DNA from: Kaistella sp. 97-N-M2
GTDB taxonomy: Bacteria > Bacteroidota > Bacteroidia > Flavobacteriales > Weeksellaceae
Direction of reading: 5' to 3'
Assembly: GCF_021513235.1 (NCBI RefSeq)
Contig: NZ_CP090976.1
Span: forward strand, 186,001 to 250,000
DNA: 64,000 nt
Part shown: positions 1 to 64,000 of the stretch, piece after piece
Layout of the letters: the number at the start of each line of letters is the position of its first letter
How positions within the stretch are numbered: position 1 is the first letter of the stretch
Translations under genes and position numbers: made by a program
Notes under the pieces: generated by a model
Seen by the model: the letters and a program-made list of their open reading frames with translations, nothing else
The model's database searches: none
What the model was told of the DNA's origin: nothing

Positions 1-1018
1 TTAATTTTTTCTTTGATTTTTTACCTTTCTTTTTTGAAGCCGTGAGTAAAAATCCCAGTCCCAAACCCAATCCCATCATCAAAACAGTTTGCGTTTTTTT
101 GGAGGGCACGGGAAGGGCCATTTCGCCATAAATTCGCATGGGACTTTCCGAAGGATATCTTACGTTTCCGTCGGTGTTTGTTTCTGCATCTGGTTTCATG
201 GTGAGTCTCATTGCAGCGGACGCGGTGTTGATAATGGCTCTTGGAAACAGACCATACAAAACTTTCATAACGGCGGCATAACCATCGGTAATAATGCTCT
301 TTTTCGGATTTTTTGCCGCTTCAACCATTTGGGCAGCCAGCTTGCGCGGATCTGTGGAAAAAGGTGGAATTTTAAAATCGAGGCCGGAATATTTCGCAGA
401 ATGCATGTTACCGGTGGAGCGCTGAATTCCGGGATAAAGTCCCACGACATGAATATTTGGCTCATCGGAAAGTTCGCCCTGCAGGCCTTCCACCATTCCC
501 CTGATACCGAATTTTGTACTGGAATACGCCGTTGAATAGGGCGCTGGCATCCAGCCACCAATGGAAACGTTGTTAATTAAAACGCCTTCTTTCTGACGTT
601 TAAAAATGGGAATTGCAGCATAAGCGCCGTGTATGTAGCCCAGAAGGTTTGTTTTTACGACCTGATCGATACTTTCCAGCGGAATTTCTTCGAATTTTCC
701 GCTTGCCATAACGCCCGCATTATTCACCCAGAAATCAATTCTTCCGTTGAACTGCAAAGCTTTCTGTGCAAGATTTTCAACTTCTTCCGCGACGGAAACG
801 TCGGTTGGTACGCCTAACGAAACCACTCCCAAATCGTGACAAAGTGCGACGGTTTCGTCCAGACCTTTTTGTCCGCGGGCGGCAACCACGACATTGCAGC
901 CTTCCAAAGCAAAAGCTTCCGCCGCAGCGCGGCCTACTCCACTTGTTCCGCCGGTGATAACGACTGTTTTTCCGGCAAGGGTTCTATAATTTTCTTCCTG
1001 TTTATTACTGGTTTTCAT
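1..1018 (-). CDS. SDR family oxidoreductase, 3' end cut by window edge
   Basis: This is a short-chain dehydrogenase/reductase, an NAD(P)-dependent oxidoreductase of unknown substrate. The minus-strand frame opens at the ATG at 1016-1018 and stays open to base 1, so the last residues lie outside the window. After a short N-terminal tail it shows the Rossmann motif TGGTSGVGRA (about residues 20-29), the NNAG motif (about 105) and the active-site YSSTK (about 180), in the usual order and spacing. The C-terminal part is longer than in a minimal 250-residue SDR and ends with a hydrophobic, Gly/Leu-rich segment followed by a Lys-rich tail, which suggests a membrane anchor. The product is seen directly from motifs; the substrate cannot be inferred from context. 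Confidence 0.85.
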   Translation of the reverse strand, partial: MKTSNKQEENYRTLAGKTVVITGGTSGVGRAAAEAFALEGCNVVVAARGQKGLDETVALCHDLGVVSLGVPTDVSVAEEVENLAQKALQFNGRIDFWVNNAGVMASGKFEEIPLESIDQVVKTNLLGYIHGAYAAIPIFKRQKEGVLINNVSIGGWMPAPYSTAYSSTKFGIRGMVEGLQGELSDEPNIHVVGLYPGIQRSTGNMHSAKYSGLDFKIPPFSTDPRKLAAQMVEAAKNPKKSIITDGYAAVMKVLYGLFPRAIINTASAAMRLTMKPDAETNTDGNVRYPSESPMRIYGEMALPVPSKKTQTVLMMGLGLGLGFLLTASKKKGKKSKKKL

Positions 1019-1168
1019 ATCTTTTTATTTGGTTCGTTTTAAAGGCTAGCAATTATTATGCAATTCACTTTTAATTATATCTCTTTACCAATCTTTCATG
1101 GATCGACGATCACTTTTTCGATAGATTCGAAGAAAATGTGGTAATTTTAATAATTAATAAGTTGTAAA

Positions 1169-1715
1169 ATGGGTGCAAAAAATAATTACGATGACCTTCT
1201 GTCGCTTCTTCAGACCAGATTCGAGGCCAACATGAAACGGCACAAAGGTTTACAGTGGTCAGAAATTCAAAGTAAATTAGAGAAAAATCCTGCAAAACTC
1301 GAATCGCTGCTTCAAATGGAAGAGAGCGGTGGCGAACCGGATGTGGTTGCTTTTACAAAAGCCTCAGGCGAATTTTTTTTATGATTGTTCCGTCGAAAGT
1401 CCGAAAGGGCGTCGCAGCTTTTGTTACGACAAAGCTGCCTTGGATAAACGAAAAGAAAACAAACCTAAAAATAGTGCGGAGGAGGCTGCGAAAACGATGG
1501 GAATAGAAATCCTGAATGAAGAAGAATATCGTTTTTTGCAAACGGTGGGAAATTTTGATATTAAAACTTCGAGCTGGCTAAAAACGCCGGAAAACATTCG
1601 GAAACTTGGCGGTTCTATTTTTGGCGATTTTCGGTATGATACGGTTTTTATCTATCACAATGGCGCCGAATCTTATTATGCCTCTCGAGGATTTCGGGGC
1701 GTCTTACGGGTTTAA
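1169..1715 (+). pseudogene. DUF4256 family protein, frameshifted
   Basis: Two overlapping frames together encode one DUF4256-type protein of about 182 residues. The first frame (1169-1384) gives the N-terminus, starting MGAKNNYDD and running to GEFFL-stop. The second frame continues with YDCS, GRRSFCYD, LKTSSWLKTP, IYHNGAESYY and ends RGFRGVLRV at 1715, a C-terminus typical of the family. The switch falls in a run of eight T at 1373-1380; removing one T restores GEFFYDCS. The break is therefore either a sequencing indel or a very recent mutation, because both halves are otherwise well preserved. The biochemical function of DUF4256 is unknown. The gene is divergent from the SDR gene on its left and convergent with the ferredoxin gene on its right. 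Confidence 0.8.
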
Positions 1716-1817
1716 TTTTATTCCGGCAAAAAAAAATCCTGAAAAATTTCAGAATTTTATTATGATTGAATTTGAGCTTCTTACTCGGTTTTTTCGAATT
1801 TTATCTGAGCGTGGATT

Positions 1818-2150
1818 TTATGGATACGGCGCGATTGCTACTTCCAAACCATCGATTTCCGGCGTAATGTGAATTTGACAACCTAAACGCGAATCATCCT
1901 GCACATAAAAAGCTTCGGAAAGCATAGCCTCTTCCTCATCGCCCATTTCCTGCAACTTTTCGGCCCCGTCAACTACGTAAACTTGACAGGACGCGCACAT
2001 CGCCATACCACCGCAAACGCCGATTGTTCCTTCGTCTGCCAGTTCGTAGGAACGAATGACTTCCATTAAATTCATCGACATATCGGTTGGCGCAACCACC
2101 TCGTGCGTATCGCCGTTTCGGTCCGTTATTTTTAAATTAATATCCTGCAT
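1818..2150 (-). CDS. 2Fe-2S ferredoxin
   Basis: A 110-residue [2Fe-2S] ferredoxin of the adrenodoxin/Isc type, a small soluble electron carrier. Four cysteines fit a plant/vertebrate-type cluster: C46, C52, C55 and C91 (C-x5-C-x2-C-x35-C), in GVCGGMAMCASC and LGCQIH. The family is usually 100-115 residues, so this is full length. It starts 19 bp after the stop of the ferredoxin-NADP reductase gene on the same strand, so the two are very likely co-transcribed and the reductase is the obvious electron donor. Its final acceptor cannot be read from this locus: no hsc/isc genes or cytochrome P450 lie next to it. Confidence 0.9.
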   Translation of the reverse strand: MQDINLKITDRNGDTHEVVAPTDMSMNLMEVIRSYELADEGTIGVCGGMAMCASCQVYVVDGAEKLQEMGDEEEAMLSEAFYVQDDSRLGCQIHITPEIDGLEVAIAPYP

Positions 2151-2169
2151 TGCTCGCTTTTCGTTATCC

Positions 2170-3222
2170 CTAATCGATTTTTTTGACTACGGCTTTCTCG
2201 GCCTCTTTTCGCGTCCCGTCGAAACCGTCAATTCCACTTACGGTCGTGTATTTCAAGACATACTTTTTGCCGGGATTCAGCATGTTATACACGCTTTGGC
2301 ACATTAAAGTTGCTTCGTGGAAACCACATAAAATCAATTTCAGTTTCCCCGGATATGTATTGATGTCACCAATGGCATAGACGCCGGGAATATTCGTTTG
2401 GTAATCCAAGGCATTGTTCACAACGATGGCATTTTTTTCGATTTCGAGGCCCCAGTTGCCAAGATCGCCTAATTTTGGCGTTAAACCAAACAGCGGAATA
2501 AAATAATCGGTTTCCAGATCGAAGGTTTGGCCTTCTTTTTCTACGGTGATCGCAGACAGTTTGCCCTCGCCTTTCAATCCGGTAACTTCTGCCGGTGTCA
2601 TCATGGTTATTTTTCCGAGATCTTTTAATTCCTGCACTTTGTCCACAGAATCCAGGGCGCCGCGGAATTCGTTTCGGCGGTGAATTAAAGTGACTTCGCT
2701 TGCGATGTCGGACAGGAAAATACTCCAGTCCAAAGCAGAGTCGCCACCGCCCGCGATCACCACTTTTTTGTTTCTAAAATGTTCGGGTTCTTTAATGAAA
2801 TATTCAACACCTTTTTCTTCGTAATCGGCGATGTTTTCTATCGTAGGTTTGCGCGGCTCGAAAGTTCCCAATCCACCTGCAATGGCTACGGCTTTTGCGC
2901 GATGAACAGTTCCTTTGTTCGTAATAACTTCGAACGTGCCATCGTCGAGCTTGGTTAAGGTCTTCGCCGTTTCGCCTAACGTAAAACCGGGCTGAAACTG
3001 CTTGATCTGATCCATTAGATTACTAACCAGTTCGCCCGCGTTGATGGCGGGAAATCCCGGAATATCGAAAATAGGTTTCTTTGGGTAAAGTTCGGTGAGC
3101 TGACCGCCCTGCTGTGGGAGCGCATCGATTAAATGGCATTTCATCTTCAGTAAACCTGCTTCGAAAACGGCAAAAAGGCCAGTTGGTCCCGCTCCTATGA
3201 TCAATATATCGGTAGTAATCAT
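2170..3222 (-). CDS. Ferredoxin-NADP reductase, thioredoxin reductase-like
   Basis: A 350-residue FAD/NAD(P) flavoprotein of the thioredoxin-reductase-like ferredoxin-NADP+ reductase type (as in Chlorobium and Bacillus YumC). It has the FAD dinucleotide motif GAGPTG at 10-15, a QQGGQLTELYP segment, the NADPH-binding GGGDSA at 158-163 and the C-terminal FAD motif GDINTYPGK near 290. The CxxC redox pair of true thioredoxin reductases is absent after the NADPH motif; GGGDSALDW is there instead, which supports a ferredoxin-reducing role. The downstream ferredoxin gene in the same transcript is the likely partner. A TAAATTTG box lies about 28 bp upstream of the ATG at 3222. Confidence 0.9.
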   Translation of the reverse strand: MITTDILIIGAGPTGLFAVFEAGLLKMKCHLIDALPQQGGQLTELYPKKPIFDIPGFPAINAGELVSNLMDQIKQFQPGFTLGETAKTLTKLDDGTFEVITNKGTVHRAKAVAIAGGLGTFEPRKPTIENIADYEEKGVEYFIKEPEHFRNKKVVIAGGGDSALDWSIFLSDIASEVTLIHRRNEFRGALDSVDKVQELKDLGKITMMTPAEVTGLKGEGKLSAITVEKEGQTFDLETDYFIPLFGLTPKLGDLGNWGLEIEKNAIVVNNALDYQTNIPGVYAIGDINTYPGKLKLILCGFHEATLMCQSVYNMLNPGKKYVLKYTTVSGIDGFDGTRKEAEKAVVKKID

Positions 3223-3249
3223 TAATGATTTTTTATAAAATTAGTTGCA

Positions 3250-3257
3250 CAAATTTA
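3250..3257 (-). promoter_or_regulatory. Putative -7 box of the reductase/ferredoxin operon
   Basis: Minus-strand TAAATTTG matches the Bacteroidota -7 consensus TAnnTTTG and lies 27-35 bp upstream of the reductase ATG, the right place for a short leader. No clear TTG at -33 was seen, so this rests on the -7 box and position only. Confidence 0.45.
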
Positions 3258-3329
3258 AGAAAAATAAAAGAACGGCGGATTGCATAAGAGTGACAAATAT
3301 CATTTAAAAACCCTGCAAAACCATTGTAT

Positions 3330-3337
3330 TATCTTTG
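3330..3337 (+). promoter_or_regulatory. Putative -7 box of the DUF3108 gene
   Basis: TATCTTTG matches TAnnTTTG and sits 28 bp upstream of the ATG at 3365. It favours the start at 3365 over a longer in-frame start at 3335, which would lie inside the promoter itself. Confidence 0.45.
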
Positions 3338-3364
3338 TGGCAAATTTTTTGCAAAAGCAAAGCC

Positions 3365-4129
3365 ATGAAAAAGATATTCAGCCTGTTTATAATTTTATTT
3401 TTTACTTTGGGCCAGGCTCAAAAGCTCGATAACATACAGTCCGGCGAAGTTTTAAACTACCGAATTCATTACGGAATTCTAAATGCCGGTACCGCCACAC
3501 TAACCACGCTAAAAACCAACTATATGGGGCAACCCCATTTCTATGTTAAAGGCTATGGTCGGACAACGGGCGCGGTTCGTGCCTTTTTTAAAGTTGAAGA
3601 CAATTACGAAAGTTTTATCAATTACAAGACCGGCTTACCGAGTTATTATGTCAGAAATGTGCAGGAAGGCGGTTACACGCAGCATTTGCAAACCGTTTTT
3701 AACCACACCAATCAAACCTTAATTTTAACGAATAAAAAAAAGGGCACGTCAGAAGTCTTAAAATCCGTGAAAGGCGTTCAGGACATGCTTTCTGCTTTTT
3801 ATTATCTCAGAAGTTTGGATCCCGGCGAACTGAAAGTGGGGACCGTAAAAAAACTGAACGTCTGGATCGATGACGAACTTTTCCCCTTCCAGCTGAAAGT
3901 CGCAGGAACCGAAGACGTTAAAACCAAGTTTGGCACCATTAACTGTTTGAAGATTATTCCCCAGGTCATCAGCGGACGCGTTTTCAAAGACAAAGAAGGT
4001 GTTACGCTTTATGTAAGCAACGACCGGAATTTCGTTCCCGTCTCCATTAAAGCGGAACTTGCGGTCGGTTCCTTAAAAGCGAGTCTGGACTCCTACAAAA
4101 ATGTTAAATATCCCTTAAACATCAAGTAA
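3365..4129 (+). CDS. DUF3108 domain-containing exported protein
   Basis: A 254-residue protein with an N-terminal signal peptide (MKKIFSLFIILFFTLGQAQ, cleavage expected after the second Q or near it). The rest resembles DUF3108, a beta-rich periplasmic/outer-envelope family of unknown function: GEVLNYRIHYGILNAGTA, a Tyr/Phe-rich strand region and a late KTKFGTINCLKI segment. The open frame extends 30 bp further up, but the start at 3365 is preferred because it begins the signal peptide and leaves room for the -7 box. The gene is followed at once by a strong hairpin terminator, so it is probably monocistronic. The fold assignment is from recognition of the family; the role is unknown. Confidence 0.8.
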   Translation: MKKIFSLFIILFFTLGQAQKLDNIQSGEVLNYRIHYGILNAGTATLTTLKTNYMGQPHFYVKGYGRTTGAVRAFFKVEDNYESFINYKTGLPSYYVRNVQEGGYTQHLQTVFNHTNQTLILTNKKKGTSEVLKSVKGVQDMLSAFYYLRSLDPGELKVGTVKKLNVWIDDELFPFQLKVAGTEDVKTKFGTINCLKIIPQVISGRVFKDKEGVTLYVSNDRNFVPVSIKAELAVGSLKASLDSYKNVKYPLNIK

Positions 4130-4142
4130 AATTTAAATATCA

Positions 4143-4168
4143 AACCGGCTTCAGCCGGTTTTTTTTTG
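4143..4168 (+). terminator. Rho-independent terminator after DUF3108 gene
   Basis: Stem AACCGGCT / AGCCGGTT with a 2-base loop is followed by eight T. It lies 14 bp after the DUF3108 stop codon. Confidence 0.85.
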
Positions 4169-4226
4169 GTTGAATGTAACAAAATATGCAGGAGCGTTGT
4201 CTTATTAGGAAGAAAACAAAAACCCC

Positions 4227-6646
4227 ATGAAATCTCCTCTTTTAGGCCTTTTGCTCATTGCTGTGAGCCAGATCTTTCCCGCTCAGAAAACCGAAGTGGA
4301 TCCGATTATCCGGAAAAAAATTGTTGCGACGAAAATAACTAACCCCCCAAAAATCGACGGGATTTTAGATGAAGATGTTTGGCAAAGTGCACCTATCGCG
4401 ACAAATTTTATCGAGAGAAGACCCAACAACGGCGCACCCTCGCCGGATTCCTTACGTTCGGAAGTAAAGGTTTTGTATGACGATACGGGCGTTTATTTTG
4501 GGGCGATGCTTTATGATCTTCACCCGGAAAAAATCGCGCACGAACTTACCGAAAGAGACAACATTGATAACGATGATATATTCGGGGTAACAATAAATGG
4601 CTACAATGATCACCAACAAAGTCTAGAGTTTCTCGTTCTCCCAACCGGAGTTCAGGTCGATGCAAAAATCACGGAAAATGAAGATGACTCCTGGAATGCC
4701 GTGTGGTATTCGGCGACGAAAATAACGGATATGGGTTGGGTGGTCGAAATGAAAATTCCGTACTCGGAACTGCGCTTTCCAAAAAAAATGTTCAGGAATG
4801 GGGCATCAATTTTCTGCGTCTCGTGAAGCGAACAAACACAATGTACGACTGGAATTTTGTGGACAATAAGAAAAATTCCTACATGCTTTACGATGGGGTT
4901 TTAAATGGAATTGAAAACATCAATCCGCCCACGAGATTATCTTTTCTACCGTATATCTCAACTTATTTGAACAATTACGACGGCAAAACAACTGCAAGTT
5001 TCAACGGCGGAATGGATTTAAAATACGGCATCAACGACGCGTTTACCTTGGATTTGACGTTAATCCCGGATTTCGGACAGACTTCCTTTGATGAATCGGT
5101 GCTGAATTTATCGCCTTTCGAGCAGCAGTTTGACGAACAGCGTTCCTTTTTTACGGAAGGAACCGAACTTTTCAATAAAGGAAATCTTTTTTATTCGCGC
5201 AGGATCGGCGGCAGCCCGTCGAGATATCCTGAAACTTCGCCCGACGAAACCGTTACCGAATATCCGGACAAAGTGAAATTATTCAATGCTTTCAAAATCT
5301 CCGGCAGAACGAACAAAGGTCTCGGCATCGGTTTTTTCAACGGAATTACAGAAAAAATGGACGCCCGGATTCTGAATGAGAATACGGGTGAAGTAAGAAC
5401 GGAAGTGGTAGAACCCTGGGCGAACTATAATGTTTTGGTTTTGGACCAGAGGTTTCATAAAAACTCTTCTGTTTCCTTCGTGAATACGAATGTGGTGCGC
5501 GCAGGTAATTTTCGCGACGCGAATTCTACCGCTTTGTTGTGGGACATCAACGATAAAAAAAATATTTTCAATTATTACGGAAGCGCGAAAGGAAGTTGGG
5601 TGATGGACAACGGAACCAAATTCGGCACGAAGGCGCAGGTAGGTTTTGCAAAAAATTCTGGGAAAAATCAGTTCGATGTAAACGGTGTTATTGCCACCAG
5701 AAACTGGGACATCAACGATCTCGGCTTTTCCACAAGCACCAACTACGGGAATTATCACGCTTATTATGGATACCGGACTTTAGAACCCACGAAAAAATTC
5801 AACAATATTTATTTAAATTTTAACGTCGATTATGTGCAAAGGCTCCAGTCCTATTTGTACAGCAAACTGGTTTTCAATCATAATAACCAGTTCACGACGA
5901 GAAATTTCCGCAATTATGGTGGCGGTATTGAATTTACGCCCATTGGAGAAAATGACATTTACGAACCGCGTGTAGACGGGCGCTATTTGAAAATTCCGGG
6001 CTATTTCGACAGCTGGCTCTGGACGGAAAGCGACAGCCGAAAAAAGTTTCAGTATAATTTGAGCATCGATTATTACGCCTATAATGAGAAAGGCAGAAAC
6101 CTCGTCGTCCCGTCATTTTACTTAAGATACCGTTTTTCCGATAAATTTAAAGCCATCTGGAAATTCAATTCTACCTTCAGCAACAACGAAACGGGCTACG
6201 CCGGAAAAGATGCCGAAGATATTTTTATCGGCCGGAGACAGCGAAATACGTACGAAAACAGCATCACGTCGCAATATACTTTCAACTCCAAAATGGCTTT
6301 CTCGCTCGCCTTCCGTCATTATTTTTCGGATGTGACTTATAAAGGTTTTTACACCTTAAATCAGGATGGAAGCTTAAACGACACGTCAAAATTTAGTGAA
6401 AACCTGAACGGAAGTTATAATTCCTGGAACGTCGATCTGCGCTATTCTTGGTGGTTTGCGCCCGGAAGCCAACTTACAATCCTCTATCGCAACGCTGTGC
6501 AGGATTATCTTGGCATTTCGCGTATGAATTTAAAAGACAATTTCAGCCAGCTGTTTAAAGAACCGATGGTAAATAATATCTCTTTAAAACTGACGTATTA
6601 CATCGATTATAACGAGGCGAAATCATGGTTCAGAAAAAAAGGTTAG
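4227..6646 (+). pseudogene. DUF5916 outer-membrane protein with CBM9-like domain, frameshifted
   Basis: Two frames join to one protein of about 806 residues. The first (4227-4826) has a signal peptide, then a CBM9-like domain (IDGILDEDVW near 42, VYFGAMLYD near 90). The second frame (used from about 4781 to 6646) is the DUF5916 domain, rich in Tyr/Asn beta strands, ending in a long barrel-like region. The switch is at a run of eight A (4781-4788): one more A gives RFPKKNVQEWGINF, the expected family sequence, so this looks like an indel. Proteins of this type are envelope proteins found mainly in Bacteroidota; the substrate is unknown, and the CBM9-like fold only hints at carbohydrate binding. 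The gene stands alone between two terminators. Confidence 0.82.
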
Positions 6647-6654
6647 GTTAAAAA

Positions 6655-6691
6655 AAAAGACCGTTTCAATTTATTTTGAAACGGTCTTTTT
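6655..6691. terminator. Bidirectional terminator between DUF5916 gene and pheS
   Basis: An 11-bp stem GACCGTTTCAA / TTGAAACGGTC is flanked by A on the left and T on the right, so it can stop both convergent genes. Confidence 0.85.
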
Positions 6692-6705
6692 ATTTTATTT
6701 AAATT

Positions 6706-7716
6706 TTAAAGCGTTTTAAACTGCTCCAACATCCTTTTATCGTTTTCGAAAAACATTCTAATGTCGCTCATCTGATAAAGCAACATTACAATTCTTTCGA
6801 TGCCCATTCCAAAGGCGTAACCGGAGTATTTATCGGGATCAATGTTTACATTTTTTAAAACGGCGGGATCCACCATTCCGCAACCCATGATCTCCAGCCA
6901 GCCGGTTCCTTTTGTAATCCGGTAATCGGTTTCCGAGTTTAAACCCCAGTAAACATCGACTTCCGCAGACGGTTCGGTGAAAGGAAAGTAAGAAGGTCGC
7001 AACCTGATTTTTGATTTCCCAAAAAGTTCGGTTGTGAAAAACTGTATGGTCTGTTTTAAATCTGCAAAGCTAACGTTCTCGTCGATGTACAAACCTTCGA
7101 TCTGATGAAAAATACAGTGCGAGCGCGAAGAAATGGCTTCGTTTCGGAAAACGCGGCCGGGCGATAAAATCCTAATCGGCGGTTCATTTTCTTCCATGTA
7201 ACGGATTTGAACTGAGGACGTATGGGTTCGGAGTAAAATATCAGGATCGGTTTCCAGAAAAAAAGTATCCTGCATATCCCGCGCCGGATGATATTCCGGT
7301 AAGTTTAAAGCGGTGAAATTATGCCAGTCGTCTTCAATTTCGGGTCCGTCTGCTACGGCAAAACCGATGGATTTGAAGATTTCCGTAATCTTATTTCGGA
7401 CAAGATTAATCGGATGACGCGTGCCCAGTTCAGAAGGAAATCCAGGGCGCGTTAAATCTTCTTTTTCCAGAATGATTTTTGAAGTTGTGGCGCCTTTTAG
7501 ATCTTCCAGCTTTGTTTCGACAGCCTGTTTCAATGAATTTATTTTCTGACCGAATTCTTTTTTCTGCTCATTCGGAACTTCTTTGAACTGCGCCAGAATA
7601 TCATTAATCAAACCTTTTTTACCACTGAATTTAATGCGGAACTGTTCAATTTCATCTTTATTCGTAGTACTGAAATTTCCAACTTCAATCAATAATTCCT
7701 CTATCTTTTCTAACAT
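6706..7716 (-). CDS. pheS: Phenylalanine-tRNA ligase alpha subunit
   Basis: A 336-residue alpha subunit of phenylalanyl-tRNA synthetase, which charges tRNA-Phe as part of an alpha2beta2 enzyme. The N-terminal 100 residues form a helical coiled-coil tRNA-binding arm. The catalytic class II core follows: TRHPINLVRNKI (about 118), motif 2 in GRVFRNEAISSRSH (about 187-200), FTEPSAEVDVYW (about 246) and motif 3 GYAFGMGIERIVML (about 302-315). Length and motif order are those of a normal bacterial PheS. No pheT is adjacent; in Bacteroidota the two genes are often apart. A TATTTTTG box lies 20 bp upstream of the start. Confidence 0.97.
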   Translation of the reverse strand: MLEKIEELLIEVGNFSTTNKDEIEQFRIKFSGKKGLINDILAQFKEVPNEQKKEFGQKINSLKQAVETKLEDLKGATTSKIILEKEDLTRPGFPSELGTRHPINLVRNKITEIFKSIGFAVADGPEIEDDWHNFTALNLPEYHPARDMQDTFFLETDPDILLRTHTSSVQIRYMEENEPPIRILSPGRVFRNEAISSRSHCIFHQIEGLYIDENVSFADLKQTIQFFTTELFGKSKIRLRPSYFPFTEPSAEVDVYWGLNSETDYRITKGTGWLEIMGCGMVDPAVLKNVNIDPDKYSGYAFGMGIERIVMLLYQMSDIRMFFENDKRMLEQFKTL

Positions 7717-7736
7717 CTTTAAATTGTAATAGGGTG

Positions 7737-7744
7737 CAAAAATA
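7737..7744 (-). promoter_or_regulatory. Putative -7 box of pheS
   Basis: Minus-strand TATTTTTG fits TAnnTTTG and lies 20 bp upstream of the pheS start codon. Confidence 0.4.
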
Positions 7745-8006
7745 CGGTTTTTCCTCTAAAAAATTTTACGGCAGAAGAAGTATTTCTGTTAACCCAAAAA
7801 AGTGACAAAGCTTTCTTGTATTCTTTCAGAACTTGAGTTACATAATTTTTCTTTTTTTTGAAAAGAAAACATCAGTTAATGCAGGACAATTTTCCGCGGT
7901 AAAATTTGGTATTCTAAAATCCTAAAATAGAACTTAACGGTAAAATCGCCGAGGGTTAAACAGTAAAATGCAAAATATTTGTGGCTTTGAGGTTTAATTC
8001 CCAGAC

Positions 8007-8582
8007 TTACTTTTCCATGAATTCCAGAAACTTTTCAATGGCCTGTTTTCGGTGGCTGATCTTGTTTTTTTCTTCTGCCGCCATTTCCGCGAACGTAATA
8101 TCGTGATCATTCGGAATGAAAACAGGGTCGTAACCAAATCCTTTTTCCCCGAGAATTTCCCGCGTTAAATTTCCGTAAACTCTGCCTTCAAAGTAGTTCA
8201 CGCCAGAGTCGTCGACCAAACACATCACGGTCACGAAGTAGGCTTTCCGGTTTTCTTCACCTTCTAATTCCTCCAAAACCTTCGCCATATTTTTCGCAAA
8301 GTCGTGGTTGCCGGCATACCGTGCAGAATAAATTCCGGGTCTTCCGTCCAAAGCATCGACCACCAGGCCGGAATCGTCGCCCAGACTTGGTTTTCCGGTT
8401 TTCTCAAAACAGTATTTGGCTTTGATCAAAGCATTTTCATGAAACGTCGACCCGTCTTCCACAATTTCTTCGTGCAGATCGTAATCTGTTAATGAAGTGA
8501 CTTTAAAACGGTCACCAAGAATTTGCTGAATTTCTTCTTTTTTATGCTGATTGTGCGTGGCAATGAGGATTTCCTTTTTCAT
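8007..8582 (-). CDS. rdgB: Non-canonical purine NTP pyrophosphatase (RdgB/HAM1)
   Basis: A 191-residue ITP/XTP/dITP diphosphatase of the Ham1 family, which hydrolyses deaminated purine nucleotides to monophosphates and keeps them out of DNA and RNA. The N-terminal substrate/metal loop THNQHKKEEI (about 8-17), the catalytic GDDSGLVVDALDGRPGIYSARYAG block (split here as GDDSGLVVDAL at 67 and GIYSARYAG at 82) and the C-terminal GFGYDPVF, FAEM and KNKISHR motifs are all present. Length is normal. It begins 41 bp after the stop of the CPBP protease gene on the same strand, so the two may share a transcript. Confidence 0.95.
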   Translation of the reverse strand: MKKEILIATHNQHKKEEIQQILGDRFKVTSLTDYDLHEEIVEDGSTFHENALIKAKYCFEKTGKPSLGDDSGLVVDALDGRPGIYSARYAGNHDFAKNMAKVLEELEGEENRKAYFVTVMCLVDDSGVNYFEGRVYGNLTREILGEKGFGYDPVFIPNDHDITFAEMAAEEKNKISHRKQAIEKFLEFMEK

Positions 8583-8623
8583 AATTGATGGTTAAGAGCT
8601 GGTAATTGTTGGTTGATGAATAA

Positions 8624-9460
8624 TTATAGATGGTCTGAGTAATGAACGCGGTATTTTTTCATAAACAGGTAATAGAACACGCTTAGAAGAACGATTCCAA
8701 CGCCCAGAATAAGCCATTCCGAGACCTTAAATGATTCTGAAAAACTTTCGGTATGTCCGTAAAAAATAAGAATCGAGGAAACTAAATTATTGAAAGCGTG
8801 CAGCAATATCGATAAAAGCAAAGATTTGGTTTTGTAGTAAACCAGGCCCAAAACGCCGCCCAGCAAAACTGCGCCTACAAACTGCCACGGATTTCCGTGA
8901 ACCAGTCCAAAAACAAGCGCCGAAATTGCGATGGCTTTCCAGGGTTTTGTGCCTTTGTTGATCAAACCTTTCTGAATAATTCCCCGGAAAACTATTTCTT
9001 CAAAAATGGGTGCCATAACGACGGCAAGCAGAATCAATGTGCCTTTGTCATTCGTCATCTGCTCCATAAGCCGCGAAAAATAGTCGTAAAACCTCCCGAA
9101 AAACGGCCCTTTGATGGGAATTTGTGCCGTGATGAAGTCCGCGACAAACATCATTCCGAGCATCATTGGAAAGATTAAAAGATAGGTTGCGAAATTGGTT
9201 GGCGAAAAATTGAAATTGAGTTTTCTGCCCGTTTGTGGCCGCACGATAAAATAATCGAAAGCGAAGATCGCTCCCAAAAATCCGGCGGCGTTCGCGATGA
9301 GCAGATAAAAATCTTTGTACTGAAGATTTTCCTTCAAAACGAACATGGAAAAAACGTTAATCATGGCGACAATCGAACTCCCGACGAGCATTCCACCCAC
9401 TAAAGCGAGCGCGCCTTTCCAGTTGAAAATATAATTTTTGTTGAGCGATTTTCCGTCCAT
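8624..9460 (-). CDS. CPBP family intramembrane glutamic endopeptidase
   Basis: A 278-residue multi-pass membrane protease of the CPBP (CAAX protease/bacteriocin-processing, Rce1-like) family. The three conserved motifs are present: EEIVFRG with E154, E155 and R159; HG at 188-189 in GLVHGN; and HAFNN with H221 and N225. About eight hydrophobic segments are visible. Family members cleave near membranes, but the substrate here is unknown; no bacteriocin or prenyltransferase gene is next to it. It is divergent from prfC, with 108 bp between them, and leads into rdgB. Confidence 0.9.
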   Translation of the reverse strand: MDGKSLNKNYIFNWKGALALVGGMLVGSSIVAMINVFSMFVLKENLQYKDFYLLIANAAGFLGAIFAFDYFIVRPQTGRKLNFNFSPTNFATYLLIFPMMLGMMFVADFITAQIPIKGPFFGRFYDYFSRLMEQMTNDKGTLILLAVVMAPIFEEIVFRGIIQKGLINKGTKPWKAIAISALVFGLVHGNPWQFVGAVLLGGVLGLVYYKTKSLLLSILLHAFNNLVSSILIFYGHTESFSESFKVSEWLILGVGIVLLSVFYYLFMKKYRVHYSDHL

Positions 9461-9568
9461 TCAAATTTAGTTTCCGCAAAGATAAATTAAAATGCAAAGA
9501 CAATCGGTTGCGCTCCGCATTTTCATGTCTCATAAAAAAACACGATTTTTGCAGTCTCAAAATTTATT

Positions 9569-11164
9569 ATGTCAGAACTCCTCAAAGAAATAGAAAGACG
9601 AAAAACCTTCGGAATTATCTCTCACCCCGATGCCGGAAAAACCACGCTTACGGAAAAGCTGCTTCTTTTTGGTGGCGCCATTCAGGAAGCCGGAGCGGTA
9701 AAATCGAACAAAATTAAGAAAGGTGCTACGTCCGATTTCATGGAAATCGAACGGCAGAGAGGGATTTCTGTGGCGACATCGGTGTTGGCTTTCGAATATA
9801 AAAATCACAAAATCAACATCCTCGATACGCCGGGACACAAAGATTTTGCGGAAGATACGTACCGAACTTTAACCGCCGTTGATTCTGTGATCGTGGTTAT
9901 CGACGTTGCAAAAGGCGTGGAGGAACAAACGGAAAAACTCGTGAAAGTCTGCCGGATGCGTAATATTCCGATGCTGGTTTTCATCAATAAATTAGACCGC
10001 GAAGGAAAAGATGCTTTTGATCTGCTGGATGAAGTGGAACAGAAATTAGGTTTAACCGTCGTGCCTCTGTCGTTGCCAATTGGTATGGGCGCGGATTTTC
10101 AGGGAATTTATAACATCTGGGAAAATAATATTCAGCTCTTTTTGGAAGAGAAAAAACAAAGGGTTGGCGAAGCCATTAAATTTGATGACATCAACGATCC
10201 GAAAATCGATGAGATCATCGGCGCGAAAGCCGCCGCTAATTTGCGTGAAGAGCTCGAACTGGTGCAGTCGGTTTATCCGCCTTTCAGCCGCGAAGATTAT
10301 CTGAATGGCGATCTGCAGCCGGTTTTCTTCGGTTCGGCCTTAAATAATTTCGGTGTTCGCGAATTGCTGGATGCGTTTATCGAGATCGCGCCAAAACCGC
10401 AACCAAAAGAAAGCGAAACCCGGGTTGTAAAGCCCGAAGAAAAAGATTTCACCGGATTTATTTTTAAAATTCACGCCAATATGGATCCGAAACACCGCGA
10501 CCGCCTGGCTTTCGTGAAGATCGTGTCCGGAACATTTAAAAGAAACGAAAATTACCTGTTGGTAAGAGAAAATAAAAAAATGAAATTTTCTTCGCCAAAT
10601 GCTTTCTTTGCAGACAAAAAAGAAGTTGTGGACGAAAGTTTTCCCGGCGACATTGTGGGACTTCACGACACGGGAAACTTCCGAATTGGCGATACGTTGA
10701 CGGGCGGCGAAAAAATTTCCTTCAAAGGGGTACCAAGTTTTTCTCCGGAGCATTTCCGCTATATTAATAACGAAGATCCGCTGAAAGCAAAACAGCTCGC
10801 AAAAGGCATCGACCAGCTTATGGACGAAGGCGTGGCGCAATTGTTTACGCTCGATATGAACAACCGTAAAATTATTGGAACGGTTGGTGCGCTGCAGTAT
10901 GAAGTTATTCAGTACCGTTTGGAGCACGAGTACGGCGCAAAATGTACGTATGAACCGCTTTCCATTCATAAAGCGTGCTGGATTGAAGCCGATGAAAAAT
11001 CGGAAGAATTTAAAGAATTTGCCCGATTAAAACAGCGTTTTATGGCAAAAGACAAATATGGTCAACCCGTGTTTCTCGCGGACTCGTCCTTTACCATTCA
11101 CATGACACAGGAAAAATTTCCGAATGTGAAACTGCATTTCATCAGTGAATTTAAGAAGGATTAG
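9569..11164 (+). CDS. prfC: Peptide chain release factor 3
   Basis: A 531-residue RF3, the translational GTPase that removes RF1/RF2 from the ribosome after termination. G-domain motifs are all present: P-loop SHPDAGKTTLTEKLL (about 18-32), switch II DTPGHKDF (about 88-95) and NKLDREGKD (about 142-150). The GTPase is followed by the domain II region (DFTGFIFKIHANMDPKHRDR, in two parts from about 290) and the RF3-type C-terminal domain. Length matches E. coli RF3 (529). The start at 9569 (MSELLKEIERRKTFGII) is the family norm. Confidence 0.97.
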   Translation: MSELLKEIERRKTFGIISHPDAGKTTLTEKLLLFGGAIQEAGAVKSNKIKKGATSDFMEIERQRGISVATSVLAFEYKNHKINILDTPGHKDFAEDTYRTLTAVDSVIVVIDVAKGVEEQTEKLVKVCRMRNIPMLVFINKLDREGKDAFDLLDEVEQKLGLTVVPLSLPIGMGADFQGIYNIWENNIQLFLEEKKQRVGEAIKFDDINDPKIDEIIGAKAAANLREELELVQSVYPPFSREDYLNGDLQPVFFGSALNNFGVRELLDAFIEIAPKPQPKESETRVVKPEEKDFTGFIFKIHANMDPKHRDRLAFVKIVSGTFKRNENYLLVRENKKMKFSSPNAFFADKKEVVDESFPGDIVGLHDTGNFRIGDTLTGGEKISFKGVPSFSPEHFRYINNEDPLKAKQLAKGIDQLMDEGVAQLFTLDMNNRKIIGTVGALQYEVIQYRLEHEYGAKCTYEPLSIHKACWIEADEKSEEFKEFARLKQRFMAKDKYGQPVFLADSSFTIHMTQEKFPNVKLHFISEFKKD

Positions 11165-11322
11165 TTTCTAAATTATACTTCGAGAAGGTCGTGAAATTGA
11201 TTTCGCTGGTTTTAACGGCTTTAATTCCTTCGTCAGGCTTAATGGTTTCAAGATGATGAAAGTCGAATCAGTAATAATATTGTAAAGTCGTTGTAAACTG
11301 ATTTGCAAAACACACATTTAGA

Positions 11323-11350
11323 GACACTTAATTAATTTAAGTGTCCTTTT
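11323..11350 (+). terminator. Hairpin terminator downstream of prfC
   Basis: An 8-bp stem GACACTTA / TAAGTGTC with an AT-rich loop is followed by CTTTTTCGTTTTT. It lies 160 bp after prfC and just before the DUF4349 gene. Confidence 0.65.
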
Positions 11351-11406
11351 TCGTTTTTAAAGGAATGCTATTTGATTCTACGTGATGGTACCCTTTTAAA
11401 ACAACA

Positions 11407-12561
11407 ATGAAAAAAATTATAACCGGCCTTTTTCTTTCACTCGCATTAATTTCCTGCGATAAAAACACATTTCAGCAAACCACAGATTCCATAAAACATG
11501 CTGACAGCCTTTTTACAAGAGCTGACGAAGGTTTAAAAACTCTGGATTCGCTTTCGAAAACAATTAACGATTCGGATGGCATTGCGAAAAAAGTGATCCT
11601 GCCCGAAATTCAAAAACAAAAAAAAGCCATCGACAGCACCATAAAAAGTGGCGGTTTCCGCATCGATTCCATCAACAAGGAGATCGAGAAAATTACGAAG
11701 CATGTGGTCGTGGGCACAGAAGTCGTGAAAACACTGGATTCCGCGAACGATGCTTTGAATAAGGGTGAAAGTGCTTTTAAAGTTTTAACGAGGACGGCGG
11801 ATAAAATTTTAAATCAAACAAAGCGGCAAACCTTACCGGGAAGGTCTTCGCCGGATCATTCCGCTTCGCCAACGCCGAACCAAAATAATACGGTTATTGT
11901 TCCGCCACTCAGGGAGAAATATCCGGTGGTAAAAACGGCGAAAATGGAAATCAAAGTGGAAGATCTCACCGCGGCGAAAGCACTTTTAAAGCAGAAAATC
12001 CGTGAAAATAATGCAGATTTGGTAAGGGAAAGTTACAGCCAGACGGAAGGTGTCCACCGCGAGTACGTTACCGTGAAAGTTCCGCTCCAGAATTTCGACG
12101 GATTGGTGCGCAATCTTTCTACGGAGTTGGGAAATTTAAAAATGAAAAGCACCGAATCGGAAGGCATCGATTATATTTCGGGACAAATGTGCGATGTTGA
12201 AGTTACGCTTGTGCAAAACGAAGATCTCGCCTCAAATCCTTTAGCACAGAACGATTCCGACAAAAATGCGGATTCTTTCGGGTCGAAATCCTCCAATGCT
12301 TTTATGTCGGGTTTTAAAGTTCTGGAAAGCATCATGCTTGCCGTTCTACCCTTTTGGCCCGTCCTTTTGATTGCGGCGTTCATCTGGTATTTCGTGCGGA
12401 AAAACAAACGCAATAAGGAAAAGTTTAAACGTGAAAATCAGGAACCTGTTTCTGCTGAAAAAATTACGGAAAATGAAATTACGGATGCGGAAATCGTCGA
12501 CGAGCCAGCGACAGAAAAAACCCATCCTACCGATTATTCCAAATATTTGCCAAAGAAATAA
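11407..12561 (+). CDS. DUF4349 domain lipoprotein
   Basis: A 384-residue envelope protein. It opens with a lipoprotein signal whose lipobox is LISC (Cys17), so it should be lipidated. A charged, helical region (about 20-150) is followed by the DUF4349 core (about 175-270; TAKMEIKVEDL, YVTVKVPLQNFDGL) and then one strong transmembrane segment (about 304-325, LAVLPFWPVLLIAAFIWYF) with a Lys/Arg-rich stop and an acidic tail. DUF4349 proteins usually have this coiled-coil plus C-terminal membrane anchor plan; their function is not established. It is convergent with the small membrane protein at 12574. Confidence 0.85.
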   Translation: MKKIITGLFLSLALISCDKNTFQQTTDSIKHADSLFTRADEGLKTLDSLSKTINDSDGIAKKVILPEIQKQKKAIDSTIKSGGFRIDSINKEIEKITKHVVVGTEVVKTLDSANDALNKGESAFKVLTRTADKILNQTKRQTLPGRSSPDHSASPTPNQNNTVIVPPLREKYPVVKTAKMEIKVEDLTAAKALLKQKIRENNADLVRESYSQTEGVHREYVTVKVPLQNFDGLVRNLSTELGNLKMKSTESEGIDYISGQMCDVEVTLVQNEDLASNPLAQNDSDKNADSFGSKSSNAFMSGFKVLESIMLAVLPFWPVLLIAAFIWYFVRKNKRNKEKFKRENQEPVSAEKITENEITDAEIVDEPATEKTHPTDYSKYLPKK

Positions 12562-12573
12562 TTCCGTATAAAT

Positions 12574-12831
12574 TTAATTAAAACTTTCAGGCATCTGAAT
12601 GTTTCCGCCCGTTAAATAATAGAAAAAAGCGGCCGCGGCGAGGAGCAGAACGGCATAAATGATAATCAGCATCTTTTGCTTTTTTAAAACCGATAAAAAA
12701 AGCAGGCCCAGAATTCCGACGACCAATAGGCTCATTTTTTGAAAGGGATCTTTCAGGAACAGCGATACGGCGATGAGTCCTAAAGACAGGAAATGAAAAA
12801 TGCGCTCTCTTTTTAATATCAAATCTTTCAT
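12574..12831 (-). CDS. Small membrane protein, unknown
   Basis: An 85-residue protein with three hydrophobic segments (about residues 12-26, 33-48 and 53-71). I do not recognise a family. It ends 12 bp from the convergent DUF4349 gene. The start ATG at 12831 begins MKDLILKRER, a basic N-terminus before the first membrane segment, which is plausible for a real small membrane protein. Confidence 0.6.
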   Translation of the reverse strand: MKDLILKRERIFHFLSLGLIAVSLFLKDPFQKMSLLVVGILGLLFLSVLKKQKMLIIIYAVLLLAAAAFFYYLTGGNIQMPESFN

Positions 12832-12922
12832 AGGTAACTGCTTATCGTTTTTTATTTTGTTCTCACTGAATTTATAAGGGTTTCGTGGAAAATCAGCGCA
12901 AATTCAAGGCTTAAAAATAAGA

Positions 12923-12953
12923 AATCCTTTCATGTGGCTGAAAGGATTCTCTT
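12923..12953. terminator. Bidirectional hairpin terminator
   Basis: A 10-bp stem AATCCTTTCA / TGAAAGGATT is followed on the plus strand by CTCTTTTTATTT. It lies just after the stop of the minus-strand gene at 12955, whose transcript it would end. Confidence 0.75.
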
Positions 12954-12954
12954 T

Positions 12955-13326
12955 TTATTTCATGTTCACAACGCGATCGACGACGTACGTCGTGTTTCCG
13001 CGCCAGGGAAGAACGCCGTGGTATTCTTTGTAGTGAAGATCGAAGGTTTTACCGTTATTCACTTGGAGTTCCTTAAAAACGGCTTCATCCTCAATAGAAA
13101 ACTCGAATTCGTAACTCGTTAAACTGCCGGTTTTGGAGTTGGCTCCGAAACCCTGCTGAATGAGCTTTCCCTCATACGTTTTAAAGACGTTTCCTTTTTT
13201 CACTGCGTAATTCAGGACGCCGGATTTTACGCCTTCACCGAAGACGAAGTAGTATTTATACCACAAAAATCCTCCCAGCAAAACGGCGACGGCAAGCACC
13301 GTCATCCAAACATATTTGTTTCTCAT
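12955..13326 (-). CDS. Membrane-anchored protein of unknown function
   Basis: A 123-residue protein with an N-terminal membrane anchor (about 6-22, VWMTVLAVAVLLGGFLWY) and a small beta-rich domain (KTYEGKLIQQGFGAN near 49, YEFEFSIEDEAVF near 72, NTTYVVDRVV near the end). I recognise the general type as common in Flavobacteriia but know no function for it. It starts 18 bp after the stop of the acyl-CoA dehydrogenase gene on the same strand and is followed by a hairpin terminator, so it is probably the second gene of that transcript. Confidence 0.75.
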   Translation of the reverse strand: MRNKYVWMTVLAVAVLLGGFLWYKYYFVFGEGVKSGVLNYAVKKGNVFKTYEGKLIQQGFGANSKTGSLTSYEFEFSIEDEAVFKELQVNNGKTFDLHYKEYHGVLPWRGNTTYVVDRVVNMK

Positions 13327-13344
13327 CGCTCTTCGTTTTAAAAA

Positions 13345-14487
13345 TTATTTTTTCGAAATACTGCGGGAAATAACGATTTTCTGAATTTCGGAAGTTCCCT
13401 CGTAGATTTGCGTGATTTTTGCATCGCGCATCATTCTTTCCACGTGATATTCTTTCACATAACCATAACCACCGTGAATTTGTACGGCTTCAATCGACGT
13501 GTCCATGGCAACTTGCGAGGAATAAAGTTTCGCCATTGCACCAATCTCGGAAATATCTTTTCCTTCATCTTTTTCTGTAGCTGCTTTGTAGCATAACATT
13601 CTGGCCGCCATAATCGAGGTCGCCATGTCTGCTAATTTGAAAGCAATTGCCTGATGATTGATGATCTCCGTTTTGAAGGCTTTACGTGTTTTGGCATATT
13701 TCAACGCCAGTTCGTATGCGCCGGAGGCGATTCCTAAAGCCTGGGAAGCGATACCGATTCGGCCACCGTTTAAAACCGCCATGGCAAAATTGAAACCGAA
13801 ACCGTCTTCGCCGATTCTGTTTTCTTTCGGCACCACCACATCGGTAAATAATAAGGAGTGCGTATCGCTGCCGCGGATTCCGAGTTTGTCTTCTTTGGGA
13901 CCGATCTCAAAACCCTTCCAGCCTTTCTCGACGATGAATGCGTTGATTCCTTTATGTTTCTTTTCCGGATCGGTTTGCGCGATCACGATGTAGTACGTTG
14001 CGTTGCCACCGTTTGTGATCCAGTTTTTCGTGCCGTTCAAAATATAATGATCGCCGTTATCCACCGCTGTTGTTTGCTGCGATGTTGCATCGGAACCGGC
14101 TTCCGGCTCAGACAAAGCAAAAGCACCAATCACTTCGCCACTGGCGAGCGGTCTCAGATATTTCATTTTTTGGTCTTCGTTACAGAATTTTTCCAATCCG
14201 GCACATACCAAAGAGTTGTTTACAGACATCACCACGGCCGCAGAAGCATCAACCTTCGCAATTTCTTCAATCGCCAAAACGTAGGAAACGCTGTCCATGC
14301 CGGCGCCGCCGTATTTCGGATCTACCATCATACCGAGAAAACCAAGTTCCCCCATTTTCTTAACCTGTTCGTGTGGAAATTTCTGCTGGTTGTCTCTTTC
14401 AATGACGCCCGGTAAAAGTTCGGCCTGCGCAAAATCTCTTGCAGCCTGCTGAATCATCAACTGTTCTTCGGATAAATTAAAGTTCAT
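13345..14487 (-). CDS. Acyl-CoA dehydrogenase
   Basis: A 380-residue FAD-dependent acyl-CoA dehydrogenase of the short/medium-chain type, which makes the alpha-beta double bond in fatty acyl-CoA or branched acyl-CoA oxidation. Signatures: ALSEPEAGSDATS (about 130-142), NGTKNWITNGG (about 153-163), LGIRGSDTH (about 204-212), IHGGYGYVKEYHVERMMRD in two halves (about 337-355) and the catalytic E363 in YEGTSEIQ. Full length for the family (about 380). The electron acceptor would be an electron transfer flavoprotein, not encoded here. Chain-length preference cannot be read from the sequence. Confidence 0.93.
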   Translation of the reverse strand: MNFNLSEEQLMIQQAARDFAQAELLPGVIERDNQQKFPHEQVKKMGELGFLGMMVDPKYGGAGMDSVSYVLAIEEIAKVDASAAVVMSVNNSLVCAGLEKFCNEDQKMKYLRPLASGEVIGAFALSEPEAGSDATSQQTTAVDNGDHYILNGTKNWITNGGNATYYIVIAQTDPEKKHKGINAFIVEKGWKGFEIGPKEDKLGIRGSDTHSLLFTDVVVPKENRIGEDGFGFNFAMAVLNGGRIGIASQALGIASGAYELALKYAKTRKAFKTEIINHQAIAFKLADMATSIMAARMLCYKAATEKDEGKDISEIGAMAKLYSSQVAMDTSIEAVQIHGGYGYVKEYHVERMMRDAKITQIYEGTSEIQKIVISRSISKK

Positions 14488-14728
14488 AAAATAGTATATA
14501 AGATTGTCTGCAATTTACATTATTTCTAAAAATTAAAAAATTTAATTATGCAAGCCTTTGAATATTCTCTAAAAAGGAAAATTCTTTAAACTTTCGTTGG
14601 TAAAATCATCCAATTTTGGCGGAAATCGTGACGTAGAAATACTTTTTGCTGTTTAAATAAAAAATGATATTTTTACAAAAGTGCAATTAAATTAACGTAA
14701 AATACGCACCAATAAGAAAAACAAAGCT

Positions 14729-16507
14729 ATGGCTATTAAAAGAATTTTCGATTTTGCTCACGAAGCATTAGAAAAATATCCGCAGGATGAGATGTTCGTC
14801 ACGAAATATGAAGGGAAATGGGAAAGTACATCGACGAAAGAATTTTGCTATCTGGGCAACCAGATTTCCCGCGGCCTCTTAAAACTTGGCATAAAACCCG
14901 GCGATAAAATTGCGCTCATTACCACGGCAAGCCGCACGGAATGGGCAGTGATGGATTTGGGAATCTCGCAGATCGGCGCCGTTTCTGTACCCGTTTATCC
15001 GAGTATTTCCTCAGACGATTTCGATTATATCTTTAATAATGCCGAAGTTAAATTTTGTTTTCTGTCCGACCGCGATCTGCTCGAAAAAGTAAAGAAAATT
15101 AAAGACAAGGTTCCGACGCTGGAAGGCGTTTTCAGTTTTAATGAAATTGAAGGTACCGCAAGCTGGAAAGAAGTTTTGGATTTGGGAAAAGATGAAGCCA
15201 CGCAAAACGAAGTGGAAGATCTGTCGAAAAGCATTAATTCCGAAGATCTGGCGACGATTATTTATACGTCGGGAACAACGGGCCGCCCAAAAGGCGTCAT
15301 GCTCACCCATCAAAATATCGTATCGAACGTTTTGGCGTCCAATACACGAATTCCGCGCGTGAAAGGCATGGACTATAAAGACATTAAAATTTTAAGTTTT
15401 CTGCCGATCTGCCATATTTTCGAGCGCATGCTCTTCTACCTTTACCAGTACAACGGCTACTCTATTTATTTTGCCGAAAGCATCGAAAAGATGGGCGACA
15501 ACATTAAAGAAGTTCAGCCGCACATTATGTCGGTCGTGCCGCGCCTCATCGAGAAAGTTTACGATAAAATCTATGACAAGGGAACAAGCGCGGGCGGTTT
15601 AAAATCGAAAATATTTTTGTGGGCCCTGGGCGTTAACAAAGCCAAAGAGAAAATAGGGAAACCTTCCGGACTGAAAGAAATTATCGCCGATAAACTCGTC
15701 TTTAAAAAATGGCGCGAAGGTTTGGGCGGCAATATCATCACGCTGGTTTCCGGATCGGCCGCATTGGCGCCACGCCTGAATAAAATGTTTCAAAATGCCG
15801 GAATTCCTATTCTGGAAGGCTATGGCTTAACGGAGACTTCGCCCGTGATTTCGGTGAACAGTTTCGGAAAAATTAAGGTCGGAACCGTGGGTCATGTGTT
15901 GGAAAATCTGGAAGTTAAAATTCAGGAAGACGGCGAGATTACGGTAAAAGGACCTTCTGTTTTTAAAGGTTATTTCAAGAACGAGGAGATGATGAACGAA
16001 GCTTTCACGCAGGACGGCTTTTTCAAAACCGGCGACATCGGCCACATCGACGAGGAAGGTTATCTACACATCACGGACCGTAAAAAAGAAATGTTCAAGA
16101 CTTCGGGCGGAAAATATATTGCGCCGCAGGTCATCGAAAACCAGGCGAAAGGGTCCAAATTTATAGAGCAGGTAATGGTTGTGGGCGATGGCGAAAAAAT
16201 GCCGTGTGCTTTTGTACAGCCCGATTTTAATTTTGCAAAATCCTGGGCGCAGCGCAAAAACCTGAATCTCGGCGAAACGCCGGAAGAAATGGCGAAAAGC
16301 CCGGAACTGAAAGAACGCATCGGCAAAGAAATCGATTATCTCAATACTAAACTCGGGCATTGGGAACAGATCAAACGCTTTGAACTCACGCCGGAAGTTT
16401 GGTCCATTGAGCTAGGTTTGTTGACGCCAACGCTCAAACTTAAACGAAAAGCCGTAAAAGAGCGATATATTAAACTGTATAATAAAATGTACGGCCATCA
16501 GGATTAA
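14729..16507 (+). CDS. Long-chain fatty acid-CoA ligase
   Basis: A 592-residue AMP-forming acyl-CoA synthetase that activates long-chain fatty acids with ATP and CoA. The P-loop-like motif IIYTSGTTGRPKGVM is near 176-190, the A5 motif GYGLTETSP near 366-374, and the A7/A8 region KTGDIGHIDEEGYLHITDR followed by KEMFKTSGGKYIAPQ near 435-465. The length and the late GHWEQIKRFEL segment fit the FadD15/long-chain group. It stands alone with its own terminator. Together with the divergent acyl-CoA dehydrogenase and the thiolase 30 kb away it gives parts of a beta-oxidation route. Confidence 0.93.
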   Translation: MAIKRIFDFAHEALEKYPQDEMFVTKYEGKWESTSTKEFCYLGNQISRGLLKLGIKPGDKIALITTASRTEWAVMDLGISQIGAVSVPVYPSISSDDFDYIFNNAEVKFCFLSDRDLLEKVKKIKDKVPTLEGVFSFNEIEGTASWKEVLDLGKDEATQNEVEDLSKSINSEDLATIIYTSGTTGRPKGVMLTHQNIVSNVLASNTRIPRVKGMDYKDIKILSFLPICHIFERMLFYLYQYNGYSIYFAESIEKMGDNIKEVQPHIMSVVPRLIEKVYDKIYDKGTSAGGLKSKIFLWALGVNKAKEKIGKPSGLKEIIADKLVFKKWREGLGGNIITLVSGSAALAPRLNKMFQNAGIPILEGYGLTETSPVISVNSFGKIKVGTVGHVLENLEVKIQEDGEITVKGPSVFKGYFKNEEMMNEAFTQDGFFKTGDIGHIDEEGYLHITDRKKEMFKTSGGKYIAPQVIENQAKGSKFIEQVMVVGDGEKMPCAFVQPDFNFAKSWAQRKNLNLGETPEEMAKSPELKERIGKEIDYLNTKLGHWEQIKRFELTPEVWSIELGLLTPTLKLKRKAVKERYIKLYNKMYGHQD

Positions 16508-16524
16508 ATTTTTTGATGAATTAG

Positions 16525-16553
16525 AAGCACCGTCCAAAAACGGTGCTTTTTTT
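16525..16553 (+). terminator. Terminator after acyl-CoA ligase gene
   Basis: An 8-bp stem AAGCACCG / CGGTGCTT with a CA-rich loop runs into seven T. Confidence 0.85.
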
Positions 16554-16683
16554 GGGATCGTGAATACGGAGGGTACATTTCGAAAGGTTTGCCAACACTT
16601 CGTCGGAAAATGCAGGTCCAATGCTTTCGTTCTAAATTTTTTCTGCACGATGTTTGTACGTTACACGCTCTAAAAAACAAGAT

Positions 16684-17672
16684 ATGAACAGCGAAATATT
16701 AACAGACAAACATCAATTAGGACTCGGCGGCGTGGCCATTGGAACTGCCTTCGAAAATTTGTCGGACGAACAGGCCGAAGCAGTTTTGAAAAGCGCCTGG
16801 GATCTGGTATCCGCTATTATGACACCTCGCCGTGGTACGGCCTCACCAAAAGTGAAAGACGATTCGGAGCGTTCCTCCAAAACCAGACGCGCGAAGATTT
16901 TATTTTTTCCACAAAAGTTGGACGGTTATTCACAGAAGTTCCAGAATCTGAAGTTCCGCCTACGATGTGGAAAGCACCTTTGAATTACGATTTCAAACAC
17001 CTTTATACAGCCGACGCTGTTAAAAAATCCATTGAGGAAAGCCTCCAACGCAGCGGTCTGGATTACATTGACATTGTTTACGTTCACGATCTTTCTGAAG
17101 ATCAGGTGGGCGACCGGTATCCCTATTTTTTGGAACAGGCAACGAAAGGTGCTTTCAAAGCGCTCTCACAATTGCGCGACGAAGGCGTCATCAAAGCCTG
17201 GGGAATGGGCGTAAATAAAATCGAACCTATTTTAGACTGTATTGACGTTGCAGATCCCAACATCTGTTTGTCCGCCACGCAATACTCCATTCTCGATCAC
17301 GAAGATGCCGTGGACCGACTGTTGCCGGCAGTGAAAAAAGCGGGGGTGAAACTGGTTTCGGGCGCGGGATACAATTCCGGGTTTATTGCGGGACGCGAAC
17401 GCTTCAACTATAAAGATGTTATCCCAAAAGGCATGCACAAAAAACGCGACCGCATCAGCACTATCGCGAAAAAATACGACCTTACAATTTTAGACGCCGC
17501 GCTGCATTTTGTTCTCGCAGCCGATGAATTTGCGGCTATTATTCCGGGATCAAGCCGGCCGGAACAGGTGAAAAGCAACGTTGATTCTTTGCAGAAAAAC
17601 ATTCCGGTTGATTTTTGGAAAGAGCTGAAAAGCGAAGGACTGATCTACGAAAAAGCCCAGACGCCAGAATAG
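16684..17672 (+). pseudogene. Aldo/keto reductase, frameshifted
   Basis: Two frames make one aldo/keto reductase of about 330 residues, related to D-threo-aldose/L-fucose dehydrogenase-type AKRs. Frame 1 runs from MNSEILTDKHQLGLGG to SAWDL; the correct continuation GIRYYDTSPWYGLTKSE lies in the other frame, then DYIDIVYVHDLSED, VIKAWGMGVNK, SGAGYNSGF and IIPGSSRPEQV to the stop at 17672. The shift is at 16806-16807 (CTGGTAT): one extra G gives DLGIRYYD. The catalytic Tyr lies in SPWYG. Both halves are otherwise intact, so a sequencing indel or very recent mutation is likely. Confidence 0.85.
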
Positions 17673-17729
17673 AAATCTGATTAATGGAAATTATTACTGG
17701 AAAGCAAATGAAAAACCGACGCCGAAAAA

Positions 17730-17757
17730 AAATATCCGTTTACAAACGGATATTTTT
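17730..17757. terminator. Hairpin terminator downstream of aldo/keto reductase
   Basis: A 12-base inverted repeat AAATATCCGTTT / AAACGGATATTT is followed by TTATA. It lies just 20 bp before the next plus-strand start codon. Confidence 0.65.
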
Positions 17758-17783
17758 ATATATTTGAGTATCAAATGTTTGAT

Positions 17784-18131
17784 ATGGAAAATTGTTTGGA
17801 ATGTGGCGAAAAAATCATCGGCAGAACCGATAAAAAATTCTGCAACGACGGCTGCAGAAATGCCTACAACAACAAACACAACAAGGATTCGTCGAACCTG
17901 ATGCGCAACATCAACAATAAACTGCGTAAAAATCACCGCATTCTTTCGGAACAGAAATTCATCGACGGAAAAGCAAAAACTACGCGGAACAAGCTTACTT
18001 CCGGCGGCTTCGATTTTGATTATTTCACGAGTTTAAAAATCTATAAAAACGGCGCGGAATACCGCTTTGTGTACGACATGGGCTACAAACTGCTGGAAGA
18101 AGACTGGATTTTGCTCGTGCGTAAGGAATAA
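17784..18131 (+). CDS. Small zinc-ribbon protein
   Basis: A 115-residue soluble protein starting MENCLECGEKI. Four cysteines form an N-terminal zinc ribbon: C-x2-C (CLEC) and C-x3-C (CNDGC), followed by RNAYNNKHN, a pattern seen in MYM/DUF2116-like ribbons. The rest is basic and helical and then a small alpha/beta region (FDFDYFTSLKIYKNG, YRFVYDMGYKLL). Nucleic-acid or protein binding is an inference from the ribbon and the basic middle. A second in-frame ATG lies 9 bp upstream (17775). The next gene begins 24 bp downstream, but that is a secreted protein of another kind. Confidence 0.75.
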   Translation: MENCLECGEKIIGRTDKKFCNDGCRNAYNNKHNKDSSNLMRNINNKLRKNHRILSEQKFIDGKAKTTRNKLTSGGFDFDYFTSLKIYKNGAEYRFVYDMGYKLLEEDWILLVRKE

Positions 18132-18155
18132 TTATATTTACACATATTTTAATTG

Positions 18156-21100
18156 ATGAAAAAAATTCTACTTCTTTTGTTTTTTTGTGGTTTCGTAACG
18201 CTCGTCTTCGCTCAAAAATTAATTTCAAATTCCAGCGCATTTTTTTACGAAAACAAAGGTCAATTGGTCGATCAGGCTGGTAAAGAAAATTCTGCCGTTA
18301 AATATCTGTTTCATTCCACCGGCTTAAATGTTCAGCTTAAAAACTCCGGTTTTTCCTACGACGTTTATGAAACCAGGAAAACTATTAAAAAGAAGCCGGA
18401 ACGAACAGAAAAGAATCTTCCAACCGAAGGTAAAAAACGTCCGGAATATGCTCTGAAAAATGAATATCACCGTGTAGATATTGAATTTGTTGGCGCTAAT
18501 AAAAACGCCCAAATTATTGCCGAAGGCCAATCAGAAGATTACGACAATTACTACAATCTACCCAATAATCCAAAAGGAGTCGAAAATGTTCACCGCTTCG
18601 AAAAAGTTACCTACAAAAATCTCTACCCAAATATTGATCTGGTATTTTTTAAGCCAAATGATACGCTGAAACCCATTGAGTACAATTTCGTCATCAATCC
18701 CGGCGGAAAAATTTCAGATATTCAATTAAAATTTACCGGTGCAGCGACCAGACTACAAGACGGAAAACTTTCGATGAACCTTCGTTTTGGCGAAATGCAG
18801 GAAAATATCCCACATTCCTGGGAAGAAATCGGAACTGCAAAAAATTCGATCGATGTTCAGTTTAAAGATTTAGGAAATCAAACATTTGGCTTTGCATCTA
18901 CAAAAGATATTTCAGATAAGACTATTGTGATCGATCCTGTTCCGACAAGAATTTGGGGAAGTTATTTTGGCGGAAATGGGGAAGAATATGCGTGGATTAA
19001 ACCTGATAAAAATAATAATATATATTTATTTGGATATTCAACAAGTACCAATAATGTTGCCACAGCAGGGAGTTATCAAACAAATTTAGCTGGAGGTGGA
19101 GATGCTTTTATTTCTAAAATAAGCAAAGATGGTCAGAGATTTTGGGGAACTTATTATGGAAAGCAGTATTTTGATGTTACAGGATCTGTAGACTTTGACG
19201 CAACTTTTAATGTTTATGCTGCAATCGTCGTTGAAAAACCAAATCCACTTTATCCCGGAAATCGCTATTACTTTTATCAAAAAGTCGTTTTTCTAAAGCT
19301 AAATCCAAATGGTACTTTACTTCTTGAAAATGAAATAGGAAGAGAAATAGGAAATCCTGCCTATTCTGGCTATAGTGACGAAACAGAAATAAACGATGTA
19401 AAACTGCATAATAATAAATTTTATATCACTGGAAAAACAAGATTAAATGTTTTTGGAACAGCAGGTGCATTTCAAGAAAACATTGGAGTGGGCGAAACTG
19501 GATTTTTAACAAAATTCGACGCGATTACGGGAGCTAACGATTTCTTCACCTATATCGGAGGTAATGGACCAAGTGCGATGTATAGCATTTTTAATGCGGA
19601 TGCTTCAGGTATAGAATTATCGGGAGTTTCACGAAGCACTAATTTTCCGATGATTGATGCTTTTCAGCAAACAAATAACGGTGGAAATCTTGGGAATAAT
19701 GGTCTTTATGTAAAATTTTCAGAAGCCGGAAATTTATTGAAATCCAGTTATTTTGGCAATGCAGAAAGTTATTTTTTCCTTTCTACACGTCGTTTTGGTA
19801 ATGAAGTGATGTTTGCCGGAAAAATGTATTCTCAAAATAAACTGTGCTATTTTCTTGTAGATACCGCTATCAATACTGTCAAAGATTATAAGGAAGTAAG
19901 TATTTATAACAGCGATGGAGATATTTATATTGACAAGGATAAAAATATTTTTGCATCAGGTCGCGCAAGTCCAAATGATCCTTGGGTCAATCAACAAACT
20001 ACAACTGGGGCATATTTACCACAGATTGGAAAATATACTTCGACGTATTACACCAAATACGATTCGAATTTTCAAAAAATTTGGTCCACCTTTTATCAGG
20101 GGAATGGTGGAACACAACTTGGAATGATCACCAAAGATTATGACAATTACCTTTATTTATGGGGAATGTCATCAAAAAATTACACGGGTATTGCAACGCC
20201 CGGAACTTTTCAGCAAACTACACACACGAATAATAATGATATGTACATCGCCAAATTTGCAGATTGTGCATCAAATGTTACAATTTCTTTTGTTCCAACT
20301 TGCATCAATCAAAACCTTCAGTTAAATGCGTCGGGCGGAACAAGCTACGAATGGTTTGGCCCAAATGGTTTTCATTCCTTCCTTCAAAATCCTGTCATCA
20401 ATAATGCGCAGTCAACCGACTCCGGCGAATATTTTGTCAGAATAACGGGAGGACAATCCTGCGGCGGAATCTTTACTTTAAACATCAATATTGGCAGTCC
20501 GACTTTGCCCGTATTAGATATTCCCAATTTGCCCGTTCTCACAGGTTTCTGCAGCGTAACCGTGACGGTGATCCCAACAGCCACTACGGGTTGCGGAACA
20601 CAGATCAGTGCTACCACAACCGATCCGCTTGTCTACAATTCTCCTGGAACCTACGTGATTCACTGGAACTATGACGACGGAAACGGTCATCAGCTTTCAC
20701 AAAATCAGACCGTCAAAGTGCAGGGAAGTCCGCTGCCCACCGCAAATTCGCCACAAAACTTTTGCCTTATCGACTCACCCAGGCTTTCTGACATTCAAAT
20801 CACAGGTACTGCCATAAAATGGTATGATCTGGTTGGCGACCCTTTAGATCCGAACCTGCTAATCGCGGGCAGTTCAAAATATTACGCCACGCAAACACTC
20901 AACGGTTGCGAAAGTGCAAAACTGGAAATTTTGGTTAATGTTAATGATCCTTTTCCGCCAACCGGTAACCTAAACCAGGATTTCTGTTCGGCACAAAACC
21001 CTACCGTTGCCGACATCGTTGTTTCCGGCCAGAACGTTATTTGGTACAATGCGTCGGGGCAGGTTGTTGCGCCTGCTGCTCCACTTATCGGAGGCCAAAC

Positions 21101-22130
21101 CTATTACGGAACGCAGACGGTGAATGGCTGCGAAAGTCTGCAGAGAATTCCTGTGACGGTTTCTGTGTCTAATGGCGGCATTCCGGCAAATGATTATGCA
21201 ACCGCATTTTGTAACGATACCACTGCCAACACGAAGCAGGAAAACCTTAACAATTACAAAGACAATATGGTGGCCAATTCATCGGTTTATACTTTTGAGT
21301 TTTTCGATGAATTTAATCAGACGGTTCCGAATCCTGCAAGCACGACTTTAAATATTGGCGAAAATATCTTCCACATAAAAGTCACAAATTCATTAGGCTG
21401 TTTTGTAGAAGTTCAGTTGACTTTAACACTAAATTCAAAACCGCTACTCAATTTGCGTGACCGAGAAGAATTTTGCGACGGACAAAGCCTGACGCTCAAT
21501 GCCGGTGCAGGTTTTTCATTTTATGAATGGACCAAAGAAGGTTCCGCAGTTCCCTTTTCTGACCAACAAATTATAGAAGTAACCGAAGCCGGAAATTACA
21601 CGGTGAAAGTCCGAAACACTTCCCAGTGCGAAAACACTGCCACCGTTGCCGTCTCAAATTCTGTGCTCGCAACCATTCTGCGCGTGGATATTGTAAACAA
21701 CACGGCTACAGTGATTCTTTCTGATACTGGCAATTTTATTTATACTTTGGATCATCAAAGTTCGCAGACTTCAAATATTTTCAGCGGCCTCAAAAATGGC
21801 AATCATACGGTTTCAGTAAAAACTGCAGGCGGCTGCATCATCGGCCAGATCGATTTTACCCTATTTAATGTCAACAACAGTTTTACACCAAACGCCGACG
21901 GCATCAATGATACCTGGAAAATCAACGGTCTCGAAAATTATACCAATTCAGAAGTTTTAATTTATGACCGACACGGAAAAAACGTTTTATCGAAAATCAC
22001 AAACGGCGCTTTCGAGTGGGACGGAAAATTTGAATCGCGCACCCTACCCACCGGAAATTACTGGTACGTCATCAAAGTATCCGACGGTAGAATTCTGAAC
22101 GGCTGGCTCCTCCTTAAAAACAGAAATTGA
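18156..22130 (+). CDS. T9SS-exported large surface protein with gliding-type C-terminal domain
   Basis: A 1324-residue secreted protein. A signal peptide (MKKILLLLFFCGFVTLVFAQ) is followed by an N-terminal domain with FYENKGQLVD (about 30) typical of DUF7948-type proteins. A repeat-rich beta-propeller-like region follows (WGSYFGGNGEEYAW near 270, then several WGTYYG/SYFGNA motifs of SBBP-repeat character). Ig-like/PKD-like modules with paired cysteines come next (SGGTSYEWFGPNG near 730, SAQNPTVADI). The protein ends with a gliding-motility-associated type B T9SS domain: NSFTPNADGINDTWKI, VLIYDRHGKNV, WDGKF, LPTGNYWYVI. It should be secreted through T9SS and stay at the surface. The in-frame TTG at 18153 is rejected as start; the ATG at 18156 begins the signal peptide. 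Ligand unknown. Confidence 0.88.
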   Translation: MKKILLLLFFCGFVTLVFAQKLISNSSAFFYENKGQLVDQAGKENSAVKYLFHSTGLNVQLKNSGFSYDVYETRKTIKKKPERTEKNLPTEGKKRPEYALKNEYHRVDIEFVGANKNAQIIAEGQSEDYDNYYNLPNNPKGVENVHRFEKVTYKNLYPNIDLVFFKPNDTLKPIEYNFVINPGGKISDIQLKFTGAATRLQDGKLSMNLRFGEMQENIPHSWEEIGTAKNSIDVQFKDLGNQTFGFASTKDISDKTIVIDPVPTRIWGSYFGGNGEEYAWIKPDKNNNIYLFGYSTSTNNVATAGSYQTNLAGGGDAFISKISKDGQRFWGTYYGKQYFDVTGSVDFDATFNVYAAIVVEKPNPLYPGNRYYFYQKVVFLKLNPNGTLLLENEIGREIGNPAYSGYSDETEINDVKLHNNKFYITGKTRLNVFGTAGAFQENIGVGETGFLTKFDAITGANDFFTYIGGNGPSAMYSIFNADASGIELSGVSRSTNFPMIDAFQQTNNGGNLGNNGLYVKFSEAGNLLKSSYFGNAESYFFLSTRRFGNEVMFAGKMYSQNKLCYFLVDTAINTVKDYKEVSIYNSDGDIYIDKDKNIFASGRASPNDPWVNQQTTTGAYLPQIGKYTSTYYTKYDSNFQKIWSTFYQGNGGTQLGMITKDYDNYLYLWGMSSKNYTGIATPGTFQQTTHTNNNDMYIAKFADCASNVTISFVPTCINQNLQLNASGGTSYEWFGPNGFHSFLQNPVINNAQSTDSGEYFVRITGGQSCGGIFTLNINIGSPTLPVLDIPNLPVLTGFCSVTVTVIPTATTGCGTQISATTTDPLVYNSPGTYVIHWNYDDGNGHQLSQNQTVKVQGSPLPTANSPQNFCLIDSPRLSDIQITGTAIKWYDLVGDPLDPNLLIAGSSKYYATQTLNGCESAKLEILVNVNDPFPPTGNLNQDFCSAQNPTVADIVVSGQNVIWYNASGQVVAPAAPLIGGQTYYGTQTVNGCESLQRIPVTVSVSNGGIPANDYATAFCNDTTANTKQENLNNYKDNMVANSSVYTFEFFDEFNQTVPNPASTTLNIGENIFHIKVTNSLGCFVEVQLTLTLNSKPLLNLRDREEFCDGQSLTLNAGAGFSFYEWTKEGSAVPFSDQQIIEVTEAGNYTVKVRNTSQCENTATVAVSNSVLATILRVDIVNNTATVILSDTGNFIYTLDHQSSQTSNIFSGLKNGNHTVSVKTAGGCIIGQIDFTLFNVNNSFTPNADGINDTWKINGLENYTNSEVLIYDRHGKNVLSKITNGAFEWDGKFESRTLPTGNYWYVIKVSDGRILNGWLLLKNRN

Positions 22131-22222
22131 AATTTTGAATCTTTCTCCAGCCAACAAAATAGTAAATCCTTCGGAATCGATTTTGAAATTTAAGAAAGGA
22201 TTCTTACTTTTGCGCCTGCGTG

Positions 22223-22296
22223 CGGGATGTAGCGCAGCCTGGTAGCGTACTTGCATGGGGTGCAAGGGGTCGCTGGTTCGAATCCAGTCATCCCGA
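22223..22296 (+). tRNA. tRNA-Pro (anticodon GGG)
   Basis: A 74-base cloverleaf. The acceptor arms CGGGATG / CATCCCG pair fully, with discriminator A. The D arm starts AGCGCAGCCTGGTAGCG, the anticodon stem is CTTGC / GCAAG with loop ATGGGGT (anticodon GGG, decodes CCC), and the T arm is CTGGTTCGAATCCAG. CCA is not encoded. It lies between the large surface protein gene and cvfB. Confidence 0.95.
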
Positions 22297-22353
22297 CTAA
22301 AAAAAAGAGCAGATTTATTTTCTGCTCTTTTTCATTTGTTGCTTTTAACGAAA

Positions 22354-23190
22354 TTATTTTTCTCCCTCCAGAAGTTGGATCTTATCCTCCAGGATATCAA
22401 TTTTTTTATCGCGGTACAAACCGCCGATCGCTTTTTTAAAGTTTTTCTTACTCATTTGAAGTTCATCTTTAATCTCTTCCGGCGTGGATTTGTCGGAAAG
22501 ATACAGCAAACCGTAATTCATTTCGAGTTTGTCTAAAATGATTTTCTGAAATTCGTCGATATTTTCGTACCCTTCCGGCTGTAGCGAAACATCAATTTTA
22601 CCGTCTTCGCGGATGGCTTTGATGAAACCGATTTCTTCACTCAAAGGAAAGAGTTTTTTATAAACATCCGAGGTGTAGATCAGGCCAATGTATTGTTTGT
22701 TCACGATGACATTCCAACCCAATTCGCTTTCACCCATCACGATTAAATGGACTTTTTCTCCTTTTTGCAGAGGAAGATTCTCGTAATGCGGATTTCTTTT
22801 GAATCTTGTTGTTCCCGTAATTAAGCCTAAAATTTCATCTACATAAACATAAACCACATATTTTTTACCTTCAATGATTTTGGCTTTCTGCTGTTTGTAC
22901 GGAACAAAAAGATCTTTGATGATTCCCCAGTCCATAAAGGCGCCGGTGGGCAGACTTTGTACGCACGTCATCATCGCAAACTCGCCTACTTCGGCGTTCG
23001 GCTTTTCCGTTGTGGCTTTTAATTTATCGTCGTCCTGATAAACGAAAACCTCCATTTCAGACCCAATTTCGGCATCTTCAGAGGCGAAAATTTTGGGTAA
23101 AAAGGCTCTGTTTCCATTTTCGTCTTCCAGAAATAAGCCGGAATAATTTTTTTCTGCGATTTTTAAAGTTTGTGTCAGCCCGATGTTCAT
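22354..23190 (-). CDS. CvfB family S1-like RNA-binding protein
   Basis: A 278-residue protein of the CvfB family: tandem S1-like OB folds followed by a winged-helix domain, known in Gram-positives as an RNA-binding regulator. Here one sees MNIGLTQTLKIAEK and GLFLEDENGNRAFLPK at the N-terminus, KYVVYVYVDEILGLITGT (about 111-128), an S1-like strand set GFIKAIREDGKIDVSLQPEGYENI in two parts (about 196-218), and a C-terminal wHTH-like KSTPEEIKDELQMSKKNFKKAI. The frame extends 13 codons upstream, but the ATG at 23190 fits the family start and the promoter. A -7 box lies 38-46 bp upstream. Role in this organism is unknown. Confidence 0.88.
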   Translation of the reverse strand: MNIGLTQTLKIAEKNYSGLFLEDENGNRAFLPKIFASEDAEIGSEMEVFVYQDDDKLKATTEKPNAEVGEFAMMTCVQSLPTGAFMDWGIIKDLFVPYKQQKAKIIEGKKYVVYVYVDEILGLITGTTRFKRNPHYENLPLQKGEKVHLIVMGESELGWNVIVNKQYIGLIYTSDVYKKLFPLSEEIGFIKAIREDGKIDVSLQPEGYENIDEFQKIILDKLEMNYGLLYLSDKSTPEEIKDELQMSKKNFKKAIGGLYRDKKIDILEDKIQLLEGEK

Positions 23191-23228
23191 AATAAAAAGT
23201 TCCTGAAAAGTGAATAGTTGTAAGGGCA

Positions 23229-23236
23229 CAAAGATA
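23229..23236 (-). promoter_or_regulatory. Putative -7 box of cvfB
   Basis: Minus-strand TATCTTTG fits TAnnTTTG and lies 39 bp upstream of the ATG at 23190. It overlaps the extended open frame, which supports the shorter start. Confidence 0.5.
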
Positions 23237-23293
23237 AGGTATTTTCTGAGGAACTTTCGGGAATGGTTGTTGCTTGCTGAAAAGAAAAATATA

Positions 23294-24301
23294 ATGAAAA
23301 CGCTTCTTACTTATACCCCCGACCTCGACGAACTTTCCTCTGCAGAAAAGAACGATTTAGCAAAAGCCATAACATCGGTTGAAAAATTCATCAAAAGTTC
23401 CTCAAAAATAAGCGACGTTAATTACGCCACACGCGATGCACACTCAAAAACGTATGCAACGGCGAACGGAGTTTTAAGAGTTTCCGAAGATTTACCCGAA
23501 TTTATACAAGAAATTTTTAAGGAGAAGGAATATGATCTTATCGCAAGATTCTCCAACGCGAATCTCGTCATCAACAAAAAAGGAAGGGACGTTCCAGCCT
23601 ACGGTTTTTCCCTGAAAATTAAAGATATTAACGGCAGGGATGCTAACTTTCCATTGGTCAATTTCCCGTTATTTCCAACCAACTCTCCCTCGACTTTTCT
23701 AAGGTTTTTCACGTCGGTCAACACTTTTTTGGTTACGAAGCAGGATAATTTTTTAGTTTCCGCTTTGGATTTGCCTTCTTTACTAAAAAATGGATTGCCG
23801 TTGTTTGCCTCGCTGTTATCAGGGGATCTTATTAAAGAAATAATAAAACTGATCCGCAGACGTAATCACTTCTTCTTCTCCTTCCCTTACGGGGGAATTG
23901 GCTGCTATCGTCTGGGAAATTACGTGATGAAAATCGGATTGCAACCCGTTCGCAATTTAGGGAAAACAGGTAAGGATGAACCGCAGAAAAAATCGGTCCC
24001 GGATTTTATTTCGCTTCACGATTCCGAGTTTATGTTAACGGTCAAAATGTGCGAAAATCAGAAAGATCAACCCGTAAATAATTTAATGAAAATGTGGAAA
24101 AATGCGCCGGAATATACCTTAGGAAAAATTACAATTCCAAAAAATTCCGCACTAAACTCTTCCAGTCCCGATGTTGAAAATTTAAATTTTAATCCTTTTG
24201 AGAATGCGCAAACTTTGCAGCCTGTTGGGAAGATTCAGCAAACCAGGAAGAAGATTTATGAAGCCTCCATTTCGACTCGAAATAAGCTGAATGGAATTTA
24301 A
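23294..24301 (+). CDS. Catalase-like heme protein
   Basis: A 335-residue protein with catalase-superfamily features but much shorter than a true catalase (about 480+). RDAHSKTYATANGVLRV (about 56-72) corresponds to the distal-His segment of catalases, ARFSNANL (about 93-100) to the conserved RFS block, and the C-terminus NFNPFENAQTLQPVGKIQQTR to the catalase LxFxPxxxxxxxxPxGxxxxxR pattern. CYRLGNYVMK (about 213) is the region where the RLGxNY pattern lies in catalases. Small catalase-like proteins include peroxidases and allene oxide synthase-like enzymes, so peroxidase activity is possible but unproven. The open frame continues upstream to a TTG at 23210; the ATG at 23294 is chosen because the family homology begins there. 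The gene is divergent from cvfB. Confidence 0.75.
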   Translation: MKTLLTYTPDLDELSSAEKNDLAKAITSVEKFIKSSSKISDVNYATRDAHSKTYATANGVLRVSEDLPEFIQEIFKEKEYDLIARFSNANLVINKKGRDVPAYGFSLKIKDINGRDANFPLVNFPLFPTNSPSTFLRFFTSVNTFLVTKQDNFLVSALDLPSLLKNGLPLFASLLSGDLIKEIIKLIRRRNHFFFSFPYGGIGCYRLGNYVMKIGLQPVRNLGKTGKDEPQKKSVPDFISLHDSEFMLTVKMCENQKDQPVNNLMKMWKNAPEYTLGKITIPKNSALNSSSPDVENLNFNPFENAQTLQPVGKIQQTRKKIYEASISTRNKLNGI

Positions 24302-24309
24302 AATTAAAA

Positions 24310-24337
24310 AAAGAGAAGCCGAAACTTCTCTTTAAAT
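24310..24337. terminator. Bidirectional terminator, near copy of the one at 25587
   Basis: A 9-bp stem AAAGAGAAG / CTTCTCTTT with loop CCGAAA, A-rich on the left and T-rich on the right, lies between two convergent genes. Confidence 0.8.
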
Positions 24338-24356
24338 TTGTAATCACCCTATAACC

Positions 24357-25357
24357 TTATTTTTTGATGAACGGAATGTTCTGCGCTTGCTGCTGCGTGC
24401 CCGAGAGATTTAAAATATAATTTCCCGCGGGAAGATGGTTCATATTTACCTTTCCAGAATCGAGCAGCGTTGAACAGACCAATTTGCCATCCAGCGTATA
24501 AACTTTCACGAATTCGTATCCCGTAAGATCGCCGGTGAAAAATAGATTTTCAGACACCGGATTTGGATAAACGCGAATGCTTTTTTTCGCCGCATTTTGA
24601 TTCGTACCAAGTGTTGTAATATTTTGCGCGACGGCAACGCTGGTAGTTTGGTTGATGCCAAGAAGCGGTACAGAGATCGTTGCAGTTGTGGACGTAAAGA
24701 TGGGATATCTGTTCGTATTGTTATAATAGGTGTAAAAAGTGCTTACTAAGGTTCCGACCGCAAAAGATAATTGGTATCCGTACTTTGGTAAAGGTTATAG
24801 TTTTGAACCGTTTTTACACGTAAAATATTTCCAAAGGTCTGCAAACCAAGTAAAAGCGTACCGCTCGCGTCGGCCGTCGTCGTAATATTCCCTTTGAAAA
24901 GACCAGAAACGGTTCCGGTGCTGAAACTTCCTCTCGCGGTGTCGGTAGATGTATCTCCGAAAGCCGTGGGGAATGTTAAAAATACAGCATTGTCTGCACT
25001 AAAATTTAAAACCGCACCACCTACGTCTGCTCCTGTAATTTCCAATTGTGTAGCCGTCGATTTATAAAAGACGTCGTTTCCGTTTCCGTCCTCAAATTTT
25101 ACGGTGGTCCCGGAAAAGGCCGTAAGTTCGCCGGGAGAAGGTGCCGAAACCTGTGCTGTGATGAGCGCCCCATCGGTAAGCGCGCTGTTATCGAAGGTGA
25201 CATTCATTCCCGTTGCAGAATTGTCGGGTACGCCAATCAGATTTTTACTGCTGATGGTGTTTCCTACCAAATAATCGTTGTTCGCTTTGGTAAGCGTGGT
25301 CTGCGAAAAAGCGGTCGCGCCCCAGGCAGAGAAAAGGAGTACATAAAAATTTTTCAT
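24357..25357 (-). pseudogene. T9SS-sorted secreted protein, frameshifted
   Basis: Together two frames encode one protein of about 333 residues. The N-terminal part (24746-25357) has a signal peptide (MKNFYVLLFSAWGATAFSQ) and a beta-rich domain with Thr/Ser/Gly repeats (LTAFSGTTVKFEDGNGN, ADASGTLLLGLQTFGNI). The downstream frame continues YQLSFAVGTLV, a linker, then a type A T9SS domain: VYPNPVSENLFF, FVKVYTLDGKLV, LPAGNYILNLSGT and the terminal KK. The shift lies near 24774-24776 (GGATACC on the coding strand; one added T gives STDYQLSFAVG). The product would be secreted by T9SS and anchored or released. No enzymatic domain is visible. An indel in the assembly is likely because both parts are well preserved. 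Confidence 0.78.
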
Positions 25358-25586
25358 CGTTGTGTTATTTCTAACGAAGTTACAAATAAGTCAAATTCCA
25401 AAAGAAAATTTTTACAGCTTTTGTCCGGCGAAATAGGGTTTGGATGGAAACTTTTTCGCGGAAAAAAGGAAAACGAAACCTCTCTTTTAATTTCTTTTTC
25501 CCACGGATGCACGAATTACGTTCGAAAAGTTTTTCTTCTTTTATATCTTTAAAATTTTATGCATTCGTGCTTTTAATTCAATAAAA

Positions 25587-25614
25587 AAAGAGAAGCTGAA
25601 ACTTCTCTTTTAAT
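25587..25614. terminator. Hairpin terminator downstream of lpdA
   Basis: Stem AAAGAGAAG / CTTCTCTTT with loop CTGAAA, nearly the same 24 bases as the hairpin at 24310. On the minus strand it is followed by seven T, so it can end the lpdA transcript. Confidence 0.7.
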
Positions 25615-25647
25615 ATGATTAAAACAATTAAAATTTTCAACGTAAAC

Positions 25648-25671
25648 GAACAAGTTTCGATCTGTTGCTAC
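25648..25671. repeat. Degenerate copy of the 32-bp hairpin repeat
   Basis: These 24 bases match the core of the repeat at 25710 (GGACAAGTTTCGACTTGTCC then CTAC) at 19 of 24 positions by eye. The right arm has lost pairing. It looks like a decayed unit 62 bp upstream of the intact triplet. Confidence 0.5.
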
Positions 25672-25709
25672 GCGAAATTTTTCTTGGTTCTTTAACTTTT
25701 TACCTGGCA

Positions 25710-25805
25710 ATTGGACAAGTTTCGACTTGTCCCTACTGATTATTGGACAAGTCCCGACTTGTCCCTACTGGTTATTGGACAAGTCCCGACTTGTCCCTAC
25801 TAGAA
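25710..25805. repeat. Three tandem 32-bp palindromic repeats
   Basis: Units begin at 25710, 25742 and 25774, exactly 32 bp apart. Each has a perfect 8-bp inverted repeat GGACAAGT / ACTTGTCC around a 4-base loop (TTCG in unit 1, CCCG in units 2 and 3), followed by CCTACTG(A/G)TT. The third unit runs over the stop codon of lpdA at 25800-25802, so it forms the last codons of that gene. As RNA they would form three successive hairpins at the 3' end of the lpdA message. Confidence 0.9.
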
Positions 25806-27203
25806 ATGTAACGCCCTTTTCCCCGTCGCATCTAGAGCCGCTTCTTTCATGGCTTCTGCATACGTGGGGTGCGCGTGAGACATTCTCGAAATATCTTCTG
25901 CACTTGCGCGGTATTCCATAGCTACAACCGCTTCCGCAATTAAGTCTGCCGCTCTCGCGCCAATCATGTGAACGCCCAGAATTTCGTCGGTTTTTTCGTC
26001 GGCTATAATTTTGATGAAACCATCAACATCACCCGAAGCACGGCTTCTTCCTAAAGCTCGCATGGGGAAATTACCAATTTTAATGGCAACACCTTCTGCT
26101 TTTAACTGCTCTTCCGTTTTTCCGACGGCCGCAACTTCCGGCCACGTGTAAACAACGCCCGGAATTAAATTATAATTGATGTGAGGTTTTTGTCCGGCAA
26201 TAAGTTCAGCCACCAAGGTTCCTTCTTCAGAAGCTTTGTGCGCGAGCATGGCACCGGCCACCACATCTCCGATGGCGTAAATATTCGGAACATTGGTTTG
26301 TAAATGTTCGTTCGTTTTCACCATTCCTCTTTCCGTCAGATCGACGCGAGCTTTGTCTAAGCCAAGTCCTTCAGTATAAGCTTTTCTACCCACCGAAACC
26401 AGCACGTAATCGCCTTCGAAAACGACTTCCTCCCCTTTTTTATCTTTTGCCGTTACTTTTACCGTATCGCCGTTTCTTTCCACCGACTGAACGCCCGTAG
26501 AAAGGTTAAATTTCATACCTTGTTTTCTCAGAACTTTATTTAATTCTTTAGACAAAGAAGCATCCATGGTTGGGATAATTTTATCCATAAATTCTACCAC
26601 CGTTACTTCAGAACCCAATCTTTTATACACCGAACCCAATTCGAGACCGATAACGCCGCCGCCGATGACGATCAAGTGTTTCGGAATTTCTTTCAGTTCC
26701 AAAGCTTCTGTAGAAGTGATGATTCTTTCCTTATCTAAAGTAATAAAAGGCAAATTGCTCGGTTTAGAACCCGTTGCGATAATCGTATATTTAGAATCGA
26801 TGGTTTCTGCAGAACCATCGTTTTTTGTCACTTTTATTTGAGTTGCAGATTCAAAACTTCCCACGCCTTCAAAAACGGTGATCTTGTTTTTATCCATCAA
26901 AAACTGAATACCTTTCGTGGTTTGATCTACCACTTCTCTTTTACGAGCGATCATGCGGGACAAATCTGCCACCGGATCATTAATGATAATTCCGTGATTG
27001 GCGAAATCGTGTTTGGCGTTATAAAAATGCTCCGAAGAATCCAACAGTGCTTTACTCGGAATGCATCCTACGTTCAGGCAAGTGCCACCCAAAACGGAAT
27101 ATTTCTCGATAATTGCTGTTTTGAAACCCAGTTGTGCGCAACGAATTGCGGCAACATAACCTCCGGGACCGGAACCGATTACGGTAACATCGAATTGACT
27201 CAT
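25800..27203 (-). CDS. lpdA: Dihydrolipoyl dehydrogenase
   Basis: A 467-residue E3 flavoprotein that reoxidises dihydrolipoamide in the pyruvate and 2-oxoglutarate dehydrogenase and glycine-cleavage complexes. FAD motif GSGPGGYVAA at 10-19; redox pair C42/C47 in GGTCLNVGCIPSK; NAD motif IGGGVIGLELGSV (about 175-187); second FAD contact YAIGDVVAGAMLAHKASEEG in two parts (about 309-328); the partner-subunit catalytic pair H445/E450 in HAHPTYAE. Full length. The last codons and the stop lie within a palindromic repeat. No E1/E2 gene is nearby. A TAAATTTG box lies 34 bp upstream. Confidence 0.97.
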   Translation of the reverse strand: MSQFDVTVIGSGPGGYVAAIRCAQLGFKTAIIEKYSVLGGTCLNVGCIPSKALLDSSEHFYNAKHDFANHGIIINDPVADLSRMIARKREVVDQTTKGIQFLMDKNKITVFEGVGSFESATQIKVTKNDGSAETIDSKYTIIATGSKPSNLPFITLDKERIITSTEALELKEIPKHLIVIGGGVIGLELGSVYKRLGSEVTVVEFMDKIIPTMDASLSKELNKVLRKQGMKFNLSTGVQSVERNGDTVKVTAKDKKGEEVVFEGDYVLVSVGRKAYTEGLGLDKARVDLTERGMVKTNEHLQTNVPNIYAIGDVVAGAMLAHKASEEGTLVAELIAGQKPHINYNLIPGVVYTWPEVAAVGKTEEQLKAEGVAIKIGNFPMRALGRSRASGDVDGFIKIIADEKTDEILGVHMIGARAADLIAEAVVAMEYRASAEDISRMSHAHPTYAEAMKEAALDATGKRALHF

Positions 27204-27236
27204 ATTGATCTTTTTATGATTGAATTAAAAGTAGGG

Positions 27237-27244
27237 CAAATTTA
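27237..27244 (-). promoter_or_regulatory. Putative -7 box of lpdA
   Basis: Minus-strand TAAATTTG fits TAnnTTTG and is 34 bp upstream of the lpdA ATG. Confidence 0.45.
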
Positions 27245-27357
27245 CAAAATATTTTCCCGTTCTGTGTTGTGGAAATATAGATTTTCCTCGATCTTATTCC
27301 GAGGAATGAGGAACGAATGACGAGGCAATCTGTTGAATAAAAAGCTAATATTTCTTA

Positions 27358-27434
27358 GGAGCCGGGAACCTGCTTTCCGCTGTATCTTTTTTTCCGCTGC
27401 GCTGCGAAAAAGGATGTCGCTGCAATCAGGGCTA
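27358..27434 (-). repeat. Dispersed palindromic intergenic element, copy A
   Basis: Read on the minus strand, the element begins TAGCCCTGATTGCAGCG, has a central hairpin (ATCCTTTTT paired with AAAAAAAGAT around GC-rich CGCAGCG...), and ends AGCGGAAAGC then GGTTCCCGG. A second element at 54932 has the same blocks in the same order: GATTGCAG, ATCCTTTTTT, AAAAAAGAT, CGGAAAGC, GGTC. It sits in a 365-bp gap (27204-27568) that otherwise holds no gene. Confidence 0.6.
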
Positions 27435-27568
27435 TGAGATTGGGATTTTGAAGTGACGACATATATAAAACTAAAAACTGTGCTTTTAATAAATTCAAGA
27501 TTTATCTAAAAAGCAGCTCTTAATTAAAATTATAAAAATTCATACATTTACAAGTATTCCTTAAAACC

Positions 27569-28108
27569 GTGAAAAATTATATTTATAAAACATTCATTGC
27601 TCATTTATTTGGATTTCTTGCGCTTATCCTGACGCATCTATTATGGTCATTAAGTGCCTATGGAAATGCCTCAAGTGGAGACACGGGAATAATAATTTTC
27701 TGGGCTGCAATATTTTTAATTTTATTTTATTTAGTTTTTGTTATAATTCCAAAAAAGTTACTCGAAAACATTGCTAGAAAAACGAATATCTATATTTTTT
27801 CTTTAGGGTTTGCATTTTACGCTCTTCTAGCATATATTTTAATGATCGGTTGGATTTTTCTAAATTCAAATTTTCAAGGGGTTTTTCTGGATGCTTTTTT
27901 TTATGGATTGACATTTGGAACTGTTTTTCACCAACTTGAAAATCAAAATAAAAAGTTAAAATTGAAAGATTTTGCTCTTCTTTTTTCTCTACCGATAATT
28001 GCTTTTTTTTTTTACATTTTAATTTTGCCAAAATTATTTCCATCATTTGCTTTTAAGATAGTTCCTAAACAATCGAAAGAACAAATACTTAAAGAGACAA
28101 ATAAGTAA
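27569..28108 (+). CDS. Four-helix membrane protein, unknown, possibly 3'-truncated by a frameshift
   Basis: A 179-residue protein with four hydrophobic segments (about 10-28, 42-63, 76-97 and 132-150) that I cannot assign to a family. The only start in a suitable place is GTG at 27569, giving MKNYIYKTFIAHLFGF. The region is clearly more AT-rich than its surroundings. Just after the stop, a different frame encodes a soluble-looking segment (FKKGDDFNDLKNALPGYF to the stop at 28325). Deleting one T at 28107 would fuse the two into a 253-residue protein, so the true gene may be longer. Confidence 0.6.
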   Translation: MKNYIYKTFIAHLFGFLALILTHLLWSLSAYGNASSGDTGIIIFWAAIFLILFYLVFVIIPKKLLENIARKTNIYIFSLGFAFYALLAYILMIGWIFLNSNFQGVFLDAFFYGLTFGTVFHQLENQNKKLKLKDFALLFSLPIIAFFFYILILPKLFPSFAFKIVPKQSKEQILKETNK

Positions 28109-28325
28109 ATTCAAGAAAGGAGATGATTTTAATGATTTAAAAAATGCTTTACCAGGATATTTTGTTAATATTGGTTGCGATTTTAGCACAAGCGCTTTAG
28201 TGGAAGATTTCCAATATTCTTTAGTTGTAGAAAACTGTAGGATAACAAAAATAGAATCCGGACCAAGAAAAAACAATAGGGGCATTACAGAAATGGTAGT
28301 CGAAACGCCGCTTAAAAAGGAATAG
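28107..28325 (+). pseudogene. Orphan coding segment, possible C-terminus of the preceding membrane protein
   Basis: An open frame of about 72 codons with protein-like composition (NIGCDFSTSALVEDF, YSLVVENCRITKIESG, ITEMVVETPLKKE) but no good start codon in frame. It is either the frameshifted C-terminal domain of the membrane protein at 27569 or a gene remnant. Family not recognised. Confidence 0.45.
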
Positions 28326-28426
28326 TTTTTATAAAACATAATCGATTCTAAATTAAATTTAAAGAATAAAAAGATAAAAATTTAAATGAAAATTAAATCC
28401 CCAAATACGTCGCTCCCGCAATAAAA

Positions 28427-28456
28427 AAAACCAACTCCGGAAAGTTGGTTTTGCTT
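28427..28456 (-). terminator. Terminator after SPFH gene
   Basis: An 8-bp stem AACCAACT / AGTTGGTT; on the minus strand it is followed by a run of T. It lies 19 bp after the SPFH stop codon. Confidence 0.8.
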
Positions 28457-28474
28457 TATTTGCATAAAGATAAC

Positions 28475-29368
28475 TTATTTTACATCGTCCATTTTTTGTG
28501 TGGCGGCCATCGAAACCATCAGATCGTTTAACATAGAGTTGGCTGCATTTGGCGAATTTGGCAAGAGAACCAAACTGCTCTTATTGCTGGATCCGATTGC
28601 CTGAAGCGTATCATAATGCTGCGTGACAACGATCAACGCCGAAGCTTCCTGTGCGTTAATATTGGCTTCGTTTAACATTTTTACAGATTCTACCAAACCT
28701 GCGGCGATTTCCCGACGCTGATCGGCAATACCCTGACCCTGCAATTTTTTAGATTCCGCTTCCGCTTTCGCTACGGCCACAATCCGGATTTTCTGCGCTT
28801 CAGATTCGTATTCCGCTGCCGTTTTCTCCCGCTCTGCCGCGTTAATTCGGTTCATCGCATGTTTCACCTGCTCGTCCGGATCGATATCCGTTACCAATGC
28901 TTTAATGATGTCGTATCCGTAACTCTGCATCGCTTCCTGAAGCTCACTTTTCACTGCGATGGCAACGTCGTCTTTTCGAACGAAAACGTCATCCAGTTTC
29001 AACTTTGGAACTTCTGCGCGCACTACATCGAAAACGTATGAAGTGATCTGGTTTTCCGGATTTTCCAAGCGGTAAAACGCGTCTGCAACCTGCGAAAATA
29101 TCACCTGATACTGCACGGAGACTTTCATTCGAACAAAAACATTATCCAATGTCTTCGTATCGATAATCACATCCAACTGCTGAATCCGGAGGTTCATCCG
29201 TTTTGCAACCTGATCGATAAACGGGATCTTAAGGTGCAGGCCCGACTGGCGCACGATGTGAAATTTCCCCAAACGCTCAACAATAGCGGCGGTTGCCTGC
29301 TTCACTGTAAAAAAGGAGGCGAATAAAACAATAAGTCCAAAAAAGACTATAATTCCTAAAAATGCCAT
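28475..29368 (-). CDS. SPFH/stomatin-like membrane protease-associated protein
   Basis: A 297-residue paraslipin/stomatin-type protein. One N-terminal membrane segment (about 2-22) is followed by the SPFH (band 7) domain (VVERLGKFHIVRQSGLHLKIPF from about 30 in two parts, DVIIDTKTLDNVFVRM, ALVTDIDPDEQVKHAMNRINAAEREK) and a long helical Glu/Ala-rich region (about 170-240) that drives oligomer formation. Such proteins form membrane rings or rafts and often pair with an NfeD protease; no nfeD is adjacent here, the neighbours being an unknown membrane protein and the tandem-protease gene on the opposite strand. Confidence 0.9.
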   Translation of the reverse strand: MAFLGIIVFFGLIVLFASFFTVKQATAAIVERLGKFHIVRQSGLHLKIPFIDQVAKRMNLRIQQLDVIIDTKTLDNVFVRMKVSVQYQVIFSQVADAFYRLENPENQITSYVFDVVRAEVPKLKLDDVFVRKDDVAIAVKSELQEAMQSYGYDIIKALVTDIDPDEQVKHAMNRINAAEREKTAAEYESEAQKIRIVAVAKAEAESKKLQGQGIADQRREIAAGLVESVKMLNEANINAQEASALIVVTQHYDTLQAIGSSNKSSLVLLPNSPNAANSMLNDLMVSMAATQKMDDVK

Positions 29369-29534
29369 GATTTAAATTTAAAATGGTTAATAATTTAATC
29401 AGTCTTTTTGATCTGATTTGTTATAAAGATAAATAAAAAAAGGAGACACACAATTATAAAAGGTTAAAACACCTTATTTGTGCAGCGACATCACTGTTTT
29501 TAAAGGAGTTAGGGATGAAATTCTAATTTTATTG

Positions 29535-29542
29535 TAAATTTG
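29535..29542 (+). promoter_or_regulatory. Putative -7 box of the two-peptidase operon
   Basis: TAAATTTG fits TAnnTTTG. It lies 112 bp upstream of the ATG at 29654, which would leave a leader of about 105 bases. The open frame continues upstream over this box, so the upstream codons are taken as untranslated. Confidence 0.35.
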
Positions 29543-29653
29543 ATAGACCAGCATTCACAGAACAATATTTTATCAACTTCAAAGAAAATTCTTTCAGAAT
29601 ACTTACCCTCACATTTTCGACTAATTCATTTTATCACTGTAAACCAATCGATT

Positions 29654-32500
29654 ATGTCTTCCACAAAAATTATCAACGATCTTGCGTACGAACGTTTTCA
29701 GGAGGCAACTTCCAAAATCGAGCACGTTAAAAAAGGCATCCAGGAAACCCGAATGGGCGAAGCCAGCCTTACCGATATTCAAACCGACAGCGACAAGCTT
29801 TCCAAAAGGATCGCGCGCGAAAATATGCCTATTTCGGCCGCCTTGGAAAGGATTAACGGCGTACCTAATTTTCAGGATATCAATATCCTCTATAAGATTT
29901 TAAAGATCTCCGAATCTGTTGCCCGCATCACCATTAAAACACGGTATGGAAACTCCGGCTACGGCACAGGATTTTTGGTCGCGCCCGGCATTCTGATAAC
30001 TAATAACCACGTTTTCCCTGATGCCGAAACGGCTAAAAACTCCATGGTTCAGTTCTATTATGAACTGGACGAAAATAACGAAGCCAATAAAATTCAAACT
30101 TACGGTTTCGCACCGGAAAAGCTCTTTCTGACGTCCACCTACGAAGCGCAAAAGGACAACCCGAACAGCGGCCTCGATTTTACGATCGTAGCCATTACAG
30201 AGAAATCCAAAGAGGGAAAATACATTGGCGACATTCCGCATACGGTTTTGGATGAAACTTTCGGCAAGATCATCGAAGGTGAAAACTGCGTCATCATTCA
30301 GCATCCGAAAGGCGATTATAAAAAAACCGTCATGAAAGACATCCGGATGCTCACGCTGAAAGATGACTTTTTAATCTATGAATCCGATACGCTTCCGGGC
30401 TCCTCCGGTGCGGTGGTAATTGGTCTGGGAACAGGCGAAGTCGTCGCGTTGCATCACAGCAGTATCCCGAACAAAAATCCGCAGGGACAGTGGCTTCGGA
30501 AAGACGGCGGCGTTTACAAAGACGGAGATGCCGATGAAACCATCGATTGGCTGGGGAACGAAGGGATCAGGGTGAGTTCGCTTATTCGGTGTATACGAAA
30601 TATGACTTTACCGCCGGAAATGAGTCTTCTCCGAAATACCATTCTCGGAAAGCACACAGAAATCAAAAACGAACCTAAAACCACGAAACCCCGGAAAGAA
30701 AAGCCCCAAGACGATATGAAAAATTCCAACGAATCTGTTCTGAACCAGGCCGTTAATATGATTCAGAACGCGCCCTCGCGGGATAATCTTTCGCTTCAGT
30801 ATTTTGAGATTGAACTCTCCAATATCAGTCTCATGCAGGACGACTGGAAGGAAAATTACAAGAAACTGGTTCCCGAAATTGTCACTTCCGAACCGCTGTT
30901 TCCTTTATCGACAATACCTTCGCAAAAAATTATTCAATATGTAACCCTTTCGTCGAATGAAAATCCCTGGGAGATCGCAGCAAAACTGGAAGCGCTGCCG
31001 CAGATAAAAACCGCGACGCCCGATCTGGAAATGGAAACCGACCTTCAAAAGAAAACAAGGAACAACAATCAACTCACAGAATCCGACATGCTGGAAAGTA
31101 TGAAAACCAGCAATGCCGCGGGCCGAGAAGATGACTTTAAAACCAAATGGAGCGCTTCGCCCTTTTTTACACTCGACGATTCCGACGTTGTTAATCAAAG
31201 ACTTTGGAACCGAACCGCCGTGGGTTTAAACCTGAAAAATAAAAAAGGAACAAATGTAACTTCTTTGTTAGATGAACTTTTTAAAGCAAAAAAATCAGCA
31301 GCAGGCGATGCTGAACAGGATGAAAATCCAGACGAAAATGCCATTATTGAGAACCTCAAAAAAATAAATTTGGTTCAACTCGATACAGGTTACACCGATC
31401 ATGCGAAGGTTAAGGGCCGTTTCAATTTCGACTGCGACGAGGATTTCATTGATGGTTCCGATGCGCGCGATGATATGAGAACAGGTTTGCTGCGCCATCC
31501 GGGACACGGAACGCGCACCGCAAGCATTATCACGGGCGGTGACATGAGTTCTGTTTTTAAAAACGACGGCAACTACGGCATTTTGTGCGACGAAGACAAA
31601 AATTCCCTCGTGAATATTATTCCGTACCGCATCTCCGAATCCGTGGTTTTGATCAACCGCGGAAAAAACGTTGTTGATGCCGTTAATCAGGCAGTTCATA
31701 CAAATGCAGACGTCATGTTTATGTGCATGGGAAGTTATCCGCGGCCGATGATCGCCGAAGCTGCAAAAGTAGCGTACGATAATGGCGTGATCTGGGTTTG
31801 CGCCGCCGGAAATGAAGTCGAAATGGTGGTGGCGCCGGCCTTGTGTCCGGGAACGATCGCTGTTTCTGCCATCAATCCAAATCAGAAACCCTGGCGCGGT
31901 AGCAGTTATGGCCGCGAAGTCGATATTTCTGCGCCGGGTGAAGATGTTTATGTTCCTTCTATGGACGAAAAATTTAACGAAATCATGGTCTACGGCAGCG
32001 GAACAAGTTACGCAACACCACACGTTGCCGCTGCTGCTGCGCTTTGGAAAGCGACGAGACGCGAAGAAATTTTCGAAAAGTATAAATTTCCGTGGCAGAT
32101 TGTGGAAGCCTTTCGAAAATGCGTAAAATCTTCCGCGACAAAACCTGCTGTTTGGGACACCGAAAATTACGGCGCCGGCATTTTGAATATTTACGATCTG
32201 CTGAAATGCGAATTGCCCGATATTGAGAAAAAAGATTACGCCTATGCCAACGATACGCGCCAGGAATGGGATTTGGGTGTTCGCGAGGCGGTGCATTTTC
32301 TCTGGAACACGTTGTTGCGAAAAACAATTTCCGCGCAGGAATCATCGCAGGAGATGCAACTCACGGAACGATCGCGAATTGCCATTGCCGCCATGACGGG
32401 AAATCCTGTTTCGACTGTTTTTGAAAGCGACAGCATCACGGCCCTCACCGATACGGAAAAAATCCTCAAAATGTATTTCGACAGCTACCAAAAAGACTAA
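29654..32500 (+). CDS. Tandem serine protease: trypsin-like domain plus S8 subtilisin domain
   Basis: A 948-residue protein with two serine-protease domains in one chain. Residues 1-90 are helical with no signal peptide. Residues 90-315 are a trypsin-like (chymotrypsin-fold) domain: H119 in TNNHVF, D175 in GLDFTIVA, S251 in LPGSSGAVV. A charged linker (about 335-375) leads to a region resembling a subtilisin propeptide (about 380-460; NPWEIAAKLEALPQIKTATP). The subtilisin domain follows (about 565-830): D577 in LDTGY, H618 in GHGTRTAS, oxyanion N720 in AAGNE, S785 in SGTSYATPHVAA. Both triads look complete. The next gene starts 2 bp after the stop, so they are surely co-transcribed. Start at 29654 (MSSTKIINDL) rather than the TTG at 29540, since the extra N-terminus is low-complexity and overlaps the putative promoter. 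Confidence 0.88.
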   Translation: MSSTKIINDLAYERFQEATSKIEHVKKGIQETRMGEASLTDIQTDSDKLSKRIARENMPISAALERINGVPNFQDINILYKILKISESVARITIKTRYGNSGYGTGFLVAPGILITNNHVFPDAETAKNSMVQFYYELDENNEANKIQTYGFAPEKLFLTSTYEAQKDNPNSGLDFTIVAITEKSKEGKYIGDIPHTVLDETFGKIIEGENCVIIQHPKGDYKKTVMKDIRMLTLKDDFLIYESDTLPGSSGAVVIGLGTGEVVALHHSSIPNKNPQGQWLRKDGGVYKDGDADETIDWLGNEGIRVSSLIRCIRNMTLPPEMSLLRNTILGKHTEIKNEPKTTKPRKEKPQDDMKNSNESVLNQAVNMIQNAPSRDNLSLQYFEIELSNISLMQDDWKENYKKLVPEIVTSEPLFPLSTIPSQKIIQYVTLSSNENPWEIAAKLEALPQIKTATPDLEMETDLQKKTRNNNQLTESDMLESMKTSNAAGREDDFKTKWSASPFFTLDDSDVVNQRLWNRTAVGLNLKNKKGTNVTSLLDELFKAKKSAAGDAEQDENPDENAIIENLKKINLVQLDTGYTDHAKVKGRFNFDCDEDFIDGSDARDDMRTGLLRHPGHGTRTASIITGGDMSSVFKNDGNYGILCDEDKNSLVNIIPYRISESVVLINRGKNVVDAVNQAVHTNADVMFMCMGSYPRPMIAEAAKVAYDNGVIWVCAAGNEVEMVVAPALCPGTIAVSAINPNQKPWRGSSYGREVDISAPGEDVYVPSMDEKFNEIMVYGSGTSYATPHVAAAAALWKATRREEIFEKYKFPWQIVEAFRKCVKSSATKPAVWDTENYGAGILNIYDLLKCELPDIEKKDYAYANDTRQEWDLGVREAVHFLWNTLLRKTISAQESSQEMQLTERSRIAIAAMTGNPVSTVFESDSITALTDTEKILKMYFDSYQKD

Positions 32501-32502
32501 TC

Positions 32503-34293
32503 ATGGAAAAAAAATATTTCGACCTTCATCTGCATCCGCTTTTCAAAAATTTCCTCAGTCATTACGATGTTTTGGTTCCGCCACCGAATAAAAAAATGGA
32601 GGAACTGACGAAACCCATCCGAATGTCTAACGCTTTAACGAGTGTAATGGACGAACTTTTCATCCATATTCTGAAAGGTCAGAGCAGCATTCAGCAATGT
32701 TTAAAAGGCAACGTGAATTATGCGGTCGCCGCAATTGTGAATCTGGAGCACGGTTTTGCCGACAGCCGCGGTTTTTTTGGAAATGTTTTGAAAAGCAAGT
32801 TTTCCAATCCACTCGACAAAACCTATTTCGATAAAGTCCGCAATGGCGAAGTTTCCTACTATCGTTTAATGCTGATGGAGTTGAGTCTTTACAAACAGCT
32901 GCGCGACTACAAAGACAGCCCAATTAGCATCTTATCCCGAAACGCGCCGAAAAATTCCGCGCAGAAACCCTTGAATATAATTTTCAGTTTAGAAGGTTCT
33001 CATAATTTCAGCAAACTGATGGTGGGAAATCCTTTAAAGATCGACTATGTGGAAGACCGGTTTGTGGATTTGAAAAAAACCATTAAACTTTCGCAGGTCG
33101 CAGATCATCTTTGGCGGGAAATGATCGTCGATACCGAAAACGGCGGAAGTCCCGCGGACAATTACAGCCAAAGTCCGGCGGTTAATCTGGAGAAGTTTTA
33201 CAGAAGTTTGTCTCAGGAAAAAATGGACCTTCTTTACCTAACGCTCACGCATCTCACGCACATCAACGAACAGTTCTTGGCGACGCATGCTTTCGGCATG
33301 AAAATGCTTAAACATCCGTCGTTTTATCCCTTCGGAAATGGAATTACAACCTTAGGCTTCGAAGTCATCGAAAAATGCTACTCCATGACGAACGAAAAAA
33401 ACGAGTACCGCCCAATCCTTGTGGATATGAAACATTTGGGCTTAAAATCTCGGCAGGATTATTATGCCTTCCGGAAATCTTTAATTCAAAAAGAAAAAAA
33501 ATACGCGCAGATTCCCATCATCGCTTCGCATATCGGCGTTACCGGATATACGGTTAACGAATGGAAAAATGCCCTGAAGCGCGATACGTGCACGGTGTAC
33601 AATTATGAAGGTGCGCGAGCAGTCTCGCTGGAAATGAACAAAAAAAACTGCGGCAAATGGGGCTCTTTCGTGAATAACGATTTTACTTACAATCCGTGGT
33701 CCATCAACCTGATGGATGAAGACATTACGGAAATTTTAAACAGCAACGGAATCATCGGGATGAGCCTCGACGTACGGATTTTAGGATTTCAGTCTGAGTA
33801 CGGCATCAGTTTAAGCAGCGAAAACGAATTTTTAAGTACGGCGGATTTTCATACGCATTTTCCCCAGATCGCCGTAAAAAATCTGCCCATTAATACAATG
33901 GAATCTATGATTTCTGAACAGGAAAGCTGGCTTATTCCTACGAAAGAAGACCGCCATCCGCTGTCTTTCTGCTTTAATATTATCCACATTATTCAGGTTG
34001 GCCTGCTCAAGACAGACATCGATGAACCGTGGAATCAGATCTGCCTGGGAAGTGATTTTGACGGTTTGATAGAACCTTTAAAAGTTTCGCCGGACATTGC
34101 TTCTCTCGAAGAACTCGAAGCCAATATGATCAAATGGCTGCCCGTGGCGGAGATGGCGTACATCAACGAAAATGGCGGCACCGAAATTTTAAGTAAAAAA
34201 TCGACGCCGGACTTAAAAAAAGTTGTGCGGGCGATTATGTTCGAGAACGGCAAAAATTTTATTGAAAGATGGCTGAAGAATTTCGCGCTGTAA
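32503..34293 (+). CDS. M19 (membrane dipeptidase)-like metallohydrolase
   Basis: A 596-residue protein. Metal-ligand motifs of peptidase family M19 appear in order: H9-L-H11 (DLHLHP; M19 normally has HxD), E164 in FSLEGSHNF, TLTHLTH near 249, H311 in VDMKHLG, H343 in ASHIGVTG and the D-containing GSDFDG near 516-521. It is much longer than a typical 350-420-residue M19 enzyme, with insertions between motifs (about 190-235 and 360-500). No signal peptide is visible, so it should be cytoplasmic. It begins 2 bp after the tandem protease and probably acts with it, for example on peptides that protease releases; that link is inferred from gene order. M19 also includes non-peptidase members, so the substrate is open. 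Its stop abuts the stop of dgt with no gap. Confidence 0.78.
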   Translation: MEKKYFDLHLHPLFKNFLSHYDVLVPPPNKKMEELTKPIRMSNALTSVMDELFIHILKGQSSIQQCLKGNVNYAVAAIVNLEHGFADSRGFFGNVLKSKFSNPLDKTYFDKVRNGEVSYYRLMLMELSLYKQLRDYKDSPISILSRNAPKNSAQKPLNIIFSLEGSHNFSKLMVGNPLKIDYVEDRFVDLKKTIKLSQVADHLWREMIVDTENGGSPADNYSQSPAVNLEKFYRSLSQEKMDLLYLTLTHLTHINEQFLATHAFGMKMLKHPSFYPFGNGITTLGFEVIEKCYSMTNEKNEYRPILVDMKHLGLKSRQDYYAFRKSLIQKEKKYAQIPIIASHIGVTGYTVNEWKNALKRDTCTVYNYEGARAVSLEMNKKNCGKWGSFVNNDFTYNPWSINLMDEDITEILNSNGIIGMSLDVRILGFQSEYGISLSSENEFLSTADFHTHFPQIAVKNLPINTMESMISEQESWLIPTKEDRHPLSFCFNIIHIIQVGLLKTDIDEPWNQICLGSDFDGLIEPLKVSPDIASLEELEANMIKWLPVAEMAYINENGGTEILSKKSTPDLKKVVRAIMFENGKNFIERWLKNFAL

Positions 34294-35649
34294 TTACATC
34301 GTCATGCCGATATCGATGCCTTTGATTTTTCGGTAAAGATCGGTCGCAAAATTATCCGTCATTCCCGACACAAAATCGATAACGCCTAAAACCTTTTGGT
34401 AATCGCTGCCCTCTTCGTACACAAATTGCTGCGGCAATAATTTCAAGGCCATTTTATCGTAGGATTTCCGCGTGGATTTTTCCTTTAAAATGGGCGGAAT
34501 AAAATGATCCAGCAATTCGTTCATTACATTATAGCCGGCATTTTCGATCTCAATAACGGCTTTGTGTCCATAAATTTTTTCGATGGAGAAACTTTCGATC
34601 TCCTGTAAAGATTTGTTTTCAGACTTGTAAATATCAAGCATAGCCTGATCTAAATTTCCCTCTAAAATTTTGGCAAAATTAGTCTGATAAATTTCAATCG
34701 ATTTATTGATTAAAGCGTTGATAACCTTTGCTCGCAAATAAGAAATACGTTCGTTCGCATTGGTAAGATTGACGAGTTTTTCTTCTACCCTTTTCGTGTT
34801 GGGATTTTCGGATTTAATGAGTTCAAAAAAAAGATTTTCGCAATCCGACGTCGAAACAATTCCCAAGCGGTGCGCGTCTTCCATATCGATAATGTTGTAG
34901 CAAATATCGTCGGCGGCTTCTACGAGCCAAACAAACGGATGTCTTTTGAAAATCGTAGGTTCATCGTTTTCCTGTTTTAAATTCACCGATTTTGCAATGT
35001 CGAGAAATGTGTCTTTTTCATTTTGAAAGAAACCGAATTTTTTGCGGTGAATGATGCCTTTCTTTTTGGCCACTGCTTCACACGGATATTTCGCGATGCT
35101 CGCCAAAGTTGTGTATGTTAACTGCGTTCCGCCTTCATCTTTGCCGTTTTGCTGGTGCGTTAAAACACGAATTGCATTAGCATTTCCTTCAAAATTTACG
35201 AGATCTGCCCATTCTTTTTCGGAGAATTTATGTTTCAGATCTTTTTCATTTTTCTCAAAATAACTCGCGATGGCGTCTTCGCCGGAATGCCCAAAAGCGG
35301 GATTTCCCACATCATGACACAAACACGCCGCGGCGATGACATTGTTCAGATTGTGCTGATAGAAAGTTTTCGAATTTTCATCGAGTTCCGATTCGTAGTT
35401 TTTAAAAATAAATTCGCCGATCACACTTCCCAAACTGCGGCCAACAGAAGAAACTTCTAGCGAGTGCGTTAAGCGGTTGTGCACAAAAACACTTCCCGGC
35501 AGCGGAAAAACCTGCGTCTTATTCTGCAAACGCCGAAAGGCTGCGGAAAAGATAATGCGATCGAAATCCCGCTGGAAATCTGTTCGTGAAGCTGCCGTTG
35601 GCGCGTTTTGACCGGTCCGTTGGTTGGTGAAAAGTTGGTTGAGAATCAT
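34294..35649 (-). CDS. dgt: Deoxyguanosinetriphosphate triphosphohydrolase (dGTPase-like)
   Basis: A 451-residue HD-domain dNTP triphosphohydrolase, which splits dGTP (or dNTPs) to nucleoside and triphosphate. HD-fold metal residues: H62 in NRLTHSLEVSS, H112-D113 in LCHDVGNPAFGHSGE and the downstream D of EAADDICYNIIDMEDA. RDFDRIIFSAAFRRLQNKTQVF at the start (about 27-48) is the family signature. Length is normal. A TATTTTTG box lies only 4-12 bp upstream of the start, so either the message is leaderless or the true start is further in. Confidence 0.93.
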   Translation of the reverse strand: MILNQLFTNQRTGQNAPTAASRTDFQRDFDRIIFSAAFRRLQNKTQVFPLPGSVFVHNRLTHSLEVSSVGRSLGSVIGEFIFKNYESELDENSKTFYQHNLNNVIAAACLCHDVGNPAFGHSGEDAIASYFEKNEKDLKHKFSEKEWADLVNFEGNANAIRVLTHQQNGKDEGGTQLTYTTLASIAKYPCEAVAKKKGIIHRKKFGFFQNEKDTFLDIAKSVNLKQENDEPTIFKRHPFVWLVEAADDICYNIIDMEDAHRLGIVSTSDCENLFFELIKSENPNTKRVEEKLVNLTNANERISYLRAKVINALINKSIEIYQTNFAKILEGNLDQAMLDIYKSENKSLQEIESFSIEKIYGHKAVIEIENAGYNVMNELLDHFIPPILKEKSTRKSYDKMALKLLPQQFVYEEGSDYQKVLGVIDFVSGMTDNFATDLYRKIKGIDIGMTM

Positions 35650-35975
35650 GGGTCAAAAATAAGTAAATTAATCGTTGAAACTTTCGCAAACCCTGTTATT
35701 AATGCTTTTTTGAAGTGATTACATTTTTGTCGGGCCGGAAATTTCGGAAATTTGGAAAAGATACAGTAATTGAGGAAGCGCTTACTCAGAAATTTCAAAA
35801 AAAAGAGACACAGAATTTTTCCAGATTAATCCTTCCGATCACTTTAGAGGGAGTTTAGTACGATAAAATCAGAAAGCATTGGAACAGAAAGAAGAAGGAA
35901 ACTGCATTTTCCCAAAGTAAAAGCAAATTTTCATTCGCTCTGGATTATATATTTTCCATTACTTTAGTGTTAATT
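35650..35975. other. Gene-free AT-rich gap
   Basis: This 326-bp gap between dgt and the glycosyltransferase gene shows no gene-like open frame, RNA gene, clear terminator or repeat to my reading, apart from the possible dgt promoter at its left end. Confidence 0.5.
35654..35661 (-). promoter_or_regulatory. Possible -7 box directly upstream of dgt start
   Basis: Minus-strand TATTTTTG lies 4 bp before the annotated ATG at 35649. If functional, transcription would begin at about the ATG itself, implying a leaderless message. May be chance in AT-rich DNA. Confidence 0.3.
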
Positions 35976-37055
35976 TTAACTAACTATATCCTCAAAAAGC
36001 TTCTCGTATTTTTCTAAAATAAAATTTTTTGAAAATCGGGATGAGATTGAATTTTTAATTGCGTCAGAATCATGCTTTTCATTAAGAATACGCCTGATTT
36101 TATTTGAGAACTCGTGGTGGTTTTCAATATTGGAACTTTCACCATTAATGTTGGGCTGAATAATTTCGGTAATTCCGCCCGGACAATTGTTGGCTAAAGA
36201 ATACGTACCGCAAGCTCCTGCTTCCAGTAAAACGTTCGGAAAACCTTCGTACCGGGAGGAGAGAATAAACAAATCTGCAAACTTTAAAAATTCATACGGA
36301 TTTTTTTGTTGTCCGTGAAAACTGACATTTTCTAAACCGAGATCATTTTTCATTTGGTGAAGCAATTTTTTGTCATGGCCCTCGCCTAAAATATGAAGCA
36401 GAATTGTATCATTTTTTAAGTGACTGAAAACTTTCAACAAATTATCAAAACCCTTTCTGCTAGAGAGGTTTCCGATGGCAACCACATTGTTAAAATCACC
36501 TTTAAAAAATTTGGGCTTTTCTGAAATCGCGAGTTTTCCTTTAATAAAGTCAAAATCGACCGGATTGTTGATCTTAACTACTTTCTCTTTTTTAACGTTA
36601 AAATTTTCGACGAGATCATTTTGCATATCGTCGCTCTGGCAAATGATTCTGTCAAAATTATTGTAAAACTTATAAAAAAACCGGATTTCTTTTCTGGTAA
36701 CGTGTTTCGAAACAACATTGGTTTCTCTGGCGATAAATTTTATTTTCGGAAAAAACCTGATAAATAAAGCCAAATACGCGTTGACTTCGCCAAAACCACA
36801 GAAAACAACATCGGGTTTTCTTTTGCGGATCTGCTTTAAAATTGGAAGTAAGGAATGCCTAATTCGGGGAGTTTTTATGTCGATGATTTCTACATCTTCT
36901 TTCAAAATATCTAAAAAACCGCCTTCTTTGCGCAGTAGGAGAATTGCGGGCTGAAACTTGGATCGGGGCAAATGATTTGCAATTGTGGTGACAATTCTTT
37001 CGGCGCCGCCGGTTTCGAGATCCGGAAGAATAAAAAGTATGGAAATTTTTTTCAT
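35976..37055 (-). CDS. Glycosyltransferase family 4
   Basis: A 359-residue GT-B fold glycosyltransferase of family GT4. The N-terminal donor-side loop is FILPDLETGGAERIV (about 8-22) and the C-terminal nucleotide-sugar site is FILSSRYEGFPNVLLEAGACG (about 262-282), with the E-x7-E pattern of GT4 enzymes. Full length. It stands alone with no polysaccharide cluster around it, so sugar and acceptor cannot be named. Confidence 0.92.
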   Translation of the reverse strand: MKKISILFILPDLETGGAERIVTTIANHLPRSKFQPAILLLRKEGGFLDILKEDVEIIDIKTPRIRHSLLPILKQIRKRKPDVVFCGFGEVNAYLALFIRFFPKIKFIARETNVVSKHVTRKEIRFFYKFYNNFDRIICQSDDMQNDLVENFNVKKEKVVKINNPVDFDFIKGKLAISEKPKFFKGDFNNVVAIGNLSSRKGFDNLLKVFSHLKNDTILLHILGEGHDKKLLHQMKNDLGLENVSFHGQQKNPYEFLKFADLFILSSRYEGFPNVLLEAGACGTYSLANNCPGGITEIIQPNINGESSNIENHHEFSNKIRRILNEKHDSDAIKNSISSRFSKNFILEKYEKLFEDIVS

Positions 37056-37229
37056 GAGTTTATAAAAAACCTTGTTAAGGTTTGAAACTTTGACAAGGTT
37101 AAGGTGAATTTACACTAATTCCGGAAAGTCATGTGATTGATTGGTTACGATATGATTAATAAAAACCTGTTATCTTTTGGTCAAAGAAACATACATAAAA
37201 TTGTGTAATTACTTTTCTCAGCTAAACTA

Positions 37230-37589
37230 TCAATTTGTTTTAGCATCGTTATTTTCATGATGCGGAACTCCATTCGCAACTCTTTCATCATCATCACCCG
37301 TTGAAATGTATTCTGATTTCGTATCCGAAACTACGGAAGAAGTTTCTGTTGAACCGATAGATTCAATATGCGATGCGATATTTTCCATCAGCTCGTCGGA
37401 ATTCATTCCTGCAGCAAACTGTTGATCGAAATTATTTTCAATGGCGCTCTCAGAATTAATATCTGCAATAAGGGAATTGGATTCCAGTTCCTCCTTTAAA
37501 TTGACAATTTTTCGGAGGATCTCCAAATCGTACGTATTTTCGATCCACTCAATTAGTTCATTTTTGATATCGATGATTGAATTTTCCAT
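37230..37589 (-). CDS. Small acidic protein downstream of recQ
   Basis: A 119-residue, strongly acidic protein. The N-terminus (IKNELIEWIENTYDLEILRKIVNLKEE) resembles the helical start of antitoxin-like proteins found in Bacteroidota; the rest is low-complexity, rich in Ser, Glu, Asp and Asn, and likely disordered. It starts 10 bp after the recQ stop on the same strand and so is probably co-transcribed. No toxin gene is adjacent, so an antitoxin role is only a guess. No family recognised. Confidence 0.6.
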   Translation of the reverse strand: MENSIIDIKNELIEWIENTYDLEILRKIVNLKEELESNSLIADINSESAIENNFDQQFAAGMNSDELMENIASHIESIGSTETSSVVSDTKSEYISTGDDDERVANGVPHHENNDAKTN

Positions 37590-37599
37590 GATTCACCTT

Positions 37600-39804
37600 T
37601 TAATTTGCAACGTCTGAAATAAATTTAATTCTCAGCATCCGTACTTCTTCATCGCTTAAATCGTCGCCAAATTCCGCCAAAAGAACTTTCATGCTGTCGC
37701 TTTCGCTGCTTTTCATAAAATCCATAAATTCTTCCACAACGTCTTCATCGAAATTTTCATCAATGTAATAGTCGATATTTAATTTGGTCCCCTGGTAAAC
37801 GATGCGTTCCATTTCTTTCAGCAGATCGTCCATAGAAAGATTTTTTGCTTTTGCAATATCTTCCAGATCAATCTTCTTGTCGGTACTTTGAATAATAAAA
37901 ACTTTGTGCGAAGATTTATTCGCCACCTGTTTCAGTACCATATCCTGTGTGCGTTCAATGGCATTTTCGTCTACATATTTTTTGATGAAATCGGCGAATT
38001 CCTTACCGAATTTTTTGGCTTTTCCTTCGCCCACGCCATAAATTTTACCCATTTCCTCAATGCTGACTGGATATTGCACGGTCATATCTTCCAAACTGGG
38101 ATCCATAAAAACCGTGTAGGGTGGAATGCCCTGCTTTTTTGCCACATTTTTTCGCAGTTCTTTTAACTGGCTGAATAAGTTTTCATCCAGCCCGCCACTT
38201 TGCTTTACCTGAACCTGATCGGAATCGGCTTTTGTCTGGGCCAAATTATATTCGCGGTCTTCAGCGATGCAAAACGCGTTTTTATCTTTCCCGTTGATCA
38301 CGTTCTGTCCTTTTTCAGTGACTTTCAGAACGCCGTAAGTTTCGATATCTTTCTGCAAAAAATTCTGTACGGTCGCCTGTCGGATCACAGATTTCCAAAA
38401 ATTTTCGTCTTCTTTTTTTCCAATGGCAAAATGTTTCGTCGTTTCGAGTTTGTAGGATTTGGTTACCGGATTTTCCTTTCCCACCAATACGGAAATTAAA
38501 TCTTTGGTCCTGAACTTTTCCTCCAGATCCTTCACCAGACTTAGCACCAGTTTTAATTCTTTCGTGGCATCTTTAAGCTGCGGAGGATTAACGGAATTGT
38601 CACACATTTGTGCACCATCACCATTAACAGGATCGAAAGCTTCCCCAAAATAGCACAAAATATACTGACGGCGGCTCATCGAGGTTTCGGCGTAACCCAC
38701 GACTTCATTCAAGAGTTGCAAGCCAATCTCCCGTTCGGAAACCGGTTTTTGGGCCAAAAATTTTTCTAATTTTTCAATATCTTTTGGATCATAAAAGGCC
38801 AAACAGTAACCTTCGCCGCCATCTCTGCCGGCTCTCCCCGTTTCCTGATAATAACTCTCCAGAGACTTTGGAATATCGTAATGAATAACGAAGCGCACAT
38901 CGGGTTTATCGATGCCCATCCCAAAAGCGATGGTTGCCACGATAATATCTGCTTCCTCCATGAGAAATTTATCCTGATTCATCACCCTTGTTTTTTGGTC
39001 TAAACCCGCATGGTACGGAAGTGCGTTGATGCCGTTGACCTGCAAAAGCTGCGCAAATTCTTCTACCTTTCGGCGACTCAAACAATAAACAATTCCGGAT
39101 CTTCCTTTATATTGGTTCACAAATTTAACGATCTCGCGGTCGATATTAACCTTGGGGCGAACTTCGTAAAAAAGATTGGGCCGGTTAAAACTTTCTTTAA
39201 AAACCAGGGCCTGCGACATTCCCAGCGTTTTCTGAATATCATCCTGCACTTTCGGCGTCGCCGTGGCAGTTAAAGCAATAACAGGAACATCGGCGATTTT
39301 GTCGATAATGGTTTTAAGATTGCGGTACTCGGGGCGGAAATCATGCCCCCACTCTGAAATACAGTGTGCTTCGTCGATCGCAACAAAAGAAATTTCGACG
39401 TCGCGTAGAAATTCCATGTATTCTTCTTTAATTAAAGATTCGGGTGCCACGTATAACAATTTTGTTTTACCGGCGCGTATATCGTCGAAGACCTGCTTGG
39501 TTTGCGTTTTATTTAAGGAAGAGTTCAGTACATGTGCTACACCTTCGTTGGAAGAAAGTCCGTTCACGGCATCCACCTGATTTTTCATCAGTGCAATTAA
39601 AGGAGACACCACAATAGCTGTTCCTTCACACATTAAAGCGGGAAGCTGATAACACAAGGATTTCCCACCACCTGTTGGCATTAAAACAAAAATGTCTCTA
39701 CCTTCTAATAAATTTTTGATTATATCTTCCTGCTGACCTTTAAACTTTGAAAAGCCGAAATATTTTTTGAGTTCTTTTGAGAGATCGGCACTTTTTGTTT
39801 TCAT
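37600..39804 (-). CDS. recQ: ATP-dependent DNA helicase RecQ
   Basis: A 734-residue 3'-5' DNA helicase acting in recombination and replication repair. Walker A MPTGGGKS at 42-49, DEAH at 144-147 in [18 protein letters not shown], motif [13 protein letters not shown] (about 178-187), motif [20 protein letters not shown] in two parts (about 289-307) and the [10 protein letters not shown] motif VI (about 321-330). An RQC domain with a Zn-site-like segment follows (ILCYFGE, MCDNS), then an HRDC domain (about 545-625) and an extra C-terminal helical stretch (about 640-734) beyond the E. coli form (609 residues), as is usual in Bacteroidota. Divergent from kdsD. Confidence 0.96.
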
Positions 39805-40013
39805 CTGTAATTTTCAATTTTATAGCCTCTTAAGCTACCCTTACCATCCATTTCGTGTACAAAATTTATTCTTTAGCATTTCATCTAAAATTGTTTATTA
39901 AATTTGCATACTATCCAAAGTTAAAGAATAATAATCGAAAAAACCAATCTTGGCCTTTAAATTTCCGGTATCTAAAGAAACAGGATCATCTAATTTTTTT
40001 CTAAACCCTCTCC

Positions 40014-40973
40014 ATGAATCAGTCTGAAATCTTGCATTTAGCAAAAAACGCCATTTCCATCGAAATTTCCGAACTTGAAAAATTAAAGGACCGCCTCAAC
40101 GAAAACTTTTTAAAATCTTTGGAAATCATTCAGTCTGCAAAGGGAAAATTGATCGTCGTCGGCATCGGGAAATCTGCGCACGTTGGCAACAAAATTGTGG
40201 CAACGCTCAACTCCACGGGAACACCGTCTCAGTTTCTTCACGCGTCAGAAGCGCTTCATGGCGATCTCGGCGTTATTCAAAAAACAGATGTCGTTTTATG
40301 CATTTCAAATTCCGGCAATTCTCCGGAAATCGTGAATCTCCTGCCTTTCCTCAAGGATTATTCTTCCGCACTCATTGGAATGACGGGAAATTTAAATTCA
40401 AAACTGGCAGAATTTTCTACCGTAGTTTTAGATTCTTCCGTCGAAATCGAAGCCTGCCCCATCAAATTAGCGCCGACAAGTTCGACCACCGTTCAGATGG
40501 CGCTGGGCGATGCGTTGGCCATTTGCCTCATGGAAATGAACGGTTTCAAAGAAAAAGATTTTGCAAAATTTCATCCGGGCGGAAGTTTAGGAAAAAACCT
40601 TACAGCAAAAGTGGAACAGTTTCTCTCTTCCCAAAAACCTCAGGTTACCGAAACAGCCGGAATCCGCGATATCATCATTTCCATCAGCGCCTCCTCCCAC
40701 GGAATTACGGTGGTTACAGAAAAAGAACAGATTATCGGCGTAATTACCGATGGCGATCTGCGCCGAATGTTGATGAGCGATCAGGACGTCTCTAAAGTGA
40801 CGGCAAAGGACATTATGAGCAAAAACCCAAAAAGCATCGACAAGTTGGCTTTGGCCAAAGAAGCTATGGCGATCTTAAAAGATAAAAATATCGGCCAGCT
40901 CATCGTTACGGAAGAGGGAAAATATTTTGGCATTATCGATATTCACCGCCTGCTGGACGAGGGAATAATCTAA
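40014..40973 (+). CDS. kdsD: Arabinose-5-phosphate isomerase (KdsD/KpsF)
   Basis: A 319-residue D-arabinose 5-phosphate isomerase that makes the precursor of Kdo, an LPS core sugar. The SIS domain (about 35-170) contains VVGIGKSAHVGNKI, LHASEALHGDLGVI and CISNSGNSPEI; the characteristic KLAPTSSTTVQMALGDALA follows (about 150-168). Two CBS domains complete it (about 205-260 and 268-319; ITDGDLRRML, IMSKNPKSI, GIIDIHRLLD). Full length. It lies 138 bp before tatC and divergent from recQ. Confidence 0.95.
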   Translation: MNQSEILHLAKNAISIEISELEKLKDRLNENFLKSLEIIQSAKGKLIVVGIGKSAHVGNKIVATLNSTGTPSQFLHASEALHGDLGVIQKTDVVLCISNSGNSPEIVNLLPFLKDYSSALIGMTGNLNSKLAEFSTVVLDSSVEIEACPIKLAPTSSTTVQMALGDALAICLMEMNGFKEKDFAKFHPGGSLGKNLTAKVEQFLSSQKPQVTETAGIRDIIISISASSHGITVVTEKEQIIGVITDGDLRRMLMSDQDVSKVTAKDIMSKNPKSIDKLALAKEAMAILKDKNIGQLIVTEEGKYFGIIDIHRLLDEGII

Positions 40974-41111
40974 AAAACATCATTTCCAGCTGAAGCCGTA
41001 CGAAAAATATTGTCGCGCGGTTTCCACCGTTATTTCATAATATTCAGTAATTTCGCAACTTTAAAACCTTTCTGGCAAGGTGTTAAAACATAAACTTTAA
41101 ACAAAAATTTC

Positions 41112-41936
41112 GTGGGCGAGAAAGAAGAAATGTCTATTTGGGGACACATTGGCGAGTTGAGAGGTCACTTAATCCGCGCAGTGATAGCGATTATTGTGGG
41201 CGGAATTATTGTCGGCTTTAATGTAAACTGGATCATGGACAACATATTTTTCGGTCCTACACGCAACGATTTTTTTACCTTTCGCGTTGTTAATCATTAT
41301 TCCCGCGAACTAATCGGTCACGACAGCATCACACTGCCCGGGCATTTTGCCGTGCAGCAGAAAAAACTCTTTCAGCAGTTCAACGTCATGATGGCCGTTT
41401 CCGTTTTTGGCGGAATGGTGCTTGCCTTTCCCTACATCATTTGGGAATTATGGCGTTTTATTTCGCCCGCGCTCCATCCTAAAGAAAGAAAAAATTCCGT
41501 CTTTCTCATCAATTTTGTCTGGATTCTTTTCATGTGCGGAATCTTATGCGGTTACTTTCTAATTTTACCCTTCGCCATCAACTTTGGCTTACTTTTCAAA
41601 ATATCCGATTCTATTACGCAGCTCTTTGATCTCAGCGACTACACGACATTATTTTTGCAGGTGGTTTTGGGGATGGGCATCGTTTTTCTTTTTCCGGTTA
41701 TCGTTTATTTCCTTACATCCATCGGAATTTTAACGCCGTTGTTTATGCGCAAGTACCGTCGTCACGCCATTGTTTTAATTATGATTGTCGCCGCGATTAT
41801 TACGCCTGCCGACGTATTGAGCATGATTATGGCTGCGCTGCCGTTGCTTTTGCTTTATGAATTCAGTATTTTGATGAGTGCGTATACCTTCAAAAAAGTT
41901 CAGAAACGAGCAGAAATGCCAGCGGAAAAATTCTAA
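41112..41936 (+). CDS. tatC: Sec-independent protein translocase TatC
   Basis: A 274-residue TatC, the membrane receptor of the twin-arginine export pathway that moves folded proteins. The hallmark N-terminal motif is MSIWGHIGELRGHLIRA, with six hydrophobic segments (about 18-40, 92-118, 138-160, 180-203, 218-232 and 236-255) and the FPYIIWELWRFISPAL loop. The start is GTG at 41112 (MGEKEEMSIW) or ATG at 41130; GTG is kept since the extra residues are acidic as in relatives. tatA is not in the window. A hairpin element follows at 41968. Confidence 0.93.
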   Translation: MGEKEEMSIWGHIGELRGHLIRAVIAIIVGGIIVGFNVNWIMDNIFFGPTRNDFFTFRVVNHYSRELIGHDSITLPGHFAVQQKKLFQQFNVMMAVSVFGGMVLAFPYIIWELWRFISPALHPKERKNSVFLINFVWILFMCGILCGYFLILPFAINFGLLFKISDSITQLFDLSDYTTLFLQVVLGMGIVFLFPVIVYFLTSIGILTPLFMRKYRRHAIVLIMIVAAIITPADVLSMIMAALPLLLLYEFSILMSAYTFKKVQKRAEMPAEKF

Positions 41937-41967
41937 TTTTTAGAAGCAGCAAAAGGGGATTGTCTTT

Positions 41968-42065
41968 CCAAATTCCGTCCCGCTCTCACTACTCGCTTCC
42001 CGAGACAAAAAAATATTTTTTTTGTCCCGGGAGAGCTCAAACAGGCCGTTCGATCGGGGCTAAAA
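41968..42065. repeat. Palindromic intergenic element, possible copy C
   Basis: On the minus strand it reads TTTTAGCCCCGATCGAACGG, then a long AT-rich hairpin (CCCGGGACAAAAAAA paired with TTTTTTGTCTCGGG) and ends GAGAGCGGGACGGAATT. The ends resemble copies A (TAGCCCTGAT) and B (GCGCGGTC), but the middle differs. It may also act as the tatC terminator. Confidence 0.45.
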
Positions 42066-42154
42066 CCTGGTTTAGATCTTCTCCGAAAGTTCAAATACCT
42101 TTTAGTATAAATTCATTCTAAGCAATATTCCAGGTAATGTAAATGGACAAAACT

Positions 42155-42580
42155 TTACTTTTCCATATAGTCTTTTAGGCTTCTTCCTAAAATATCATTC
42201 CAGCCATTTTCGAAACTTTCCTTTTGGAAATCAGGTCCTAAATGGTTGAAATTTTCCAAACCTTTGTGCGTTAACGTCACCATCGCTCCCTCACCGTCTT
42301 TTTCCAGTTCCCATTTAACAATTGATTTCTCTTTCGTAAATTCCGGATAAGTCCAGGTATGTTTCAACTTTTCATTCGGCACAATTTCTAAAATTTCACC
42401 GTGATGGTGGTATTTTTTCTCCGTTCCGGGTTCATAAAAATTAAATTCCCGATGGACGCCCAGGTCAAAATCCGAAATATCGAAATACCATTCCTTCATC
42501 TGCGCTTTGTCCGTTAAGGCTTTCCAAACCTTTTCCACGGGCGCATTAATTCGTTTTGTAACAGTTACGTTTTCATGCAT
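42155..42580 (-). CDS. SRPBCC (AHSA1-type) domain protein
   Basis: A 141-residue START/Bet v1-like protein of the AHSA1 (activator of Hsp90 homolog) group. Recognisable by VTKRINAPVEKVWKALTD (about 6-23), FDLGVHREFNFYEPG and the C-terminal ENGWNDILGRSLKDYM. Such proteins have a hydrophobic ligand cavity but mostly no assigned function. Full length; monocistronic. Confidence 0.88.
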   Translation of the reverse strand: MHENVTVTKRINAPVEKVWKALTDKAQMKEWYFDISDFDLGVHREFNFYEPGTEKKYHHHGEILEIVPNEKLKHTWTYPEFTKEKSIVKWELEKDGEGAMVTLTHKGLENFNHLGPDFQKESFENGWNDILGRSLKDYMEK

Positions 42581-42767
42581 GATTTTATGTTTTTTGGTTT
42601 AAATAAAGTTACCAATTTTTCACTATGCAAGAAAATAGAGCGTTTAATATTTACTTTAAGCCTTTTAAACTACATTTGGAAATGTTAAAAGTAAAATGCT
42701 CCTTTAATCGTCTTCCTTTTAAGATCACCTTTAATAACCACCAATTTTGAAACTACCCCTAAAAATT

Positions 42768-43865
42768 ATGATTGTATTTTTGCTTTTGCTCGGCCTGCTT
42801 GCAGCGGCAGTTTTCCTCTTTCTCCAACAGCCGCAATTTGGGAAAGCACCCAGCGGACAACGATTGGAGCGCATTAAGAAATCGCCGCACTATCATAAAA
42901 ACAAATTCGATAATCTCAGTTTCACGCCGCAACTCGCGGAAAACGCTTCTACGCCAGGCGTTATTTTTCGCTTTCTTTTCGAGAAAAGCAAAAACTTAAC
43001 ACCGAAACAGGCTTTCAACTTCGTCAAAACCGATCTGAAAGATTTAGATCCCACGGAAAACATCTACGTTTGGATGGGTCATTCCTCTTACTTCATTCAA
43101 ATTGATGGTAAAAAAATTCTGGTCGATCCTGTTTTTAACGGGAACGCCTCGCCGCTTTCTTTCACAACAAAAGCTTTCGCCGGCACCGATCTGTATACAG
43201 CCGACGATATTCCAGAGCTCGATTACCTCATCATCACGCATGATCATTGGGATCACCTGGATTTTGAAACGGTTAAAAAGCTCGATTATAAAGTTAAAAC
43301 TGTCATCACTGGTCTGGGAACCGGCGAACATCTGGAATCCTGGAACTACGATCCAAAGAAAATCATCGAACTCGACTGGGGCGAAAATTTTGATTTAGAA
43401 AATGGTTTCAAAGTTTATGCAGAAACCGCCCGCCATTTTTCGGGCCGAAGTTTTACACGTAACCAGGCCATCTGGGCAAGTTTTGTTTTCGAAACACCTC
43501 AACGCAAAATTTACATCGGCGGCGATTCCGGTTTTGATGATCATTTTGAAAAAATCGGTAAAAAACATGGCGGCTTCGATTTGGCTATTCTGGAAAATGG
43601 GCAGTACAACAAGGATTGGCGGTACATTCACATGATGCCGGAAGAATTTTTCGTGGCTGTAAAAAACCTCAGCGCCAAACGCATCATTCCCGTGCACAAT
43701 TCCAAATTTGCCCTCGCGCTGCACGGCTGGAAAGAAACTTTGGAAAAAATTTCACTCTTAAACGAAAAAGAAAATTTACGGCTGATTACCCCTAAGCCGG
43801 GCCAAAAAGTAATGTGGGAAGATGATGCAAAAACCTACGAAAAATGGTGGCAAAATTACGAATGA
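42768..43865 (+). CDS. MBL-fold metallohydrolase, UlaG/NAPE-PLD-like
   Basis: A 365-residue protein (372 if the TTG at 42747 is used) with an N-terminal membrane segment (MIVFLLLLGLLAAAVFLFL) and a metallo-beta-lactamase domain. The zinc motif THDHWDHLD is present (HxHxDH), preceded by VWMGHSSYFIQIDGKKILVDPVF in two parts; YIGGDSGFDDHFEKIG supplies the bridging Asp and IPVHNSKF the last His. This arrangement fits the UlaG/NAPE-phospholipase D-like branch. The enzyme probably sits on the outer face of the inner membrane; substrate unknown. Confidence 0.85.
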   Translation: MIVFLLLLGLLAAAVFLFLQQPQFGKAPSGQRLERIKKSPHYHKNKFDNLSFTPQLAENASTPGVIFRFLFEKSKNLTPKQAFNFVKTDLKDLDPTENIYVWMGHSSYFIQIDGKKILVDPVFNGNASPLSFTTKAFAGTDLYTADDIPELDYLIITHDHWDHLDFETVKKLDYKVKTVITGLGTGEHLESWNYDPKKIIELDWGENFDLENGFKVYAETARHFSGRSFTRNQAIWASFVFETPQRKIYIGGDSGFDDHFEKIGKKHGGFDLAILENGQYNKDWRYIHMMPEEFFVAVKNLSAKRIIPVHNSKFALALHGWKETLEKISLLNEKENLRLITPKPGQKVMWEDDAKTYEKWWQNYE

Positions 43866-43977
43866 GGTAAAATTGATAGGGTTGAAAGATCCAGTTTCTT
43901 TTTCGGCTTGAAGATTTTCGGCGAAAATTTCCTAACTTCGGTCAAATGAGCGGGGCAAATCCGTGAAAACTTTTAGT

Positions 43978-44742
43978 ATGAAAAAGACCTGTCAAATCGC
44001 CAACGGAATCGCTGCGGTTTTCACCATTATATTCAATTACTTAAGCAACACGGGCATTTTTGCGGGGAAAACTATTGGTGATGTCTCAAAGGAGATCGAA
44101 AATTTGTTTACGCCTGCGGGTTACGCCTTTTCAATTTGGGGCCTTATATATTTGCTTCTACTGGGCTTTGTTATTTACTCCGGTCGCAGTTTATTTCAAC
44201 CTAGAAGCACCGAAGCTGATGGATTTGTCGAAAAGATCGGTTGGTGGTTTGTTCTGACCTGCGTCGCCAACTGCGCGTGGATCGTCACGTGGCTTTACGG
44301 TTACACGGGCTTTTCCGTGCTTATCATGACCGTATTTCTGGTAGCCTTGCTGAAAATTTTGGTGGAAGCTTTGAAATACAAGTCCGGAGCTGCGCAAAAA
44401 TGGTTGATCAATATACCCTTTCAAATTTATGCCGGTTGGGTAAGTGTCGCGCTCATCGCGGCAGCCGCGGCATGGCTCACCAAAATTGAGTGGAGCGCCT
44501 GGGGAATTTCGGAAATCAGCTGGACGATCATTATGATCTTCATTGCTGTCCTGATCAATTTGTATATGACGTGGAAGAAGGATGCGCCCGTTTTTGCCTT
44601 CGCAGCCGTTTGGGCTTTGATTGCAATTGCAGTTGCCAACAAAAGCGGAAGTGACGAAATTTATACCGTGGCACTTTTGTCCGCGGTACTTCTTTTTCTA
44701 AGCAGCTGCGTTCATCTTAACAAAAGAAGAACGCTTATTTAA
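43978..44742 (+). CDS. TspO/tryptophan-rich sensory protein-like membrane protein
   Basis: A 254-residue integral membrane protein with about seven hydrophobic segments and many Trp residues. Segments such as PAGYAFSIWGLIYLLL, WLYGYTGFSV and PFQIYAGWVSVALIA recall TspO/MBR proteins, but it is longer than classic TspO (about 160 residues, five helices), like the long bacterial relatives. TspO proteins bind porphyrins and lipids; function here is not known. The ATG at 43978 (MKKTCQIANG) is chosen over the GTG at 43963. Confidence 0.7.
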   Translation: MKKTCQIANGIAAVFTIIFNYLSNTGIFAGKTIGDVSKEIENLFTPAGYAFSIWGLIYLLLLGFVIYSGRSLFQPRSTEADGFVEKIGWWFVLTCVANCAWIVTWLYGYTGFSVLIMTVFLVALLKILVEALKYKSGAAQKWLINIPFQIYAGWVSVALIAAAAAWLTKIEWSAWGISEISWTIIMIFIAVLINLYMTWKKDAPVFAFAAVWALIAIAVANKSGSDEIYTVALLSAVLLFLSSCVHLNKRRTLI

Positions 44743-44794
44743 ACATTCTTTTCTCCGTTGATAAAATTTGATTTTAAATTTTAAATTATCCAAA

Positions 44795-45799
44795 ATGAAA
44801 CTCAAAAACATCAAATATCTGTTTATCCTTTTGCTTTCGGTTTCGCTGAATGCACAGGATCTCTCGAAATTAAAACCCTTAGATGCAGAACTTACCACCG
44901 TTACGTATCCTTTTCCCGTGACGGTGAAAATGCTAAAAAATCAAGGTCAGGAACTGAAAATGGTTTACATGGATGACCAACCGGAAAAGCCCAATGGAAA
45001 AACGGTCGTTCTGCTGCACGGCAAAAACTTTAACGGTTATTATTTTGAGGAAACCGCGAAAGCGTTGCTGAAAGAAGGGTTTCGCGTCATCATGCCGGAT
45101 CAGATCGGTTTTGGGAAATCTTCCAAACCAAAACAATATCAGTTCAGTTTCCAGCAACTGGCGGAGAACACAAAATCGATTCTGGATGATTTAAAAATTG
45201 AAAAATTTATTCTTCTTGGCCATTCGATGGGTGGAATGCTGGCGACGAAAATGGCAGTGATGTATCCGGAAAGTATTGACAAATTAATTCTTGAAAATCC
45301 GATTGGACTGGAAGATTACCGCGACTTGTCACCCTATCAAAACATCGATAAACAATATGCGGCAGAACTTAAAAACACCTATCAATCCTATAAAGATTAT
45401 CAACTTAAATTTTATTACGACGGAAAATGGAAACCCGAATATGAAAAATGGCTTAACCTCGTGGCGGGCTGGACGATCTCTAACGATTTCCCGATCACGG
45501 CGTGGGATGCAGCCCTGACTTCAGATATGATTTACACGCAGCCGGTTGTGGATGATTTCGAAAAAATAACAGTTCCTACCCTTTTGATCATCGGAACGCG
45601 CGACCGAACGGCGATAGGAAAAGCCAACGCGCCGAAAGACCTGCAGCCGTTGATGGGACTGTATGAAAATTTAGGGAAAGCAACGCAGAAAAAAATTAAG
45701 AACTCGAAGCTGGTTGAGCTGGAAAACGTGGGACATTTGCCACACATCGAAGTTTTTGAGCGCTTCATCAGGCCTCTGCTGGAATTTGTGAAAAATTAA
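44795..45799 (+). CDS. Alpha/beta hydrolase, exported
   Basis: A 334-residue alpha/beta-hydrolase with a signal peptide (MKLKNIKYLFILLLSVSLNAQ). The catalytic triad is readable: S144 in LLGHSMGG, D270 in GTRDRTA and H314 in NVGHLPH. The oxyanion HG motif is in VVLLHGKNFNG (about 71-81), and PDQIGFGKS (about 101-109) is the usual cap-side motif. It is probably a periplasmic esterase-like hydrolase; the substrate is unknown. The ATG at 44795 is chosen over the TTG at 44768 because it begins the signal peptide. Confidence 0.88.
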   Translation: MKLKNIKYLFILLLSVSLNAQDLSKLKPLDAELTTVTYPFPVTVKMLKNQGQELKMVYMDDQPEKPNGKTVVLLHGKNFNGYYFEETAKALLKEGFRVIMPDQIGFGKSSKPKQYQFSFQQLAENTKSILDDLKIEKFILLGHSMGGMLATKMAVMYPESIDKLILENPIGLEDYRDLSPYQNIDKQYAAELKNTYQSYKDYQLKFYYDGKWKPEYEKWLNLVAGWTISNDFPITAWDAALTSDMIYTQPVVDDFEKITVPTLLIIGTRDRTAIGKANAPKDLQPLMGLYENLGKATQKKIKNSKLVELENVGHLPHIEVFERFIRPLLEFVKN

Positions 45800-45869
45800 T
45801 CAACCTAAGATTTCCCCGCACGGAAGTCTTTTTTTATTTTCCTAAATTTACGCTTACTAAAAATAAAGA

Positions 45870-47084
45870 ATGAAAAACGCTTATATTATCGACGGAACGC
45901 GTTCTGCCATCGGAAATTTTAAAGGAAGCCTGGCTCCCGTTAGACCCGATGACTTAATGGCTTCCGTACTGAAAAGTTTGCTAGAAAAAAATCCAAATTT
46001 GCCTTTAGATAAAATCGACGATGTAATTATCGGCTGCGCGAATCAGGCGGGCGAGGATAACAGAAATGTCGCGAGAATGGCATTGCTGCTGGCCGGAATT
46101 CCCGTGAATGTGCCGGGCGAAACCGTGAACCGGCTGTGCGCCTCGGGAATGAGTTCCATCGTCCAGGCGATGCGAGCCATTAAATCCGACGAAGGCGATC
46201 TTTTTATAGCCGGCGGCGTGGAAGGAATGTCGAGGGCGCCCTATGTGCTTTCAAAATCCGATTCTGCTTTCGGAACCGATTCGAAAATGTTCGACTCCAG
46301 TTTCGGCTGGCGGTTTGTAAATCCGGTTATGGAAAAATTATACGGCATTGATGCGATGGGGAAAACCGCAGAAAATCTCGCGGAGAAATACAATATCTCG
46401 CGCGAAGAGCAGGATGAGTTTGCTTTAAATTCTCAGATGAAGGCGAAAAAAGCGCAGCAATCCGGACGTCTGGCAGAAGAAATCTCCGATGTGGTTATTC
46501 CGCAAAGAAAAGGAGAACCAATCGTGATTAATAAAGATGAATTCATCAAACCGAATTCAACAATAGAAGTTTTGGGCAAATTACGGCCGGCTTTTGTAAA
46601 AGAAAACGGTTCGGTAACGGCCGGAAACTCATCCGGATTGAATGACGGCGCGGCGGCAGTGATTATCGCTTCGGACGACGCGGTGAAAAATTACAACCTG
46701 AAACCTTTGGCAAAGATCGTCTGCTCCGCGGTAGTAGGCGTGGAACCCAGAATTATGGGAATCGGTCCCGTTGATGCAACCAAATTGGCTTTGAAGAGAG
46801 CCGGAATAACATTGGATGATATCGATATTATTGAACTGAACGAAGCTTTTGCGGCACAAAGCATTGCCGTTTTAAAGGAACTCGGCATCGCGAACGACGA
46901 TCCACGGGTGAATGTGAATGGCGGCGCCATCGCGCTGGGTCATCCGCTTGGAATGAGTGGCACCCGAATTACGTACTCTGCGGCACTGGAACTACAGAAA
47001 ACCGGAAAGAGATACGCGTTGGCGACGATGTGCATCGGCGTGGGACAAGGTTATGCGGTTATTTTGGAGAATGCAGCATTTTGA
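45870..47084 (+). CDS. Acetyl-CoA C-acyltransferase (thiolase)
   Basis: A 404-residue thiolase of the FadA/acetyl-CoA acetyltransferase type, which cleaves or forms 3-ketoacyl-CoA. Catalytic residues are in place: C90 in VNRLCASGM, H358 in ALGHPLGMSG and C388 in MCIGVGQG; NGGAIALGHP and ELNEAFAAQS are classical signatures. Full length. It belongs with the acyl-CoA dehydrogenase and ligase genes elsewhere in the window as parts of fatty-acid oxidation, though the hydratase/3-hydroxyacyl dehydrogenase are not seen. Confidence 0.95.
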   Translation: MKNAYIIDGTRSAIGNFKGSLAPVRPDDLMASVLKSLLEKNPNLPLDKIDDVIIGCANQAGEDNRNVARMALLLAGIPVNVPGETVNRLCASGMSSIVQAMRAIKSDEGDLFIAGGVEGMSRAPYVLSKSDSAFGTDSKMFDSSFGWRFVNPVMEKLYGIDAMGKTAENLAEKYNISREEQDEFALNSQMKAKKAQQSGRLAEEISDVVIPQRKGEPIVINKDEFIKPNSTIEVLGKLRPAFVKENGSVTAGNSSGLNDGAAAVIIASDDAVKNYNLKPLAKIVCSAVVGVEPRIMGIGPVDATKLALKRAGITLDDIDIIELNEAFAAQSIAVLKELGIANDDPRVNVNGGAIALGHPLGMSGTRITYSAALELQKTGKRYALATMCIGVGQGYAVILENAAF

Positions 47085-47120
47085 ATTCGGCGGCGATGAC
47101 CGCACGGAGGTATAGAAAGG

Positions 47121-47157
47121 AACCCTTTCAGCCTTTTAAAGGCTGAAAGGGTTTTTT
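47121..47157. terminator. Strong bidirectional terminator after thiolase gene
   Basis: A 15-bp perfect stem AACCCTTTCAGCCTT / AAGGCTGAAAGGGTT with a TTA-type loop and a T run; shared with the convergent DUF1398 gene. Confidence 0.9.
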
Positions 47158-47164
47158 ATAACTT

Positions 47165-47557
47165 TCAAAGAGAAATATCGGGAATTTCTTCCACCAGAAT
47201 TTTATTTCCTTTCTGATCCAAGTAAGTGCAGGTCATTTTGGTTACATCGACCGTCCAGCGGTCGATTCCATTTTTCGCGCAGTCTTCCCGAAAGGTGGGA
47301 AAATCGGTTTCCCCGTTTTGATGCAACTTTAAACGTTGAATAAAACTTTCTGCATGGGTGTTATCCGAAAGAAGGAGATTATTTGTCGCCGCACTGGAAA
47401 CACTTTCGTTTTCATCATCAAAATAATCGGTGTGACCGTCTGTAACATACGTAATGAAACGCGCCACTCCCAGTAATTTTAAATATTGAATTAACACCAC
47501 AAATTCATTTCCGCTCTTTTTTTCAGCATGACGAATTTGTTCCAAAGTATATTTCAT
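47165..47557 (-). CDS. DUF1398 family protein
   Basis: A 130-residue protein of the DUF1398 (YbcV-like) family: FITYVTDGHTDYFD (about 54-67), and a late FREDCAKNGIDRWTVDV (about 108-124) followed by MTCTYLDQKGN. Function unknown. Full length. It is first in a run of minus-strand small-protein genes, each with its own spacing. Confidence 0.8.
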   Translation of the reverse strand: MKYTLEQIRHAEKKSGNEFVVLIQYLKLLGVARFITYVTDGHTDYFDDENESVSSAATNNLLLSDNTHAESFIQRLKLHQNGETDFPTFREDCAKNGIDRWTVDVTKMTCTYLDQKGNKILVEEIPDISL

Positions 47558-47699
47558 TGGGTATAATTTTTAATTCCTGCCTCGCCGGACGCGACATAAT
47601 TCCTGACGTGGAACGACAAAAAAGATCCGTCCACCGACCGTCCGATAACTGCAAACCGGCGATTTCCAAAAAGGCAAGATTCTTATGATTAAAAAAAAC

Positions 47700-48146
47700 T
47701 TAGTGCGCCTGAACTTTTGCGGGATCATCATAATTCACCATCCACTTAATGCCAAATTTATCGGTCAACATTCCGAAATATGCACCCCAAAAAGTGTCGC
47801 TGAGCGGCATTGTTATTTGTCCGTCTGCCGAAAGTCCGGTGAAAATACGTTCTGCCTCTTCTCTGGAATCGGTGTTAACGGAGAGCGAAAAATTGTTGCC
47901 TGCCATGTGGTTTTGTGTTCCCGACATCGTGTCGCTTCCCATTAGAACTGTTTCCGCGGAAATCGGGAGCGTGATGTGCATAATTCGATCTTTCGCCTCT
48001 TCCGTTAGAGGGGGCATCCCTTCTTGCGGTGGCATATCGCCGAACCTTCCAACCATGGGAAACTCGCCGCCGAAAACCGATTTGTAAAAATTGAAAGCTG
48101 CTTCGCAGGTTCCGTCGAAAGTTAAATACACGTTAACTGTTGCCAT
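47700..48146 (-). CDS. VOC family protein (PhnB-like)
   Basis: A 148-residue vicinal-oxygen-chelate fold protein of the PhnB/3-demethylubiquinone methyltransferase-like type. Motifs: YLTFDGTCEAAFNFYKSVFGGEF (about 7-29, in two parts), HITLPISAETVLMGSD (about 53-68), and SDTFWGAYFGMLTDKFGIKWMVN near the C-terminus in two parts. No enzymatic function can be given. Full length. Confidence 0.85.
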   Translation of the reverse strand: MATVNVYLTFDGTCEAAFNFYKSVFGGEFPMVGRFGDMPPQEGMPPLTEEAKDRIMHITLPISAETVLMGSDTMSGTQNHMAGNNFSLSVNTDSREEAERIFTGLSADGQITMPLSDTFWGAYFGMLTDKFGIKWMVNYDDPAKVQAH

Positions 48147-48225
48147 TGTATTGTTTTTATAGATTGCTTTTTTTTACTTTCCCCATTCACGATTGCGATG
48201 TTTCTGGTCTAAAATTTCAGTAGGT

Positions 48226-48681
48226 TTAAACACCAAATTGTTCCAAATGATGATTTAAATGCTTCGCAAACATATTATTCCACTCCTGCGCTTTGAGCTT
48301 TCTGAAAGAGAAAGATTCCTTTCCCTCAAAAGCTTCGCGACCCAACTGCTGCGTTTTTTGAATGAAACCAATTAAGCGATTTTTTTCGCTCTCGAAATCT
48401 TTGGAGTCATGGATGATAAATTGCGGTGCCGTGGGGGAATTTTTGGGATAGGATTTTTCGCCCACAACTTTGGACTTGACAAAAGCTTTTAAAATGAATT
48501 TTGCAATGGCGCCGGGCGCTTTGTGTTTTTGCGGTTCGTAAACCATTTCGTAGGTAACGTTGCAGTGTGCCAGCATTTGGCCTACACTCATTTTACCCCA
48601 CTTACCGGATGTTTCGGGAGTCAACCGGTTTATTCTGTCGATATAATTCTGTGCTTCGCGGGCATTAAAAACGTCTTCCAT
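48226..48681 (-). CDS. DUF1569 (DinB-like) protein
   Basis: A 151-residue helical-bundle protein of the DUF1569/DinB-like group. KWGKMSVGQMLAHCNVTYEM (about 28-47) carries the expected His, and a second region near the C-terminus, NMFAKHLNHHLEQFGV, has HLNHHLEQ, the typical third metal motif. Probably metal-binding; role unknown. ATG at 48681 (MEDVFNAREA) preferred over 48702, since homology begins there. Confidence 0.82.
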   Translation of the reverse strand: MEDVFNAREAQNYIDRINRLTPETSGKWGKMSVGQMLAHCNVTYEMVYEPQKHKAPGAIAKFILKAFVKSKVVGEKSYPKNSPTAPQFIIHDSKDFESEKNRLIGFIQKTQQLGREAFEGKESFSFRKLKAQEWNNMFAKHLNHHLEQFGV

Positions 48682-48730
48682 AGTTTTAATTTTTAACCAC
48701 AAAAATAGTTTTTTTTAAGGAATTTTTACA

Positions 48731-49291
48731 TTAGATATCACTTCTAATCCGGCTCAGGGTCTCCTGAGAAATACCCAAATAAGATGCGATCATTCCAAGA
48801 GGAGCACGCAGAATAATATTTGGATTTTCTTCTAAAAGTTGGGCGTATATTTCTTTCGCGGTCATGTGTTGCAGAGAGTTGACCCGCTTGGACATTTGCG
48901 TCATTAAATTCCCCAAAAGGAACCGACTGAAATTTGCGGAGGTCAGGGAAACGGAACACAATTCTTCGAGTTTTTTATAATCACAAAAAGTGATGGTGCT
49001 TTCCTCTAAAGTTTCAATATTATAAATGGAAGGAACATTCGCAAAGATAGTGTCGATGCTGCCAAATGATTTTCCTTCCGAATAAAAATTGGTGGTAATG
49101 TCTTTTCCTTTTTCGAAATAATAAGTCCGTGCTAAACCGTATTCCATGTAATAAACATTTCGGTTATAGGTATTTTGATGGCTTAATAATTCGCCTTTTG
49201 CGAAGGTTTTGGACTGCGTTTCGGTATGGAAAAATTCTTCCGTAACCGCATCTACTTTTATATATTTTGAAATTTGGTCAAGAAGTTTCAC
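48731..49291 (-). CDS. Crp/Fnr family transcriptional regulator
   Basis: A 186-residue Crp/Fnr-type regulator. The cyclic-nucleotide-binding-like jelly roll (about 20-120; FAKGELLSHQNTYNRNVYYMEYGLART in parts, SIDTIFANVPSIYNIE) is followed by a helical linker and a short C-terminal winged helix (APLGMIASYLGISQETLSRIRSD). No iron-sulphur cysteine set is present and the cAMP-contact RxS is not evident, so the ligand is unknown. Bacteroidota often have such stand-alone regulators. The target genes cannot be named; it is transcribed toward the DUF1569 gene. Confidence 0.88.
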   Translation of the reverse strand: MKLLDQISKYIKVDAVTEEFFHTETQSKTFAKGELLSHQNTYNRNVYYMEYGLARTYYFEKGKDITTNFYSEGKSFGSIDTIFANVPSIYNIETLEESTITFCDYKKLEELCSVSLTSANFSRFLLGNLMTQMSKRVNSLQHMTAKEIYAQLLEENPNIILRAPLGMIASYLGISQETLSRIRSDI

Positions 49292-49731
49292 GTTATGGAG
49301 TTTTTACAAAAATAAAGAAAAGAATATGGAATTGATGATGTTTAGACAATTGGTTCCAGAACAAAATACATTTAAACGCAAAGTGCGCAAAGTTAATTTT
49401 TCTTTACGCACAAAAATTGCAGACCCAAGGCGTTACACTCAGCGAAGGCTAGAACTGGAACTGAGTTGAAGAATCTCAAATAGTAAATAATCTTGAAAGA
49501 AGCGAAATCTGCAGCCCGACTTGAGTGGAGTTCTTTTTGTGGAACGAAGTGGAACAAAAAAGCGGGAACGGAAGGCGGAAATGTCTGCCATAAAAAACAA
49601 TATAAAAATAAAAAAGATTCGGCTTTGCCAAATTTCTGCACAAAATTAAAAACAAAAAAAACGTCCGAACCGAAGTCCAGACGTTCTCAACAAACAAACA
49701 GTATGAAAACTGTTATGACATTAGTCCGAAA
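49292..49731. other. Gene-free intergenic region
   Basis: A 440-bp gap between the regulator start and the end of the exporter operon. It holds the promoter region of the regulator and the exporter terminator at 49659. The short open frames across it lack protein-like features. Confidence 0.5.
49659..49686 (-). terminator. Terminator of the exporter operon, UUCG loop
   Basis: Minus-strand AACGTCTGGAC / GTTCGGACGTT pairs through 11 bases with G-U pairs around a TTCG tetraloop and is followed by eight T. Confidence 0.85.
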
Positions 49732-50948
49732 TTATTCCTCGGAAGAAATCAATTCTGCTAACACTTCTTTTTCAATATTTTGTGCGATTTTATATTTTTT
49801 GAATAGAAAATGGATTTTAATTTTCAAAGCGATCCAGCCGATAATGAAATAAACCCAACCCAAAAACAGCAAGTGAACCAAATATTTTTTCGTCAGAATT
49901 GCAGATCCGTTTTGAACAACCATAATTTTCAGCGCTTCTAAATACGGCGTTAAAGGAATAATTGCCGTAAAATTTTTGATAAATTCCGGCATGGCGTAAG
50001 TCGGCCACGTAAATCCACTGATGATAAACGCAGGTGACGCGATGACCATTAAGTACTGAGTTGCTTTCAATGCATCCGGAATTACGATACTTACCAAAAC
50101 GCCCAGATTCGTTGCTGCGACGACAAAAACTGCCGTGATTAGAAAGAAATTCCAGACGTTATCCGGGACGGGAATTTTGAAATAGAGACTGCACAGATAG
50201 AAGAAAAGAATATTGAAATTCGCAAAAACCCAGATTGGCAGACATTTTATCGCCATCACGGCTACTGCATATTTTTCCTTACCTGCAAAATCTTTGATGA
50301 AGGATTCTCTTTTAAATTCCTCGGAAAATGAAACAGCCATCGCCAATAAAATCACCTGTTGTAACACCACCGCCATCATTGCAGGCCACATAAAAATCAG
50401 GTAATTGCTGGTCGTGTTGAAGAGTGTAATATAATTCGCTTTCAAAGGTTCGAACTGGGTTTTCGCCAAATCGGCATTCATTCCTTTTTTTGCAAGGCTT
50501 TTATTTCTGCACCGGCCGAAAAAGTTCCCAGAGTTTGCTGAATGGCTTTCGTTGCGAAATTCGCGGTTAAGACGTTTGAAGTGTTCACATAAACATTCAC
50601 TTCCGGATATTTTTTCTGCAGCATCATGGCTTCGAATCGTTCCGGAATGATGATCACAGCGGCTGCTTCCGTTTTGATAGTTTCATCTTTCAGGTTTGCC
50701 GGTTCGTTGATGTAACTTAATATTTTCAAGGCTTTGCTGTCCTGCAACATTTCCAAAATTTGGTCGGATAAAGGCGTGTTGTCGTGATTCACCACGATCA
50801 CGGGAATGTTTTCCACTTTCCCGGATTGATAGGTAAATCCGATCAATAACGCATAGAAAACCGGCGCTAAAAAGAAAACCGAGATCAAAGTTTTGTTCGT
50901 TAAGAACAGGCGGAATTCCCTTTTTAATAAATATCTAATTTGTTTCAT
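49732..50948 (-). pseudogene. ABC-2 type exporter permease, frameshifted
   Basis: Two overlapping frames form one ABC-2 permease of about 405 residues. The first (50478-50948) has the N-terminal membrane helix (FFLAPVFYALLIGFTYQSG) and the large periplasmic loop; the second (49732-50481) has the remaining five or so membrane segments (FIISGFTWPTYAMPEFI near the fourth). At 50485-50491 a run of seven A on the coding strand causes early stop after QKKE; an eighth A gives QKKGMNADLAK and one continuous protein. It is the last gene of the TolC/adaptor/permease operon. No ATPase gene is nearby. Because the ends overlap by 4 bases, ribosomes might still make two half-proteins. Confidence 0.78.
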
Positions 50949-50970
50949 TTTGGGACTTTTAGTTAGACAA

Positions 50971-51930
50971 TTACTTTAAAGTCACATTAGAATTCACCAA
51001 AATATCTTTAGCTGCCTTCTGATTTTCCGGCACTACTTTGATTTCGTAAATCGCTTCTTCCGGTTCGTAATCAGGGAAAGCGGTCGTTATATCTGCATAT
51101 TTGGCCAATTGTTTGATGGCGACAATTTTTCCGGTAAATTCTTTTTTGTTGTAGTTCACCAACATTTTCACGGTCATACCTTTTTGATATTTCGAAATTT
51201 TACTTTCGGGAATCGTAAATCGGAAATAAGAAGTTTCCGGAATATAACCGGTGAAAAGTGGATAACCAGCCGTCGCCAATTCTCCTTTGTTCAACGCGAT
51301 GGTTTCAATTTCCATGTCATTGGTAGCGATGATATATTTTTCAGAATTGGCAATATTTGCTTCCTGTAAAGCGCCGGCTGCTTGATTTGCTTGTCCTTGC
51401 GCCATTTCAATTTTTTCGTATCGCGTTCCTGATTGTAGATCATGAAGTTCAGCATTCACCGCATCTAACTGCGCTTTTGCACCTTGATATTTTGCAAAAT
51501 ACTCATCGTAATTTTGGGGCGAAAGCAAACTGTCATGATACATGTTTTTTGCTCTGTTAAAAGATTTTTGAGCATATTGAAACTGCTCTTGTAAACCTTT
51601 TTGTTTTGCTTTTAACTGACGAAGTTGATCGTTGGTTGCGCCATTTTTCGCCATTTGAACTTGTGCTCTGGCTGCAGAAGTTGCACCTTTTGCCTGCGCA
51701 ATTTTCGCAGAAACTTCCGGAACATCTAAAATCGCAAGCGTATCGCCAACTTTCACAGTTTGTCCTTCTTCGACTTTAATGGTGAGAATTCTTCCGGTTA
51801 ATTTTGGCGCGAAGGAAACAATTTCCTTTTTTGTTTTGCCCACAATTTCTCTTTCAGGTTTTGATTCTTTACAGCCCGAAAGTGCGAGAACACTTGCGAA
51901 AGCCAAAGAAGTTAATACAGTATTTTTCAT
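50971..51930 (-). CDS. HlyD/EmrA-type periplasmic adaptor lipoprotein
   Basis: A 319-residue membrane-fusion/adaptor protein. Its lipobox is LSGC (Cys20), so it should be lipid-anchored. A biotinyl-lipoyl-like half (GRILTIKVEEGQTVKVGDTLAILD, in two parts, about 48-72) leads into a coiled coil (about 75-185) and a beta-barrel domain (about 200-319). Together with the TolC-like protein upstream and the permease downstream it would bridge inner and outer membrane. Directly before the ATG lies a 31-bp (GTTT)n tract, which should occupy the leader and ribosome-binding region. Confidence 0.92.
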   Translation of the reverse strand: MKNTVLTSLAFASVLALSGCKESKPEREIVGKTKKEIVSFAPKLTGRILTIKVEEGQTVKVGDTLAILDVPEVSAKIAQAKGATSAARAQVQMAKNGATNDQLRQLKAKQKGLQEQFQYAQKSFNRAKNMYHDSLLSPQNYDEYFAKYQGAKAQLDAVNAELHDLQSGTRYEKIEMAQGQANQAAGALQEANIANSEKYIIATNDMEIETIALNKGELATAGYPLFTGYIPETSYFRFTIPESKISKYQKGMTVKMLVNYNKKEFTGKIVAIKQLAKYADITTAFPDYEPEEAIYEIKVVPENQKAAKDILVNSNVTLK

Positions 51931-51937
51931 TTTGAAT

Positions 51938-51968
51938 GTTTGTTTGTTTGTTTGTTTGTTTGTTTGTT
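51938..51968. repeat. (GTTT)n microsatellite in the adaptor leader
   Basis: Seven full GTTT units (51938-51965) plus GTT, equal to (AAAC)n on the coding strand. It ends 7 bp upstream of the adaptor start codon, where the Shine-Dalgarno region would be. Two more GTTT units lie 13-24 bp upstream of the TolC start at 53586. Confidence 0.85.
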
Positions 51969-52179
51969 ATGATGGATTTAGAAAAACTTACTAAATTTAT
52001 TTCTACCGCAAAAGAGGCAAAAGTTATGTTTTAATAGAAGTAAATCAATAGTTTGCAAAAGTTGAATATTGTTAATGTTTTACTTTTTGCAGGCTTTTGA
52101 AAATCTTTATTTCATCATTTGTCTTTTGTCTCTTTTGCGGTTAAATACTAAAGATTTGTGTTTTAGGAAACCTATTTTA

Positions 52180-53586
52180 TTACAGTTTTTCAATCTGTAA
52201 ATTCTGCGTCGATTTCATCAGTTCGACAGCGCTTCTTCTTTGATTAAAAATCGCATTCTGATATTCCAGTTCTGCATTTTGTAAATCATTTTCCGCCTCA
52301 ATTAAAGCAGCAGAAGTTTTGGTTCCATATCGGAATTCTTTTTCTACCTGTTCTAAACCTTGTTTTGCAATTTCACGAGATTTTTCTTTCAATTTAATTT
52401 GCGCGTTTGCTATCGTGTAGTTGGTTTGATTGTTGGCTAAATTCAGATTCAGTTTTTTAGAAGCATCACGTTTTTTATTTTCTAAAATTTCCTTTTCAAT
52501 TTTGGCTTTTTCAACCAGATGCTTTCCTTCATTACCATCAAAAACATCCCATTTAAAACCAACTCCGGCCTGAACCAAAGGCAAAACATTTAAATTTGAG
52601 GGATTAAAATCCAGTTTCTTTCCGGAATTTGGCAACAATTCTTTTGACGTTGAAATATTCCCATTAAACAATCCAATATAACTTACGGAAGTTTGCGCCT
52701 GAACTTTCGGAACCCACCATCTTTCCTCGGCTTTAATTTTGTAATCGGTGGCTTTGATGCCGTGATCCAAGGCTTGAATCTCTACTCTATTCTCAATATT
52801 CTGATCGAGAACTTCATAAGAAATAGTTTGCAATTGTGGCTGAATTAAAGCAATTCGGTCTCTTTCAATTCCGGTTAATATCTCGATCTGGGTAATCAGC
52901 AATTCTTTTTTTCCTTCGTATTCTACTATTTTCGAATCCAAAGTTGCTTGCGCCAATTCTATTTTTTTGTGATCGTAAGGCGTAATTAATCCGTAACCTA
53001 ATGCTTTATCACCCGTTTTTTTATTGATGTCCAAACGTTTTTTTGCTTCATCCAAAACTTTCTTTGATTCCTGAACCAAAGCCATTTGATCATACGCTTT
53101 TGAAATTTCGGTAATGATTTCATCCCGGCTTTTCTGCATTAATAAATTTTCAGAAATATTTTTTTCTCTGTTGGCTTCTTTTAGATATTTTACTTTTCCA
53201 CCAGAATAGAGCAAAACACTTGCTTCGGCTTTTGCCATGGTTGAAATCCCGGAAATATTAAGATTATTTGAAAGTTGACCTTCCGGAATTACAGCGCCCG
53301 GAAAAATGGGTGGAAGTGCGGGAAGATTAATTTCCAGTGAATTAAGGCGCGCAGAAGTATAGAGATAACCGGCTTTTCCTGTCACTTCAACTTTCGGAAG
53401 AAAAACATCTTTCAGTTTTTGATCATCGAGTTGGGTATATTTATTTTCGAGGGTTTGTTGGGTTAATGTTCCGTCGTTGATTAATGCGGCATTTATTAAT
53501 TCTTGTAAAGTCGGCGCTTGTTGGGCAGAAAAAACGAGCGGAAGAAAGAGCAGCAATTTGCCCAGATTATTTGTAAAAGTTGTCAT
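52180..53586 (-). CDS. TolC family outer membrane efflux protein
   Basis: A 468-residue TolC-like protein. A signal peptide (about 1-22; LLLFLPLVFSAQQA) is followed by two outer-membrane-efflux repeats rich in long helices (about 50-240 and 270-460; AEASVLLYSGGKVKYL, ELEYQNAIFNQRRSAVELMKS, in parts). It would form the outer-membrane tunnel for the adaptor and permease encoded next. The ATG at 53586 (MTTFTNNLGK) is used rather than 53649, because it begins the signal peptide. A palindrome lies 56-71 bp upstream. Confidence 0.9.
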   Translation of the reverse strand: MTTFTNNLGKLLLFLPLVFSAQQAPTLQELINAALINDGTLTQQTLENKYTQLDDQKLKDVFLPKVEVTGKAGYLYTSARLNSLEINLPALPPIFPGAVIPEGQLSNNLNISGISTMAKAEASVLLYSGGKVKYLKEANREKNISENLLMQKSRDEIITEISKAYDQMALVQESKKVLDEAKKRLDINKKTGDKALGYGLITPYDHKKIELAQATLDSKIVEYEGKKELLITQIEILTGIERDRIALIQPQLQTISYEVLDQNIENRVEIQALDHGIKATDYKIKAEERWWVPKVQAQTSVSYIGLFNGNISTSKELLPNSGKKLDFNPSNLNVLPLVQAGVGFKWDVFDGNEGKHLVEKAKIEKEILENKKRDASKKLNLNLANNQTNYTIANAQIKLKEKSREIAKQGLEQVEKEFRYGTKTSAALIEAENDLQNAELEYQNAIFNQRRSAVELMKSTQNLQIEKL

Positions 53587-53641
53587 TTTCGGCGTCTGTT
53601 TGTTTGTGGGTACAAAGGTGCGCATAGTGGGAATCAATTCC

Positions 53642-53657
53642 TTTGACATTTGTCAAA
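53642..53657. promoter_or_regulatory. Candidate operator upstream of the exporter operon
   Basis: The perfect inverted repeat TTTGACA-TT-TGTCAAA lies 56-71 bp upstream of the TolC ATG. The size fits a dimeric repressor site (TetR/MarR-like), but no regulator gene is adjacent, so this is a candidate only. Confidence 0.4.
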
Positions 53658-53769
53658 TAAATTATAAATTCCGAGACTTTTTAAAAGTGTCGATCATTAT
53701 TTCTTTGTAAAATGAAAGGTTCTTGGGAAAAAACGAGCATCTTCTAGGAAACTACAGACTTTTTAAATG

Positions 53770-53797
53770 CAAAAAAACCGGCCTGAAAGGCCGGTTG
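53770..53797 (-). terminator. Terminator after T9SS protein gene
   Basis: A 9-bp stem AACCGGCCT / AGGCCGGTT; on the minus strand it runs into seven T. It lies 22 bp after the stop at 53819. Confidence 0.85.
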
Positions 53798-53818
53798 TCA
53801 TTTAGAAATGATAAAGAG

Positions 53819-54727
53819 TTACTTTTTGATCACCTGCTGGCTATCTGTAGAACCATCTTCATAATTGACTTTTAAAATATAAACACCTTTTGGTTGTTTG
53901 GTTAAGTCAACTGCCTGTACGGCTTTTTCCTGCACAATTTTTTTACCGTCAACAGCATAAACGTCAACAGAACTTACTTTTTTGCTGGATTTCAGATTGA
54001 ACACTCCTGTGGACGGATTCGGGAATACCGCCGTCTTATTTTTTGCAGCAGCGTCGTTCACACCAAGCGTCGTTGCGGTTACTTTAATATCATCTACCAT
54101 CATCATATAAACGTCGGACGATACATAATGAAGTGCCAAATACACTGCTTTTCCATTGTAGGAAGCAGGAATATCTACGGTTACCTCGGTCCATGCCAAC
54201 GGAGCGGTTCTTGTGCCGCCAATAAGCTGAAAGCCTGTGGAGTTTGCAGGTGCGCCGGCTGTTCCGTCGTAAATAGCAACCGTGTATTTTTCGAGGCCAT
54301 AATCATCGGCAAGGGATTTTACCCAGAAACTGAATTTGTTTCCGGTGGCTAAATTTATTTTTGGAAGTACGAGCCAATCGTTGTTCGGCGGCGTGGTAGC
54401 AGACCAAAAGGCAAAATACTTCTCGCCGCCATGTGGATCGAAGTTGGAGCTTTCACCGTCGTGCCCATTTTGTACGCCGGCAACGAGTGGGTTGAAAATT
54501 TGGCCAACCATTGGTGCGTAGGCATTTGGCCAAGGCAGAACTCCCGGCGTGGCTGTTAGACCGCCAATATAAGTGGCAGAACCGTCGTTATCAAACAATT
54601 TGTACTGCCCAATATTGGAAATAATAAAGTCGTCATAGCTTTCGAAGTTATCCTGAAACAGGGTCGTTTGGGCAGAAGCTGCAGAAAACGTGGCAGCGAA
54701 AGCTGAAAGAAGTAATAATTTTTTCAT
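53819..54727 (-). CDS. T9SS-sorted secreted protein, choice-of-anchor J type
   Basis: A 302-residue secreted protein. After the signal peptide (MKKLLLLSAFAATFSAASAQT) comes a jelly-roll domain of the choice-of-anchor J kind (TLFQDNFESYDDF, AFWSATTPPNNDWLVLPKI, YTVAIYDGTAG, YLALHYVSSDVYMMMVDDIKV, in order). A type A T9SS domain closes it (AVFPNPSTGVFNLKS, VDVYAVDGKKI, LTKQPKGVYILKV, terminal KK). It should be exported by T9SS and lipidated or released. Glycan or surface binding is a common role of this domain, not proven here. The in-frame ATG at 54781 is rejected in favour of 54727. Confidence 0.88.
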   Translation of the reverse strand: MKKLLLLSAFAATFSAASAQTTLFQDNFESYDDFIISNIGQYKLFDNDGSATYIGGLTATPGVLPWPNAYAPMVGQIFNPLVAGVQNGHDGESSNFDPHGGEKYFAFWSATTPPNNDWLVLPKINLATGNKFSFWVKSLADDYGLEKYTVAIYDGTAGAPANSTGFQLIGGTRTAPLAWTEVTVDIPASYNGKAVYLALHYVSSDVYMMMVDDIKVTATTLGVNDAAAKNKTAVFPNPSTGVFNLKSSKKVSSVDVYAVDGKKIVQEKAVQAVDLTKQPKGVYILKVNYEDGSTDSQQVIKK

Positions 54728-54931
54728 AGATGAAATATTTTGATTTATAACAAATCTAAGGAAATTTGTCGGGTACCGCAAGAGGTCAGACCGTGTTTTT
54801 CGATAGATTAGGGCGGATTACCATGGTAAAAGTTTCTGGATGTAGTGATCTTTTAGCCGTAAGTTTCCATTTTTGAATACTAATATGTTTACTTTTTGCG
54901 GTATTTTACCATATTTCAATTCTTGGCGTAT

Positions 54932-55070
54932 CCCGGACAAGCGATTGCAGTGGAAATCCTTTTTTATTTTTGAAAGGGCAAAGCGCCGGGAAATAAAAAA
55001 GATTGCAACGGAAAGCGCGGTCTCGTCCGAAATGCGCCCGGGGAAAGCACAGGAGAATTTCGGACGAGAT
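54932..55070 (+). repeat. Dispersed palindromic intergenic element, copy B
   Basis: Blocks in order: CCCGGACAAGCGATTGCAG, ATCCTTTTTTATTTT, an internal GC-rich loop, AAATAAAAAAGATTGCAACG and GGAAAGCGCGG; then a perfect 13-bp inverted repeat TCTCGTCCGAAAT / ATTTCGGACGAGA (55021-55033 and 55057-55069). The first 90 bp align with copy A at 27358 read on the opposite strand. It fills most of the gap between two minus-strand genes. Confidence 0.65.
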
Positions 55071-55077
55071 GGCCCCA

Positions 55078-55112
55078 AAAAAATCCGCTTCAAACAAATG
55101 AAACGGATTTTG
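55078..55112 (-). terminator. Terminator of the alpha-2-macroglobulin gene
   Basis: Minus-strand AAAATCCGTTTCA pairs with TTGAAGCGGATTTT (one G-T pair) and runs into seven T. It is directly beyond the stop at 55131. Confidence 0.75.
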
Positions 55113-55130
55113 TAGAAATATTTGCAAGAG

Positions 55131-58100
55131 TTATTCTGTTATCGTCACCGTCGTGCCTTTTGTATGCGCGTTCATTTGCGGTGCGTAATAATTTTGCAGC
55201 GTCGTAATTCCGTTGCTGAAGGTTCCCGAAGCGTTGCAAATATAATCGTACTCGAAAACGTATTTTCCTTTCGGCATATTTTCGATGTAGAAGTTGGTGG
55301 AGGCATCTTTGGTGGATTGATAATACCCTAAGCCACTTTTCCATTCGTACCCGGAAATGACGTTTAGAGGCTCAAATCCCGCGGCGCGCATGTCTTTCAG
55401 ATGAATGAACTCCATGTTTCTGTCCGTGTTCAGAATCATTCTCACGGTCACTTTATCGCCGACTTTGAGCGGCATTGCGGCGGTAATTTTTTGGAGTTCC
55501 TCACCATTGACGGTTTTTACTTTCCGGTAAAGTTCTTTCGTAATCGAAATATACGATTCGGAAGATTTTATTTTGTCCAGATCTTCGTAATACTGCCAGA
55601 ATAATCCGCCCTGGATAATGCCGGGACCGGGTTTTGTGACGGTAACAGTACCGAGGTTTTTATCGATTTTGTCGGATTTTATAGTTTGTTTAATGTAGCC
55701 GGTCGCCTTCTGCTCCCTCTCCTTTGGAGAGGGCTGGGGTGAAGATCCCCAAATAATCGTGGCCTGATCCGATTCATTGGAAGTCCAGGATTTCCCGGAA
55801 TTTAAAATCGTAAAAATCACTTCCGCCGTTCCGCGCGAACTTCCCCAGGAATTAACTTCTTTCTGCGTGATGAGCCAGATCTTCATTTCCTCGATCATTT
55901 TTTCATCTTTTGGCGTTAATTTGTTGAAGGCTTCCAAAGCTCCGGCATGATTCACGGTTTTGGAATTGTACCAACCCCAATCGTTCAGGTTTTGTTTCCA
56001 GTAAATACCCTGAGTTTCGGATTCAATAGAAGTTTCTTTTAAATAAGTCATTAGCTTTTTAGAAACGGCAGGAAGTTTATAATCATCGAAAAGCAACGCA
56101 GCACGATGCAAACCGAAAAAGGTAAAATCGGTGATTTTCGCGGTTGGCGCTTTTTTAATGACCAATGTTTTCAGCTGAGCTCCTTTTCCTTTTAAAGAAA
56201 AGTCTTTTTCCCAATAATGACGAGTGTCGAGATAGTCGAGAACATAATTATTCCAAACATATTCCTTCTTCACATCCCAATATTTATGAACTTCTGAATC
56301 CACATAATTAATCAGTTTTGAAACCATTTCTTTCTGTTCCGAAGACTGATAATCTGCCACATCTCCTTTCAGCCATTCATTGATCTTTCCTAATGATTTC
56401 AATATGTACAGCGAGTTGTAGTAAGAACTCGGATAACCTTGATACCAAGAAAATCCGCCATCCGGATTTTGCAGTTTCTGTAATACGCTCCAATCTTCAT
56501 TAATGGAATTTCGCATCGTATTCGCATCAAACAATCTGGCGAGTTTTTCCATTTGTTCGGTTTCATTCTTACTTTCCAAAACCCAAGGCGTTTCTTCCAA
56601 AAGCAATTGTTTCAGTTCCTGATTTTTCTCCAGATTAGATTTTAACAAACCTTTCGATTGATATTCTTCAAAAACGGTTTTCAATTTCGGGTTGGCTTTA
56701 AAAATTTCAGATGCCAAAACATCAGCAAACCATTTATTGAAAACCACATCCGCAGAATTGTTCGTGTCATTTTTTAAACTTGGCAAAGCGAACATAATTT
56801 CCCAGATCGGATTCGTCGTCAATTCCAAAGTATTGGAAAAGTTGGTCGCGGTTGTCGATATATTTTTTGCTAAATTTTCTAACGTAAAAGTTTTGGTTTG
56901 ACCCTCTTTCACAAAGATCGGAACGGCGTCTGTCACCAACATTCGGTTCGGTAAAACCGCGATTGCTCTTTGTTCACCATCCGAAAAAGAAGAAACTTCG
57001 CTGGAAGTCCCCTCTCCCCGGGAGAGGGGATTTAGGGGTGAGGACTTTGCCACAACCTTAATAATAATGGAAGAAACATCATTTGGAACTTTCACTTTCC
57101 ACGTAATCACAGAATTTCCATTTTCTTTTAATTCGAAAGATTTTTGAGTTTCATTTAAATTGAATTTGCTGGAAATATCTTCGTTTGTAAACGCATCTAA
57201 AATCTGCAGTTGCGCAGTTCCGCTTATTTTTTTATCGACCAAACTCGAAAGTTTTGATTGCAAATTCAGTTCATCACCTTCCCGCAAAAACCTCGGATAA
57301 TTAGGCGTCACTGAAAATTCTTTTTGGGTAATCACGGATTTTTCTAAAGTTGCAGCACGCGCATCTTTCGTATGTGCCAAAAACATGAGTTTCCATTGCG
57401 TTAAAGCTTCCGGAGACGTAAATTCAAAAGAAACATTGCCGTCTTTGTCAGTCATTAAATTTGGATAGAAAAATGCAGTTTCGTTAAGATTTTGACGAAC
57501 CGGGATCTTGTCTAAATCCTGTTCTGATTTTTTCGGTGAATTAACCACGCCGCTTATAGTTTCAAGTTGTTTTGAAACTGGCGGTGGTGCACTTTCTGCC
57601 ATTACAGCATCAGCCATTACTTCCCGTTTTGCTGAAGCGTATCCTCGAATCATCATCTGATTTCCATAAATTCCACCATCAAACCAACTGAATTCTGGAA
57701 TGTTAACATTTTTCTGTCTTAAATATTGAACTCTTTTGCTGTAATTTTCCTGCGACAAACCTTCATTAATTCCATAATAATTCATAATGAAATATATTTG
57801 ATAGATTTTTTGAAAAGAATAAGAATTACCGGCAAACTGATCCAAAGATTTATCATACATGTTCGCTAAAACTTCCGCGTTGATCTTTTCTTTATCTTCG
57901 CCTAAAACTTTAACCGTCCACTTTTCTTTTTTCCCCGGTTCAAGTTTATCCCGGAAAGTCACGGTTTCTATGCGTAAAGGTTTTTTGTCGGAAGCAATAT
58001 TTAAATTGATGTTTTCGGTCTGTACGTCATTAAATGCGACGATTTGAAACTGCAGATTAATCTGATCAATGCGTTCATCTTTCGGAAATGCAATTTCGTA

Positions 58101-61016
58101 CTCTAAAACGCCGTTCTTCAGCTTTTTCTCTTCCGTTTTGGTTTCGCCATTTCCGGTTTGAACATAAATTTTCACCAAAGCCTCCGGAATTGCGGAATAC
58201 ACGTAAATTTCCGCTTTTTCATTTCGCGTATATTCAGTTTTTGAACTGAGGACTTTCAGGAAAGGTTTTTGAGAATCGGTCAGGAATCTTTTATCATAAA
58301 CGGCGAAAGTTTTTTCGGTTTTAATGGTGTCTTTTCCTTCGATGTTAAAGAGTTCGAGTTTGTAATTTCCGGCAGCGAGTTTTCCAAGATTGAGAGATTC
58401 TTCATTTTTTTGCACTCCGTTCAAAATGACAGATTGAACTTTTAAATCTTTTTCCTCTTTTGAAAAATAATCATGCGGAAACTTTTGCACGAATTCGGCT
58501 TTTGAAAACTTCGGCAGATCCTGAATCTGATTTTCAAAATTCGTACGGAAAATTCTTTCTTTTGGCTGAAGTTTCGAAAGTGTGACCTGATAAGATTTCT
58601 TTAGATTCTGGTCGCTGTAATTTTTGGTTTCGACTTTAAATTTAATGGGTTCATCAGTAAAAGTATCTTTGATGTCATCGGTTTTAATGTAATGCGAAAC
58701 GGAAGCGACTTTCACATTTTCCGTTGCAGTTTGTGTTTCGCCATTAATGTCCGTTACCGAAGCATTGATCTGATAATTATCGATCTGAATTCCTTCTAAA
58801 GTTTCATCTTTTTTCAAATCAATTTTAATGGTAAATTCGCCTTTTTCATTGGTTTTCACTTCTCCTAAAATAGAGTTTTCGTTGTCATTTCCGCGTGGAT
58901 ACCACCAAAAATATCTCCACCGAATATTCTGTTTTTTAATTTCATAATTCACGGTTGCATTACTCAAAGCCACGCCGGAAAACATCATGGCTTTTCCTTT
59001 CATTTCAATGGTTTCGCCGTACTTGTATTCCGATTTAATGGCTTCAAAAGTCACCTCAAATTTTGGTCGTTTGTATTCTTCAACGTGAAAATATTTCGTC
59101 GCATCGTCGTCTAAACCATCGGAATCCACTTCCAAAGAAAATTCGCCGTTAAGTTTTCCATTAGGCAAAGTGAAACTTCCGTTGTAAGAGCCAAATTCAT
59201 TCGTCGTGAATTTTTGGGACAAAATTTCTTCGCCATTTGCATCATTTAAAGTAATGGTTTGCGAAATGCCGGCGGCCACCGATTCTTTATCCATCATCAT
59301 TTTTGTATTGATGACTTTAAAATAAACTATTTGCCCGGGACGGTAAATACCGCGATCGATAAAGATTTGCGCACGGTTCGACTCCAGACTTTTTAAGGGT
59401 TCGGAATAATTGCTGTTGCCATAAACCTGCATCAAATTATAGTCATTTGTTGCGGGCTGCTGCACGAGATAAGTACGGTAATATCCGGCGTTTTTGGAAA
59501 CCGGAAATTTAAAAAGTGCAGATTGATCGGTTTTAGCGGTATATGTTTTCGCTGTTTTTCGATCTGCCAGTTCAAATATTTTTAAATTTTCACTTGAGAC
59601 TGATTTGCCGTTTTCCCGATTCACCAAATGCAACTGGTTCTCAATCGGCTGCCGGTCGTCCTTTTTATTGAAGATAATTCGTGAATTCGTGGCGATAAAA
59701 TAAAAATTCTCCTGAATCGCATTTTCTACGATATATTCCACGAGATAAATCCCCGATGGAAGTGGTTTTATCTCCAAAGAAGTTTTGTGCGTTTTATAAT
59801 CCTTTAAATCCTGAAGATCGAAAGTCTCTTTCCGAACCAGCGATTTTTTCACGGCGGAAAAAAGTGTTTTCTCGTACGGGTTCGCCACGTATTTCAGGAA
59901 ATTCTGCTCCTCGCCTTTCACTTCGTAAATATTCAGGGAAAATTTCGACACATTTTTTGCATCTGCAACGACATGAATGGGAAGATTCGACTGCGTGTGC
60001 GTTTCGTAATGAATCGTCAGATTTGGGTTCGTAATTGAGTTTTCCTGATTGGTAATATTGTTCAGAAATTTAGATTTCGGAAATTCCTTCTTTGCGCGGT
60101 ACGCCCACATCAAAGCAGTTTTAAAGTCTTCTTTTTCAGTATAAATAGCGATGATGTCTTCGATGATCTTCACTTTATAATCACCATCGTTACTTTGATC
60201 TTCTACGAGTTTTTGCAGTTGTTCCAGGCGGTTTTTGCAGTTGATAAACGCACATTCATCATTGAGTTTTTGATGCTGAAAATAAAGTTTTGCGTTTCCG
60301 CTGTTTTTTGAAATGATTTTGTTGTACAACATCGAAATCTTGAGCTGATTAACTTTTAATTCATTCGGCGTGAAAAGCTGAATATTACTTAGGAAATTGA
60401 TTTCCTTCATCGCATCCCAGTCGAATAAGGTGGGGAAATACTCCAAATCTTCTGTTCGGTCGAAAATTGCTATGTATTTCGACATTTGAATTTTTTGCAA
60501 CGCTGCCGCTTTTAAATCTAAATCGAAAAAATGTTTTGTTAAGTAGTTTTTAAAATCCAGTTTCGACCACGTTTCGATTTCCGTGAAGTCTTCTCCGTTA
60601 GAGAGCGTTTGAGTGCGGATATTTATGCGCTGATTAATCCGCCAGTGATTTTGACTGTAATAGTCGTTGAAAAATTCGCCCAACAAAACCTCATACAGCA
60701 ACTTATCGTCGCCTTTCAATTGAGATTCCACACCGCTTAACTTCTTGAAAAACTTGCTCCCAGCATCATTTTTCGTGTCGTCCTGTGTTCGGTTTACAAT
60801 ACTGAATTCCGCCTTGAGGGATCGAATGAGCTGAACCGCGTTGTCTTCTTTCATAGCGTGGTTTTGGATTTCTAAAATTAAAGGGAGATTGGATTTGAAT
60901 TTTCCGGTTTTATAGTTTTCGGCGACTTTCTTCCACTGCTCGTCGTAATATTTTTGCGCGAAAATGGTGGTACAGGCAAAGAACAAAAAGAGGATGGCAA
61001 AAATTTTATTTTTCAT
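55131..61016 (-). CDS. Alpha-2-macroglobulin family protein, thioester-less
   Basis: A 1961-residue alpha-2-macroglobulin-like protein with signal peptide (MKNKIFAILFLFFACTTIFAQ). Long helical N-terminal region (about 30-330), macroglobulin (MG) beta domains with MG2-like IFIDRGIYRPGQIVYFKV (about 553-570), bait/alpha-2-macroglobulin core (FFYPNLMTDKDGNVSFEFTSPEALTQWKLMFLAHT, in parts, about 1180-1215), and a C-terminal alpha/alpha barrel (WSVLQKLQNPDGGFSWYQG near 1500). The CxEQ thioester sequence of classical proteins is not present. Such proteins are periplasmic or surface protease traps. Two short palindromes (55715 and 57009) are read in frame within it. It is monocistronic, between the T9SS protein and the divergent UbiA-like gene. 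Confidence 0.9.
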   Translation of the reverse strand: MKNKIFAILFLFFACTTIFAQKYYDEQWKKVAENYKTGKFKSNLPLILEIQNHAMKEDNAVQLIRSLKAEFSIVNRTQDDTKNDAGSKFFKKLSGVESQLKGDDKLLYEVLLGEFFNDYYSQNHWRINQRINIRTQTLSNGEDFTEIETWSKLDFKNYLTKHFFDLDLKAAALQKIQMSKYIAIFDRTEDLEYFPTLFDWDAMKEINFLSNIQLFTPNELKVNQLKISMLYNKIISKNSGNAKLYFQHQKLNDECAFINCKNRLEQLQKLVEDQSNDGDYKVKIIEDIIAIYTEKEDFKTALMWAYRAKKEFPKSKFLNNITNQENSITNPNLTIHYETHTQSNLPIHVVADAKNVSKFSLNIYEVKGEEQNFLKYVANPYEKTLFSAVKKSLVRKETFDLQDLKDYKTHKTSLEIKPLPSGIYLVEYIVENAIQENFYFIATNSRIIFNKKDDRQPIENQLHLVNRENGKSVSSENLKIFELADRKTAKTYTAKTDQSALFKFPVSKNAGYYRTYLVQQPATNDYNLMQVYGNSNYSEPLKSLESNRAQIFIDRGIYRPGQIVYFKVINTKMMMDKESVAAGISQTITLNDANGEEILSQKFTTNEFGSYNGSFTLPNGKLNGEFSLEVDSDGLDDDATKYFHVEEYKRPKFEVTFEAIKSEYKYGETIEMKGKAMMFSGVALSNATVNYEIKKQNIRWRYFWWYPRGNDNENSILGEVKTNEKGEFTIKIDLKKDETLEGIQIDNYQINASVTDINGETQTATENVKVASVSHYIKTDDIKDTFTDEPIKFKVETKNYSDQNLKKSYQVTLSKLQPKERIFRTNFENQIQDLPKFSKAEFVQKFPHDYFSKEEKDLKVQSVILNGVQKNEESLNLGKLAAGNYKLELFNIEGKDTIKTEKTFAVYDKRFLTDSQKPFLKVLSSKTEYTRNEKAEIYVYSAIPEALVKIYVQTGNGETKTEEKKLKNGVLEYEIAFPKDERIDQINLQFQIVAFNDVQTENINLNIASDKKPLRIETVTFRDKLEPGKKEKWTVKVLGEDKEKINAEVLANMYDKSLDQFAGNSYSFQKIYQIYFIMNYYGINEGLSQENYSKRVQYLRQKNVNIPEFSWFDGGIYGNQMMIRGYASAKREVMADAVMAESAPPPVSKQLETISGVVNSPKKSEQDLDKIPVRQNLNETAFFYPNLMTDKDGNVSFEFTSPEALTQWKLMFLAHTKDARAATLEKSVITQKEFSVTPNYPRFLREGDELNLQSKLSSLVDKKISGTAQLQILDAFTNEDISSKFNLNETQKSFELKENGNSVITWKVKVPNDVSSIIIKVVAKSSPLNPLSRGEGTSSEVSSFSDGEQRAIAVLPNRMLVTDAVPIFVKEGQTKTFTLENLAKNISTTATNFSNTLELTTNPIWEIMFALPSLKNDTNNSADVVFNKWFADVLASEIFKANPKLKTVFEEYQSKGLLKSNLEKNQELKQLLLEETPWVLESKNETEQMEKLARLFDANTMRNSINEDWSVLQKLQNPDGGFSWYQGYPSSYYNSLYILKSLGKINEWLKGDVADYQSSEQKEMVSKLINYVDSEVHKYWDVKKEYVWNNYVLDYLDTRHYWEKDFSLKGKGAQLKTLVIKKAPTAKITDFTFFGLHRAALLFDDYKLPAVSKKLMTYLKETSIESETQGIYWKQNLNDWGWYNSKTVNHAGALEAFNKLTPKDEKMIEEMKIWLITQKEVNSWGSSRGTAEVIFTILNSGKSWTSNESDQATIIWGSSPQPSPKEREQKATGYIKQTIKSDKIDKNLGTVTVTKPGPGIIQGGLFWQYYEDLDKIKSSESYISITKELYRKVKTVNGEELQKITAAMPLKVGDKVTVRMILNTDRNMEFIHLKDMRAAGFEPLNVISGYEWKSGLGYYQSTKDASTNFYIENMPKGKYVFEYDYICNASGTFSNGITTLQNYYAPQMNAHTKGTTVTITE
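55715..55733. repeat. Palindrome inserted in frame in the alpha-2-macroglobulin gene (1)
   Basis: CCCTCTCC-TTT-GGAGAGGG, 8-bp arms and a 3-base centre, on the plus strand. It is read on the minus strand as ...SSPQPSPKEREQ..., near residue 1764, a low-complexity stretch unlike its surroundings. Confidence 0.7.
57009..57029. repeat. Palindrome inserted in frame in the alpha-2-macroglobulin gene (2)
   Basis: CCCCTCTCCC-C-GGGAGAGGGG, 10-bp perfect arms. On the minus strand it encodes ...SSPLNPLSRGEGTSSE..., near residue 1332. The same element type as at 55715, but read in a different frame. Confidence 0.75.
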
Positions 61017-61074
61017 AGATTTGTTTTCTCGTTAAAAACCTCGGAGGTTTTGACAGCCACTGAGGTTTGTTGTT

Positions 61075-61833
61075 ATGAACAGCTTAAATTTACTAAAAAA
61101 ATACATCATCGACAGCCAGATTTTCGTTTCCGTGATGGGAACTTTTTTTGCTGTCTTTTTTATGTTTGAGCAGGACACCATCAAAACTCCGACCATCGCC
61201 CTGATTTTTATAACGTATTTTAGCGGTTACCTCTACACGAAATATCAAAATACGGGGAAACTCTTTTATAAAATTCTAATTTTTAATACGGTTTCGGGAA
61301 TTATTTCTGTTTTGTTGATCATTAATAATCATAATGAATACCGGCTGTTAAAGTGGTTCATCATCGTGGTTCTGGGGCTTTTATACGACAGTTCTTTTCT
61401 GAAATTTTTTGTGCGTAAAATTCCGCTCTTTAAAATATTTTACGTCGGATTGACCTGGGCTTTAATTAATTCGTGGCTGATCTTACCGGAATTTAATTCG
61501 GAAATCTTTTGGATCAGTTGGCTTTTTATCACGGCGCTGGTTTTACCCTTCGATATTCGCGACATGGAATCCGATACCGTGGTAACTTTTCCGCGGTTAA
61601 TTGGCGTTCAGAACACGAAATACTTCGCTTATCTGCTGGTTTTTATCAGTTTAATGCTTTCCGTCCTTTATTTAAAAACGCCTTTTTCAACTGCCTTTTT
61701 CATCACCTCAATTTTTACGTTCTTCCTTATTTATTTCTCCGACAATTCCAACAAAGATTCTTATTTTTCTTTTTGGGTCGAAGGTTGTTCGGGTCTGCCG
61801 TTTTTAATTATCATTTTAATGAAGTATTTTTGA
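61075..61833 (+). CDS. UbiA-like prenyltransferase family membrane protein
   Basis: A 252-residue membrane protein with about seven hydrophobic segments. A pattern LLYDSSFLKFF (about 101) and the Asp-containing segment LPFDIRDMESD (about 157-167) followed by RLIGVQNTKYFAY resemble the second aspartate motif of UbiA prenyltransferases, but the first NDxxDxxxD-type motif is not seen. It may be a divergent or inactive member. It ends 3 bp before recF and is very probably transcribed with it. Confidence 0.65.
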   Translation: MNSLNLLKKYIIDSQIFVSVMGTFFAVFFMFEQDTIKTPTIALIFITYFSGYLYTKYQNTGKLFYKILIFNTVSGIISVLLIINNHNEYRLLKWFIIVVLGLLYDSSFLKFFVRKIPLFKIFYVGLTWALINSWLILPEFNSEIFWISWLFITALVLPFDIRDMESDTVVTFPRLIGVQNTKYFAYLLVFISLMLSVLYLKTPFSTAFFITSIFTFFLIYFSDNSNKDSYFSFWVEGCSGLPFLIIILMKYF

Positions 61834-61836
61834 CGA

Positions 61837-62940
61837 ATGATTATCCGAAAGCTCTCGCTCCTCAATTTTAAAAACCACGATGAAAGAAATTTCGATTTTT
61901 CTCCGCAGATCAATTGTTTCGTGGGGAATAATGGCGTGGGAAAAACCAATATTTTAGATGCGCTGCACTATTTATCGGTGGCGAAAAGCTTTCTCGGAAA
62001 TACCGATTTAAATAACATCAAAGAGAACGAAGATTTTTTCACGGTTGAAGGCCATATTTTCAACGGGGAAAAAGTGGATATTATTAAAGTTCAGCAACCG
62101 AAAGACACGAAGAAAATCCTCAAGAAAAACGATAAATCGTACGATCGAATTGCGGATCACATCGGCTTTTTGCCCAGCGTGATTATTTCGCCCTACGATT
62201 CCAATTTAATTTCGGACTCCGGGGAAAGCCGGCGGAAATTTCTGGATTCGATGATTTCCCAAACCGATTCCGATTATCTTTTTAATTTAATTCAGTACCA
62301 AAAAACAGTGCAGCAGCGGAATGCGCTGTTGAAAAGTTTCGCAAAAAACCGCTATTTCGACGGCGATAATCTGGAAATTTACAACGAACCTCTAATTAAA
62401 TTCGGCACCAAAATTTTTCTGAAACGACAGAAATTTACGAATTCTATTTTGCCTTTAATTCAAAGTTATTACGAAATCATCTCGAAAGGCAACGAAAAAG
62501 TAACAGTCAATTATCAGTCGGATCTGCAGGAAGAATTTGATGAAAATCAGCCCGATCAAAAATTCAGGAATCTTCTCAACCAAAATCTGGATAGAGACCG
62601 CATGCTTACTTACACTTCGAAAGGCGTTCACAAAGACGATCTTCTATTTGAGATGAACGGAAATTCCCTTAAAAAAATAGGCAGTCAGGGACAGCAAAAA
62701 TCTTTTTTAATCGCGTTGAAGCTTTCGCAAATGAACAGAATTAAAGAACTGACGGGAAAAACGCCCATTCTTTTGCTCGATGATATTTTCGATAAATTAG
62801 ACGATTCCAGAGTTTCGCAACTCATCGAACTGGTGAATCAGGAACATTTCGGACAAATATTTATCACGGATACGAGTAAAGAACGCACGGAAAATGTGGT
62901 GAAAAGAATTAATGAAGAAAGTAAGATATTTGAATTGTGA
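61837..62940 (+). CDS. recF: DNA replication and repair protein RecF
   Basis: A 367-residue RecF, an SMC-like ATPase that helps load RecA at gaps through RecOR. Walker A GNNGVGKT at 30-37, LNFKNHDERN at the start, an ABC signature-like SQGQQKSFLIALKLSQ (about 283-298) and Walker B ILLLDDIFDKLDDSR (about 308-322). Full length (typical 360-370). Its stop TGA overlaps an ATG at 62940 of the downstream DciA-like gene, and UbiA-like is 3 bp upstream. Confidence 0.97.
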   Translation: MIIRKLSLLNFKNHDERNFDFSPQINCFVGNNGVGKTNILDALHYLSVAKSFLGNTDLNNIKENEDFFTVEGHIFNGEKVDIIKVQQPKDTKKILKKNDKSYDRIADHIGFLPSVIISPYDSNLISDSGESRRKFLDSMISQTDSDYLFNLIQYQKTVQQRNALLKSFAKNRYFDGDNLEIYNEPLIKFGTKIFLKRQKFTNSILPLIQSYYEIISKGNEKVTVNYQSDLQEEFDENQPDQKFRNLLNQNLDRDRMLTYTSKGVHKDDLLFEMNGNSLKKIGSQGQQKSFLIALKLSQMNRIKELTGKTPILLLDDIFDKLDDSRVSQLIELVNQEHFGQIFITDTSKERTENVVKRINEESKIFEL

Positions 62941-63229
62941 TGAAAAAAAAAGGGAATTTCAATCTTCCGAACTCGTGAAATCTTTCGCGCACCTTTATGG
63001 TTTCGAAGATAAATTACTGGCTTTCGAAGTGAAGGATTTTTTGCACGATTATCTGAACGATGCACTTTTCAACGAAATCGAATCGGTAAATCTCAACAGA
63101 AAAGTTTTAGAAATAAAAATAAAATCGCCGTTGCTGAAGAACGACTTCCGAATGCGGAAGACTTTTTTTCTTAATAAATTTAAAGAACAATTCCCGGACG
63201 CGGATTTTAGCGATCTTCAGATTTTGTAA
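62912..63229 (+). CDS. DUF721/DciA-like protein
   Basis: About 96-105 residues, of the DUF721 family, whose members include DciA, the replicative-helicase-loading factor of many bacteria. Recognised by REFQSSELVKSFAHLYGFEDK near the start (in parts) and the C-terminal VLEIKIKSPLLKNDFRMRK. Two starts are possible: the ATG at 62912, within recF, or the ATG at 62940 overlapping the recF stop. The expected start MKKKREFQ would use 62940 but is out of frame by one base in the run of nine A at 62943-62951, so an A may be missing. It overlaps the convergent gene at the right edge by 23 bp. Confidence 0.8.
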   Translation: MKKVRYLNCDEKKREFQSSELVKSFAHLYGFEDKLLAFEVKDFLHDYLNDALFNEIESVNLNRKVLEIKIKSPLLKNDFRMRKTFFLNKFKEQFPDADFSDLQIL

Positions 63230-64000
63230 TTACCGTATTGTCCACCATTTCCTTCGTGCTGATATCTAAAGTTTGGGACCGAATAGGCAGAAAAAAGCGG
63301 AACGGATTCTTCAGGAAATACCGGAAAATTTCTTTGTAAATTTCTTGCACTTCCCCAAAGTTCACCTTCCGCGAGCGGAAAGCGAGGATCATCGACAAAC
63401 CAAAACTGACGGCGAAATTAAAAAATCCGATGATAAAAACCGTCGTAACCGAAATCCAAACCGTGTACGGATCGACCTCAAAACCTTTTCCGTAAAAACC
63501 TAACGCGATATTTCCTGCCGCAAAAGTAATGTGGCGAATATCGAGATCGAGGCCCAAAAACAACCCAATCGGACCAGTGACGCCCAGGAAAACCCCAAAC
63601 CATAAATTCGACATAATCCCAGGCCAGTTTCGCGCGTAATACCCGGAAATCCTTTTCGCAGTCTGTTTGCCTAAAAAATAATTCAGAAAAGGGTTTTTCG
63701 CAATTCTTTTCGGAATGTGGTAAAAGACAGAACTGTTCGCAACATTTCCGGAGATAATACCGGAAATAAAAAGAAAAAATCCCGCGATACAGGCGTGCAG
63801 AATGGCTTTCGACTGAAAGGGATTATGATCCATTAGAAGTTTTGTTGATCTTTCGGCGGCAAAATTCTGCTGAAACAAAACATCCAGACCATAAATCAAC
63901 GCTAAAGCCACCGGGAAAGCCAGGGCCACATTTCCCATGAACGCAATAAATTGTGTCCGGAATAGCTTGGAAACCAAATGCGCAAAATCGACATAATTTT
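63207..64000 (-). CDS. Gcr-type 'site-specific recombinase' membrane protein, 5' end cut by window edge
   Basis: The minus-strand frame stays open from the stop at 63207 to the window edge, so the N-terminal part of the gene lies outside. The visible C-terminal part (about 264 residues) has several hydrophobic segments (about 16-35, 58-75, 113-130, 155-172 and 180-205 of this part) and motifs such as HACIAGFFLFISGIISG, KNPFLNYFLG and LDIRHITFAAGNIALG, typical of PF10136, the Gcr-type proteins annotated as site-specific recombinases but looking like membrane proteins. A true recombinase function is doubtful. Confidence 0.72.
   Translation of the reverse strand, partial: NYVDFAHLVSKLFRTQFIAFMGNVALAFPVALALIYGLDVLFQQNFAAERSTKLLMDHNPFQSKAILHACIAGFFLFISGIISGNVANSSVFYHIPKRIAKNPFLNYFLGKQTAKRISGYYARNWPGIMSNLWFGVFLGVTGPIGLFLGLDLDIRHITFAAGNIALGFYGKGFEVDPYTVWISVTTVFIIGFFNFAVSFGLSMILAFRSRKVNFGEVQEIYKEIFRYFLKNPFRFFLPIRSQTLDISTKEMVDNTVITKSEDR

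Follow-up and report, generated by a model that had tools for sequence, protein, structure and literature searches.

Does a gene that encodes a trypsin-like and a subtilisin-like (S8) protease in one polypeptide form a functional unit with the long M19-like gene that follows it and, if so, what could such a unit do? The question is raised by a locus of Kaistella sp. 97-N-M2 (Weeksellaceae), in a 64,000-nucleotide stretch of contig NZ_CP090976.1 (positions 186,001 to 250,000, hereafter the window; all coordinates below are those of the window). An earlier interpretation, made from the letters of the window (the sequence-only reading), had proposed a two-gene peptidase module with a possible part in defence, toxin activation or peptide recycling.

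Architecture of the gene pair

Reading frames of the locus were checked. The trypsin-S8 gene starts with an ATG at position 29654 and codes for 948 amino acids (P0001); the M19-like gene, whose ATG is at 32503, starts two bases after the trypsin-S8 stop codon and codes for 596 amino acids (P0002). The coordinates, frames, catalytic triads and two-base gap given by the sequence-only reading were all correct, and its name for the downstream gene, dgt, is used here on that authority alone. The features of the locus are as follows.

28475..29368, minus strand: SPFH gene, borders the insertion site on the left, outside the module
29535..29542, plus strand: TAAATTTG, probable promoter of the pair, some 110 bp ahead of the start codon; putative function
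29654..32500, plus strand: trypsin-S8 fusion protein (P0001), 948 aa, 23 full-length relatives
29654..29938, plus strand: N-terminal helical region of P0001, residues 1-95, partly common to NucA-linked trypsin proteins
29939..30613, plus strand: trypsin-like domain, residues 96-320, triad H119/D175/S251, Trypsin_2 match
30788..31039, plus strand: prodomain-like conserved segment, residues 379-462, putative assignment to a conserved island
31349..32233, plus strand: subtilisin (S8) domain, residues 566-860, triad D577/H618/S785, Peptidase_S8 match
32234..32497, plus strand: C-terminal region, residues 861-948, poorly conserved (22% mean identity among distant members)
32503..34293, plus strand: long M19-fold amidohydrolase (P0002), 596 aa, ligands H9/H11/E164/H311/H343 and D518
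34294..35649, minus strand: dgt, borders the insertion site on the right, outside the module, present in 36/36 Kaistella genomes

Both protease domains of P0001 match their Pfam families above the cut-off, Trypsin_2 at residues 104-266 (E 2.8e-12) and Peptidase_S8 at residues 576-802 (E 2.6e-29, 102.9 bits). Residues 1-95 match no Pfam family; tblastn alignments to several NucA-linked proteins begin at residues 11-22 of P0001. Between the protease domains, residues ~379-462 form a conserved island (~30% identity among distant members) that is bordered on both sides by hypervariable linkers. This stretch had been described as propeptide-like, and it is indeed conserved and has the right place and C-terminal pattern for an S8 prodomain, which makes that assignment plausible. 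Searches of Pfam and of PDB sequences gave no significant match for the segment, known propeptides included, and we therefore refer to it as prodomain-like. An AF2 model of the 948-aa fusion was set aside (pLDDT 41, pTM 0.32).

As had been noticed from the translations, no signal peptide is visible: neither protein has a hydrophobic N-terminus or a transmembrane segment that could serve in export or membrane insertion (maximal Kyte-Doolittle 19-residue means of 1.7 and 1.3, respectively). Among proteins of solved structure, those closest in sequence to the S8 domain are intracellular serine proteases, and M19 enzymes are dipeptidases. Such properties are what one can expect of housekeeping turnover of proteins and peptides inside the cell by an ISP-like subtilisin and a dipeptidase-like partner, an explanation to which we return when the distribution of the pair is considered.

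Conservation and co-inheritance of the two genes

A trypsin-S8 profile was used to search 296 Weeksellaceae and 200 Rufibacter-family genomes, and an M19-like profile was used to search 395 genomes of the class. These searches retrieved 23 full-length trypsin-S8 loci, down to 33% identity, and each of the 23 has an M19-like gene directly downstream, at distances of -1 to 118 bp. One locus (L108) that appeared to be without the M19-like gene proved to be a gene-calling artefact, the M19-like gene being intact. Identity to the proteins of the window drops to 28-36% in the most distant partners, so the constant pairing is not a mere consequence of recent descent.

The tree of the trypsin module agrees in its main groupings with that of the M19-like protein, and the identity matrices of the two proteins show a mirror correlation of 0.964, which was reached in 0 of 5000 permutations. 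The M19-like proteins of the pairs are separated from long stand-alone paralogues as a clade of their own (99/99), and the trypsin-S8 proteins likewise form a single clade (100/97) when compared with NucA- and Endonuclease_I-linked trypsin modules. Judging from the latter tree, the trypsin-S8 combination arose once.

The trypsin triad H119/D175/S251 is kept in all 23 relatives and the S8 triad D577/H618/S785 in 22 of them. The sole exception is K. palustris, where Gly replaces the S8 Ser and the pair is nonetheless retained. Because the two genes are neighbours in 23/23 loci, their trees match and their active sites are kept, the comparison of sequences supports a genuine functional module, in agreement with the proposal made from the window alone. 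The conditions under which that proposal would have failed, namely genes that are seldom adjacent or catalytic residues missing from most relatives, did not apply.

A T9SS-tailed S8 gene beside an M19-like paralogue (L055) was considered as a further pair and rejected, as its product carries a Por secretion tail and the M19-like protein falls outside the pair clade.

The M19-like partner

The match of P0002 to Peptidase_M19 (PF01244) is weak and below the Pfam threshold (E 5.5e-4, 19.6 bits at a cut-off of 26); its Rufibacter orthologue clears the same cut-off with 34.1 bits. A search of PDB sequences with the M19-like profile gave no match, and the fold assignment thus rests on structure comparison. 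The structure model of P0002 is of modest confidence (pLDDT 56, pTM 0.69). Its 17 top structural matches are all M19 enzymes (Z scores of 19.6-24.5, 281-315 residues aligned); the best match outside M19 has a Z score of 13.4. As modelled, P0002 clearly has the M19 fold. With family M19 (membrane/renal dipeptidase, PF01244) it has in common this fold (Z 24.5 to 3fdg) and the EGGH-type, KH, SH and GSDxDG motifs; the M19 enzymes differ from it in having HxD where P0002 has HxH and in being about half as long, and the sequence match of P0002 stays below the Pfam cut-off.

The ligand pattern H9/H11/E164/H311/H343/D518 is complete in 22/22 aligned M19-like partners, the 23rd (that of L108) being an intact frame. 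The sequence-only reading had pointed to M19 motifs with HxH in place of HxD and to large insertions. Both are present, but neither is a peculiarity of P0002: HxH is common to all pair members and, wherever the region is present, to the long M19-like relatives examined. The large insertions, too, recur in each of these relatives, so that the two features mark a subfamily; the idea that HxH signals a function special to P0002 was therefore rejected. A laboratory HxD-to-HxH mutant, GliJ D38H (5lx4), is among the structural matches of P0002; no data on the effect of this change were found in open papers.

Compared to solved M19 enzymes, P0002 carries long insertions modelled with low confidence, about 300 of its 596 residues being aligned. 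Most of these insertions are common to stand-alone paralogues, and the extra segments specific to pair members are short, at most 12 residues. Five positions (R146, D242, E256, Q257 and P304) do not vary among the M19-like proteins of the pair clade, and 12 paralogues lack them.

Distribution, insertion site and mobility

The full pair was found in 7/36 Kaistella, 14/296 Weeksellaceae and 9/200 Rufibacter-family genomes. In Kaistella and in three Chryseobacterium genomes, it sits between the SPFH gene and dgt, and in Kaistella this interval holds the pair alone or, in some genomes, one small gene besides. The two flanking genes, which had been described as unrelated to the pair, are the borders of an insertion site: in most Kaistella genomes devoid of the pair they are directly adjacent, usually 60-90 bp apart, and such genomes therefore display the empty site. 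The same site is occupied by a ParE-like toxin-antitoxin pair in one relative without the trypsin-S8 pair and by an unrelated gene in another. In three other Weeksellaceae genomes (G982, G1029 and G1017), the pair is located elsewhere.

The copies analysed from these three genomes (Chryseobacterium members) group with Cytophagia copies (98/99 and 100/100), and Kaistella copies group with those of Rufibacter. This grouping of Weeksellaceae copies with Cytophagia ones, and of Kaistella ones with Rufibacter, suggests that the pair was transferred between classes, Flavobacteriia and Cytophagia. The pair is thus a mobile unit of Bacteroidota that has been gained or lost at one site in Kaistella. 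The Hymenobacter copy is carried on a mobilizable plasmid, in an island with two peptidoglycan (PG) amidase genes, a gene for a transmembrane (TM) protein and, a few genes away, a NucA gene.

A phage origin of the pair is not supported, since the phage matches of P0001 are confined to its S8 part and no relative of the M19-like protein was found in viral contigs and phage records. The region upstream of the pair contains no repeat structure of note. It does contain the sequence GTAnnTTTGA, invariant in 7/7 Kaistella upstream regions amid divergent surrounding DNA, which we take to be a match to the Bacteroidota -7 promoter element (TAnnTTTG). As this element is invariant in all seven Kaistella genomes, the pair probably has its own promoter.

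In G1065, a Cytophagia genome, the pair directly follows, on the same strand, a complete eCIS operon with genes for sheath, tube, spike, PAAR, gp25, Baseplate_J, tape measure, eCIS_core and AAA ATPase. In another genome, G1080, the neighbours agree with those of G1065 in size and order and in the match to eCIS_core. Peptidases, endonucleases and PG hydrolases are among the published eCIS toxins (PMC8213781), and the position of the pair right after the eCIS_core and AAA ATPase genes in both genomes would be expected of cargo, i.e., of an injected effector pair that is kept elsewhere as orphan cassettes. We consider this explanation unlikely. The pairs of these two related Cytophagia are 77% identical, so that the association amounts to one lineage among the 23 loci. 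Furthermore, the eCIS core domain (PF13699) is absent from 22/22 Kaistella genomes tested, no eCIS_core domain is present in either protein of the pair, and any strong eCIS core match in the other carriers lies over 280 kb from the pair or on a different contig.

The housekeeping explanation, compatible as it is with the intracellular S8 relatives, the dipeptidase activity of M19 enzymes and the lack of export signals, also fares poorly in the light of the distribution, and we judge it improbable. The pair is rare and patchy in the genus and the family, relatives have the empty site, and the contexts include a plasmid and an eCIS operon; in addition, the trypsin module comes from a nuclease-linked family (see below) and P0002 has HxH instead of the HxD of characterised M19 dipeptidases. 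The earlier suggestion that products of the subtilisin feed the M19-like enzyme found nothing in its support, and peptide recycling is unlikely because the distribution of the pair is patchy and mobile.

Relation to known trypsin systems

Residues 14-330 of P0001 align with trypsin modules that are fused to or adjoin Endonuclease_NS (NucA) or are fused to Endonuclease_I, with BLAST E values down to 1e-58. NucA-linked modules of this kind were found in Rhizobium, Paenibacillus, Weeksellaceae and the Rufibacter family. By these alignments, the trypsin module of the pair is homologous to NucA-linked trypsin modules.

Operons of NucA and trypsin, sometimes with S8 in the same polypeptide, were described in 2020 by Kaur et al. 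as "System 3", a predicted conflict system with a proteolytic cascade (PMC7159879). The likeness to the pair extends to the homologous N-terminal trypsin module (34-40% identity to NucA-fused examples), to the S8 domain that the same polypeptide carries in some members, to plasmid-borne members and to the predicted cascade. In contrast to System 3, which is mainly alphaproteobacterial, the pair belongs to Bacteroidota, has no NucA, has S8 as the sole fused effector and always has a dedicated M19-like gene downstream. No Pfam match to Endonuclease_NS is present in P0001 or P0002, the genes flanking the Kaistella pair are those for SPFH and dgt, and a NucA gene near the pair occurs only on the Hymenobacter plasmid island. 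A STAND gene is not found beside the Kaistella pair, and residues 1-95 lack a Pfam match in a set without the EAD1/bDLD2 models of Kaur. No sensor gene (STAND, NLR or EAD) was recognised beside the pair in Kaistella.

Two further proteins resemble P0001 in domain order. LypC of Caulobacter is a trypsin-endonuclease whose protease serine is needed for lysis and whose nuclease residues are not (PMC13236601). Compared by description only, it likewise combines a trypsin-like domain at the N-terminus with a second effector domain behind it; that effector is an endonuclease, and LypC works with the CARD-protease LypA and the NLR ATPase LypB. Neither an NLR-like ATPase nor a CARD-protease is encoded beside the Kaistella pair. 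A trypsin-Endonuclease_NS protein of Fusobacterium, reported as a single example (BMC Genomics 2008, PMC2605481), is also a fusion of trypsin with a second hydrolase; its partner domain is a nuclease and no M19-like neighbour was reported.

Tuck et al. (2025) demonstrated that trypsin-like proteases of Hachiman and AVAST cut and thereby activate a gated partner nuclease in phage defence, and that the protease and nuclease genes co-evolve and transfer together (PMC12799240). Such nuclease-protease pairs (Hachiman, AVAST, Lamassu, DRT) are similar to the pair studied here in combining a co-inherited trypsin-like fusion with a hydrolase that has long insertions, in horizontal transfer as a unit and in the co-evolution of the genes, as measured here by the mirror correlation. 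They differ in that the partner is an MBL-fold nuclease encoded upstream, rather than an M19-fold enzyme encoded downstream, and in that the protease is fused to HamA, Avs1a or LmuA, rather than to subtilisin.

This precedent raises the possibility of anti-phage abortive infection, with the trypsin-S8 protein as a sensor-protease and the M19-like protein as a gated proenzyme activated by cutting of its insertions, as HamM is by HamA. The explanation follows the logic of the published pairs, in which the gene trees likewise match and the two genes are transferred together; the long low-confidence insertions of the M19-like protein fit it, and the five pair-specific residues are as expected for a dedicated interface. 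We nevertheless find it doubtful. The insertions are mostly common to stand-alone paralogues, with pair-specific segments of 12 residues or less, and in the published cases the gated partner is a nuclease of the MBL fold and the protease is fused to a known defence enzyme. A trigger component is lacking, and so is a defence-island signal: PADLOC produced only weak domain-level matches on the pair itself (best E 7e-4) and no defence gene among ten neighbours tested.

The exact architecture of a trypsin-S8 protein with an M19-like partner was not found in the literature searched (open-licence papers), so that the earlier statement that no such system is described holds there, with the reservation that trypsin, S8 and NucA together were described in 2020 (PMC7159879). 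What was already known, then, is the trypsin module and the idea of a proteolytic cascade; what the papers searched do not contain is the pair as such.

Proposed mode of action

The reading that we prefer, with chances that we see as evenly balanced, is that of a mobile two-gene proteolytic conflict cassette, whose trypsin module is kin to that of the predicted trypsin-NucA conflict systems and in which the subtilisin replaces the nuclease. A trigger (infection, damage or delivery into another cell) would engage the N-terminal trypsin module, which would cut a variable linker or the prodomain-like segment and so free the C-terminal subtilisin to degrade cell proteins. The M19-like metal hydrolase would be an obligate second enzyme: either the protease would cut and so activate it, or its substrate would be a small amide or a dipeptide. 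A cell in which the cassette acts would cease to grow or die, in a context of conflict, i.e., self-limiting defence or, where an eCIS is present, antagonism.

That the trypsin module acts on a subtilisin zymogen is plausible by analogy, since trypsin-like proteases activate proenzymes (PMC12799240) and the module is homologous to those of trypsin-NucA proteins. The order of activation, the trigger, the target and the role of the M19-like enzyme are what we infer in this scheme. The precedents of Kaur 2020, Tuck 2025 and LypC make a protease switch a reasonable reading.

The defence or toxin role put forward by the sequence-only reading is favoured by context, namely the trypsin-NucA homology, the plasmid island with PG amidases and the eCIS association of one clade, but the association with defence islands that was looked for with PADLOC did not appear. 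Counted against the conflict cassette are the retention of the pair in K. palustris despite the lost S8 serine, the lack of a recognised sensor gene, of a PADLOC match and of a propeptide match, and the restriction of the eCIS association to one lineage.

Bacterial cascades of proteases that lead to cell death are increasingly seen as akin in logic to the caspase pathways of animals. To our knowledge, the known end effectors of such bacterial cascades are nucleases, pores or lipases. A more specific and rather unlikely version would make the pair a caspase-cascade-like defence or suicide pathway, in which a self-contained switch of trypsin and fused subtilisin zymogen also activates a gated amidohydrolase of a new HxH subfamily of M19. 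If this were true, the place of a nuclease or pore as final effector would be taken by a protease together with an amide hydrolase. With its fused second protease and strictly paired amidohydrolase, the pair would add an effector type and offers a ready test system. It is also a lead on why the same cassette adjoins an eCIS operon in one lineage and on the widespread long M19-like family of Bacteroidota. A homologue of the TM protein encoded on the Hymenobacter plasmid precedes an amidohydrolase and an M19-like paralogue in another Bacteroidota genome, and one precedes an amidase in Caballeronia.

Active site and genomic surroundings of the pair

The catalytic Ser of the S8 domain is lost in the Kaistella palustris homologue (L021:5161-7998), where GTSYATPH is replaced by GTGYAAAH. 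Since the trypsin triad and the reading frame are nevertheless kept and the M19-like partner is intact, the sequence suggests that S8 activity may be dispensable in this species.

The SPFH-dgt junction, which houses the pair in Kaistella, is occupied in two relatives without the pair by a 345-aa gene (L126) and by a ParE-like toxin-antitoxin pair (L133), respectively. In two Chryseobacterium genomes, a 529-aa gene with no Pfam match lies 3′ of the M19-like gene (L023:9810-11399, L090:12650-14239) and is a possible third member of the unit.

In genomes G1065 (loci L118/L119 and L111) and G1080 (L112), an extracellular contractile injection system (eCIS) operon ends in AAA ATPase, trypsin-S8 and M19-like genes, in this order. 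The pair located behind the eCIS operon may be either its cargo or a chance insertion.

Trypsin modules with other possible effectors

In the sample of the Rufibacter family, two genomes encode fusions of the trypsin module in which Endonuclease_I (PF04231) takes the place of Endonuclease_NS:

L113:7112-9292, trypsin module-Endonuclease_I fusion (PF04231 tested)
L114:7265-9442, trypsin module-Endonuclease_I fusion (close homologue of the former)

The nuclease is swapped within the same framework. Locus L062 (6922-13910), where the trypsin-module gene has unassigned genes on either side and genes for a GDSL lipase and a TPR-CHAT protein come next, may represent a lipase effector variant. A Rhizobium plasmid operon (L152:3173-11498) combines two protease types with several nucleases, encoding a PLD-like protein, an S1/P1 nuclease, trypsin-NucA, an unknown protein and a CHAT (caspase-like) protein.

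On Rhizobiales conjugative plasmids, an S8 protein gene precedes a trypsin gene (L032:5521-8316; L153:5635-8427). The L032 S8 protein itself has a C-terminal trypsin domain, i.e., the domain order is reversed. The L153 locus is preceded by a dCTP deaminase gene and followed by an AAA ATPase gene. Both loci look like a different protease-cascade defence operon.

Multi-TM proteins adjoining hydrolases

A multi-TM protein family without assignment adjoins diverse hydrolases (PG amidases, a cell wall hydrolase, an amidohydrolase with an M19-like protein, and a metallophosphoesterase) in Bacteroidota, Burkholderiales and Rhizobium, and may be a membrane partner in a hydrolase-based system. Its members include:

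L029:4967-6157, multi-TM protein
L047:9779-10861, multi-TM protein
L064:7001-8272, multi-TM protein
L065:7001-7864, multi-TM protein

The N-terminal sequence of the Hymenobacter member is MFGSQILEVAIG.
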